Below the pieces are notes generated by a model, which was given only the letters and a program-made list of their open reading frames with translations, did not search any database and was not told where the DNA came from. A DNA stretch of 38,547 bases, from assembly GCA_014879535.1 (NCBI GenBank), contig JACSRX010000018.1, positions 1-38,547 of the forward strand, written 5' to 3'. Below are positions 1-38,547 of this stretch, piece after piece. Position 1 is the stretch's first letter; each line of letters opens with the position of its first letter. Source of the stretch: Chthoniobacterales bacterium (GTDB lineage Bacteria > Verrucomicrobiota > Verrucomicrobiia > Chthoniobacterales > JACTMZ01). Position numbers and translations under genes: made by a program.

Positions 1-564
1 ACGCCCGGGCCGACCCCCGACCTGACCCAGAATTCGCCCAAGATGAAGGAGGAGATCAATCTCGCCGACTCGCCGGGCGCCGAGTCCTTGGAGATCACGC
101 CGCCCTCCGACTCTCCGGATCCCGAAAAGGCCGAGGAAATCAAAGAGCCCCTCCCGGGGGATGATGAGACCCGCTCGCTCCCCCCGGTCACCGGCACCGT
201 CGAAGTCACGGCCAAGGATGCGGACAAGACCATCAACGCCGCCGTCGGCAACCTCGTGCGCATCACCCTCGAATCCCACCCGAGCACGGGATACAATTGG
301 GAACTGCGCGATTTCGAGTTCGGCACCGCGGTCTTCAACTCCAGCGATCTGGTGGCACGTCAAGGCGGGAATGTCCTGTTCGGCGCGCCCGGCGACACCG
401 TCATCACGCTGCAGGCCGTCGAACCCGGGGAGCAGGACATCAAGCTCGTTTACCGCCGCCTGTGGGAACCACCCGACCAGGTCGCGGCGACTTTCAACTT
501 CCGCCTCGTCGTCTCGGGGCCCCATGACGCCGCCCCGGAACCCGGACCCACCCCCGCACCGTGA
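1..564 (+). CDS. Chagasin-like (I42) peptidase inhibitor domain protein, 5' partial
   Basis: The reading frame is open from base 1, so the true start is probably outside the window; the first internal ATG is at 43. About 60 residues of acidic, proline-rich linker precede a beta-rich domain. That domain carries the three loop motifs of chagasin/I42 cysteine-peptidase inhibitors: HPSTGYNW (NPTTGY-type loop), a Gly-rich FGAPGD loop and RRLWEP (RPW-type loop). Family members are usually exported or lipid-anchored and block papain-like peptidases; a signal peptide here would lie upstream of the window. The stop codon overlaps the GTG start of thiG (GTGA, 561-564), so the two are translationally coupled, although no functional link is known. 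The domain call rests on motifs alone. Confidence 0.75.
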
Positions 565-1346
565 ACGATCCCCTGGTCATCGCCGGGCGCACCTTCCGGT
601 CGCGCCTTCTCCTCGGCACCGGAAAATTCCCGTCGAACGAAACCATGCGCGAGGCCCTTGCCGCCAGCGGCACGGAAATCGTCACCGTCGCGCTCCGCCG
701 CGCCGACCTTGGCGCAACCAAGGACCCCTTTGCGGATATCCTCGACTTCATCGACCCGCAGAAATACCTGCTCCTTCCCAACACCAGCGGGGCGATGACC
801 GCCGACGAAGCCGTCCGCCTCGCACGGCTTGCCGCGAGCGCCGGACTGCCCAAGTGGGTGAAGCTGGAAATCCACCCCGACCCGCAATACCTCCTCCCCG
901 ACCCCATCGAGACGCTGCGCGCCACCGAGATCCTCGCCGCCGAGGGGTTCACCGTGCTTCCCTACATCAATGCCGACCCCGTGCTCGCCAAGCGCCTCGA
1001 GGAAGCGGGGGCTGCCACGGTCATGCCGCTCGGTTCGCCGATCGGCAGCAATCGCGGACTCGAAACCCGCGCCCAGATTGCGATCATCATCGGGCAGGCC
1101 CGCGTCCCCGTCGTGGTCGATGCCGGGATCGGCGCACCAAGTCACGCGGCGGAGGCGATGGAACTCGGCGCCGATGCCGTGCTCGTCAACACCGCCATCG
1201 CCGTCGCCGGGGACGCCTCCGCGATGGCGCGCGCGTTCAAGATGGCCGTCGAGGCCGGACGCGCGGCCCGCATGGCCGGACTCCCCGTGCAGGCGGAAAC
1301 CGCCGTGCCAACGAGCCCGCTGACCGCCTTCCTGCAGGAGGCCTGA
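561..1346 (+). CDS. thiG: Thiazole synthase ThiG
   Basis: ThiG forms the thiazole phosphate of thiamin from 1-deoxy-xylulose 5-phosphate, dehydroglycine and the ThiS thiocarboxylate in the cytoplasm. The 261-residue length and TIM-barrel motifs match the family throughout. [10 protein letters not shown] lies near the N terminus, WVKLEI carries the Schiff-base lysine (K101), and [22 protein letters not shown] and [12 protein letters not shown] follow in order. Start is GTG at 561, overlapping the previous stop. No thiS, thiH/thiO, thiF or thiC is visible here; any partner must be upstream or elsewhere. No TPP riboswitch can be seen because the promoter lies outside the window. Confidence 0.96.
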
Positions 1347-1438
1347 CCTTTTGGTCGGGCGCGATGTCCCCAGCGCGCCGCCAACCTTGGCCTCCTCCCG
1401 CCTTTGCCCCGCCGTCCTGTTGCTGCTAACTTCCGCCA

Positions 1439-3547
1439 ATGTTCAGGCTGCTTTCCGTCCTCGTTCTGACACTTCTCGGAACCGGCCCGCTGTCCGCGCA
1501 AATGCACAACGGGCAGAAGCTTGTCGAGGCGACACTCGTCGCCGACACCACCGCCATGGTTCCGGGAAAACCATTCCGCGTCGGCCTGCATCTGCAAATG
1601 GCCCCCGGATGGCACACTTACTGGGAGAATCCCGGCGATTCCGGTCTTGAAACAACCCTCAGGCTCCAACTGCCTGAAGGATTCACCTCGGGCCCGCTCG
1701 TCTGGCCCCTCCCGCAACGGCTGATCGAACCCGGCGACATCCAAGTCTACGCCTACAAGGGCGAAACCCTGCTCACCGTCACGATCATGCCGCCCGCGGA
1801 TGCCACTGGTCCGGTCGAGATCAAGGCCCGCGCCACATGGCTCGTCTGCGAGGCCATCTGCATCCCCGGCAGCGCGGACCTGACCCTGACCTTGCCGGCG
1901 GAAGCTTCCGGCGCACCCGCCAACACGGATTTGTTCGCAAAATTCGACGCCTTGCTTCCCTCGTCCGAGCCGCCCCCGTTTGAAACCCTGTGGACACCGA
2001 CCCCGACAGGCTGGAACCTCGGACTGCGTGGCATCACCGATGCCCGCACGGCCGACTTCTTCCCCTACGCGGGCGAAACCGCCTCGCCGGGGCACACCGC
2101 ACCGCGCGAGGTCGCGAACGGCAACGCCGACATTTCGATCCCCATCGACGGCTCCCCACCCGTGCGCGGCGTGGTCGTGCTTGAAAACGGCTCACGCCAC
2201 GGCTGGATCATCGAAAGCGGCACCGGCACACCCGCGGAGTCCTCCGCCTTCACCCCGGCCCCGCCCCCCTCCGACCTCACCAAACCGGCCGCATCCCTCT
2301 GGAGCATCCTCGTCTTCGCCTTCATCGGCGGATTCATCCTCAACCTCATGCCCTGCGTGCTTCCGGTCATCTCGTTGAAAATCTTCGGGTTCATGCGGCA
2401 GGCCGGCGACTCCCGCGCGAACATCCTGAAGCACGGACTCGCCTTCATCGCTGGCATCTTCGTGTGGTTCCTCGGTCTGGCTGCGGTCATCGTCGCGCTC
2501 AAGGCGGCCGGAAGCGAGGTGACATGGGCATTCCAGTTCCAGAACCCCTGGTTCAACTTCGTCATCGGCGCGGTCGTTTTCGTTTTCGCCCTCAACCTCT
2601 TCGGCGTCTTCGAGATCACGCTGCCGGGACGCGCGGCCGTCAGCATCGCGAGCGCCGCGGGCCACAGCGGGGTCTCCGGCTCTTTCGCGCATGGAATCCT
2701 CGCCACCCTGCTGGCCACCCCTTGCACCGCGCCGTTCCTCGGCGCCGCCCTCGGGTTCGCGTTCACCCGTTCCCCGACCGTCATTTTCGCCGTCTTCTTC
2801 GCGATCGCCGCCGGCATGGGGTTCCCCTACTTGGTGCTTTCGGCGCAACCCGGATGGATGAAGCACCTTCCCAAGCCGGGACCGTGGATGGAGCGCCTCA
2901 AACAGTTCATGGGCTTCCCGCTCTTCGCCACGCTGCTGTGGCTCCTTTATGTGATCGGACAACAGCGCGGCACGGAGGCCGTCATCTGGGCGGCGGCCAC
3001 CTACCTGTGCCTCGGCTTCGGCGCGTGGCTTTACGGCGCATTCCTCGGCCCCGTCTCATCCCCGCGGGCCAAGTGGCTCGCATCCGCCGGCATCGCCGCC
3101 GCGCTGGCTCTCGCGATCGGATACTTCGCGGGGAATCTTTTCGCCGGCGCCGCCGCATCCGTCCCCTCCGCAAAAACCGCGGCGAACACCGACGGCATCC
3201 CCTGGGTTCCGTTCTCGGATGCCGAACTGCAGAAGCTTCTCGCCGAAGGACGACCGGTCTTCCTCGATTTCACCGCCGATTGGTGCATCACCTGCAAGTT
3301 CAACGAGCGCACCGCCATCGACACCCGCGCCGTGCGCGAGGCCTTCGCGAAACTCGGCATCGTCCCCATGAAGGCCGACTGGACCAACAGCAACCCGGAG
3401 ATCACCCGCAAACTCGCACAGTTTGACAGGGTCGGCGTTCCGTTTTACCTGTTTTATGCGCCCGGGCGCGCGGACGATCCGGTCATTCTCCCGGAACTGC
3501 TCACCGAGCAGATCGTCCTCCGCTCGATCGGCGCCGGTAAACCCTGA
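1439..3547 (+). CDS. ScsB/DsbD-like transmembrane thiol reductant transporter
   Basis: This 702-residue protein has the three-part plan of DsbD/ScsB electron transporters. A signal peptide (about 1-20) is followed by a periplasmic N-terminal domain (about 25-270) with the ScsB-type cysteine pair VCEAICIPG (C137, C141). A membrane domain (about 285-590) holds the two redox cysteines in NLMPCVLPVISLK and LLATPCTAPFLG. The C-terminal thioredoxin domain (about 600-702) has the active site DWCITC. Such proteins carry electrons from cytoplasmic thioredoxin across the membrane. The next gene, 28 bp downstream, encodes a periplasmic peroxiredoxin-like protein, as in the Caulobacter ScsB-PprX system. 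It is closer to ScsB than to E. coli DsbD because of the long N-terminal domain. Confidence 0.9.
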   Translation: MFRLLSVLVLTLLGTGPLSAQMHNGQKLVEATLVADTTAMVPGKPFRVGLHLQMAPGWHTYWENPGDSGLETTLRLQLPEGFTSGPLVWPLPQRLIEPGDIQVYAYKGETLLTVTIMPPADATGPVEIKARATWLVCEAICIPGSADLTLTLPAEASGAPANTDLFAKFDALLPSSEPPPFETLWTPTPTGWNLGLRGITDARTADFFPYAGETASPGHTAPREVANGNADISIPIDGSPPVRGVVVLENGSRHGWIIESGTGTPAESSAFTPAPPPSDLTKPAASLWSILVFAFIGGFILNLMPCVLPVISLKIFGFMRQAGDSRANILKHGLAFIAGIFVWFLGLAAVIVALKAAGSEVTWAFQFQNPWFNFVIGAVVFVFALNLFGVFEITLPGRAAVSIASAAGHSGVSGSFAHGILATLLATPCTAPFLGAALGFAFTRSPTVIFAVFFAIAAGMGFPYLVLSAQPGWMKHLPKPGPWMERLKQFMGFPLFATLLWLLYVIGQQRGTEAVIWAAATYLCLGFGAWLYGAFLGPVSSPRAKWLASAGIAAALALAIGYFAGNLFAGAAASVPSAKTAANTDGIPWVPFSDAELQKLLAEGRPVFLDFTADWCITCKFNERTAIDTRAVREAFAKLGIVPMKADWTNSNPEITRKLAQFDRVGVPFYLFYAPGRADDPVILPELLTEQIVLRSIGAGKP

Positions 3548-3575
3548 AACCCTCAACACATAGAACACTCCAACC

Positions 3576-4175
3576 ATGAAAAATCTTGCCGCACTCACCC
3601 TGTCCCTCGCCGCAGGCATCACCCTGGCCTTTGCCGAACCGCAGGTCGGCCAGCCTGCCCCCGCATTCACCCTCACCGATTCCGACGGCAACCCGCACAA
3701 CCTCTCGGACTTCCAGGGCAAAGTCGTCGTTCTTGAATGGCTCAACCACGGCTGCCCGTTCGTCGTCAAACACTACGAAAGCGGCAACATGCAGAAGCTG
3801 CAGAAGGACTACACCGGAAAGGGTGTCGTCTGGCTCTCCGTCGTTTCCTCCGCCCCCGGCAAACAGGGCCACATGAGCCCCGAGGACACGAACAAGACCA
3901 AGACCGAGAAAGGCTCCGCCGCCACCGCGATCCTCATCGACGAGGACGGCACCGTCGGCAAGCTCTACAACGCCCAGGTGACGCCCGAAATGTTCATCAT
4001 CAACAGCGACGGCGTCCTCGTTTACGCCGGGGCCATCGATGACAGGAAATCCACCGACACCGCGGACATTGCCGGCGCCAAGAACTACGTCGCGCAGGCC
4101 CTCGACGAGGTGCTGGCAGGCAAGCCCGTGTCCGAAGCCACCTCCAAGGCCTACGGCTGCTCGGTGAAATACTGA
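3576..4175 (+). CDS. Periplasmic peroxiredoxin/redoxin-like protein (PprX-like)
   Basis: A 199-residue exported redoxin. Signal peptide is about 1-20 (ends TLAFA), followed by an AhpC/TSA-type thioredoxin fold (about 22-165). Its active-site segment is WLNHGCPFVVKHY, with a single cysteine (C60) instead of CxxC. The C terminus is YGCSVKY, with a second cysteine (C195) that may act as resolving residue. This build is common in thioredoxin-family proteins of PVC and proteobacterial periplasms. Just downstream of a ScsB-like reductase, it is probably that protein's substrate, reducing peroxides or another oxidant in the envelope. Substrate and peroxidase activity are inferred. Confidence 0.85.
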   Translation: MKNLAALTLSLAAGITLAFAEPQVGQPAPAFTLTDSDGNPHNLSDFQGKVVVLEWLNHGCPFVVKHYESGNMQKLQKDYTGKGVVWLSVVSSAPGKQGHMSPEDTNKTKTEKGSAATAILIDEDGTVGKLYNAQVTPEMFIINSDGVLVYAGAIDDRKSTDTADIAGAKNYVAQALDEVLAGKPVSEATSKAYGCSVKY

Positions 4176-4217
4176 CCCGGGCCGTTTCTGCTCCCCGTTG
4201 CATTGGCCTCCAGCCCA

Positions 4218-4237
4218 TGGGACGGGGGGCAGTCCCA
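4218..4237. terminator. GC-rich hairpin between convergent genes
   Basis: TGGGAC (4218-4223) and GTCCCA (4232-4237) are perfect inverted repeats around a G-rich loop, in the 81-base gap between the convergent redoxin and LysM genes. There is no clear T-run on either side, so it could be a bidirectional stop or simply a dispersed palindrome. Nothing else is seen in the gap. Confidence 0.3.
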
Positions 4238-4256
4238 CCGCCCCGCCTGTGAAGGA

Positions 4257-5120
4257 TCACTCCACCGGGATCTTCAACACCATCCCCACCTGAAGTTTGG
4301 TGGGATCGGAAAGGATGTCCTTGTTGGCCTCCGCGATCTTCTGCCACTCGGAAGCCTTGCGGTAATACTTGCGCGAGATCCCGGCGAGCGTATCGCCGCT
4401 CACCACCGTGTGAGTGCGGGGACCTGCGGGCGTTGCGACCGCCGCCGGTGCGGCACCCGGTGAAACCGCAACAGCAACCGGCACCGCCGCACGCACCTCC
4501 GGTTCCGCAACAGGCTCCGCGCGCCGGATCTCGGGCTGCGGCGTCGCATCCGCCGGCAAAGGCGGCGGCGTGGCGGCACCCGTCATCGCAGGCGTGGGCG
4601 TGGGAGGCGCCGGGGCCGGTGTCGGCGCAGGTGCAGGTCGCGTCGGGGACTGCTTCTGGCGCAACTCGGCCACCTGTTGGCGCAATTCGAGGTTCTCGTT
4701 CTTCAAACGCGAAGCCTCCTTCGCCGGCAGCACCGTGCCATCCGCGAGGCTGGAAACAATCACAAGGCGCAGGCGCTCCACGTAACCCTTCACATCGGTC
4801 GCGAACTGCCCCTGCGGAGCCAGCTCGAGATACCGCTCGAAATGGTGCAATGCCGCCACTTGGTTCTTCAAGTGGTCCTCATACACCAGCCCCAGCCGGT
4901 AGTGCGCCTCGGCCGAGAGCATCGTGCCGTCCAACGCCGACTCGTAATACTGCACCGCACGCTGGTATTCCCCGCGCTGCACCGCGTCATTCCCCTCGCG
5001 GATGTTGCGCCCCGTCTGCGAGACCGTGAGCAGGTCGCAACCGGACAGCACGAGAACCGTAACGAGCACCGACGACACTAGGCAACACCGGGTTGCCGCT
5101 GGTTTGTTCATGTCCGGCAT
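4257..5120 (-). CDS. TPR and LysM domain lipoprotein
   Basis: A 287-residue envelope protein. The N terminus has a signal peptide with lipobox LVLSGC (acylated Cys about residue 28). Two to three TPR-like helices follow (about 40-105, EGNDAVQRGEYQRAVQYY and AEAHYRLGLVYED), then a short coiled coil (about 130-155) and a long Pro/Ala/Thr linker. A C-terminal LysM domain (about 240-287) begins HTVVSGDTLAGISRKYY. LysM binds peptidoglycan, so the protein probably tethers the outer membrane or a periplasmic complex to the wall. An alternative ATG lies three codons in (5111). Its start is 15 bp from that of the divergent lipoprotein gene at 5136, so its promoter must overlap that gene or the shared gap. 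Confidence 0.88.
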   Translation of the reverse strand: MPDMNKPAATRCCLVSSVLVTVLVLSGCDLLTVSQTGRNIREGNDAVQRGEYQRAVQYYESALDGTMLSAEAHYRLGLVYEDHLKNQVAALHHFERYLELAPQGQFATDVKGYVERLRLVIVSSLADGTVLPAKEASRLKNENLELRQQVAELRQKQSPTRPAPAPTPAPAPPTPTPAMTGAATPPPLPADATPQPEIRRAEPVAEPEVRAAVPVAVAVSPGAAPAAVATPAGPRTHTVVSGDTLAGISRKYYRKASEWQKIAEANKDILSDPTKLQVGMVLKIPVE

Positions 5121-5135
5121 GATAATGTCCGCCCC

Positions 5136-5642
5136 ATGTCAGGCAAGATTCTCATCGCCGTCCTGGCAGCCTCCGTCATCCTCGCCGGCGGCTGCACCCG
5201 CGTGCATGAGGAGGCCAAGCCACAGGACCGCGTGTCCGTCGCGCCGCCGGGAACCGTGCCCCCGAAACCGGTCCCGGCACGGACCCTGGCCAAGCCTTCA
5301 ACGCCGCCACGACCTCCCGAGGCCCCTCGCGAAGCCGCACCTCCACCGCGCGCCGACCTCCCCCCTCTCATCCATGCCGCCAGCGCATGGACCGACTATG
5401 GGAAGTCTCTCGTCGTGACCCGCGGCAGGCACCAACCCGTCCCGCTGTTCCGCCAAGCCATCGTGCTTGCTTCGGTCCGAGCCGCCGTCGCGGGTTCGCC
5501 CGCCGCCCCGCGCGTGGAGTTCCGCCGCGGGCGCCTCACGCTCACCTTCGGACGCGGCACAAATGCCGAAATCGCCGCCGCCATCAACCGCGCCATCGAC
5601 GTCCCCGAAGTCACCCGCTTGGAAATCCTCCTGCAGGGGTGA
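5136..5642 (+). CDS. Small proline-rich lipoprotein, unknown function
   Basis: A 168-residue protein with a lipoprotein signal (lipobox LAGGC, Cys about residue 20). A Pro/Ala/Arg-rich spacer (about 25-78) leads to a compact C-terminal domain (about 80-168) ending in AEIAAAINRAIDVPEVTRLEILLQG. I do not recognise the domain. The spacer suggests an outer-membrane lipoprotein reaching into the periplasm. It is divergent from the LysM lipoprotein gene, and shared envelope roles are plausible but unproven. No clear Shine-Dalgarno is seen upstream of the ATG. Confidence 0.7.
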   Translation: MSGKILIAVLAASVILAGGCTRVHEEAKPQDRVSVAPPGTVPPKPVPARTLAKPSTPPRPPEAPREAAPPPRADLPPLIHAASAWTDYGKSLVVTRGRHQPVPLFRQAIVLASVRAAVAGSPAAPRVEFRRGRLTLTFGRGTNAEIAAAINRAIDVPEVTRLEILLQG

Positions 5643-5748
5643 CAGGTCTCCGCTCCGCAGCGACATTTTGCAGGCATTGGGCTTGGATCATGACCAGGCT
5701 TGCGGAACCTGCCAAGGGGCCGCAGCCTACCCGACACCCCCCACCCCG

Positions 5749-7728
5749 ATGAATACCACCCGATTAGGCGCGACCATCCTCTGCAGCGCACTGGTCCTCA
5801 GTGCCGTTGCCCAGGAACAACCCAAACCCGCATCCGAGGCCACGAAGAAGGCCAACGCCGCCATGCTCGCCGAACTGCCGTTCGGCAACAAACAGGACTT
5901 CGAGGACGCCCATCGCGGCTTCATCGCCCCGCTGCCCGACGAGGGTGTCGTGAAGAACGACAAGGGCGACGTTGTTTACGATGCCGCCCAGTTTGAACTC
6001 CCCCTCGACAAAGCCGCGCCCGATACGGTGAACCCCAGTTTCTGGCGCATCTCGCAGCTCAACGGCATCAACGGACTCTTCAAGGTGGTCGATGGAATCT
6101 ATCAGGTGCGCGGCGCGGACCTGTCCGTCATCAGCTTCATCGAAGGCAAGGAGGGTGTGACCATCGTGGACCCGCTCGTTTCCGCGGAGACCGCGAAGAT
6201 GGCGCTCGACCTCTATGCAAAGCACCGCCCCGGGCACCCGGTGAAGGCGGTCATCTACACGCACAGCCATGTGGACCACTTCGGCGGCGTGCGCGGCATT
6301 GTCAGCGAGGAGGACGTGAAATCCGGCAAGGTGAAAATCTACGCGCCCACCGGCTTCACCGAGGAGGCCGTGAGCGAGAACGTCATGGCAGGCAACGCCA
6401 TGAGCCGCCGTGCCAGCTACATGTATGGCAATGTTGCCGACAAGGGCGAACAGGGTTCGCTCGGCACCGGCCTCGGACCCAGCACATCAAGCGGCAATGT
6501 CACGCTGCTGCTTCCCACCGATCTCATCACCACAACCGGTGAAAAGAAGACCATCGACGGCTTGGAATACCAGTTTCTCATGGCCCCCGGCAGCGAGGCC
6601 CCCGCGGAAATGATGTTCTTCATCCCGGAATTGAAAGCCTTCTGCCCCGCCGAGGATTGCACGCACACCCTGCACAATTTCTACACCCTGCGCGGCGCCA
6701 AGACGCGCGACTCGCGCAAATGGGTGACCTACCTCACCCAGGCCATCGACATGTGGGGCGCCGAGTGGGAGGTCATGTTCGCGCCGCACCACTGGCCCAC
6801 ATGGGGCAACGCCCGCATCACCGAGGCCGTGGAGAAATACCGCGACGCCTTCAAATACATCCACGACCAGTCCCTTCACCTCGCCAACCAAGGCTACACG
6901 ATGCTCGAAATCGCCGAGAAACTGAAACTCCCCCCGGAGCTCGCCGCCAATTGGGCCACCCGCGGCTACTACGGCTCCGTGAGCCACAACTCCAAGGCGG
7001 TTTACAACCTCTATCTCGGCTTCTTCAGCGGCAACCCCGCCGACCTCCACCCGCTCCCGCCCGCCGAGTCCGCCGGCAAATACGTCGATGCCATGGGCGG
7101 CGCCGACGCCGTGGTCGGAAAGGCGCAGAAGGCCTACGACGCCGGCGACTACCGCTGGGTCGCCGAACTGCTCAAGCAGGTCGTCTATGCCGATCCGGGG
7201 AACCGGAAGGCCCGCAACCTCCAGGCCGACGCCTTCGAACAACTCGGCTACCAGGCCGAGAGCGGCCCCTGGCGCAACTTCTACCTCTCCGGCGCGAAGG
7301 AACTCCGCGACGGCGTGAAAAAGACCGCCACGCCCGACACCGCCTCCGCCGACATCGAGCGCGCCATGTCGCTCGATCAGATCTTCGACTACCTTGCCAT
7401 CCGCCTCGACGGCCCGCGCGCCGCCGGCAGGGAGATGACCCTCAACTTCAAGTTCACCGACACGAACCAGGACTACACGCTGCAGCTCAAGAACGGCGTG
7501 CTCAACGCCTTCCCGAAACTCGCCGGCAAGCCGGACGCCACCTACACCCTCACGCGCGCGGACCTCGACAACGCCCTCCTCGGACAGTCAAAAATCGAAG
7601 ACCTCGTCAAGGAAGGCAGGGTCAAGGTCGAGGGCGAACCGGGGAAGGTGTCCGAACTGCTCGGTCTTCTCGACACCTTCGATTTCTGGTTCGACATCAT
7701 CACACCGAACCCGGACAAGGCGGGTTAG
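5749..7728 (+). CDS. Class III linear alkylsulfatase (SdsA1/YjcS/BDS1 family)
   Basis: A 660-residue exported enzyme that should hydrolyse primary alkyl sulfates (SDS-like) to alcohol and sulfate. The signal peptide is about 1-21. A metallo-beta-lactamase domain carries THSHVDHFGG (H172, H174, D176, H177), and AEDCTHTLHNFYTLRG and APHHWPTWGN supply further metal and active-site residues. A helical dimerisation region (about 385-530) and a SCP2-like C-terminal domain (about 535-655) complete the family architecture. The length matches SdsA1. The ATG at 5749 is chosen because it starts the signal peptide; the frame is open further upstream but overlaps the preceding gene. AEDCTH replaces the commoner AEDATH-type sequence. 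It may scavenge sulfate or carbon. Confidence 0.93.
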   Translation: MNTTRLGATILCSALVLSAVAQEQPKPASEATKKANAAMLAELPFGNKQDFEDAHRGFIAPLPDEGVVKNDKGDVVYDAAQFELPLDKAAPDTVNPSFWRISQLNGINGLFKVVDGIYQVRGADLSVISFIEGKEGVTIVDPLVSAETAKMALDLYAKHRPGHPVKAVIYTHSHVDHFGGVRGIVSEEDVKSGKVKIYAPTGFTEEAVSENVMAGNAMSRRASYMYGNVADKGEQGSLGTGLGPSTSSGNVTLLLPTDLITTTGEKKTIDGLEYQFLMAPGSEAPAEMMFFIPELKAFCPAEDCTHTLHNFYTLRGAKTRDSRKWVTYLTQAIDMWGAEWEVMFAPHHWPTWGNARITEAVEKYRDAFKYIHDQSLHLANQGYTMLEIAEKLKLPPELAANWATRGYYGSVSHNSKAVYNLYLGFFSGNPADLHPLPPAESAGKYVDAMGGADAVVGKAQKAYDAGDYRWVAELLKQVVYADPGNRKARNLQADAFEQLGYQAESGPWRNFYLSGAKELRDGVKKTATPDTASADIERAMSLDQIFDYLAIRLDGPRAAGREMTLNFKFTDTNQDYTLQLKNGVLNAFPKLAGKPDATYTLTRADLDNALLGQSKIEDLVKEGRVKVEGEPGKVSELLGLLDTFDFWFDIITPNPDKAG

Positions 7729-7818
7729 GCAATTCTTGGCGCGCCGCAGCGTGCCGGAATTGAAAGATCCCGGGGAATCGGCTAGCTCTTCGCGATCCAC
7801 GAAGATTTTCCGCCTCCC

Positions 7819-8616
7819 ATGCTTGATTCGCTCGTCAACCCCATCATCCGCCATGACTGGAGCATCCTGCTCGCCACCGGGATCCTCCTTCTCGGGGCTG
7901 CGGAGATCGGCTACCGCATCGGACGGCGCCACACACCCGAGCGGCGCAAGACCCACCAGCCCCAGAGCGGCGCACTGCAGGGAGCGCTCCTGGGCCTGCT
8001 CGGCCTGCTGCTCGGGTTCACCTTCGCCATGGCGGTGGCCCGTTACGATGCGCGCAAGCAGCTTGTGCTCGACGAGGCGAATGCCATCGGAACCGCATGG
8101 CTGCGGGCCGCGTTCCTCGGCGATCAGGCGGAGAACACCATCCGCACCGCCCTCATGGATTACATTGATGCGCGATTGGAGGGCGCGGACGCAACCTTCG
8201 ATTCCTCGCGCTTCTCGGAGCAGGCCGCACGCTCGGAACGCGACCAGGCGGCGATGTGGCGCACGACCGTGGCGGAGGTGAAGGCCCGCGACACGCCCTC
8301 GGCCTCGCTCTTCACCGCCGCCTTGAACGACCTCATCGACCTTGACTCCAAGCGGCAGGGAGCGATGCGCAACCACATCCCGGCCACGGTCTGGCTCCTG
8401 CTCATGCTGGTGGCGGCGACGGTCTGCGGGACGACCGGCTACGCGACGGCTCTCGGGGAATCCGGGCGGCACACGCTTTCCATGGTCATCCTTCCTGCGT
8501 TGCTTGCCGTGGTCATCACGATCGTCGCCGATTTGGACAACCCGCACCGCGGCCTGATCCATGTGAGCCAGCAGGGCATGCGCGACTTGAAGGAGACCCT
8601 TCAAAAATACAAGTGA
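7819..8616 (+). CDS. DUF4239/bestrophin-like membrane protein
   Basis: A 265-residue membrane protein with hydrophobic helices near residues 15-32, 52-75, 190-212 and 218-240 and a soluble region between them. The segment GLLGLLLGFTFAMAVARYD followed by DEANAIGTAWLRA is characteristic of the DUF4239 family. The biological role of the family is unclear. The preceding 90-base gap shows no strong promoter. The gene stands alone, followed by a hairpin and the opposing tRNA-Cys. Confidence 0.75.
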   Translation: MLDSLVNPIIRHDWSILLATGILLLGAAEIGYRIGRRHTPERRKTHQPQSGALQGALLGLLGLLLGFTFAMAVARYDARKQLVLDEANAIGTAWLRAAFLGDQAENTIRTALMDYIDARLEGADATFDSSRFSEQAARSERDQAAMWRTTVAEVKARDTPSASLFTAALNDLIDLDSKRQGAMRNHIPATVWLLLMLVAATVCGTTGYATALGESGRHTLSMVILPALLAVVITIVADLDNPHRGLIHVSQQGMRDLKETLQKYK

Positions 8617-8644
8617 ACATGGCGCGCACCTGCGCCGCCCGTCC

Positions 8645-8661
8645 CCGGGGCGAAAGCCCGG
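8645..8661. terminator. GNRA-capped hairpin, possible terminator
   Basis: A GC-rich stem with a GAAA tetraloop and one bulged G lies between the end of the DUF4239 gene and the 3' end of the opposing tRNA-Cys. It has no T-run on the plus strand, so rho-independent termination is uncertain. Confidence 0.3.
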
Positions 8662-8686
8662 AACCCCATCCAAAATTCAGGCAAAA

Positions 8687-8758
8687 AGGCGAGGGTCGGA
8701 ATCGAACCGACGCATAGGGCTTTTGCAGAGCCCGGCCTTACCACTTGGCTACCCCGCC
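8687..8758 (-). tRNA. tRNA-Cys (GCA)
   Basis: Read on the minus strand, a 72-nt cloverleaf folds fully. It has a 7-bp acceptor stem with one G-U pair, a 3-bp D stem, a 5-bp anticodon stem GGGCT/AGCCC with loop CTGCAAA (anticodon GCA), and T arm GTCGG/CCGAC with loop TTCGATT. The discriminator base is U, the known identity element of cysteine tRNA. CCA is not encoded; a T4-5 run follows the 3' end and may terminate transcription. Confidence 0.95.
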
Positions 8759-8817
8759 GTCGCTGCGCTTATCAGTGCCAGCCGCGGCCCCCTTTGTCAA
8801 ACCTGTCCAATCGGCGG

Positions 8818-8847
8818 TTGACGTTTTGCAGCACCGCGGCATATTCT
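8818..8847 (+). promoter_or_regulatory. Sigma-70-like promoter for rpoZ-smpB
   Basis: TTGACG (8818-8823) and TATTCT (8842-8847) are separated by 18 bases, placing a start site about 45 bases before the rpoZ ATG. It matches the housekeeping consensus at 5/6 and 4/6 positions. It lies between the divergent tRNA-Cys and rpoZ. Confidence 0.45.
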
Positions 8848-8900
8848 GCCCGGTCATCGGGGCCGCCAGTCTGCGGTTCCCGCGCAACTTCAATCACTTC

Positions 8901-9110
8901 ATGGATCCCATGCTTCTCGAAAAAGCCCGCGAAACCGTCGGCAACGACAAAATCCTCGTCAACCTCGTGTCGCGCCGCGTGCGTCAACTCAACGCCTCAA
9001 GCCGCCCGTTGGTTGAGACGGTGCCCAGCATGGGCTTCATCGACATCGCGCTCAAGGAGATCGCCGAGGGCAAGATTTCCGCACGCCCGGTCGAACCCGC
9101 GGCGGCCTGA
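8901..9110 (+). CDS. rpoZ: RNA polymerase omega subunit
   Basis: A 69-residue protein. VGNDKILVNLVSRRVRQL followed by GFIDIALKEIAEGKI matches the omega fold (helix with paired Arg/Arg-Gln, then the IALREIxEG-type motif). Omega supports assembly and stability of RNA polymerase through beta-prime. Start is ATG at 8901; a second ATG at 8910 is equally possible. The frame is open further upstream, but that part overlaps the tRNA and promoter. smpB follows 32 bp downstream on the same strand and is probably cotranscribed. Confidence 0.85.
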   Translation: MDPMLLEKARETVGNDKILVNLVSRRVRQLNASSRPLVETVPSMGFIDIALKEIAEGKISARPVEPAAA

Positions 9111-9142
9111 TCTGGGCGCCCGCCGGAAAGGGGGCGCGTGTC

Positions 9143-9601
9143 ATGGGCAGGGACATCGTCACCAACCGCAAGGCGCGGCACAGCTACCACATCACCGAGT
9201 CCTTCGAGGCCGGTCTCTCGCTCAAGGGCACCGAGGTGAAGTCCATACGCGCCGGACTCGCCAACATGACAAGCGCCTTCGCGCGCCTTGAGGGCGGCGA
9301 GCTGTTCCTTCACGGGCTCGACGTCCAGCCTTACGAGCGGGCCAGCCACGAGCAACACGAACCGAAGCGCCCCCGGCGCCTGCTCGTCCACCGCGCCGAA
9401 CTGCACAGGCTGCGCGAGAAGGTGGAGATCGAGGGCTGCGCCCTCCCCGCACTGCGCCTCTACTGGAAGAACCAGAACGTCAAAGTCGAAATCGGGATCG
9501 CCAAGGGCAAGAAGGCCCCCGACAAACGCCATGACCTGAAACGCCGCGTCGCGGAACGCGAGGCCGCCCGCACGGCCGCGGCTTTCAACCGCCGCGGCTG
9601 A
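9143..9601 (+). CDS. smpB: SsrA-binding protein SmpB
   Basis: A 152-residue protein that binds tmRNA and delivers it to stalled ribosomes. Family motifs run the full length: NRKARHSYHITESFEAGL, LKGTEVKSIRAGLANM, HGLDVQPYERA, RRLLVHRAEL, ALRLYWKNQNVKVEIGIAKGKK and the basic C-terminal tail DKRHDLKRRVAERE. A G-rich stretch upstream may serve as ribosome binding site. No ssrA (tmRNA) gene is visible in this window. Confidence 0.97.
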   Translation: MGRDIVTNRKARHSYHITESFEAGLSLKGTEVKSIRAGLANMTSAFARLEGGELFLHGLDVQPYERASHEQHEPKRPRRLLVHRAELHRLREKVEIEGCALPALRLYWKNQNVKVEIGIAKGKKAPDKRHDLKRRVAEREAARTAAAFNRRG

Positions 9602-9645
9602 AATCATTGTCCGCCACCGGCCCCACGCTGCATATTCCCACCTTT

Positions 9646-11136
9646 ATGGCTCATCCGCCACTGCAACCTAATCCGCAGGAATTCCTGCGCCTCGCCGCCT
9701 CACACCGGGTCATCCCGGTGTGGACCGAGCTCGTCGCGGATGCCGAAACCCCCGTCACGGCCTTCGCCAAGATCACCGGCGACGAGCCGGCATTCCTTTT
9801 CGAGTCGGCCGAGCAGGACGAAAAAAGCGGACGCTACTCGATCCTCGGAACCGGGGCGGAACGCGAGTTCCTTGCCCGCGGACGGCATTTTGAAATCCGC
9901 AGCGGCGGGGAAATCCTCCGCTCCGGCGAGGCGGACGACCCGCTGGCCGAACTCGAGAAGGAAATGTCGCCCCTGCACGCCCCCTCGGGGATGCCGCATT
10001 TCCCGGGCGGATGCGTGGGCTATCTGGCCTACGATTCGATCCGCTATTTCGAACCGACGATCCCGCCCGCACCGAAGGATGAACTCGGCGTGACGGACCT
10101 GTATTTCTTCACCACCGACCGCGTGCTCGTCTTCGACCACCGCACCCGGCGGCTCAAGATCATCGTCAACGCCTACCCCGGGGAAGACCCCGCCGCCGCC
10201 TACGACGAAGCATGCCGCAAGATTTCCGGTTTGGTGGTCGCCCTCCGGGAACCCGCCGTGCTTCCCCCGCTCTTCACCGGCGCCGGGACGACCCCCTCGG
10301 AGGTTTCCTCCAACACGACGCGCGGGGAGTATCACGCGATGGTGGAGCGCGCGAAGGAATACATCCGCGCCGGCGACATCTTCCAGATCGTCCCCTCGCA
10401 GCGTTTCGAGACGCCGTTCAACGGCGCCCCGCTCGACCTCTACCGCGCCCTGCGCTTCGTCAATCCCTCCCCTTACATGTTCCTCCTGCGATGCCCGGGT
10501 TTCCAGCTCGTCGGCAGTTCGCCGGAAGTCCATGTGCGCGTGGACGACGGCAGGATCCAGATCCGCCCGATCGCCGGCACCATCCGCCGCGGAGCGACCC
10601 CGGAGGAGGACAACGCCAATGCGGAAGTGCTGCTTGCCGACCCGAAGGAACGCGCCGAGCACCTCATGCTGGTGGACCTCGCCCGCAACGACGTCGGACG
10701 CATCGCCGAATTCGGTTCGGTGCGGGTCACGGATTTCATGACCATCGAGCGATACAGCCACGTGATGCACATCGTGTCGAACGTGGTCGGACAACTCTCG
10801 CCCGGACACAGCACCTACGATGTCATGCGCGCGACCTTCCCTGCGGGCACCGTCTCCGGGGCGCCCAAGGTCCGCGCCATGCAGATCATCAACGAACTCG
10901 AGAAGAGCAAACGTTGCAGCTACGCGGGTGCCGTCGGGTATTTCGGTTACGACGGCAACCTCAATTCGTGCATCGCCCTGCGCACCGTGCTGCTCAAGGA
11001 CGGCAAAGCCTACGTGCAGGCCGGCGGCGGCGTGGTTGCGGATTCCACGCCCGAGGGCGAATATCAGGAAACCATCAACAAGGCGATGGGCGTCATGCGC
11101 GCCATCGAACGCGCCCGCACTGCCGGAAACCCATGA
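9646..11136 (+). CDS. trpE: Anthranilate synthase component I
   Basis: TrpE aminates chorismate to anthranilate using ammonia from TrpG. The N-terminal regulatory domain holds [17 protein letters not shown], the LLES-type tryptophan-binding site, suggesting feedback inhibition. The C-terminal chorismate-binding domain (about 225-490) shows [45 protein letters not shown] and [18 protein letters not shown] 9646 is preferred because the preceding 13 codons from a TTG at 9607 are not conserved in type. Length is 496 residues, normal for the family. It overlaps trpG by 4 bases (ATGA). No attenuator or other trp genes are visible nearby. Confidence 0.96.
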
Positions 11137-11696
11137 TCCTCGTCCTCGATAACTACGACAGCTTCACCTACAACCTCGTCCAGTATTTCGGCGAGCTGGG
11201 CGCGGAGCTGCATGTCGTCCGCAACGACCGGATCACCGTGGATGAAATCCGGAAGCTGACCCCCGAGCGCATCGTGGTGTCGCCCGGCCCCTGCACGCCG
11301 CACGAAGCGGGCATCAGCTGCGGGGTGATCAAGGCCTTCGGCGAAAGCACCCCCATCCTCGGCGTCTGCCTCGGCCATCAGTGCATCGGCGAAGTCTATG
11401 GCGGTGATGTCGTGCGCGCCGACCGCCTCATGCACGGCAAAACCTCCCCGATCCTTCACAAAGGCGAAGGCGTCTTCCGCGGACTTCCGTCACCCTTCGA
11501 GGCCACGCGCTACCACTCGCTCATCGTGAAGCGTGACACGTTCCCGGATTCACTCCAGATCACGGCCGAGACCGCCGAGGGCGAGATCATGGGGCTCCAG
11601 CACCGCCAATTTCCGGTCCACGGCGTCCAGTTCCACCCCGAATCCATCCTCACCACCGAGGGAAAGCAGCTTCTCCGGAACTTCCTCGAATTGTGA
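11133..11696 (+). CDS. trpG: Anthranilate synthase glutamine amidotransferase component
   Basis: A 187-residue class I glutamine amidotransferase that supplies ammonia to TrpE. The catalytic triad is visible: C79 in GVCLGHQ, and H168/E170 in VQFHPES. The N terminus [18 protein letters not shown] and [11 protein letters not shown] are typical of TrpG/PabA. The ATG overlaps the trpE stop. In many bacteria a single TrpG also serves PabB in folate synthesis; that cannot be judged here. Confidence 0.96.
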
Positions 11697-11706
11697 TCAC
11701 GGCGCC

Positions 11707-11916
11707 GTGCCCTCGCCCGAGACCATCTTCGTCATCATCCTCTTCAGCGCCATCGGACTGGCGGCTGTCCGCCACGGCAAACGGGAGAGCAATGCCGTCT
11801 GCCTGCTCCTCGGCATCGCCCTGATGATCTATCCCTACTTCGTCGAGGGTCTTCTCCTGAACCTCGGCGTCGGCGCAGCCCTCACCACCGCCGTCTGGCA
11901 TTTCTGGAGTTCCTAA
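11707..11916 (+). CDS. Small two-helix membrane protein
   Basis: A 69-residue protein starting at a GTG 10 bases after trpG. It has two hydrophobic segments (about 4-20 and 30-62) with a basic turn AVRHGKRESN between them. The segment ALMIYPYFVEGLLLNLGVGA resembles short membrane proteins often annotated as putative amino acid transport proteins, an annotation with little support. The coding frame is open and consistent in codon use. Function is unknown; proximity to trpEG does not prove a link. Confidence 0.6.
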   Translation: MPSPETIFVIILFSAIGLAAVRHGKRESNAVCLLLGIALMIYPYFVEGLLLNLGVGAALTTAVWHFWSS

Positions 11917-11941
11917 GCAATGCGCACACCCTGCCCGGTAG

Positions 11942-11962
11942 GGACGGCTGGCCCAGCCGTCC
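11942..11962. repeat. REP-like palindrome
   Basis: A perfect 8-bp inverted repeat, GGACGGCT (11942-11949) and AGCCGTCC (11955-11962), with a five-base GGCCC loop. It sits in the 91-base gap between two small genes. It looks like a dispersed extragenic palindrome or RNA hairpin and has no T-run. No second exact copy was found in this window. Confidence 0.5.
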
Positions 11963-12007
11963 TCACGCGTGATAAACGGAGACTCATCTCATGATGCATT
12001 CCTCCCG

Positions 12008-12529
12008 ATGAAAACCCTCCTCATCATCCTCGTCCTCGGCGGCATCGCCTTCTACTGGCACCGCGACCGGATCGACAAGCTCTCATCCGAACTCCAAACC
12101 GCCCGGACCGAGTTGAAACAGGCGCAGGACGAACTGGCCGCCAATTCGGAATCCCTGCAGTTGGCACAGAACGAAGTCCGCAAGGCCTCCGCCATGGCCC
12201 ATGCCAATGACGGCAGCCTGCAAACCTTGACCACGGAAGCAGAAAACCTGCGTCTGGAACGCGACGCCCTGCGCTCGGAATTGGACGCCCTGAAGGCCCC
12301 CAAAGTGGTGGTAGCCGCCCCGCCCTTCGATTCCAGCCCGATGGCCTCGTTCGCCTACGACGGCACCCGCTTCATCGAGGCAAGAATCACCGAAATCAGC
12401 CCGGCGGGCGTCACCGTGGCCGGCAAGGATGGCCGCACCGTCGTCGTCGAACTCGACAAGGCCATCAAAATCCCCGAACTGCGCATCAGAGCCAGAGACG
12501 CCATCCAAGCGGCATCGGCCGGACAGTAA
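12008..12529 (+). CDS. Membrane-anchored coiled-coil protein, unknown function
   Basis: A 173-residue protein. An N-terminal hydrophobic anchor (MKTLLIILVLGGIAFYW) is followed by a heptad-rich coiled coil (about 22-95) rich in Glu, Gln and Leu. The C-terminal beta-rich part (about 115-160) is FIEARITEISPAGVTVAGKDG. ATG 12008 is chosen because it begins the membrane anchor; the frame extends 13 codons upstream without better features. No family is recognised. Confidence 0.7.
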   Translation: MKTLLIILVLGGIAFYWHRDRIDKLSSELQTARTELKQAQDELAANSESLQLAQNEVRKASAMAHANDGSLQTLTTEAENLRLERDALRSELDALKAPKVVVAAPPFDSSPMASFAYDGTRFIEARITEISPAGVTVAGKDGRTVVVELDKAIKIPELRIRARDAIQAASAGQ

Positions 12530-12596
12530 CCTCGGCGTCAGCAGGCCAGACACGTTGAGGTTCGGAGATCATGGAGCGCTTGCACCCTGCGGGAAT

Positions 12597-12613
12597 CTTG
12601 GGACAATCCCAAG
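12597..12613 (+). promoter_or_regulatory. Hairpin just upstream of a start codon
   Basis: CTTGGGA (12597-12603) and TCCCAAG (12607-12613) are perfect inverted repeats around a 3-base loop, ending one base before the ATG at 12615. The only Shine-Dalgarno-like GGGA lies inside the stem, so the mRNA hairpin could hide the ribosome site of the large exported protein. It is a sequence observation; regulation is inferred. Confidence 0.45.
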
Positions 12614-12614
12614 C

Positions 12615-15600
12615 ATGCGCTGGTTTGGACTCCTCGCCATCAGTGCCACCTCCCTGATGGCTCAGGAAGGTCCGCCGATCACGTCTGCGTCCTTCAGCAA
12701 CAACACCTTTGTTCTGGATTGGGACAGGTCCGTGCAGGGCGATGCGGCGCTGATTCGCGTGTTCGATGTGGAGCGGCGTCCCTCACTGACCACCGGATCG
12801 TGGAGTCGAATAGCCGCCGACAACATCGCCGGCTCCCATGCCGACGAAACACCCCCCGGGCACAGTGGCTTTTACAGGCTCAAAGAATCGATATTTCCCC
12901 TGGCCCTGATCGGCCCCGATGCCGAGAGCCCGTCCCAGGGCGCACGGATCGTCAGTCCCGGCCACGCCGATGCGTTGTTCCTCCATCCCATCGATCTGCC
13001 GATTGAGGAATTGGGAGAGACAAACTCCTTCTCCGTGTGGGTTGACGGCGTCCATCGCGCCACCATCCACTACTTCGCCGGCCTTGAGGGCCTTCCGTTC
13101 CGCTACGGCGTTGCCGGGGGAGCACCCTCGGACATCCTGATCTTCGGCAGCGAGGACATCCATTTGACGACCCCGGAATTCCAGAATGCGAAAACGGCCG
13201 CGGAGACAGGCGCACAAATCGCCCGCACGGAGTTGACGTCGCTCCTCAGGACGTTCCCCGATTCCGCAACCGTATGGCAGAACATCGGCGGAACCTGGAC
13301 GAATGAGGCCACGGTGCTTTATTACCGGGCAAAATCCGACAATCCCTTGTTTGGAGCCAGCCCCGCGCAATTCGGCTCCCAAATCACCCTCCTTGCCAAG
13401 CCCCTTGTCTCCGGCGCAGAGGCTGTTCCGCTGTCTGGCATCGGGGACACGCTGCCGTTTCCCGGAGCCGGCCTCATAAACCTCAACGCGACAAACACCG
13501 CTGCTCCCGAGCCGTGGATCGGCTCCCGGAACAGCGCCGAAAATGACCACCCCGTGACAGCTGCACGGTGGATTTACATTGGCCAGTATCCGGGCCCGAC
13601 CAACTCGACCAATCCGCCCGTCGCCCGTTTTGCCTACTGGGTCGAAGATGAGAGCTTCAAAGTTGACCCCTACACCGTCCCATCCGGTGCGCTCGACACC
13701 AACACGATGACCCCGGCGGAAATCCGCTTCCTCACAACCACCAACTCCCGCGGCCTTGATCTTTCCCGGGGAGGCTTCAAGCGGTTCAACATCAACTCCA
13801 TCGCAACCGGCATCAGCAGTCCGCTGGACACGAACAACATCCGCATCGCCTTGGATCGCGTGATCTCGGCCATTGCCAACACCAATGCCGCGCCACTTTT
13901 CGGACAGCGCTTTTACCGGCTATCGACCAACACCGAAGGCATCAATGCAACCGAGGCGGTGACGGCGCATCATGCCGCCATCTACCTGCAAAAGATCGCG
14001 GCGAACATGCTGGATTACATCGACGGCGACGACCAGCCGACCATCGTGAACAATGACGCAAATTTCACGATCAGAACAGGCCGCCCCGAGATCGGAATCA
14101 AATCGGTGACCGGCAGTTCATACGGCAGCAACTCGGTGGCCGCCATGGGCATCGAAGCACTTCCACGCCTCCAGGAATACGCAATCCACGGGCGCATCCG
14201 GCAGATGAACCCAATCGGGTATCACACCAGTTCCGCCCCCACCAACCCCGTGGCTCAATACGAAGTTTCGATCGACCACTATTTGGAGTTTTGGAACCCG
14301 AGCACCCGGGACATCACGCTCACCAATGCATTTCTGAAGATTTACGATCAACCGGGGTTTGGAACGAACATCACAGGTGAACTTTTCAACGAAGGGCGCC
14401 CCGCGGAAATTCCCGTAAACAACATCACCTTCCCCGCCGGGAAAGTGACGGTGCTGACCACGGCACCCACCAACGAAATCAATCAACTGCTCGTGGGAAC
14501 AAATCTGCCCAACATCGTCTCCCTCCCGACCCCGGACAATGTGCGCATTTTCAGCGGGCAGACTCGTGACCTTTCCACCAATTCCTATATGGGATTCAAC
14601 CGCATTTTCATCGTCTCGCTGCGCTCAAGAAGCACCATCATTAGTGACTACGAAACAAGCATGCTGCTGGGCAATGAATTTGGAATTCTTGAAAGTTTTA
14701 CGGGACTCCCGATTGGCGTCTCTGGCGGCTCGGTGCCTGCACTGCACTTTGTCGTGAGCAATAATGACATTCTTGCCAACGGCAATCTTTACTTTGTTCG
14801 CGGCGGATCGCTTCGCGGCAACTCGGGACTCGCATCCCCCGCAAGCACCGAGGGGGATCCGCGCTCCCTGAATGAGCAGCTTGAGTTCTACTTGTATCAG
14901 CCAACAGGGGCTTTGGAACAAACCCGCTTCTTATTGACAGGTTTGGGTAACAACATCGTGCCGGCTCAAAGCACCATCGGGGCGCCAAACTGGAACTTTG
15001 TCTCACCCACCAATTGGGTGGATTTCACTGGCACCAATTCGGGAGCCCCATACGCCCCCTTGGTCGTCCAAAATGCCCCCATGCAATCCATCGGAGGGCT
15101 TGGCCACCTCACCGATCCCGCCAGGGTTCCGGGCACGTCGGGAGCCCTGAGCAATGTGGTTTACTCCCGTGGCGGCGGACGAACCCTTCGTATCGGACAA
15201 GGCGAACTCCCCGCATGGCACGATGGGAATCAGACGAACGCCAGCCGCACATGGACGTCATGGCGGCTCACCGACATTTTCACCACGCGGACAAATCTCT
15301 GCTTCATCGGCCCGATCAATCCCAATGGGGCCTTGCGCGACGGAGGCCGGGCACTCGCCTCCTTCGTGCATGGATTCACGCTCCTTTCCCCGACGGAAGG
15401 CGCTCCCAACACGGGGCTGCGATCATTGGAGACGGCCACCTTCACCGCCGGGTTTGTCCAGAGGCTGACGAATCCTTCCACATCGGGCACCCCGGTTGGT
15501 GCCCTCAACGCATTCTGGGAACGCGGCGAAATCTCGGAGCTGACCTTCTTCAATCAAGGCACCTCCGTGGTGGATGGCGCCAACATGAGCTTCACTCTGG

Positions 15601-15887
15601 ACCGTGGGCGTGAGGAGATCGTGCGCCGCACCATCGAGCGGATCACCACGCGCGGAAGCGCCTTCACCGCCTATGTGATCGGGCAGGCCCTCGACGGAAC
15701 AAACGTCGTGAGAACCGTCAGACTCAGGGAAACCTTCCAAGTCCAACCGGAGTTTGCATCCAGTGGCGCCCTCAACGACTCTTTCGATCCCTCCAGCGCA
15801 CTCCAGACCGCCAGCCGTTTCACTCCGGCGACTAATTTCACCTCCGAAATCCTCACGACGGAGTTGGTGGATGAGAACACGCCCTGA
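12615..15887 (+). CDS. Large exported protein resembling Verru_Chthon cassette protein A
   Basis: A 1090-residue protein with a cleavable signal peptide (about 1-17, ending LMAQ). A beta-rich N-terminal region ends HSGFYRLKE, a form common in Verrucomicrobia surface proteins. The middle contains ARFAYWVEDESFKVD, MLDYIDGDDQPT and LPRLQEYAIHGRI, followed by HYLEFWNPSTRDITLTN. This order recalls the large Verru_Chthon cassette A (TIGR02600-type) proteins, which normally begin with a pilin-like helix and sit beside small pilin-like genes. Here neither feature is present, so the resemblance may reflect a distant or orphan member. The body is rich in Asn/Thr and lower in GC than neighbouring genes. 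The start at 12615 is preferred because the signal peptide begins there. Confidence 0.8.
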   Translation: MRWFGLLAISATSLMAQEGPPITSASFSNNTFVLDWDRSVQGDAALIRVFDVERRPSLTTGSWSRIAADNIAGSHADETPPGHSGFYRLKESIFPLALIGPDAESPSQGARIVSPGHADALFLHPIDLPIEELGETNSFSVWVDGVHRATIHYFAGLEGLPFRYGVAGGAPSDILIFGSEDIHLTTPEFQNAKTAAETGAQIARTELTSLLRTFPDSATVWQNIGGTWTNEATVLYYRAKSDNPLFGASPAQFGSQITLLAKPLVSGAEAVPLSGIGDTLPFPGAGLINLNATNTAAPEPWIGSRNSAENDHPVTAARWIYIGQYPGPTNSTNPPVARFAYWVEDESFKVDPYTVPSGALDTNTMTPAEIRFLTTTNSRGLDLSRGGFKRFNINSIATGISSPLDTNNIRIALDRVISAIANTNAAPLFGQRFYRLSTNTEGINATEAVTAHHAAIYLQKIAANMLDYIDGDDQPTIVNNDANFTIRTGRPEIGIKSVTGSSYGSNSVAAMGIEALPRLQEYAIHGRIRQMNPIGYHTSSAPTNPVAQYEVSIDHYLEFWNPSTRDITLTNAFLKIYDQPGFGTNITGELFNEGRPAEIPVNNITFPAGKVTVLTTAPTNEINQLLVGTNLPNIVSLPTPDNVRIFSGQTRDLSTNSYMGFNRIFIVSLRSRSTIISDYETSMLLGNEFGILESFTGLPIGVSGGSVPALHFVVSNNDILANGNLYFVRGGSLRGNSGLASPASTEGDPRSLNEQLEFYLYQPTGALEQTRFLLTGLGNNIVPAQSTIGAPNWNFVSPTNWVDFTGTNSGAPYAPLVVQNAPMQSIGGLGHLTDPARVPGTSGALSNVVYSRGGGRTLRIGQGELPAWHDGNQTNASRTWTSWRLTDIFTTRTNLCFIGPINPNGALRDGGRALASFVHGFTLLSPTEGAPNTGLRSLETATFTAGFVQRLTNPSTSGTPVGALNAFWERGEISELTFFNQGTSVVDGANMSFTLDRGREEIVRRTIERITTRGSAFTAYVIGQALDGTNVVRTVRLRETFQVQPEFASSGALNDSFDPSSALQTASRFTPATNFTSEILTTELVDENTP

Positions 15888-15957
15888 TTCAAGGCGCGAC
15901 CACCAACTTGTCGTCAGCTCAAGACCCGGATTTCAATCCCCCCGGGCAAGATGTTCT

Positions 15958-16452
15958 TCAATTGCCATGTTTGTCATAAAAGACAACTGTTGAGCCATCG
16001 TAAGTTGGCGCATAGCCATAAAAGTCAGCGATCTTTTCCAGAATCTCCTCAGGGAAATAGCTTTTGGAGCGAATTGAGACTCTCTGTGTTGGTGTTCTCT
16101 GAAACTTGAAAGAAAAGGTGCTGTCCGTTGCCTTCATCAGTTCCCGCAGCGCCTCTTCGAAAGTGACTTTGCTGACGTTGAAATTTATCGGGGATTCGAA
16201 TCGGCCTCCTGCTGAGGATATGAACCTGACTCGGGCAAGGTCCTTTTCGAGTTGGGTGATGCGTTTAGCTGGGGGGATGGATGCATCTTTTGCATCGAGT
16301 TGCACTTCCTTCTTGCCGCTTCCTCCTCCTCGAAACTCTGGCGATCCACCTGCGTAGTGAATCGCGATGTATCGCCCGCCGGGCCCATCACACGACACAC
16401 AGACGAAACCGAGGCTGATGCAGATCGTTTGAAGCAGCAGTCGGTGTTGCAT
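15958..16452 (-). CDS. Small exported or lipoprotein-like protein, unknown function
   Basis: A 164-residue protein whose start at 16452 is chosen because a hydrophobic export signal begins there (LLLQTICISLGFVCVSC). The Cys at the end could be acylated, although the lipobox is not canonical. The mature part has a Gly-rich stretch and a helix ITQLEKDLARVRFI. The C-terminal region FNVSKVTFEEALRELMKATDSTF then VSIRSKSYF recalls STN/secretin-type short domains, which contain FxxxxxxEALxxLL helices. That similarity is only suggestive. Codon use is less GC-biased than in the core genes. Confidence 0.6.
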   Translation of the reverse strand: MQHRLLLQTICISLGFVCVSCDGPGGRYIAIHYAGGSPEFRGGGSGKKEVQLDAKDASIPPAKRITQLEKDLARVRFISSAGGRFESPINFNVSKVTFEEALRELMKATDSTFSFKFQRTPTQRVSIRSKSYFPEEILEKIADFYGYAPTYDGSTVVFYDKHGN

Positions 16453-16490
16453 TCTACTGATCTTGCCTTTTAACGCCAGCGACGTCCCAC

Positions 16491-16516
16491 TTCGCTGAAC
16501 AGCCAACCTCAGCGAA
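16491..16516. promoter_or_regulatory. Inverted repeat between two minus-strand orphan genes
   Basis: TTCGCTGA (16491-16498) and TCAGCGAA (16509-16516) form a perfect 8-bp stem with a 10-base loop, 39 bases upstream of the start at 16452. A second 8-base pair, GAACAGCC (16497-16504) and GGCTGTTC (16593-16600), overlaps it and could form a competing long-range stem. It could be a terminator for the upstream gene or a leader structure. Confidence 0.35.
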
Positions 16517-16613
16517 TTCCACCAAGCCGAAGATTGAACTGCAACCCTGATTTGTGCGCCTTCATACAGTGGTTCTGAATTGCCTGCCGAATGGCTGTTC
16601 GAATCAAGCATGG

Positions 16614-16946
16614 TCAGGCGACTCCGCCATCGCCAGCTGAGGGGACGTGAAGGTGGATGAACACGAGATGTGTGAGGCGAAAGAACGCAAGTATCAGCGC
16701 ACAGAGTGCAAACGCGATCACGAGCGACCACGGCTCACCGAACGAATCCGAGGCTCCGAAGGTGTGGAGCAGCAGATATCCGGCACCACTCAGCATATAA
16801 AGCGCGACGGCAGGTATGATGTTGACGCCGGGAATGAAAAGAGTAAGCGAGAGCAAAGCCGTAGCAGCAAGTCCCCAGCATAGTGAACGAAAGATCGCCG
16901 AGCAAATTGGGAATGAGATTGGTGGCGGCGATTGATTTGCATTCAT
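16614..16946 (-). CDS. Small three-helix membrane protein, unknown function
   Basis: A 110-residue protein starting at ATG 16946, with hydrophobic segments about 16-37, 41-60 and 70-95. The C terminus is short and His-containing (LTHLVFIHLHVPSAGDGG). The frame continues open upstream, but that extension is basic, irregular and lacks membrane character. No family is recognised. It precedes the 15958-16452 gene on the same strand. Confidence 0.5.
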   Translation of the reverse strand: MNANQSPPPISFPICSAIFRSLCWGLAATALLSLTLFIPGVNIIPAVALYMLSGAGYLLLHTFGASDSFGEPWSLVIAFALCALILAFFRLTHLVFIHLHVPSAGDGGVA

Positions 16947-17225
16947 TGCGCAGGAGACGCTTTGAGTCGCTTGGCATACAATCTGCGACCATTCATCGGG
17001 GTCCAGCTTGCCATGCCTTCGCCAAATTCGGCAAGCATCGTGCCGGAAGAGACCGTCTCGATCGTCGTTTGATTCACTCCTCCGCCAGTGATGCGGTTTC
17101 CTCCGAATTCTGGGAACCCGGGCTCCAAGCATCGCCCGGGATCGAAGCTCAAGCTGAACCAACGCGGATACGCTGCATTTTCCTTCAAGTTTCAGGTCTC
17201 CTCCTTCATCCTTCCCGCGCACCCC
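16947..17225. other. Intergenic stretch upstream of the tRNA half-gene
   Basis: About 280 bases without a convincing gene. An 81-codon minus-strand frame (16943-17188, TTG start) is open but has no recognisable domain. If the element call is right, this is the original chromosomal flank and should contain the former promoter of the tRNA-Ile2 gene; I cannot pick out a clear one. Confidence 0.4.
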
Positions 17226-17263
17226 GGGGGTGTAGCTCAATGGTCAGAGCAGGCGGCTCATAA
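17226..17263 (+). repeat. Left attachment core: 5' half of tRNA-Ile2
   Basis: 38 bases identical to the first 38 bases of the intact tRNA at 19474, from the acceptor 5' strand through the anticodon loop. Identity stops abruptly on both sides. No 3' half follows, so it cannot make a functional tRNA. It is probably the ancestral 5' part of the gene cut off by integration. Confidence 0.85.
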
Positions 17264-17312
17264 GAGGAACAGCGCAATTTTCCTGAATTTTCCCGAGTCA
17301 TCCCACGTCTGC

Positions 17313-17343
17313 AAACCCGCATGAACACAGGCTTCGCGGGTTT
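17313..17343. repeat. Inverted repeat near the left attachment core
   Basis: AAACCCGC (17313-17320) and GCGGGTTT (17336-17343) form a perfect 8-bp stem with a 15-base loop, flanked by TCATCCC direct repeats. On the plus strand the stem ends in TTT, so it could also stop transcription reading through the tRNA fragment. Confidence 0.4.
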
Positions 17344-17389
17344 CCGTCATCATCCCGCGTCATCCCGAGTGCGCTCATTTTTCGGGGGG

Positions 17390-17412
17390 CGGGTTACAAA
17401 ATCGGGTTACAA
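17390..17412 (+). repeat. 23-bp direct repeat, left copy (candidate integrase arm site)
   Basis: Identical to 19398-19420. Each copy consists of two CGGGTTACAA units 13 bases apart. Same orientation at both ends of the element, 127 bases inside the left core. The paired placement fits arm-type integrase binding sites. Confidence 0.6.
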
Positions 17413-17600
17413 AGCAAAGCGGTTGTTCACCGCATGCTCGTTCCCCATGAGCTTCATTTCGGGCAGCGGTGCGACGCCGTGCCACTGACGGACGCACAAG
17501 GCCCGTGCCTCATCATGACGAACAGGGGCACTCATTGCCGCCCCCTGTAAACCCCCGGCTAGGGGGGAACCTACCCTAACGCGAAGCTCGGCTGACTGCG

Positions 17601-18041
17601 CTAGCGCTGAACTCTGGACAACGTGATCTGCTTGGAAATATGAGGCGACCAAAATGTCCAATATCTGATCCGCTCTTGCTCTGAATAGGGTGTGGTAATT
17701 GATTCAAATCCCACTGCTGATACCTCCAGAACCGCGCCTTCAAATCTCACTCCCCCTCGGAAGGTGCTCCAGCCTGCCGGAAAGTGAGCCCAAACTGACG
17801 CATTGCCGTCCTCATCTGTGGTGGATATTGCCTGTTTCGGCGGCGGAAACAGTTCGGGATGGTCAAGGGAACGGGCGGTTCGCAGAACCACGGTTGCGTT
17901 GGGTATTGGATCTCCAGAAGGTTCCATTACTCTGATGTTCCCTCGAACAACGATCATTCCGTCCGAAATCACGTTTGGAACTAGCAGCGAAAATACCGCA
18001 ATTGCAGCGATTATTCCGAGAACGAGGTAAAGGATGCGCAT
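17601..18041 (-). CDS. Element cargo: membrane-anchored carboxypeptidase-regulatory-like domain protein
   Basis: A 146-residue protein with an N-terminal hydrophobic anchor (about 1-22, YLVLGIIAAIAVFSLLVP). It has one beta-sandwich-like domain (about 32-140): GNIRVMEPSGDPIPNATVVL, then TTDEDGNASVWAHFPAGW and AVLEVSAVGFESI. This pattern, with a pre-Pro/Asn-Ala turn and a T-DxxG segment, is typical of CarboxypepD_reg/transthyretin-like folds found in surface proteins. The role is unknown. It is the only good candidate cargo gene and has a lower GC bias than the chromosome. Confidence 0.6.
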   Translation of the reverse strand: MRILYLVLGIIAAIAVFSLLVPNVISDGMIVVRGNIRVMEPSGDPIPNATVVLRTARSLDHPELFPPPKQAISTTDEDGNASVWAHFPAGWSTFRGGVRFEGAVLEVSAVGFESITTPYSEQERIRYWTFWSPHISKQITLSRVQR

Positions 18042-18188
18042 TTTGAATGCCTACCAGAGATCAGGCGAATAAAGCCGACGCTCGATCAAACCCAAAGGTT
18101 TACGGCTACGCTCATGGAACCACCTCCCCACGGCAAAAACAAGGCCTTGAGGTGCGGGATCTGTGGAGTTGTTGCACCTATAACAAGG

Positions 18189-18234
18189 TTAAGGGCCGGG
18201 CGCACCCGCTCCGCGGGTGCATCCCGGCACTTAA
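18189..18234. repeat. Long imperfect hairpin with extrahelical bases (attC-like)
   Basis: Three paired blocks, TTAAG/CTTAA, GCCGGG/CCCGGC and GCACCCGC/GCGGGTGC, give a 19-bp stem with a TCC loop. Unpaired bases fall between the blocks (18194, 18201, 18221-18222, 18229). A further CAAG/CTTG pair can form outside. This resembles folded integron attC sites, but the GTTRRRY/RYYYAAC boxes are not both present. It lies in the 277-base gap between the integrase and the cargo gene, in which I see no gene. Confidence 0.5.
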
Positions 18235-18318
18235 TCACTTGGGATTCCGTGAAGCACATGCTCCGAGGCCACCACGCAAGGCTGGCCAGCATTCCCGGCT
18301 CAAGGCCATGAGATCGCA

Positions 18319-19383
18319 TCACTCCCCGCCCATGCGGTCCGCCATTTTCTGCGAATGCTCACGGCTCAGGACGTGGGCGTAGGTCCGCAGGAGCAGCGCA
18401 CCGCCATCGACATGCCCTTGCCAGCGGGAAACCGTCTGGACGTCCACCCCGCGCATGAGCGCCCGCGTGATGAACATCCGGCGCAGGCTGCGAAGCGTGA
18501 AATGCGGGAACCCCAGACGACGGCACGCGGCCTCGATGCCCTTCTTGCAGTTGTCGAAGGCGAAGAGCCTCGCCTCCGGTTCCTGGGCAGCCGATGCCAG
18601 GCGCCTTTTCACGATGGGCAGCGCGTTCGGGTAGATCGGCACGGAAAACCCGGTGCTTGTCTTGAGCCGGAAGCACGTCATGAGCTTCCCCGGCAGGTCG
18701 ATGTCGCAGCGACGCAGCCCCGAGATTTCCGCCTGCCCGAGCCCGGCCTCCCCGGCCATCTCCACGTAGTCCGCCGTTTCCTCCTGCCCGTGCGGGTTGT
18801 GGCGCTCCGGATCGCGCAGATCGGCGACAATGGCGCGGAATTGCTCGTAAGTCGGCGTGAGACGGATCGGCTTTCCCCGCTTGCGGTATTTGATACCGAC
18901 CACGGGTGAGACGGCCAGTTCCCGGTCGTTGACGGCCTGATCGAACATCGCACGGACCGCAACGAGGTATTCGTTGACCGTGGAGCCCGCCTTGTCCTTG
19001 TAGTTGGCGGCCCACGTCTCGATGTGCGAGCGCCGGATTTTGGCCAGCTCGCGCGGGGCACCCTTGGGCCAATCCTTCAACAGCCTGCGGATGGCATGGC
19101 GCTTGTGGGTGACGGTGGAGGGACGGCCGCGGACGGTTTCCAAGTAGCGGGCGGCCATGTCATCCAGCGTCAGCTTGGAGCGCACGGCCGCGGAAATCTC
19201 CAGATCGGTGCGGAATTGCCTCAGCATCCGACGGGCCACCGCCAGATCGTTGGTTTCCAACGAACGGCGGATTTGCTTCCCCGCCACCTTCACCAGTGTG
19301 TAATACTTGGCGCCCTTGTAGCGATAAAGGCATGGCCCGACCTTCACCCACTCTGATTTCGGCGGTTTCTCGCCCGGTTGCAT
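18319..19383 (-). CDS. Tyrosine-type site-specific integrase
   Basis: A 354-residue recombinase. The N-terminal part (about 10-60) is an arm-binding-like region with YRYKGAKYYTL; the SAM-like core-binding domain is about 70-155; the catalytic domain is about 180-354. The beta-hairpin lysine (RLKTSTGFSVPI), the second Arg (RSLRRMF), GH in WQGHVDGGALLL and the nucleophile in RTYAHV (Tyr about 335) are present. However, the first catalytic Arg position reads GLGQAE instead of GLRxxE, and the His of HxLRH is Arg. ATG 19383 is preferred over 19392 because an AGGA-type ribosome site lies 8 bases upstream. The gene points leftward, with its promoter beside the right end. Confidence 0.9.
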   Translation of the reverse strand: MQPGEKPPKSEWVKVGPCLYRYKGAKYYTLVKVAGKQIRRSLETNDLAVARRMLRQFRTDLEISAAVRSKLTLDDMAARYLETVRGRPSTVTHKRHAIRRLLKDWPKGAPRELAKIRRSHIETWAANYKDKAGSTVNEYLVAVRAMFDQAVNDRELAVSPVVGIKYRKRGKPIRLTPTYEQFRAIVADLRDPERHNPHGQEETADYVEMAGEAGLGQAEISGLRRCDIDLPGKLMTCFRLKTSTGFSVPIYPNALPIVKRRLASAAQEPEARLFAFDNCKKGIEAACRRLGFPHFTLRSLRRMFITRALMRGVDVQTVSRWQGHVDGGALLLRTYAHVLSREHSQKMADRMGGE

Positions 19384-19397
19384 GGGGTGCATCCTAC

Positions 19398-19420
19398 CGG
19401 GTTACAAAATCGGGTTACAA
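19398..19420 (+). repeat. 23-bp direct repeat, right copy, abutting the integrase start
   Basis: Identical to 17390-17412. It ends about 50 bases from the right tRNA core and starts 15 bases from the integrase ATG, next to its ribosome site. It may be both an integrase arm site and an operator for integrase expression. Confidence 0.6.
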
Positions 19421-19429
19421 CGCCATTTT

Positions 19430-19458
19430 TTGCTCGAATAAACTTTCTGCAATATCTT
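19430..19458 (+). promoter_or_regulatory. Candidate element-borne promoter for tRNA-Ile2
   Basis: TTGCTC (19430-19435) and TATCTT (19453-19458) are 17 bases apart in AT-rich DNA, about 15 bases before the tRNA. The -35 match is weak (3/6) and the -10 moderate (4/6). If real, the element now drives an essential host tRNA. Confidence 0.35.
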
Positions 19459-19473
19459 TGAAACAAATAACTT

Positions 19474-19549
19474 GGGGGTGTAGCTCAATGGTCAGAGCAG
19501 GCGGCTCATAATCGCTTGGTTCACGGTTCGAGTCCGTGCGCCCCCACCA
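19474..19549 (+). tRNA. tRNA-Ile2 (CAU, lysidine type)
   Basis: A complete 76-nt cloverleaf with encoded CCA. The acceptor stem GGGGGTG/CGCCCCC has one G-U pair, the D stem is GCTC/GAGC, the loop is CTCATAA with anticodon CAT, and the T arm is CACGG/CCGTG. The anticodon arm and variable region closely match E. coli tRNA-Ile2 (GGCG-CTCATAATCGCTTGGT), so it is probably the AUA-reading isoleucine tRNA modified by TilS, not a methionine tRNA. The first 38 bases are duplicated at 17226. It ends 16 bases before yajQ. Confidence 0.88.
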
Positions 19550-19565
19550 ACTCCATTCCCATCCC

Positions 19566-20054
19566 ATGCCCACATTCGACATCGTCTCCGAAGTTGACCG
19601 TCAGGAAATCCTCAATGCCATCGACCAGGCGAAGCGCGAGCTGGCCACGCGGTTCGATTTCAAGGGGTCCGAGGCCAAGATGGAACTTGAGAAGGACGGC
19701 AACCTGCGCCTCACGGCAGAGGATGCCTCGCGTCTCAAGGGGCTGCGCGAAATCGTCATCAACAAACTCGCCAAGCGCAACGTGGACCTCCGCAATGTTG
19801 ATCAGAAGGAAGCCGAAATCTCCCCGCTCGGCCATGCCCGCCAGCTCATTGTCTTCAAACAGGGACTCGAAGGCGACAAGGCCAAGGAAATTTCCAAGTT
19901 CCTCAAGGCGTCCGGCCTGAAAATCCAATCCACGCTGCAGGACCGCCAGATCCGCGTGACCGGGAAGAAGCGCGATGACCTGCAGGAAGCCATCGGCGCC
20001 CTCCGCGCCAAGGATTTCGGCGTCGCCCTCAACTACACAAACTTCCGCGACTGA
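19566..20054 (+). CDS. YajQ family nucleotide-binding protein
   Basis: A 162-residue protein matching YajQ along its length: PTFDIVSEVDRQEILNAIDQ, ATRFDFKGSEAKM, KRNVDLRNVD, KQGLEGDKAKEISKF, IQSTLQDRQIRVTGKKRDDLQ and DFGVALNYTNFRD. Family members have two RNP-like folds and bind nucleic acid, and some bind cyclic-di-GMP. The role here is not known. Start ATG 19566 matches the conserved MPTFDIVSE N terminus. The gene converges with the toxin gene at a 6-base gap. Confidence 0.95.
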   Translation: MPTFDIVSEVDRQEILNAIDQAKRELATRFDFKGSEAKMELEKDGNLRLTAEDASRLKGLREIVINKLAKRNVDLRNVDQKEAEISPLGHARQLIVFKQGLEGDKAKEISKFLKASGLKIQSTLQDRQIRVTGKKRDDLQEAIGALRAKDFGVALNYTNFRD

Positions 20055-20060
20055 ACGCCG

Positions 20061-20438
20061 TCAGGCCTGGAGGACCGGAACCCCGTAGGCGGCGGCGAAG
20101 CGGTCCGCCGTCACGAACTGCAATCCTTCGCTCATGGCTTGGGCGATGAGCAGGCGGTCGAACGGATCACGATGATGCCAAGGCAACCTCGCGGCCGTCA
20201 TGCCGTGGTGGCGCTTGATGGGGAGATCGATAAACCCGGCTTCGTCAAGAGCCTCCAGCCAATCATCGGGCAGCACCAGTTTGCCGCTGGCCCGCTTTAT
20301 CTCCAGCTCCCAAACGGACGCCGTGCTGACAAACACCACATTCGCGGGTGACGCAATCTCCGTGGCGGCTGGTCCGGCAAGTTTGCCCGGCTCCAGCAGC
20401 GCCCACAGGAGAACGTGCGAATCAAGGAGAAGTCTCAC
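20061..20438 (-). CDS. PIN-domain toxin (VapC-like)
   Basis: A 125-residue PIN-domain ribonuclease toxin with a GTG start. The acidic active-site residues are in place: D6 (LLLDSHVLLW), E44 (SVWELEIK), D91/D94 (HRDPFDRLL) and D112 (TADRF). The DSHVLLWALLE start and HHRDPFDRLLIAQA motif are typical of type II toxins paired with Phd/YefM antitoxins. The antitoxin gene ends 4 bases upstream. Such toxins usually cleave tRNA or other RNA; the target is unknown. Confidence 0.92.
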   Translation of the reverse strand: MRLLLDSHVLLWALLEPGKLAGPAATEIASPANVVFVSTASVWELEIKRASGKLVLPDDWLEALDEAGFIDLPIKRHHGMTAARLPWHHRDPFDRLLIAQAMSEGLQFVTADRFAAAYGVPVLQA

Positions 20439-20442
20439 GCGT

Positions 20443-20709
20443 TTACTCGGCGACCTTCGGAGAACGCACAGATTCTTCGGAGCCGTAAAAGGTCTCCTCA
20501 AGCTCGGGATCGGCATCCCAACACCCGGGCATTTCCTTGCCCTTGCCCGCCAGAAGACCCAGCGGACGCACCCCTCTTGGAGCCCCAATCTTCGCAAGCT
20601 GGACCATGGGTTTGCCCGCCTTGGCCACAATCACGGTTTCGCCCCCCAACACTTCCTCCACAAGCTTGGAGAGGTGCGTCTTGGCTTCGTGGATGTTCAC
20701 GATTTTCAC
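20443..20709 (-). CDS. Phd/YefM-type antitoxin
   Basis: An 88-residue antitoxin with a GTG start. The N-terminal DNA-binding part KIVNIHEAKTHLSKLVEEVL and ETVIVAKAGKPMVQLAKI fit the Phd/YefM fold. The C-terminal tail (FYGSEES) should wrap the toxin. It lies just upstream of the PIN toxin and 24 bases downstream of pyrF on the same strand. Two 8-base direct repeats immediately upstream may be its operator. Confidence 0.9.
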   Translation of the reverse strand: MKIVNIHEAKTHLSKLVEEVLGGETVIVAKAGKPMVQLAKIGAPRGVRPLGLLAGKGKEMPGCWDADPELEETFYGSEESVRSPKVAE

Positions 20710-20715
20710 AACAAA

Positions 20716-20733
20716 GACTTAGTCCGACTTAGT
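20716..20733. promoter_or_regulatory. Candidate operator of the toxin-antitoxin pair
   Basis: GACTTAGT occurs at 20716-20723 and again at 20726-20733, exactly one helical turn apart, just upstream of the antitoxin start and next to the pyrF stop. Antitoxins of this type autoregulate at such sites; binding is inferred. Confidence 0.45.
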
Positions 20734-21456
20734 TCAAATTTCAAGCTCCTTGATCTCGCCCAAGATCGCGTCATACGCCGCTGCCGGGTCGGGGGCGCGG
20801 CTGATCGGGCGCCCCACCACGAGATAGTCGGCGCCTTCGGCAACCACCTCGGTCGGGGTGGCGGTGCGCTTCTGGTCGCCCACATCGGCACCGGCGGGAC
20901 GCACCCCCGGGATCACGAGCAGCGGATCGTGTCCGAGTTCGGCCCGCAGCATGGGCAGTTCGAGCGCACTGGCCACGAAGCCGCGCACCCCGGCTGCGCG
21001 GCCCATCGATGCCAGACGCATCACCTGCTCGCCCACGCTTCCATGGACACCGCAGGCCTCCAGCGTGGCTTGGTTCGAGCTTGTCAGCACGGTCACGCCG
21101 AGGATCGCCGTGGAACCGCCTGCCGCCGCGACCGCCGCGGCGGCCATTTCCGGCCCGCCCGAAAGGTGGATCGTGCACATGTCCACCCCGAGATCGACCG
21201 CGGACCTCACCGCCGAGGCCACGGTGTTCGGGATGTCGTGCAGCTTGAGGTCGAGGAACACCCGTGCACCGCGTGCCTTCACGGCGTCCAAGGCCGCAGA
21301 CCCGGCTGCGGTGAAAAGCTGGAGGCCGACTTTGTAAAAATCCGCATGGCCGGCAAGCCGGTCCATGAGCCTTTGTGCGTCCCCGAGCGAGGGTTCGTCC
21401 AGGGCCACTATGATTTCCGCTTTGCGGCTGTGCTTCGATCCATGAATCATCGCCAT
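20734..21456 (-). CDS. pyrF: Orotidine 5'-phosphate decarboxylase
   Basis: PyrF converts OMP to UMP in pyrimidine synthesis. The 240-residue protein has the group I active-site motif FLDLKLHDIPNT, the early IIVALDEPS strand, VGLQLFTAAG, TIHLSGGPEM and the phosphate-binding end VIPGVRPAGAD with YLVVGRPIS. An alternative ATG lies two codons in (21450). The start is 2 bases from that of the divergent ispE gene, so promoters must lie within coding DNA or the real start is further in. Confidence 0.96.
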   Translation of the reverse strand: MAMIHGSKHSRKAEIIVALDEPSLGDAQRLMDRLAGHADFYKVGLQLFTAAGSAALDAVKARGARVFLDLKLHDIPNTVASAVRSAVDLGVDMCTIHLSGGPEMAAAAVAAAGGSTAILGVTVLTSSNQATLEACGVHGSVGEQVMRLASMGRAAGVRGFVASALELPMLRAELGHDPLLVIPGVRPAGADVGDQKRTATPTEVVAEGADYLVVGRPISRAPDPAAAYDAILGEIKELEI

Positions 21457-21458
21457 GC

Positions 21459-22295
21459 ATGCAAGTCCGCGCCCCGGCCAAAATCAACCTCAACCTCCGC
21501 GTCCTCGGGCGCCGCGCGGACACCGGGTTCCACGACATCGAGACGTGGATGGCCCCCGTAACCCTTGCCGACGACCTCCGGGTGGACCTCAGCGACACCC
21601 CGGGCATCCAGCTCACCTGCAGCGACTCGGCCCTCAACGCAGGGTCCAGCAACCTCGCGTGGCGGGCGGCGGACCTCTTCCTGCGCGTCACGGCCCATCC
21701 CGGCGGGGCCACCATCGAACTCCGCAAGCACATCCCCCATGGCGCGGGGCTCGGCGGCGGCAGCAGCGATGCGGCGGCCGTGCTCAACGCGCTCAATACC
21801 CTCGCAAAGCATCCGCTCAGCGCGGACGAACTCGAAACCCTGGGCGCGCAACTCGGTTCCGATGTTCCGTTTTTCATCCGTGGCATCGCCGCCATGGCCA
21901 AGGGGCGCGGAGAAATCCTGACACCCGCCCCCCTCGCCCATCCCCTCGACCTGCTGCTGCTCAAACCTCCGTTCACCGTGGAAACCGCATGGGCTTACCG
22001 CGAATGGTCGGCCGGCAATTCCTGTCCCGCCGCGTGGACGGCGCCGCAGTTGGCGGACGGCATCGAGGTTTTCAATGACCTTGAAACTCCCGTCTTCGCC
22101 AAACACCTGATTCTCCCCGCGATGAAAATGTGGCTCTTGGAACACTCCCTGGTGTCCGCCGCAGGCATGTCCGGTTCCGGCTCCTGCATGTTCGCCATCC
22201 TCCGCGACGCGCGCGGTGCGGACGCCCTTGCCGCGGAGGCGAAGGCGGAATTCGGCATGACACTCTGGACGGCCGCATGCCGCACGGGCCCGTGA
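21459..22295 (+). CDS. ispE: 4-diphosphocytidyl-2-C-methyl-D-erythritol kinase
   Basis: IspE phosphorylates CDP-methylerythritol in the MEP isoprenoid pathway. The 278-residue GHMP kinase shows APAKINLNLRVLGRRADTGFH, the ATP-binding loop IPHGAGLGGGSSDAA, GSDVPFF with the catalytic Asp, and MSGSGSCMFAI near the C terminus. Start ATG 21459 fits the conserved N terminus. It heads a likely operon with the OPA transporter, PstS-like and rsmH genes. Confidence 0.95.
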   Translation: MQVRAPAKINLNLRVLGRRADTGFHDIETWMAPVTLADDLRVDLSDTPGIQLTCSDSALNAGSSNLAWRAADLFLRVTAHPGGATIELRKHIPHGAGLGGGSSDAAAVLNALNTLAKHPLSADELETLGAQLGSDVPFFIRGIAAMAKGRGEILTPAPLAHPLDLLLLKPPFTVETAWAYREWSAGNSCPAAWTAPQLADGIEVFNDLETPVFAKHLILPAMKMWLLEHSLVSAAGMSGSGSCMFAILRDARGADALAAEAKAEFGMTLWTAACRTGP

Positions 22296-22356
22296 GATTC
22301 CATCTTCGGGGTTGACCCCCAGCGAACCGTTCGCAAGTCTTGCGCCGTTCGCCCCT

Positions 22357-23784
22357 ATGGAAATCGCTCACTATCCGAAAGGCTTCCGCGCACGCCGCGG
22401 ACTCAACTGGGGCTCCTTGGGGCTCATGTATGCGGCCTACTACATGTGCCGCTACAACTTCCGCTTCGCCACGCCCGGCATGGTGGAGGAGTTCGGGTTC
22501 ACGACCACGCAAATCAGCGACATGCTTGCGATCTGGTCCCTCACCTACGGCACGGGACAGCTCGTCAACGGACTCCTGACCGACAAGATCGGCGGGAAGC
22601 GGTCCATGCAGATCGGCGCATTCGGCACGATCATCGTCAATCTTCTCCTTGGATTCCTCCCCCTCCTTGTGGTCGGCGGGGCGCTGGCCGCCGCAGCCAA
22701 GTTCATTTTCCGCAGCGACGTGGTCGATCCGGCGTTCATCGCCATCGCCGTCGTCTGGCTCATCAACGGGTGGTTCCAGTCCTTCGGCGCCCCCGGCATG
22801 ATCAAGATCAACGCCGCGTGGTTCCGGCGCACGGAGCGCGGCACCTTCGCCGGAATCTTCGGCTTCATGATCCAGCTCGGTCAGGTCGCGAGTTCGAAGT
22901 TGTCGCCCGCCATCCTGAACGGCATTTCCTTGGGCATCCTCGTGATCGCCCCCGGGCAATGGCGCTGGCTTTTCATCCTCCCGCCAATCGTGACCCTCGC
23001 GGCCGCGGCGTTCATGACTCTTGCGGCCAAGCAGACGCCCGACGAGGCGGGCTATCCAGGGGTCATTGAGGACGAACTCGACAACTCCGAGGGGGTGACC
23101 GTCCCTTTGAAGGAATCCTTCCAGACGATCTTCACCCATCCGCTCGTCTGGTTCTATGCCGCCGCCTACGCCTGCACAGGTGCCGTCCGCACCAGCTCGG
23201 ACCAGCTCGCCATCCTGTATTTCCAGGAGCAGCTCGGGATGGACATGAAGACCAACATCCCCCCCACCGTCATATGGACGCTCGCGGCGATGCCCATGGC
23301 CGCCGTCGCCGGTTCGCTGGCCTCGGGCTGGGTTTCGGACAAATTCTTCAAGGGCCATCGTTCCCCTGTGGCCATGACCCTCTACTTCGTCGAGGCGGCC
23401 GTGATTTCCTTCGCCGCGTTCCTGCTCCTGCGCGGCCTGGTCGGTCCCACGCCCGGCGGCATCCTCGTGGGCTGCGGCATTCTCATCGCGATCGCCCTCA
23501 CCGCCAACTCGACCCATTCGATTGTCGGAGCCGCCGCGCCCATGGACATCGGAGGCAAGAAAATGGCCGGTTTCGCCGCGGGCGTCATCGACTCGTTCCA
23601 ATATTACGGAGCGGCCATTTCCCTCGTCATCACGGGCCGCGTCCTCGATGCGACCAAGGAAGCCCACGGATGGCTGTTCTGGTATGTCATCATGGCTTCT
23701 TTCGGTGTGCTCGGCGGCATTTCCATGCTATTGGTGATGAGGAAGCAAAAGCGCATGAACGCCCAATCTGCAACCCCCGCATGA
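22357..23784 (+). CDS. OPA-family MFS organophosphate:phosphate antiporter (GlpT/UhpT-like)
   Basis: A 475-residue major facilitator with about 12 membrane segments. MYAAYYMCRYNFRFATPGM followed by LTDKIGGKRSM (the first MFS loop motif) is typical of the GlpT/UhpT/PgtP group. These proteins exchange sugar phosphates or glycerol phosphate for inorganic phosphate. NGWFQSFGAPGMIKINAAWF also matches that group. The exact substrate is not clear. ATG 22357 is preferred to an upstream TTG at 22312. Its stop overlaps the next start (ATGA), so it is coupled to a phosphate-binding-like protein. Confidence 0.88.
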   Translation: MEIAHYPKGFRARRGLNWGSLGLMYAAYYMCRYNFRFATPGMVEEFGFTTTQISDMLAIWSLTYGTGQLVNGLLTDKIGGKRSMQIGAFGTIIVNLLLGFLPLLVVGGALAAAAKFIFRSDVVDPAFIAIAVVWLINGWFQSFGAPGMIKINAAWFRRTERGTFAGIFGFMIQLGQVASSKLSPAILNGISLGILVIAPGQWRWLFILPPIVTLAAAAFMTLAAKQTPDEAGYPGVIEDELDNSEGVTVPLKESFQTIFTHPLVWFYAAAYACTGAVRTSSDQLAILYFQEQLGMDMKTNIPPTVIWTLAAMPMAAVAGSLASGWVSDKFFKGHRSPVAMTLYFVEAAVISFAAFLLLRGLVGPTPGGILVGCGILIAIALTANSTHSIVGAAAPMDIGGKKMAGFAAGVIDSFQYYGAAISLVITGRVLDATKEAHGWLFWYVIMASFGVLGGISMLLVMRKQKRMNAQSATPA

Positions 23785-24635
23785 AGATGCGCACCGCCAT
23801 CCTGATCATCCTGGCCGCAAGCTTGGCTGCGGTTCATGCGAGCAGCGGCGGCACAAACACCCTGCGCATCACGGGGTCGAACGTCTTCGGTGAGAAGCTC
23901 GGCCCCCTGCTGATCGAAGGATTTGCACGGAAAGCCCCGAAAATCGATGTGGTTTTGAAGCGTCCCGGATCGGGGGAAGGATTGGCAGCACTGATCGCGG
24001 GCGACACGGACATCGCCCCGACCTCGCGTCCGGCCAACAAACGCGAGCTGGCAGCTGCGAAAGCCGCCGGGCTCGAACTGCGGTCACAGGCCATCGGCAG
24101 CTACGGAGTCACGATCATCGTGAACAAGGCCAATCCTCTGCGCACCCTCAAGCCGGCCCAAGTCCGCGGCATTTTCACGGGCAAAATCACCGACTGGAAG
24201 CAGGTCGGCGCTCCCGCGGGCCCCATCAAGGTTTTCATCCTCGACCGGAACACCGGTGCCCGCGCCGGCTTCCAGGGATTGGCGATGAAGGGTTCCGCCT
24301 ACGCGGACTCCGCAACCCCCTGCCGCAACTACAATGGCGTGGAGGACGCCGTGGCCGGAGACCCCTCGGCGATCGGCTACACCGACATGGGTCAATCCGC
24401 AGCAGGAACGAAAGGCCTCCTCATCAACGGACAGCCCGCCAACCCCACCGCCGTCTTTGAAGGGGTCTATCCCTTCGCGAACACCATCTTCTTCTACACC
24501 GTGGCCGAACGCAAAGCCCCCGCCGCAGGGCGGTTCACGCGCTTTGTGCTCTCGCGCGAGGGGCAGCGCATCATGCAAAAGGCCGGTTACGCTCCGCACG
24601 CCGCGGAGCCCTCGATGCCAGTTCCCGCCCCTTGA
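23781..24635 (+). CDS. PstS-like periplasmic substrate-binding protein
   Basis: A 284-residue exported binding protein with signal peptide about 1-21 (ASLAAVHAS). ITGSNVF, RPGSGEGLAALIAGDTDIAPTSR, PLRTLKPAQVRGIFTGKITDWKQVG, RNTGARAGF and GDPSAIGYTDMG are classic phosphate-binding protein (PstS-type) motifs, including the Ser/Gly-rich phosphate loop. No pstC, pstA or pstB is nearby. It is coupled to the OPA transporter upstream (ATGA) and to rsmH downstream (TTGA). It may capture phosphate or act as a sensor; either is inferred. Confidence 0.88.
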   Translation: MKMRTAILIILAASLAAVHASSGGTNTLRITGSNVFGEKLGPLLIEGFARKAPKIDVVLKRPGSGEGLAALIAGDTDIAPTSRPANKRELAAAKAAGLELRSQAIGSYGVTIIVNKANPLRTLKPAQVRGIFTGKITDWKQVGAPAGPIKVFILDRNTGARAGFQGLAMKGSAYADSATPCRNYNGVEDAVAGDPSAIGYTDMGQSAAGTKGLLINGQPANPTAVFEGVYPFANTIFFYTVAERKAPAAGRFTRFVLSREGQRIMQKAGYAPHAAEPSMPVPAP

Positions 24636-25642
24636 CCATTCCACGTCGCCGCCCGCGCTATCCAGGGAAAAACCCGCGACGGTTCGAGCACAAATACAAG
24701 GAGCACGCCGGCGATCCCGAAACCATCGCCAAGGTCCTCGCCTCCGGCAAAACCCCCGCCGGCACGCATGTGCCGATCATGGTGGACGAAATCCTCGATG
24801 TGCTGGGCCCGCAACCCGGGGACCTCGCCGTTGACTGCACGCTCGGCCATGGCGGACACGCCCGTCACCTCCTTGCACGAATCCTACCAGGGGGCCACCT
24901 GCTCGGACTCGATGCCGACCCTGTGGAATTGCCGCGCACCGGGGAGTCCCTGAGGGCGGCCGGCTTCGGCCCCGACGTCTGCACCCTGTGCCGTTCGAAC
25001 TTTGCGGGATTGCCCGCGGCCCTTGCTGCGCGCGGTATTGACAGCGCGGACATCATCCTCGCCGATCTTGGTGTTTCGTCGATGCAACTGGACACCCCCG
25101 CACGCGGGTTTTCCACCAAGTTGCCCGGTCCGCTGGACATGCGGATGAACCCGGAGCGCGGCGTCTCCGCCGCACAATGGCTGGCCAGGGTTTCATCCGG
25201 AAAACTTTCTGCGGTGCTGTCGGAAAACGCCGACGAACCCCACGCCGAACTTCTCGGGGCGGCATTGGCAGGGGGGCACTTCGCCCAAACCACGGACCTT
25301 GCCGGGGAAGTGCGTCGGGCCATCCCCCGGTTGGCATCCGGCGAAATGGAACAAACCATCCGGCGCGTCTTCCAAGCCGTCCGCATCGAGGTGAACGAGG
25401 AGTTTGCCGCCTTGGATGCCCTCCTGCGCACGCTTCCACTTTGCCTGCGCGCAGGCGGCCGCGTTGCCATCCTCACATTCCATTCCGGCGAGGATCGACG
25501 CGTGAAGAAGGCCTTCCAAAACGCCAACCGCGAAGGAGTTTACCGTGAGATCGCCCGGGACGTGATCCGCGCCTCCCCCAAGGAGCGCCGGGACAACCCG
25601 CGGTCAACCTCCGCCAAGCTCCGATGGGCCCGCCGCGCGTGA
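24632..25642 (+). CDS. rsmH: 16S rRNA (cytosine1402-N4)-methyltransferase RsmH
   Basis: RsmH (MraW) methylates C1402 of 16S rRNA. Motifs run in order: HVPIMVDEILDVL, DCTLGHGGHARHLL (SAM loop), GLDADP, ADLGVSSMQLDTPARGFS, GPLDMRMNP, FQAVRIEVNEE and ILTFHSGEDRRVKK. The 336 residues include a basic N-terminal extension of about 45 residues before HVPIMV. The TTG start overlaps the previous stop (TTGA) and no in-frame ATG precedes the conserved region. In most bacteria rsmH sits in the mraZ-fts-mur cluster; here it does not. Confidence 0.95.
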   Translation: MTIPRRRPRYPGKNPRRFEHKYKEHAGDPETIAKVLASGKTPAGTHVPIMVDEILDVLGPQPGDLAVDCTLGHGGHARHLLARILPGGHLLGLDADPVELPRTGESLRAAGFGPDVCTLCRSNFAGLPAALAARGIDSADIILADLGVSSMQLDTPARGFSTKLPGPLDMRMNPERGVSAAQWLARVSSGKLSAVLSENADEPHAELLGAALAGGHFAQTTDLAGEVRRAIPRLASGEMEQTIRRVFQAVRIEVNEEFAALDALLRTLPLCLRAGGRVAILTFHSGEDRRVKKAFQNANREGVYREIARDVIRASPKERRDNPRSTSAKLRWARRA

Positions 25643-25645
25643 GGA

Positions 25646-26671
25646 TCAGGGAAGCGCAGGCGCGAGGAACTCGGCGGCAACTTTTCCGGCAGCCTCGCGC
25701 AGGGTGAGCTGCCCCGCCGCCACCCCCTCACCGAGCGCCTCCACCGCCTGCGCCACGGCAGCACTGTCCACCATGCCCGCGACCACTTGTTCGCGCGCGA
25801 AGTCGAACAATCCCTCCCGCACTTGATGCAAGCGCCTGGCGGACCATTCCCCGGAAGCAGTCATTTCTTCCCGGAATTTCACGATGAGGTCCCACACCTC
25901 GTCGATCCCGGTTCCCTTGATCGCGGAGCATTGCAGGACCTCGGATGTCCATCCCGGCGTGGCCGGCGTGAGAAAATGGAGGATCTGCGCGAGTTCGAGC
26001 CGGAACTTTTCCGCGGCGACCACGTTGTCCCCGTCCGCCTTGGTGACCACGATGCCATCCGCCATTTCGACGATGCCCTTCTTGATCCCCTGAAGCTCGT
26101 CGCCCGCCCCGGTGAGGGCCAGGAGCAGGAAGAAATCCGTCATCGAACGCACCGTGATCTCGCTTTGCCCGACCCCGACCGTCTCGACAAGGATCACATC
26201 GAACCCCGCGGCCTCGCAGAGCGTGATCGTTTCGCGCGTCTTGCGGGCGACCCCTCCCAGGGCGCCGCCCGAGGGTGACGGACGGATGTAGGCCGCGGGG
26301 TGCCGTGAGAGTCTTTCCATGCGCGTCTTGTCCCCGAGGATGCTGCCGCCGGAGATGGCGCTCGTCGGGTCCACCGCCAACACGGCCACGCGGTGACCCG
26401 CGTCGCACAAATGGATCCCGAAAGCCTCGATGAACGTGCTTTTGCCGACGCCTGGAACACCGGTGATGCCGATCCGGACGGATTTGTCCCGGTGCGGCAG
26501 GAGCAACTTCATCAACTCTGCAGCCACGGAGGCATGCGCCACCGAAGTGCTCTCCACCAACGTGATGGCCCTCGCCAAAACCGCAGGATCCCCACTGACC
26601 ACCCCGCGGGCGTAATCGGAGGCTGTCAGCGGGGCCGGAGACGGCTTGCCATTGTCGGAAAGCGGAAGCAT
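25646..26671 (-). CDS. meaB: MeaB/ArgK-type G3E GTPase chaperone
   Basis: A 341-residue P-loop GTPase that protects and loads cobalamin onto methylmalonyl-CoA mutase or related mutases. The Walker A motif is GVPGVGKST, and [37 protein letters not shown] and VTKADGDN follow. The C-terminal dimerisation helices are present. ATG 26671 is preferred; the frame extends 9 codons to a TTG at 26698. No mutase is in this window. It converges with rsmH, with only 3 bases between the stops. Confidence 0.93.
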
Positions 26672-26835
26672 CAGCGCGGTGAATTCAAGATCCCGCAAGA
26701 TTTCTCACAAATGCGCGGTGGAGGGAAGGGCGCAACGGCACCTTGCAGGCCCGCCTCCCCCGGGGTATCCCTCTTCCCGGCCAACCACCGCGCGCCCCGG
26801 AGGCGGTGACGGCTCCGAAATCTTCCGATTCATCC

Positions 26836-27954
26836 ATGCATCTGATCGACCGCTATGTGGGGCGCGCGACCTTCGTGACGGCGCTTTACGGGGTTTTCGT
26901 GCTCAGCGTCGTCCTTGTGCTGGGCAACCTGTTCAAGGAGGCGCTCGACCTGCTCATCAACCGCGACGTGCCGCTGGGCTACATCCTTTTCTTCATGGCC
27001 TGCGTGATCCCGTTTTCACTGACCTTCACCGTGCCGTGGGCTTTCCTGACATCCGTGCTGCTCGTTTTCGGCCGCATGTCCGCGGACAACGAAACCGTCG
27101 CGCTGCGTGCCTGCGGGATCAGCCTTCTCCGCGCCAGCCTCCCGGTGCTCGCCATCGGGCTGCTGCTTTCCGGATTTTGCTTCTGGATCAATACCGCGGT
27201 GGCCCCGGCGGCCGAGTTGGCCATGCGGCAATCCCTCGCGGACATGGCGCGGAGCAACCCGCTCGCCCTGTTCACGCCCAACGAGGTGGTGGACCAGTTC
27301 CGGGGCCGCAAGATTTTCGTCGGTTCGCGGGAGGGTGATGAACTGCGCGCGATCACAATCATCGAGCAGAATGACAGCGCCCAGGTGAAGACTGTCATCC
27401 GCGCACGCCGCGGGGTGATCAACCGCGGGGAGAACGGGGAGCAACTGGACCTCACCCTGCATGATGCCATGGTGGAAAGCCGTCCCGCCGGCCATGAGGA
27501 CGAACCCTCCGCGATCCGCCACGGCGTCTTCGCAAGCGAGGTGGATCTGGACATTCCGCTCGACGATCTCGTGCAGACCTCCCTGCTCTGGCGCCCCCTG
27601 CGCACGTTCCAGATGGGGGAACTGTTCGCTTTCCTCGATCAGGATCTCGAAAGCGGGGACAGACCGACGCGCGCCGGGGTCCGCACGGAGATCAGCAAGC
27701 GATTCTCCCTCTCCGTGGCCAGTCTGGCATTCGCCTTCATCGCGATTCCCCTGGGAATCGTGGCCCAGAGACGGGAGACCTCGGCCGGATTCGCCATCAG
27801 TCTGGCCGTTGCCTTCGGCTATTTTTTCTTCGTTGCCCTGGCCGACATGCTGCGCGAAGACGCGGCCGCCTATCCCTACCTCCTCCTGTGGATTCCCAAC
27901 TTCCTGTTCATTTCGATCGGCTCTTGGCTCCTCCTGCGACTCGACCACCGCTGA
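26836..27954 (+). CDS. LptF/LptG family permease
   Basis: A 372-residue YjgP/YjgQ-type membrane protein, part of the LptB2FG transporter that extracts LPS from the inner membrane. Three N-terminal helices (about 10-35, 45-75, 95-125), a periplasmic beta-jellyroll region (about 130-275) and three C-terminal helices (about 290-370) fit the family. Motifs PWAFLTSVLLVFGRMSADNE and FAFIAIPLGIVAQRRETSAG are conserved. Only one such gene is present; its partner, LptB and LptC are not seen. It converges with the msbA-like gene. Confidence 0.92.
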   Translation: MHLIDRYVGRATFVTALYGVFVLSVVLVLGNLFKEALDLLINRDVPLGYILFFMACVIPFSLTFTVPWAFLTSVLLVFGRMSADNETVALRACGISLLRASLPVLAIGLLLSGFCFWINTAVAPAAELAMRQSLADMARSNPLALFTPNEVVDQFRGRKIFVGSREGDELRAITIIEQNDSAQVKTVIRARRGVINRGENGEQLDLTLHDAMVESRPAGHEDEPSAIRHGVFASEVDLDIPLDDLVQTSLLWRPLRTFQMGELFAFLDQDLESGDRPTRAGVRTEISKRFSLSVASLAFAFIAIPLGIVAQRRETSAGFAISLAVAFGYFFFVALADMLREDAAAYPYLLLWIPNFLFISIGSWLLLRLDHR

Positions 27955-27970
27955 GAGGTCTGCGCCTGGC

Positions 27971-29713
27971 TCAATGCCCGATGCTTCCCGTGACAGAGCG
28001 GTAGGCCCCGTTGCGGGCCATGAGCTCGGCGTGGGTCCCTTCATCCGCAATCTTCCCCCCGTGCAGGAAAAGCACGCGCGGCAGGCCTGCAATCGTCCCC
28101 AAGCGGTGGGCCACGACAATCGTCGTGCGGCCGCGCAACACCCCGCGCAGGGCCTCCCCGAAAAGCAGCTCGGTCCCCGCATCAAGGGCGGATGTGGCCT
28201 CATCGAGCAGGAGAATCGGCGCCTCCTTCAGGAAGGCCCGCGCGATCGTCAGCCGCTGCCGCTGCCCGGCCGAGAGCTTCAGTCCGCGGTCCCCGGTGTG
28301 GGTATCAAGACCGTCGGGGAGATCCGTTATGAACGACCAGGCCTGTGCCGCCTCACACGCGCGCCTCACCTCCTCGTCGCAGGCCCCGGGGCGGCCGATG
28401 GCGACATTGTCCCGGATGGTGCCATCGAAGAGAATTCCCTCCTGCGGCACAAACGACACGGCCTCGCGCACCGAAACGCGCGTGCACCGGGAGACCTCCC
28501 GCCCGTCGATGAGGATGCTCCCGCCTGTCGGACTGTAAAACCGCAGCAGCAGATTGAGGATGGTGGATTTCCCCGCACCGCTGGCGCCCACCAGACCGAC
28601 GGTTTCCCCGGGCCGGATCTCGAATGACACGTCGTCCAGCCCCCGGGACCGCCCTTCGTGAGCGTAGGTCACATTGCGGAACTCGATGCGCCCGTGGAGC
28701 GGGGGCGACAGAACCTCCGCTCCGGGCGCGTCCGCCTCGGCCTGCAACCGGGAGGCGTCGTCGAGGAACTCCAAGGCGACTTTGACATGACGCCAACGCG
28801 CCAACTGCAACCCGAGGGTCCGCAGATTCGGAAGGATGAACATCAGGTAAACGAGAAACGTCACCAACTCCGCCGCGCTCATCGTTCCCTCGGCGATGAA
28901 GCGTCCGGCGAAGAACACGACGAACATGGCGGTGATGGCCCCCGTCGCGATGAACACCGGTTCAACCAGCGAGGAGATGTAGGATTCCCGCCGCTGCAGG
29001 TCCATCAGCCGCTGCTGCCTGTCCCGGAAGCGCCCCAGCTCGCGATCCTCGGCGTTGAACGCCTTGATGACGTCGAGCCCGAGAATGACCGACTGCAGGG
29101 CTCCCGCCATCTTTTCCCCCTCGGCGCGGCTTTGCCGAAGGAGCTGGCGCGTCTCCCTCTCGATGAACTTCAGCGCCCCCACGGCCACCGGACAGACGAG
29201 GATGGTGATCACGGCGAGCCGCCAGTTCATCCAGAAGAGCATGAAGACGCCGCCGGATATGAGCAGCAGGACGCCGAGGAAGTTTCCGAGACTCGACTTG
29301 ATGAACCAATCGATGTCCGTGAGGCAGGTGTTCAGTCGCTCGGCCCATTCCCCCGGCGCCATGTCCCGGTGGGATCCCATCGAGGCGCGCAGCCAGCGGG
29401 TCACGTAATCGATCCTGAGCCGCGCGCACACCTTGCGCGCCACCTCGTGAAGGAGCACCGCGGAAACGTAGGCAGCCACCGCCAGCAATCCGAGAGCTGC
29501 GGCCATGGTCGCAATCTGCAGTCCCGAGGGCGGCGACGGCGGGGCGGCGTTGGCCCGCTCCAGCATGTCATTGACCACAAGCGGAATCGCCAGCAGCCCG
29601 GCGCTTGCAGCCGTGAGGGAGGCCAGCGCAATCCCGATCGCCGGGGAATGCGGTTTCAGGAGATGGGCCAGCCGCCGCAGCGTCTCCCAGTCGGAGGGGG
29701 CCGGCGGCTTCAT
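27971..29713 (-). CDS. MsbA-like ABC exporter (fused membrane and ATPase domains)
   Basis: A 580-residue half-transporter with six membrane helices (about 25-320). Its ATPase domain (about 345-575) contains Walker A GASGAGKST, a Q-loop FVPQEG, signature LSAGQRQRL, Walker B ILLLDEATSALD and the switch His in VAHRL. The architecture matches MsbA-type lipid flippases. The ATG overlaps the lpxB stop (ATGA), so a role in exporting lipid A-core is likely. It could also carry another lipid. Confidence 0.9.
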   Translation of the reverse strand: MKPPAPSDWETLRRLAHLLKPHSPAIGIALASLTAASAGLLAIPLVVNDMLERANAAPPSPPSGLQIATMAAALGLLAVAAYVSAVLLHEVARKVCARLRIDYVTRWLRASMGSHRDMAPGEWAERLNTCLTDIDWFIKSSLGNFLGVLLLISGGVFMLFWMNWRLAVITILVCPVAVGALKFIERETRQLLRQSRAEGEKMAGALQSVILGLDVIKAFNAEDRELGRFRDRQQRLMDLQRRESYISSLVEPVFIATGAITAMFVVFFAGRFIAEGTMSAAELVTFLVYLMFILPNLRTLGLQLARWRHVKVALEFLDDASRLQAEADAPGAEVLSPPLHGRIEFRNVTYAHEGRSRGLDDVSFEIRPGETVGLVGASGAGKSTILNLLLRFYSPTGGSILIDGREVSRCTRVSVREAVSFVPQEGILFDGTIRDNVAIGRPGACDEEVRRACEAAQAWSFITDLPDGLDTHTGDRGLKLSAGQRQRLTIARAFLKEAPILLLDEATSALDAGTELLFGEALRGVLRGRTTIVVAHRLGTIAGLPRVLFLHGGKIADEGTHAELMARNGAYRSVTGSIGH

Positions 29714-30867
29714 CCGGCTGTGTCAAGGCACGCCTCAACCTCCCCGATGATCCTGTCCGCGGTCCTGTCCACGGCGCCGCACGCACCAAGATGGCCCGGT
29801 ATTTCCGCCAGGCGCTCCCGGATTTTCCTCCTGTCGTCCGGCCGCTGCAGAAGCGACATCGCCACGCCGGCGAAGTGTTCCGGGGTGAGGCGGTATTGCA
29901 TGATTTCCGGAACCACCATTTTCCCGGCGAGGACGTTGGGCATCGCCACGTAGGGCGTCATCGAAAGCCGCCGGGCGAACCAATGCGAAACGGGATCGAG
30001 CCGGTAAACGGCCACCAGGGGAACGCGGAGCAAGGACAACTCAAGCGTTGCGGTTCCCGAGCAGGTGACCACAAGTTCGCAGCGGCTCAGGCAGGCATAC
30101 CTGTCACGCTCGATCAGGGCGATGTCGCGCGACAACCCGGTTTGATCGAGAACCCCGCGGATCATCGGACGCACATGCTCGGCGGCCAATGGAAGAATGA
30201 ACTGCATTTCGGGATGCCGCCTTTTGATGATGCGGGCGCTTTCCACCATCACCCGGGCCAATTCCTTCACCTCCTGCCGCCGGCTGCCCGGCATCAGCCC
30301 GATCACGGGCTTGGAGGGGTCGAGTCCGGCACGCCTCAGCGCATCCTCCGGATCACCCTCCGGCTTCACGATGTCCAGCAAGGGGTGGCCGTAGCTCACC
30401 GCGTTCGCCCCGAAATCGGTGCGGTAAATCTCCGCCTCGCGGGGAAACGCGGAAATGACGAGACGGCTGACCTTCGCCACGGAGCGAGCGAAGAAAGCCG
30501 CCCCGACCCAGATCTGCGGAGGAAAATAGAAAATCACCGGGACTCCGAGGGAGTGCAGCACCCTGCCGATGGCAAGGTTGAACCCCTGGTTGTCCACAAG
30601 GATGGCCAGATCCGGGCGCTCGCGCCGGACCAACCGCGTCATGTCCCGGTAAACCCCCTGCAGGGGAAGCAGGTGCCGCATGGGCTCAAGGAAGCCGACC
30701 GAACTGAGATGGGCGGTATCATGCCGGAGATCGACCCCCGCCTCGCGCATGTGGACGCCCCCCGTGCCGAACAACCCGATGCCCGGAACCTTCGCCTGAA
30801 GGGCCCGGGCAAGGAAGGACGCCTGATAGTCACCCGACACTTCCCCGGCCATCATGAGGAGTTTCAT
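29710..30867 (-). CDS. lpxB: Lipid-A-disaccharide synthase
   Basis: LpxB (GT19) joins UDP-diacylglucosamine and lipid X into the lipid A disaccharide at the inner membrane. The 385-residue protein has MMAGEVSGD at the N terminus, FGTGGVHMREAGVDL, the SVGFLE motif, FYFPPQIWVG, LMPGSRRQEV, CSGTATLEL and MPNVLAGKMVVPE. The ATG at 30867 is chosen because the conserved start MKLLMMAGEVSGD follows. Its stop overlaps the msbA-like start. Confidence 0.96.
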   Translation of the reverse strand: MKLLMMAGEVSGDYQASFLARALQAKVPGIGLFGTGGVHMREAGVDLRHDTAHLSSVGFLEPMRHLLPLQGVYRDMTRLVRRERPDLAILVDNQGFNLAIGRVLHSLGVPVIFYFPPQIWVGAAFFARSVAKVSRLVISAFPREAEIYRTDFGANAVSYGHPLLDIVKPEGDPEDALRRAGLDPSKPVIGLMPGSRRQEVKELARVMVESARIIKRRHPEMQFILPLAAEHVRPMIRGVLDQTGLSRDIALIERDRYACLSRCELVVTCSGTATLELSLLRVPLVAVYRLDPVSHWFARRLSMTPYVAMPNVLAGKMVVPEIMQYRLTPEHFAGVAMSLLQRPDDRRKIRERLAEIPGHLGACGAVDRTADRIIGEVEACLDTAG

Positions 30868-30978
30868 GGTCGGACCGGCGATGGTAAGACTGAGCGGACG
30901 AGAAGCACTGACTTCGTTGGACGGGCAGTCGCTTTGATAAAAACGATCATCGCCCATGACCAGCCAAATCCCGCGGCC

Positions 30979-32214
30979 ATGAACCGCAGCGTCTCCGATT
31001 CCTCCCCGCCTGCAGAGGGGGGCGGTTTCCCGGTCACCATTGTGACGGCTGCCGCCGCCCTCTGTGTAGCATCCTCCCTGCTCTGGCCCCACGGGATGAT
31101 GGCCGCATCCGTTGTGCTGATGGTCTTCGGCTCGTGGTGTCTCATGTCGCGTCGTTGGTGCTGGGGACCCGAGGACAACCCGGCGGCATGGATCAATCTC
31201 ACCTTCGCCGTTTATGCCTTGGGCAGCAGTGCCATCTCATGGTTTCACGGCGACCCAGTTGCGAATCTGGAGCAATACCTTCCGTTCCTCGGGGCCGGTC
31301 TCCTCGCCGTCGGGTTCCGCATGGCCGCACCGCGCCCATTCCTCATCGGGGCCGCGTTTGCAGCTGCGGCGATCCTGGCAGGCAGCGCCAGCATTGTTCA
31401 GGTTCTCGGCGCGGAAGAAATGCACCGCGCAAACTTTCTCGCCTTCAGCACCTGGTTCGGAACGATGGGTGCCCTGTGCGCCGTCATCTGCGCCGGTTTT
31501 CTCGGCTGGCCCGAAGCCGCGGAGGGAAGTCCGGCCCGGAAGGCGATTCTGGCTGCGGGCGTGGCGGGGGGCATCGCCGTCGCCCTGCTCAGCGGCTCCA
31601 AGGGGGCTTGGTTGCAGTTGCTCGCCGCCGGACCATTCGCTGTCCTGTGGATCATGCGCCGCGCGACGGCCAAGGGCGCCCTGATCGGTCTCCTTGTGAT
31701 TTTCTCCGGGATCATCGCCGCCGCCCTGCTGCCACACAGTCCGATCGTTCCAAGAATCAAGGAGGCCCTCCACGAGGGCGACAGGCTGCGCCTGGCCTAC
31801 TGGCACGATGCGTGGGAGATGGCGGAGGAGCACTCCTTGCTGGGGGGAGGACGGGCCGCCTTGAAGGAGCGCCTCAACGCCACGTCCTTGGAAGTGCGTT
31901 CCGGAATCCCGCTCGGGCAACCTCCCAACGATGCCCACAATGAATATCTCGATGTGTTCGCCGCCCGCGGGGGGGCCGGCCTCCTGCTTATCCTTGCAGC
32001 TTATGTCGTCCCCCTCGCGGTGCTGCTCCATCTCATGTTCCATTGTCCCGGATCACGGGGGCCGGCAGCCATCGGCCTGCTCTTCATCATCGCCTTCGCC
32101 GCCGGCGGTCTGACGGGCGTTCAATTCGCCGTCAACTCCCTGCGAATGATGTTTCTGTTCGTGGTGCTCTTCTGCGTCACGGCTGCCACCTCCAAACCCT
32201 GCACCGCACCATGA
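30979..32214 (+). CDS. O-antigen ligase/Wzy_C family membrane protein
   Basis: A 411-residue membrane protein with about ten hydrophobic segments. A conserved periplasmic loop contains LLGGGRAALKERL and PNDAHNEYLDVFAARGG; the HNxxL motif is the Wzy_C/WaaL signature. Family members ligate O-antigen to lipid A-core or polymerise polysaccharide. Start ATG 30979. It is divergent from lpxB across a 111-base gap and overlaps the next gene (ATGA). Confidence 0.82.
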   Translation: MNRSVSDSSPPAEGGGFPVTIVTAAAALCVASSLLWPHGMMAASVVLMVFGSWCLMSRRWCWGPEDNPAAWINLTFAVYALGSSAISWFHGDPVANLEQYLPFLGAGLLAVGFRMAAPRPFLIGAAFAAAAILAGSASIVQVLGAEEMHRANFLAFSTWFGTMGALCAVICAGFLGWPEAAEGSPARKAILAAGVAGGIAVALLSGSKGAWLQLLAAGPFAVLWIMRRATAKGALIGLLVIFSGIIAAALLPHSPIVPRIKEALHEGDRLRLAYWHDAWEMAEEHSLLGGGRAALKERLNATSLEVRSGIPLGQPPNDAHNEYLDVFAARGGAGLLLILAAYVVPLAVLLHLMFHCPGSRGPAAIGLLFIIAFAAGGLTGVQFAVNSLRMMFLFVVLFCVTAATSKPCTAP

Positions 32215-32951
32215 CGGCCGTTTACGTGATCAATCTGGCCCGCTCCACGGACCGCCTCGAGCGCATCACCCGGGAATTCCACGCCACAGGCCTCTGCTTC
32301 GAGCGCGTCGAGGCCGTGGACAGCAGCACCATGGAAGATGCCGCTTGGACCACACGCTACGACGCCGGAGCCAACAGGAGGAATTATCTCGCACCTTTGG
32401 GTTCCGGGGAGATTGCCTGCATGCTCTCACACCGGCTCGCATGGGAACAGTTTCTCGGCAACGGGAACGCCTCCGATGCCGTGATCCTCGAGGACGACGT
32501 CACGATGCTGGCAAACGCGGCGGACGTTCTGGGTTTTGCCGCGGAGACCTGCGCGGCTCCAGCCCCTGTTCTCTGCAAGCTGAACAGTCTGCGCCGCTGC
32601 CGTGACGTGGGCCGGAAATCGGAGGCCCGCCCCTCAATGCTTCCGGCCCTGACCACAGCAGCCCAGACCCTGAACCGACATGCGGCGCAGGCACTGCTGG
32701 ATTTCACCGAGTCATTCCACGAGCCGATTGACGTCGCCCTCCAGCGTTGGTGGGATCACGGGGTCAAGATGCTCCAAGCATCACCGCCACTCTTCGAGGA
32801 AATCCGTGGCCCTTCGTATGCCTCAACCATCCGTTCCCGCCGCGAACCACCCCACGAGGGTCGCTTGCGGCGCGAGTTGCGCCGCCCGATCTTCCAGGCA
32901 ACGCGGCTCGGACGGGCCTTGGCCGCCTTGATCTCAGGCGCCCGCCCCTGA
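32211..32951 (+). CDS. Glycosyltransferase family 25 LPS glycosyltransferase
   Basis: A 246-residue enzyme with the GT25 signature: VYVINLARSTDRLERI at the N terminus, GEIACMLSHRLAWE, and the metal-binding ILEDDVTML. The DxD-like EDDV and the SH-W helix are typical of LPS galactosyl/glucosyl transferases. The acceptor is unknown. The ATG overlaps the preceding stop. The 3' end overlaps the end of the opposing ArnT-like gene by 18 bases. Confidence 0.88.
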   Translation: MTAVYVINLARSTDRLERITREFHATGLCFERVEAVDSSTMEDAAWTTRYDAGANRRNYLAPLGSGEIACMLSHRLAWEQFLGNGNASDAVILEDDVTMLANAADVLGFAAETCAAPAPVLCKLNSLRRCRDVGRKSEARPSMLPALTTAAQTLNRHAAQALLDFTESFHEPIDVALQRWWDHGVKMLQASPPLFEEIRGPSYASTIRSRREPPHEGRLRRELRRPIFQATRLGRALAALISGARP

Positions 32952-34694
32952 TCCACGCGGCGCGGCAATCAGAACCGCTTCGCCTTTTCTCAGCAGCGGT
33001 TGCCCCCTCCGAATGATCCGGGCATTGGTCCCGAGAACCTCGCAGACAACCCCATAAGAAGAGGCATCCACAATCGCACACGCATCAGGTCCGGTTTTGA
33101 GAAACGTGGCGACCTCCTCCGCCGACGTGCAAAAGCGCACCGGCCGGCCGGCATGCCACACAACCATCGGCATGCTTGTCCGCCACGCCGCCAATCGCGC
33201 CCGGCCGCCGGCTGCAGCGTCCGCGCTGCGAATCATGTCCGGCATGGGATTCAGCGAGCCCACGGACGGTGCCGCGAACCGGAAAACCGCCGCACACAAC
33301 GCCACGGCTGCACAACCGAAGACTGCCGCGGCACTCCGCCGGCGACCGGCATGGACCAGCAATGCATAGACACACGCGCACGCAACGGGCACCAGCCCGA
33401 CCAGCATCAAACCGGGCATCCACGGCAGGACACCCGCGCCCGTTGCGATGACCGGCACGGCGGCGAGCACGATCCCCCCGAATGCGAGCCCCCCCGCGGC
33501 GGCATAGAGCCATCCGCGCGCCACTCCATCGGGATCCCGGACGGCCCGCACCAAAAGAACCGCAACCATGATCGCCGCGGCGGGATACGCCGGGAACACG
33601 TAATGCGGCAGTTGCGTCGAGGAGAAACTGACCACCACAAGCCACGTCATGAGCCAGAGGATCAGCAATCGCGCCGCCGGATGCGGTTGTCCGTTCCAAC
33701 GCCGCACCATGGCACCACGGAACATCCTCCACACAGCCAGCGGAAGGAACACCGACCATGGGAAGAACCCGCCCAGCAGGCTCACAAGTTGGAAAAACGG
33801 GAATCCGCGATGCCCCTGCACCGGCTGCATGGCTTCACCCGTGATCGGCTCGAGCCATGCAAGACGTCCGGCATAATGCTGCAAATAGAAGACTCTGAAC
33901 CAGTCCCCGCCCGTTTCATGCCACACGAGCGCATGCCACGGCAGGGCGATCAGCGCCACCCCGGCCATGATCGCGAGAGGCCTCATCGCGAGCAACGATT
34001 TCCATCCCCCGTGCAAAACCGGCCCCGGCTGGAGGAATGAAGCTTCCGCCGGCACCGGCCGCATCCACCACACGAACAACCAAAGCGCAAGGACGGGAAG
34101 CAACAAGGCAGCCGGCCCCTTGACCAAGACCCCAAGTCCGCAGACAGCGCCGATGGCAAAGGCCGCCCCGCGTCCGATCGGTCCGCCATGGAACGAAGCG
34201 CCGCGTTTCCACCACTGGCCCGCACCGATGAGCATGGCGCATGCAACCAGCGCCAAAAGCATGGAATCCGTAGTCGCCAGCCTTGCCTCGGCGGAAAACA
34301 GCAGCGAAGTCGCCAGCGCCAGACCGCTCCACCACGCGATCCGCCTGTCATAGAGCCGCCTGGCCGTTTCCCATGTCACTGCGACGGCCAGCAGTGCAAA
34401 AAGGACGGATGGCAGCCTCGCTGCTCCGTTCGTCTCCCCGAAAAGCCGGAAGCTCGCCGCGATCGCCCAGAAAAGCAGCGGCGGCTTGTCCGCCAATTCG
34501 CCGTGGAACCGCGGAACCACCCAGTCCCCGGATCCAAGCATGGCCCGCGCCACCGATGCGAAACGCGTCTCGTCGTCATCCCACAGCGGGGCATGCCCCA
34601 AGCCGGAGAAGAACAGCACCCCGGCAAGGACCAACAGCAAAGGGAGCTCCGCCCAAGCAGGGATGCGGACCGAATCAGGAGGCAGCGGATCCAT
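32934..34694 (-). CDS. ArnT/PMT-like GT39-family glycosyltransferase
   Basis: A 586-residue multi-pass membrane protein. The first periplasmic loop has PLWDDDETRFASVARAML and WVVPRFHGELADKPPLLFW, the metal and substrate motif of ArnT/PMT_2 enzymes that transfer sugars from undecaprenyl phosphate to lipid A or core. About 12 hydrophobic helices follow, ending in a soluble C-terminal domain (about 480-586). The transferred sugar is unknown. Start ATG 34694 is chosen; the frame extends 32 codons upstream without a helix. It overlaps the upstream gene by 20 bases. Confidence 0.9.
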   Translation of the reverse strand: MDPLPPDSVRIPAWAELPLLLVLAGVLFFSGLGHAPLWDDDETRFASVARAMLGSGDWVVPRFHGELADKPPLLFWAIAASFRLFGETNGAARLPSVLFALLAVAVTWETARRLYDRRIAWWSGLALATSLLFSAEARLATTDSMLLALVACAMLIGAGQWWKRGASFHGGPIGRGAAFAIGAVCGLGVLVKGPAALLLPVLALWLFVWWMRPVPAEASFLQPGPVLHGGWKSLLAMRPLAIMAGVALIALPWHALVWHETGGDWFRVFYLQHYAGRLAWLEPITGEAMQPVQGHRGFPFFQLVSLLGGFFPWSVFLPLAVWRMFRGAMVRRWNGQPHPAARLLILWLMTWLVVVSFSSTQLPHYVFPAYPAAAIMVAVLLVRAVRDPDGVARGWLYAAAGGLAFGGIVLAAVPVIATGAGVLPWMPGLMLVGLVPVACACVYALLVHAGRRRSAAAVFGCAAVALCAAVFRFAAPSVGSLNPMPDMIRSADAAAGGRARLAAWRTSMPMVVWHAGRPVRFCTSAEEVATFLKTGPDACAIVDASSYGVVCEVLGTNARIIRRGQPLLRKGEAVLIAAPRGSGAGA

Positions 34695-35436
34695 GCGCGG
34701 CAAGATGCGGTGGAGTCGGAGGCAGGAGGAGCGCCATGAAATAAAGGCAGAGATAGATGCCCGCGATGGCGAGCCATTCCCAGAATGCAAAGCTCAGATA
34801 GACGGGGATGCCCAGTTCCGCCCAACCGGGGCCGACCCAACCGAGATTGTTCGGAACAAAGAACAGATAAGCCTGGCTGACCATCGCTCCGGTGAACGGA
34901 ACCGCCACCAGCAGCGACAACAAAACACACGCCCCGATGCTCCAGTGCTGGACGGACCGCAACCAATTCATCATGGCGAACCAAAATCCGATCACCCCGA
35001 AAAAGATCGCGGCGAAGGCAAAGGTCGCCGTCACCTCGTGCAGTTTCGGCATCAGCCCGTCGAGCCTCGGCAGAAAAACCCCGTCAAGTCCCACCAGAAA
35101 CCCCGCGGCCAGCCCGGCCAACAGGGACCGAGAGGCGAAGGCTGACAAGCGCGGGGAGACATGCTCCAACCGGAGGCGGAAATACCCGCAGCAGGGAAGT
35201 CCCATCACGCACACCAGACACAGGGCCAACGACCAATAGACACTTCCTTCCGGGTTGACCCAGCTGTAGCCAAGGCGGCACATCACATCGTAGCGCCAAT
35301 CGTAACCACCCGGGAACCGCGCAGCCGACGCGGCGAAAAGCCAGGCCACAACCAGCGAAAGCACGGGCCCCCAAACACCGACAAGGAGCCACTTTGGCCA
35401 ATCACCGCGCAAATAGGAAAGGATCAATCGAGTCAT
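34675..35436 (-). CDS. Multi-pass membrane protein, unknown (DUF998-like?)
   Basis: A 253-residue protein with about seven hydrophobic segments. The first loop carries RFPGGYDWRYDVMCRLGYSW; such a segment after helix 1 recalls DUF998-type proteins, but I am not certain. The C terminus is short and hydrophobic, and the stop overlaps the ArnT-like start. It may be a partner of that glycosyltransferase, for example in lipid handling. The ATG at 35436 is chosen because a basic stretch and the first helix follow. Confidence 0.65.
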   Translation of the reverse strand: MTRLILSYLRGDWPKWLLVGVWGPVLSLVVAWLFAASAARFPGGYDWRYDVMCRLGYSWVNPEGSVYWSLALCLVCVMGLPCCGYFRLRLEHVSPRLSAFASRSLLAGLAAGFLVGLDGVFLPRLDGLMPKLHEVTATFAFAAIFFGVIGFWFAMMNWLRSVQHWSIGACVLLSLLVAVPFTGAMVSQAYLFFVPNNLGWVGPGWAELGIPVYLSFAFWEWLAIAGIYLCLYFMALLLPPTPPHLAAHGSAAS

Positions 35437-35491
35437 CAGGGACGGGCAGTGCTTGCCATCGCCCTTGCGGGAGGCAATACCCTTCGGACAC

Positions 35492-36229
35492 ATGCAGGGC
35501 AAGCCCAACCCTCCGCTTGCAGTCTTTTGTCTGAAGTGCGGCTCGAAATACCCCTCCGACTACGCCAACCGCCTCCATCGCATGGTGCGGCGCAACTTGG
35601 TGGCACGGCACAGTTTTCATTGCCTCACCGAGGATCCCCGCGGACTGGACAGGGATATCATCGCCGTCCCCCTCCCCGGCCCCGACCTCGGCGGATGCTG
35701 GAACAAGCTGTGGCTTTTCTCCTCCGACCTCGCGGAACCGGGCACGACGATCCTCTACCTCGACCTCGACGTGGTGCTGGTGGACTCGATCGAGGAGTTG
35801 GTGACCTGCTCCCCCGATGCGGACTTCCTTGGCCAACCGGATTGGAACCGCCCCCTTTTTCCGCAATTCAACAGCTCGGTGATGCGCCTCCGGGTCCGAA
35901 GCCATCCGGAGGTGCTGGACCGGTTCATGGATGAATGCGCAACGGGGCGGCTCCGGCGACGGGAGGAATGGGATGGCACGACCCGTTCCCGCGAGAAGGT
36001 TGTCTATTGGCGGGGATGGCGCAGGTTCGGGGGAGACCAGGAATGGATCTCGGCACACCTGCGCCCCCGCAGCAGCATCCGATCCCGAGCTTTTCCCCGG
36101 GGATGGATCCTGAGTTACAAGCGTCACGGACGCTTCGAAGCGCCCGCAGGGGCCAAGGTCGTCGTTTTCCACGGGAGCCCGAAACCCCACGAGGTTGAGA
36201 ACGCCTATGTCCGCGAGCACTGGCAGTAG
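35492..36229 (+). CDS. Glycosyltransferase, GT-A type with DxD motif
   Basis: A 245-residue soluble protein. VFCLKCGSKYPSDYANRL is followed by FHCLTEDPRGL, GCWNKLWLF and the metal-binding LDLDVVLVDS, then FNSSVMRL and FHGSPKP near the C terminus. This order fits small GT-A glycosyltransferases (GT8-like) that use nucleotide sugars. The sugar is unknown. The ATG at 35492 precedes the conserved start; its end overlaps waaA by 23 bases. Confidence 0.82.
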   Translation: MQGKPNPPLAVFCLKCGSKYPSDYANRLHRMVRRNLVARHSFHCLTEDPRGLDRDIIAVPLPGPDLGGCWNKLWLFSSDLAEPGTTILYLDLDVVLVDSIEELVTCSPDADFLGQPDWNRPLFPQFNSSVMRLRVRSHPEVLDRFMDECATGRLRRREEWDGTTRSREKVVYWRGWRRFGGDQEWISAHLRPRSSIRSRAFPRGWILSYKRHGRFEAPAGAKVVVFHGSPKPHEVENAYVREHWQ

Positions 36230-37526
36230 CCCTGCCGGCATCATTTACGATGCGGCATGGGGCGCCGTCGCCGCCGTGTGCCGCCCCGCATTGGGCTTCG
36301 CCAGGCTGCGGGAAGCCCGGGGAAGCTGGATCGCGGCGAAACTCGGCATCCATGCACCGGCCGGTGACGGTCCGTGCTGCTGGATCCACGCATGCAGCGT
36401 GGGCGAAGTCGCCGTCGCCCTGCGGTGCATCGCCGCCTTGCGCGCCGCAAGGCCCGGGTTGCGGTTTGTCCTGACCACCGTCACCCCGGAGGGGCGCATC
36501 CTCGCCGACCGGAGCGTTTCGCCACCGGATCGTGTCGAATGGTTCCCCTTCGACGCCCGCAGCGCCATCCGCCGCGCCTACGATGCCTTCCGGCCCGAAT
36601 TTGTCGTCCTTGTCGAGGTGGAACTCTGGCCGAACCATCTCCGTGAAGCCTGCGAACGCGACATCCCGGTGTTCGTCGTCAACGCCCGATTGTCCGGGAA
36701 TGACGAACGCAACTACCGCCGCGCGGGCGCCTTCATCCGCAGGATCTTCGCATTGCCCGAACTGGTCTGTGCGCGCTCGATGGAGGATGCCTCACGCTTT
36801 CAGCGTCTCGGCGCCCGCAACGTCGTCGTGACAGGCGACATGAAACTCGACCCGCCACCCCGCACCTCCAGCGGGTCCCCCGCAGATTCCGTCATTCTTC
36901 CGGATGCTCCCGTGCTTCTCGGTGCAAGCACACATCCCGGCGAGGAGGACGTGCTCATGGACGTTTTCCAGTCCTGCCGCAGGGCCGTTCCCGACCTTGT
37001 CCTCGTTCTCGTGCCCCGCCATCCGGCCCGGGCCGGGACGATCCGTGCGGCAGCCTCGCGGCATGGATTCCGGGTGGCCTCAGGATCCGAAACGGCGCCG
37101 GATTGCTGGGTGGTGGATGCCATCGGCCATCTGCCACGGCTCTACTCCATGGCGACCGTCGCGTTCGTCGGGAAAAGCCTCACCGCCCGCGGGGGGCAGA
37201 ACTTCGTGGAGGCCGTGGAGGCGGGATGCCCCGTGGTCATCGGCCCCCACATGGACAACTTCGCCGGGACAACGCATGCCTTTTTATCCGCAAACGCCGT
37301 GCTGCAAGTGCATGATGCGGAATCCCTGGCACTTGCGGCGGAAACCCTGCTGCTTGATCCGGGGTGCCGCGAATTGCTGATCACCCGCGCAACGGCTGTG
37401 CTCCGAAACGCGCGGGGGGCAACACAGCGGACCGTGCAGCGACTTCTCGACCAGCTCGGGGCGCGGACGGACACTTCCTCGGGATTTACCGTGCAGGAAC
37501 CCCATGGTAAGGAACATGCCGAATGA
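36207..37526 (+). CDS. waaA: 3-deoxy-D-manno-octulosonic acid (Kdo) transferase
   Basis: WaaA (KdtA, GT30) adds Kdo to lipid IVA at the inner membrane. The 439-residue protein shows WIHACSVGEV (catalytic Glu67), VEVELWPNHL, ARLSGNDERNYRRA, GASTHPGEED, VLVPRHPARA, FVGKSLTARGGQN and IGPHMDNF. ATG 36207 is chosen; a TTG four codons earlier (36195) is possible. The stop overlaps the PKS start (ATGA), so waaA is translated with that gene. Confidence 0.95.
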   Translation: MSASTGSSPAGIIYDAAWGAVAAVCRPALGFARLREARGSWIAAKLGIHAPAGDGPCCWIHACSVGEVAVALRCIAALRAARPGLRFVLTTVTPEGRILADRSVSPPDRVEWFPFDARSAIRRAYDAFRPEFVVLVEVELWPNHLREACERDIPVFVVNARLSGNDERNYRRAGAFIRRIFALPELVCARSMEDASRFQRLGARNVVVTGDMKLDPPPRTSSGSPADSVILPDAPVLLGASTHPGEEDVLMDVFQSCRRAVPDLVLVLVPRHPARAGTIRAAASRHGFRVASGSETAPDCWVVDAIGHLPRLYSMATVAFVGKSLTARGGQNFVEAVEAGCPVVIGPHMDNFAGTTHAFLSANAVLQVHDAESLALAAETLLLDPGCRELLITRATAVLRNARGATQRTVQRLLDQLGARTDTSSGFTVQEPHGKEHAE

Positions 37527-38547
37527 ACAGAGGGGAGCCCATCGCCATCGCCGGCATCGGCTGCCGTTTCCCCGGAGGAGCAACAGACCCGGATTCTTTC
37601 TGGCGCTTGATGCTCGAGGGTGTGGATGCGATCACCGAAATCCCCCCCGACCGCTGGAGCATCGACAGGTATCACGATCCTCACACGGGACGCCCCGGAA
37701 AATCCGTCTCCCGATGGGGTGGATTCGTCGATGATCCTTCCGCATTCGACCCCGAGTTCTTCGGCATCTCCCCCCGCGAGGCGGCTTCGATTGATCCGCA
37801 GCACAAAATGCTGCTGCTCACCGCGGCGGAGGCACTCGCAGACGCTTGCCAGGCCGCGGCGCCAACCGGGACTCCGCGGGATGTCGGGGTATTCGTCGGA
37901 GTATCCACCCATGATTTTTCCCAGCTCCAATCTGCGCCCGGAGAACTTGACGGCCTCGACGCGTGGTCGTTGAACAGCACTGCGGCCACTCTCGCCGCAA
38001 ACCGCATTTCCTACGCGTTCGACCTCACGGGTCCGAGTTTCGCCGTCGATACAGCCTGTTCCTCGTCGCTCTTCGCCATCCACCTCGCCTGCGAGGCCAT
38101 CCGGTCCGGGCAGTGCAGGGCGGCGATCGCAGGGGGCGCCAACGCCCTCTATCATCCGGGCGGCTTCATCAGCTTCAGCCGGGCCGGGATGCTGTCGCCG
38201 ACCGGGCGGTGCAGGGCATTTGACAAATCCGCCGATGGATTCGTCCGCTCGGAAGGAGCCGGAATGATTTTTCTCCTGCCAGCCGCGGAAGCACGCCGGT
38301 CAGGTCTCCGGATCTACGCCGAGATCCTGGCCACAGCGGCCAATCAGGATGGACGGAAGCCCAGCATGACCGCCCCGGCATCTGCAGCGCAGGCCGCATT
38401 GATCGAATCCGCATGCCGGGAGGCCGGCATCAAACCGTCGGACATCCAGTTCATGGAGGCCCACGGCACAGGAACGCAGGTGGGCGATCCCAGCGAAGTG
38501 GCCGCCATTGCCCGCACCGTCGGGGCGGGACGGGCCGGGCCATGCCT
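37523..38547 (+). CDS. Type I polyketide synthase, ketosynthase domain, 3' partial
   Basis: The first 341 residues of a gene that runs off the window. They form most of a beta-ketoacyl synthase domain: IAIAGIGCRFPGG, FFGISPREAASIDPQHKMLL, active-site DTACSSSL (C179), CRAFDKSADGFVRSEGAG and EAHGTGTQVGDP (H314). The second catalytic His should lie beyond the window. The close match to modular type I PKS ketosynthases suggests a multidomain protein. The ATG overlaps the waaA stop. Product and domain order cannot be known here. Confidence 0.93.
   Translation, partial: MNRGEPIAIAGIGCRFPGGATDPDSFWRLMLEGVDAITEIPPDRWSIDRYHDPHTGRPGKSVSRWGGFVDDPSAFDPEFFGISPREAASIDPQHKMLLLTAAEALADACQAAAPTGTPRDVGVFVGVSTHDFSQLQSAPGELDGLDAWSLNSTAATLAANRISYAFDLTGPSFAVDTACSSSLFAIHLACEAIRSGQCRAAIAGGANALYHPGGFISFSRAGMLSPTGRCRAFDKSADGFVRSEGAGMIFLLPAAEARRSGLRIYAEILATAANQDGRKPSMTAPASAAQAALIESACREAGIKPSDIQFMEAHGTGTQVGDPSEVAAIARTVGAGRAGPC

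What the first reader, a model, noticed from the sequence alone, without database searches (positions are those of the whole stretch)
17226..19511. Integrative element that replaced the 5' half of tRNA-Ile2
The first 38 bases of the intact tRNA recur 2248 bp upstream, followed by unrelated DNA; no 3' half is duplicated. Known tRNA-targeting elements usually carry the 3' part of the gene and leave a displaced 3' fragment. Here the reverse is seen: the element must carry the 5' half through the anticodon loop, plus a new promoter, and has taken over expression of a tRNA needed to read AUA.
Basis: partly seen in the sequence, partly recalled or inferred. Interest (0 to 1): 0.75.

Follow-up and report, generated by a model that had tools for sequence, protein, structure and literature searches.

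The report
Mobile element capturing tRNA front half
A small mobile element has inserted into a tRNA gene and replaced the gene's front half and upstream region, the reverse of the usual arrangement, and it belongs to a large family of related elements in Verrucomicrobiota that do this to many different tRNAs using an integrase with a rearranged active site.

Summary
All 10 congeneric genomes have an empty site (tRNA directly upstream of yajQ). The DNA left of the displaced fragment matches their tRNA leader; the DNA now upstream of the intact tRNA does not. Between the copies lie an intact tyrosine integrase, divergent from the tRNA, and matching tandem arm-type repeats.

Such 5'-half capture is rare but known: 159 of 3,919 Islander islands, and archaeal pTN3-type elements. 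The new part is wider. The integrase belongs to a mainly Verrucomicrobiota family in which exact displaced 5' halves were found in 15 elements (2.2 to about 66 kb; seven tRNA isotypes), all ending at the anticodon loop. Relatives at three other sites carry displaced 3' halves instead, and the tree needs at least 7 switches. A 51-member clade holding the window integrase lacks catalytic Arg I, and has a new Arg two residues before the catalytic Lys plus Arg for His in HxxR.

Promoter takeover is inferred. Excision is untested.

The parts
17166..17225 (+). ancestral leader/promoter region of the tRNA gene, now stranded on the far side of the element
   Evidence: 61-77% identical to the 60 bp upstream of the empty-site tRNA in 10/10 congeners, above the shuffled maximum
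17226..17263 (+). displaced 5' half of the host tRNA (positions 1-38): left attachment site
   Evidence: exact copy of 19474-19511; only two places in the genome
17264..17275 (+). element side of the left core site (GAGGAACAGCGC), in place of the 3' strand of the anticodon stem
   Evidence: sequence; the LR76 element has GAGGAAACGG at the same place
17390..17415 (+). left arm-type site, tandem CGGGTTACAAAATCGGGTTACAA
   Evidence: 25/26 identical to 19398-19423
17601..18041 (-). ORF of 146 aa with an N-terminal hydrophobic stretch and a weak Ig-like/CarboxypepD_reg match; possible cargo
   Evidence: Pfam hits below cut-off; no PHROG or NCBIfam hit
18319..19392 (-). tyrosine integrase (357 aa): arm-binding, core-binding and catalytic domains; active site G219/E222, R242-x-K244, R301xxR304, H327, Y338
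   Evidence: PF00589 31.9 bits and PF02899 24.6 bits, both over cut-off; PHROG integrase E 3e-40; AlphaFold pLDDT 91, nearest folds lambda Int and Tn1549 Int; alignments
19398..19423 (+). right arm-type site, tandem CGGGTTACAAAATCGGGTTACAA
   Evidence: copy of 17390-17415; clade-wide motif ending mostly 52-56 nt before the tRNA, information content 11.8 versus 6.9 bits in shuffles
19424..19473 (+). element-borne leader of the tRNA; inferred site of the replacement promoter
   Evidence: AT-rich leaders in the family (75-nt leaders average GC 0.41 versus 0.57 for the loci); weak positioned motif in relatives; no consensus promoter found
19474..19549 (+). restored tRNA(CAT), probably Ile2; 19474-19511 lies in the duplicated block, 19512-19549 is host sequence; inferred crossover in the anticodon loop 19505-19511
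   Evidence: block ends in relatives
19566..20054 (+). yajQ (DUF520), the conserved right-hand neighbour used to find empty sites
   Evidence: PF04461 E 6e-54; 10/10 congeners

Best explanation
Bases 17264-19511 are a 2.2-kb integrative element. Its tyrosine integrase recombined an attP carrying the 5' half of a tRNA (start to anticodon loop) with the anticodon loop of the chromosomal tRNA gene. The element's 5' half was joined to the host's 3' half, restoring the tRNA. The host's own 5' half and leader were pushed 2248 bp upstream. The restored tRNA must now be transcribed from the roughly 80-bp element-borne intergenic region between the divergent int gene and the tRNA, which also holds the integrase's tandem arm sites. 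The element is one of a mainly Verrucomicrobiota integrase family that crosses over at the anticodon loop of many tRNAs, mostly captures the 5' half, and has switched halves several times. Shown: boundaries, empty sites, gene content, family anatomy, substitution pattern at the active site. Inferred: crossover inside the loop, replacement promoter, arm-site function, relocation of Arg I function to R242, present-day activity.
For: Exact 38-bp duplication and no 3' duplicate. Empty site in 10/10 congeners, with leader swap quantified. Intact integrase between the copies. Arm repeats at both ends, also in LR76, and placed mostly 52-56 nt before the tRNA across the clade. Exact displaced 5' halves in 14 further elements: LR76 Ile2 1-38, Val 1-37, Val 1-40, Arg 1-39, Val 1-41, Arg 1-41, Ala 1-38; Thr, Phe, Arg and Ala in larger elements; Leu 1-39, CAT 1-40 and CAT 1-41 in other families. 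LR76 empty sites in two congeners. Relatives facing the other way carry displaced 3' halves beginning at the same loop: Arg 30-77, Val 31 onward, Leu 32-81. Clade state G-E/R-K/R-R/H/Y in 49 of 51 rows, against R-E/x-K/H-R in the others.
Against: No reads, circle junction or transcript data. No consensus sigma-70 promoter in the leader, and the positioned leader motif is weak (8.5 versus 6.4-6.7 bits in shuffles). No excisionase recognised in the window element. The integrase lacks the normally conserved Arg I, so it could be inactive. Most loci are metagenome assemblies. Two clade members (L062, L101) sit at the 3' side of tRNA-Pro with no fragment found, and 11 have no tRNA seen nearby.
Confidence: 0.93

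Rival explanations
1. A simple local duplication of the tRNA 5' half, with unrelated DNA between the copies; the integrase is coincidental.
For: Only the first 38 bases are repeated.
Against: Ten congeners have contiguous empty sites; repeats at both ends match an element in another family; 14 other elements with related integrases show the same anatomy, mostly at other tRNAs.
Confidence: 0.02
2. A dead remnant: a once mobile element whose integrase no longer works because catalytic Arg I is gone.
For: G replaces R at position 219; the element is minimal and has no recognisable excisionase.
Against: The change is fixed across a 51-row clade together with R242 and R301 while nearly all reading frames stay open, and clade members sit at many tRNAs in many genera with intact att pairs. 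A relocated Arg I that works is known in the CTnDOT integrase (PMC8138268).
Confidence: 0.12
3. The element brings no promoter of its own; the tRNA is transcribed by readthrough from elsewhere in the element or from the old leader 2.2 kb away.
For: No consensus promoter upstream of the tRNA.
Against: The integrase gene points away from the tRNA, and transcription from the old leader would have to run through the whole element. Leaders in the family are AT-rich (0.41 versus 0.57 GC) with a weak positioned motif.
Confidence: 0.1
4. An assembly or binning artefact joined two contigs at a tRNA repeat.
For: The window comes from a 97-contig assembly.
Against: The repeat is only 38 bp, the left flank is the congeners' own tRNA leader, and the same anatomy recurs in independent genomes, including one in a 1.56-Mb contig (LR76).
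Confidence: 0.02

Closest known systems
tRNA-targeting genomic islands with a 5' tDNA fragment (Islander database, PMC4383910; Zhao and Williams 2002, known here only as cited in PMC6563490)
   Same: tyrosine integrase, intact tRNA plus displaced 5' fragment at the other end; anticodon-loop crossover is one of the known sublocations
   Different: That set is a 4% minority (159 of 3,919) with no integrase family singled out in the parts read here; here a related set of integrases is mostly 5'-capturing across many tRNA isotypes
pTN3-like integrases of Thermococcales (review PMC8371274)
   Same: attB is the 5' half of a tRNA; the restored tRNA is expressed from an element-borne (integrase) promoter
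   Different: Archaeal 'suicidal' integrases are split by integration; here int is intact, outside attP, and divergent from the tRNA. Relatedness was not tested
IntCTnDOT and IntDes subgroups of tyrosine recombinases (PMC8138268)
   Same: Arg I missing from its usual place; in CTnDOT its role is taken by an Arg further downstream; in IntDes the first His is also substituted
   Different: Here R242 lies two residues before the catalytic Lys and the His of HxxR is Arg. Whether CTnDOT uses the same position was recalled, not tested
dusA-targeting islands (PMC4482086)
   Same: replace the 5' end and leader of a conserved gene with element sequence
   Different: protein-coding target; relatedness of the integrases was not tested
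tRNA-dependent lysogeny of actinobacteriophages (PMC10865867)
   Same: integration into a host tRNA gene, with host tRNA supply depending on element DNA
   Different: there the host tRNA is not rebuilt and a whole phage tRNA gene is supplied; here the host tRNA is rebuilt

Membership tests
tRNA-targeting integrative element (Islander criteria) | intact tRNA and a terminal tRNA fragment, same orientation, flanking the island | tested here: met
tRNA-targeting integrative element (Islander criteria) | integrase gene inside, length of 2 kb or more | tested here: met
   PF00589 over cut-off; 2248 bp
tRNA-targeting integrative element (general) | empty site in relatives | tested here: met
   10/10 congeners
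tRNA-targeting integrative element (general) | integrase-dependent integration/excision | not testable with these tools
   needs reads or bench assay
5'-half-capturing class | 5' fragment displaced upstream, no 3' fragment | tested here: met
5'-half-capturing class | tRNA expressed from an element promoter | tested here: inconclusive
   leader replaced, but no consensus promoter; weak motif in relatives
arm-binding-domain tyrosine integrases | N-terminal arm-binding, core-binding and catalytic domains | tested here: met
   predicted beta-sheet plus helix N-terminus, full-length fold match to lambda Int; PF02899 and PF00589
canonical tyrosine recombinase active site (RKHRH + Y) | Arg I and the first His of the pentad | tested here: not met
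   G219 and R301
IntCTnDOT subgroup | phylogenetic membership | not tested
   no CTnDOT sequence was brought in
pTN3-like suicidal integrases | integrase gene split by integration | tested here: not met
   open frame 18319-19392, wholly inside the element
tRNA-dependent lysogeny | host tRNA not reconstructed, separate element tRNA gene | tested here: not met
   tRNA intact at 19474-19549; no other tRNA in the element
prophage | phage structural genes in the element | tested here: not met
   int and one 146-aa ORF with no PHROG hit; the other short ORFs were not searched

The most novel reading that the evidence does not exclude
Because the integrase's arm sites lie in the same roughly 80-bp intergenic region that must now contain the tRNA promoter, integrase binding or excision could modulate supply of the host's AUA-reading tRNA, giving the element control over decoding. 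Host and element would be coupled in the opposite direction to 3'-capturing elements such as ICEKp1, where int is co-transcribed with the host tRNA.
Probability: 0.15. Interest if true: 0.8.

Novelty: new variant of a known kind. Interest (0 to 1): 0.55.

Why it matters
Textbook tRNA-targeting elements take the 3' half and leave the host promoter in charge. This bacterial family mostly takes the 5' half, so in each host it supplies the leader of a tRNA gene. Related integrases with the same crossover point use either half. That turns an old question, why 3' capture dominates, into one that can be tested by comparing sister elements. In ICEKp1-type elements int is co-transcribed with the host tRNA when integrated (PMC13023037); that is not possible with a divergent tRNA, so a different int control is predicted. 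The coordinated loss of Arg I, gain of R242 and His-to-Arg change gives a clean natural experiment in recombinase active-site evolution, with canonical sister groups for comparison.

Tried and rejected
Local duplication (refuted by empty sites). Ordinary 3' capture misread (no 3' fragment). The idea that 5' capture is confined to the Arg I-less clade was rejected: canonical relatives also show it, and some show 3' capture. The idea that every member is 5'-type was rejected (L062, L101 and 10 of the phylum-sample loci face the other way). Consensus promoter scan: nothing. Relatives in phage and plasmid record collections: none at E 1e-10. Rfam search of loci without a visible tRNA: nothing useful except a truncated tRNA at the edge of L082. 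The Zhao and Williams 2002 and Mageeney 2020 papers are not in the library. Recalled CTnDOT residue numbers could not be confirmed.

Full report
What was checked. The window (contig 89 of a 3.17-Mb, 97-contig assembly, 96% complete) holds an intact CAT tRNA at 19474-19549. Its first 38 bases recur exactly at 17226-17263 and nowhere else in the genome at up to 3 mismatches. No second copy of the 3' half exists in the window.

Empty site. The tRNA's right-hand neighbour, yajQ (PF04461), was used to find the locus in relatives. In all 10 same-genus genomes a CAT tRNA lies directly upstream of yajQ, preceded by its own conserved leader. The 60 bp left of the window's displaced fragment are 61-77% identical to the empty-site leader (shuffled maximum 48-57%). 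The 60 bp now upstream of the window's intact tRNA are 38-46% identical, no better than shuffled.

Anatomy. Between the copies lie an integrase of 357 aa on the minus strand, starting 81 bp from the tRNA, and an ORF of 146 aa of unknown function. AlphaFold gives pLDDT 91 with an N-terminal arm-binding-like domain; the best solved matches are lambda Int and Tn1549 Int. A 26-bp tandem site (CGGGTTACAAAATCGGGTTACAA) occurs near both ends (17390-17415 and 19398-19423). The LR76 element has closely similar sites at both ends. Across the clade such a site ends mostly 52-56 nt before the tRNA (information content 11.8 bits versus 6.8-6.9 in shuffles). Arm-site function is inferred from this layout.

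Family. Related integrases were gathered from relatives, named public genomes, viral contigs, general Pfam hits in relatives and a phylum sample of 289 genomes. The typical geometry is int starting about 40-150 bp from a tRNA's 5' end, divergently. Exact displaced 5' halves were found in the window and in LR76 Ile2, Val(CAC), Val(TAC), Arg(CCT), Val(TAC), Arg(CCG) and Ala(CGC) elements. They were also found in larger elements of about 28-66 kb at Ala, Arg(TCT), Thr and Phe, and at Leu and two CAT tRNAs in other families. The duplicated block always ends at or just past the 3' end of the anticodon loop (tRNA positions 37-41). A second empty-site comparison, LR76 against two congeners, gave the same result. 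Some cargo was identified: a G2P-type replication protein and an HTH_17 protein in the 4.3-kb LR76 element, and a terminase large subunit in another.

Both halves are used. Three relatives with canonical active sites have the tRNA in the opposite orientation and displaced 3' halves beginning at tRNA position 30-32. On a 92-row tree (quick search, so deep branches are provisional) at least 7 changes between 5' and 3' facing are needed. The anticodon stem-loop is a near-palindrome, so either half could be carried by attP; this is an inference. The facing label rests on geometry alone for loci where no displaced fragment was found.

Active site. In a clade of 51 rows (support 99) the state is G219-E222 / R242-x-K244 / R301xxR304 / H327 / Y338 in 49 rows. 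Relatives outside have R-E / x-K / HxxR. The alignment to Tn1549 Int places G219 at that enzyme's Arg I. A missing Arg I whose role is taken by an Arg further downstream is known for the CTnDOT integrase, and a shifted Arg for IntDes (PMC8138268). Relocation to R242 is proposed here from conservation only.

Promoter. The element must supply transcription of the tRNA, since int points away. Leaders in the family are AT-rich (0.41 versus 0.57 GC), and many share a weak motif about 5-25 nt before the tRNA (8.5 versus 6.4-6.7 bits). The consensus scan found nothing in the window. Promoter takeover is therefore strongly implied but not shown. The claim that the tRNA is needed for AUA is likely (ileX-like, tilS present), but a second Ile2-like CAT tRNA on contig 42 leaves redundancy open.

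Known or new. 5' fragments mark 159 of 3,919 Islander islands (PMC4383910). Archaeal pTN3-like elements capture 5' halves and drive the tRNA from the integrase promoter (PMC8371274). ICEKp1, a 3'-capturing element, co-transcribes int with the host tRNA (PMC13023037). The kind is thus known. What was not found in the library searched is a bacterial integrase family mostly specialised in 5' capture across many tRNAs, its switches between halves, and the associated active-site change. The library lacks many subscription papers, so this is not proof of novelty.

Noticed in passing
window 20061-20709, minus strand: A PIN-domain-like ORF and a Phd-like antitoxin ORF next to yajQ look like a toxin-antitoxin pair (read from the translations only).
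   Followed up: no
G000 contig 90, 5401-7633: A dense run of a dozen or so mostly low-scoring tRNA genes in about 2.2 kb, resembling a phage-type tRNA array.
   Followed up: no
L053:961-5272 (LR76 element): A 4.3-kb integrative element with a G2P-type rolling-circle replication protein and an HTH_17 protein next to the integrase: possibly a replicating mini-element.
   Followed up: partly
L312 minus strand, 9106 and 9303: Two successive displaced 5' fragments of the same CAT tRNA about 200 bp apart, suggesting tandem or successive integrations.
   Followed up: no
L112:1797-1827, minus strand: A 3' fragment (positions 47-77) of the same tRNA-Pro(GGG) that has a 5'-facing integrase on its other side: one tRNA may have been used by both kinds of element.
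   Followed up: no
L062 and L101: Two clade members lie at the 3' side of tRNA-Pro(CGG) with no displaced fragment in the DNA held.
   Followed up: partly
L098 and L274: Near-identical integrases (a Verrucomicrobiaceae MAG and another genome) with no tRNA seen nearby, although their near relative L101 sits at tRNA-Pro: perhaps a different target or a truncated contig.
   Followed up: no
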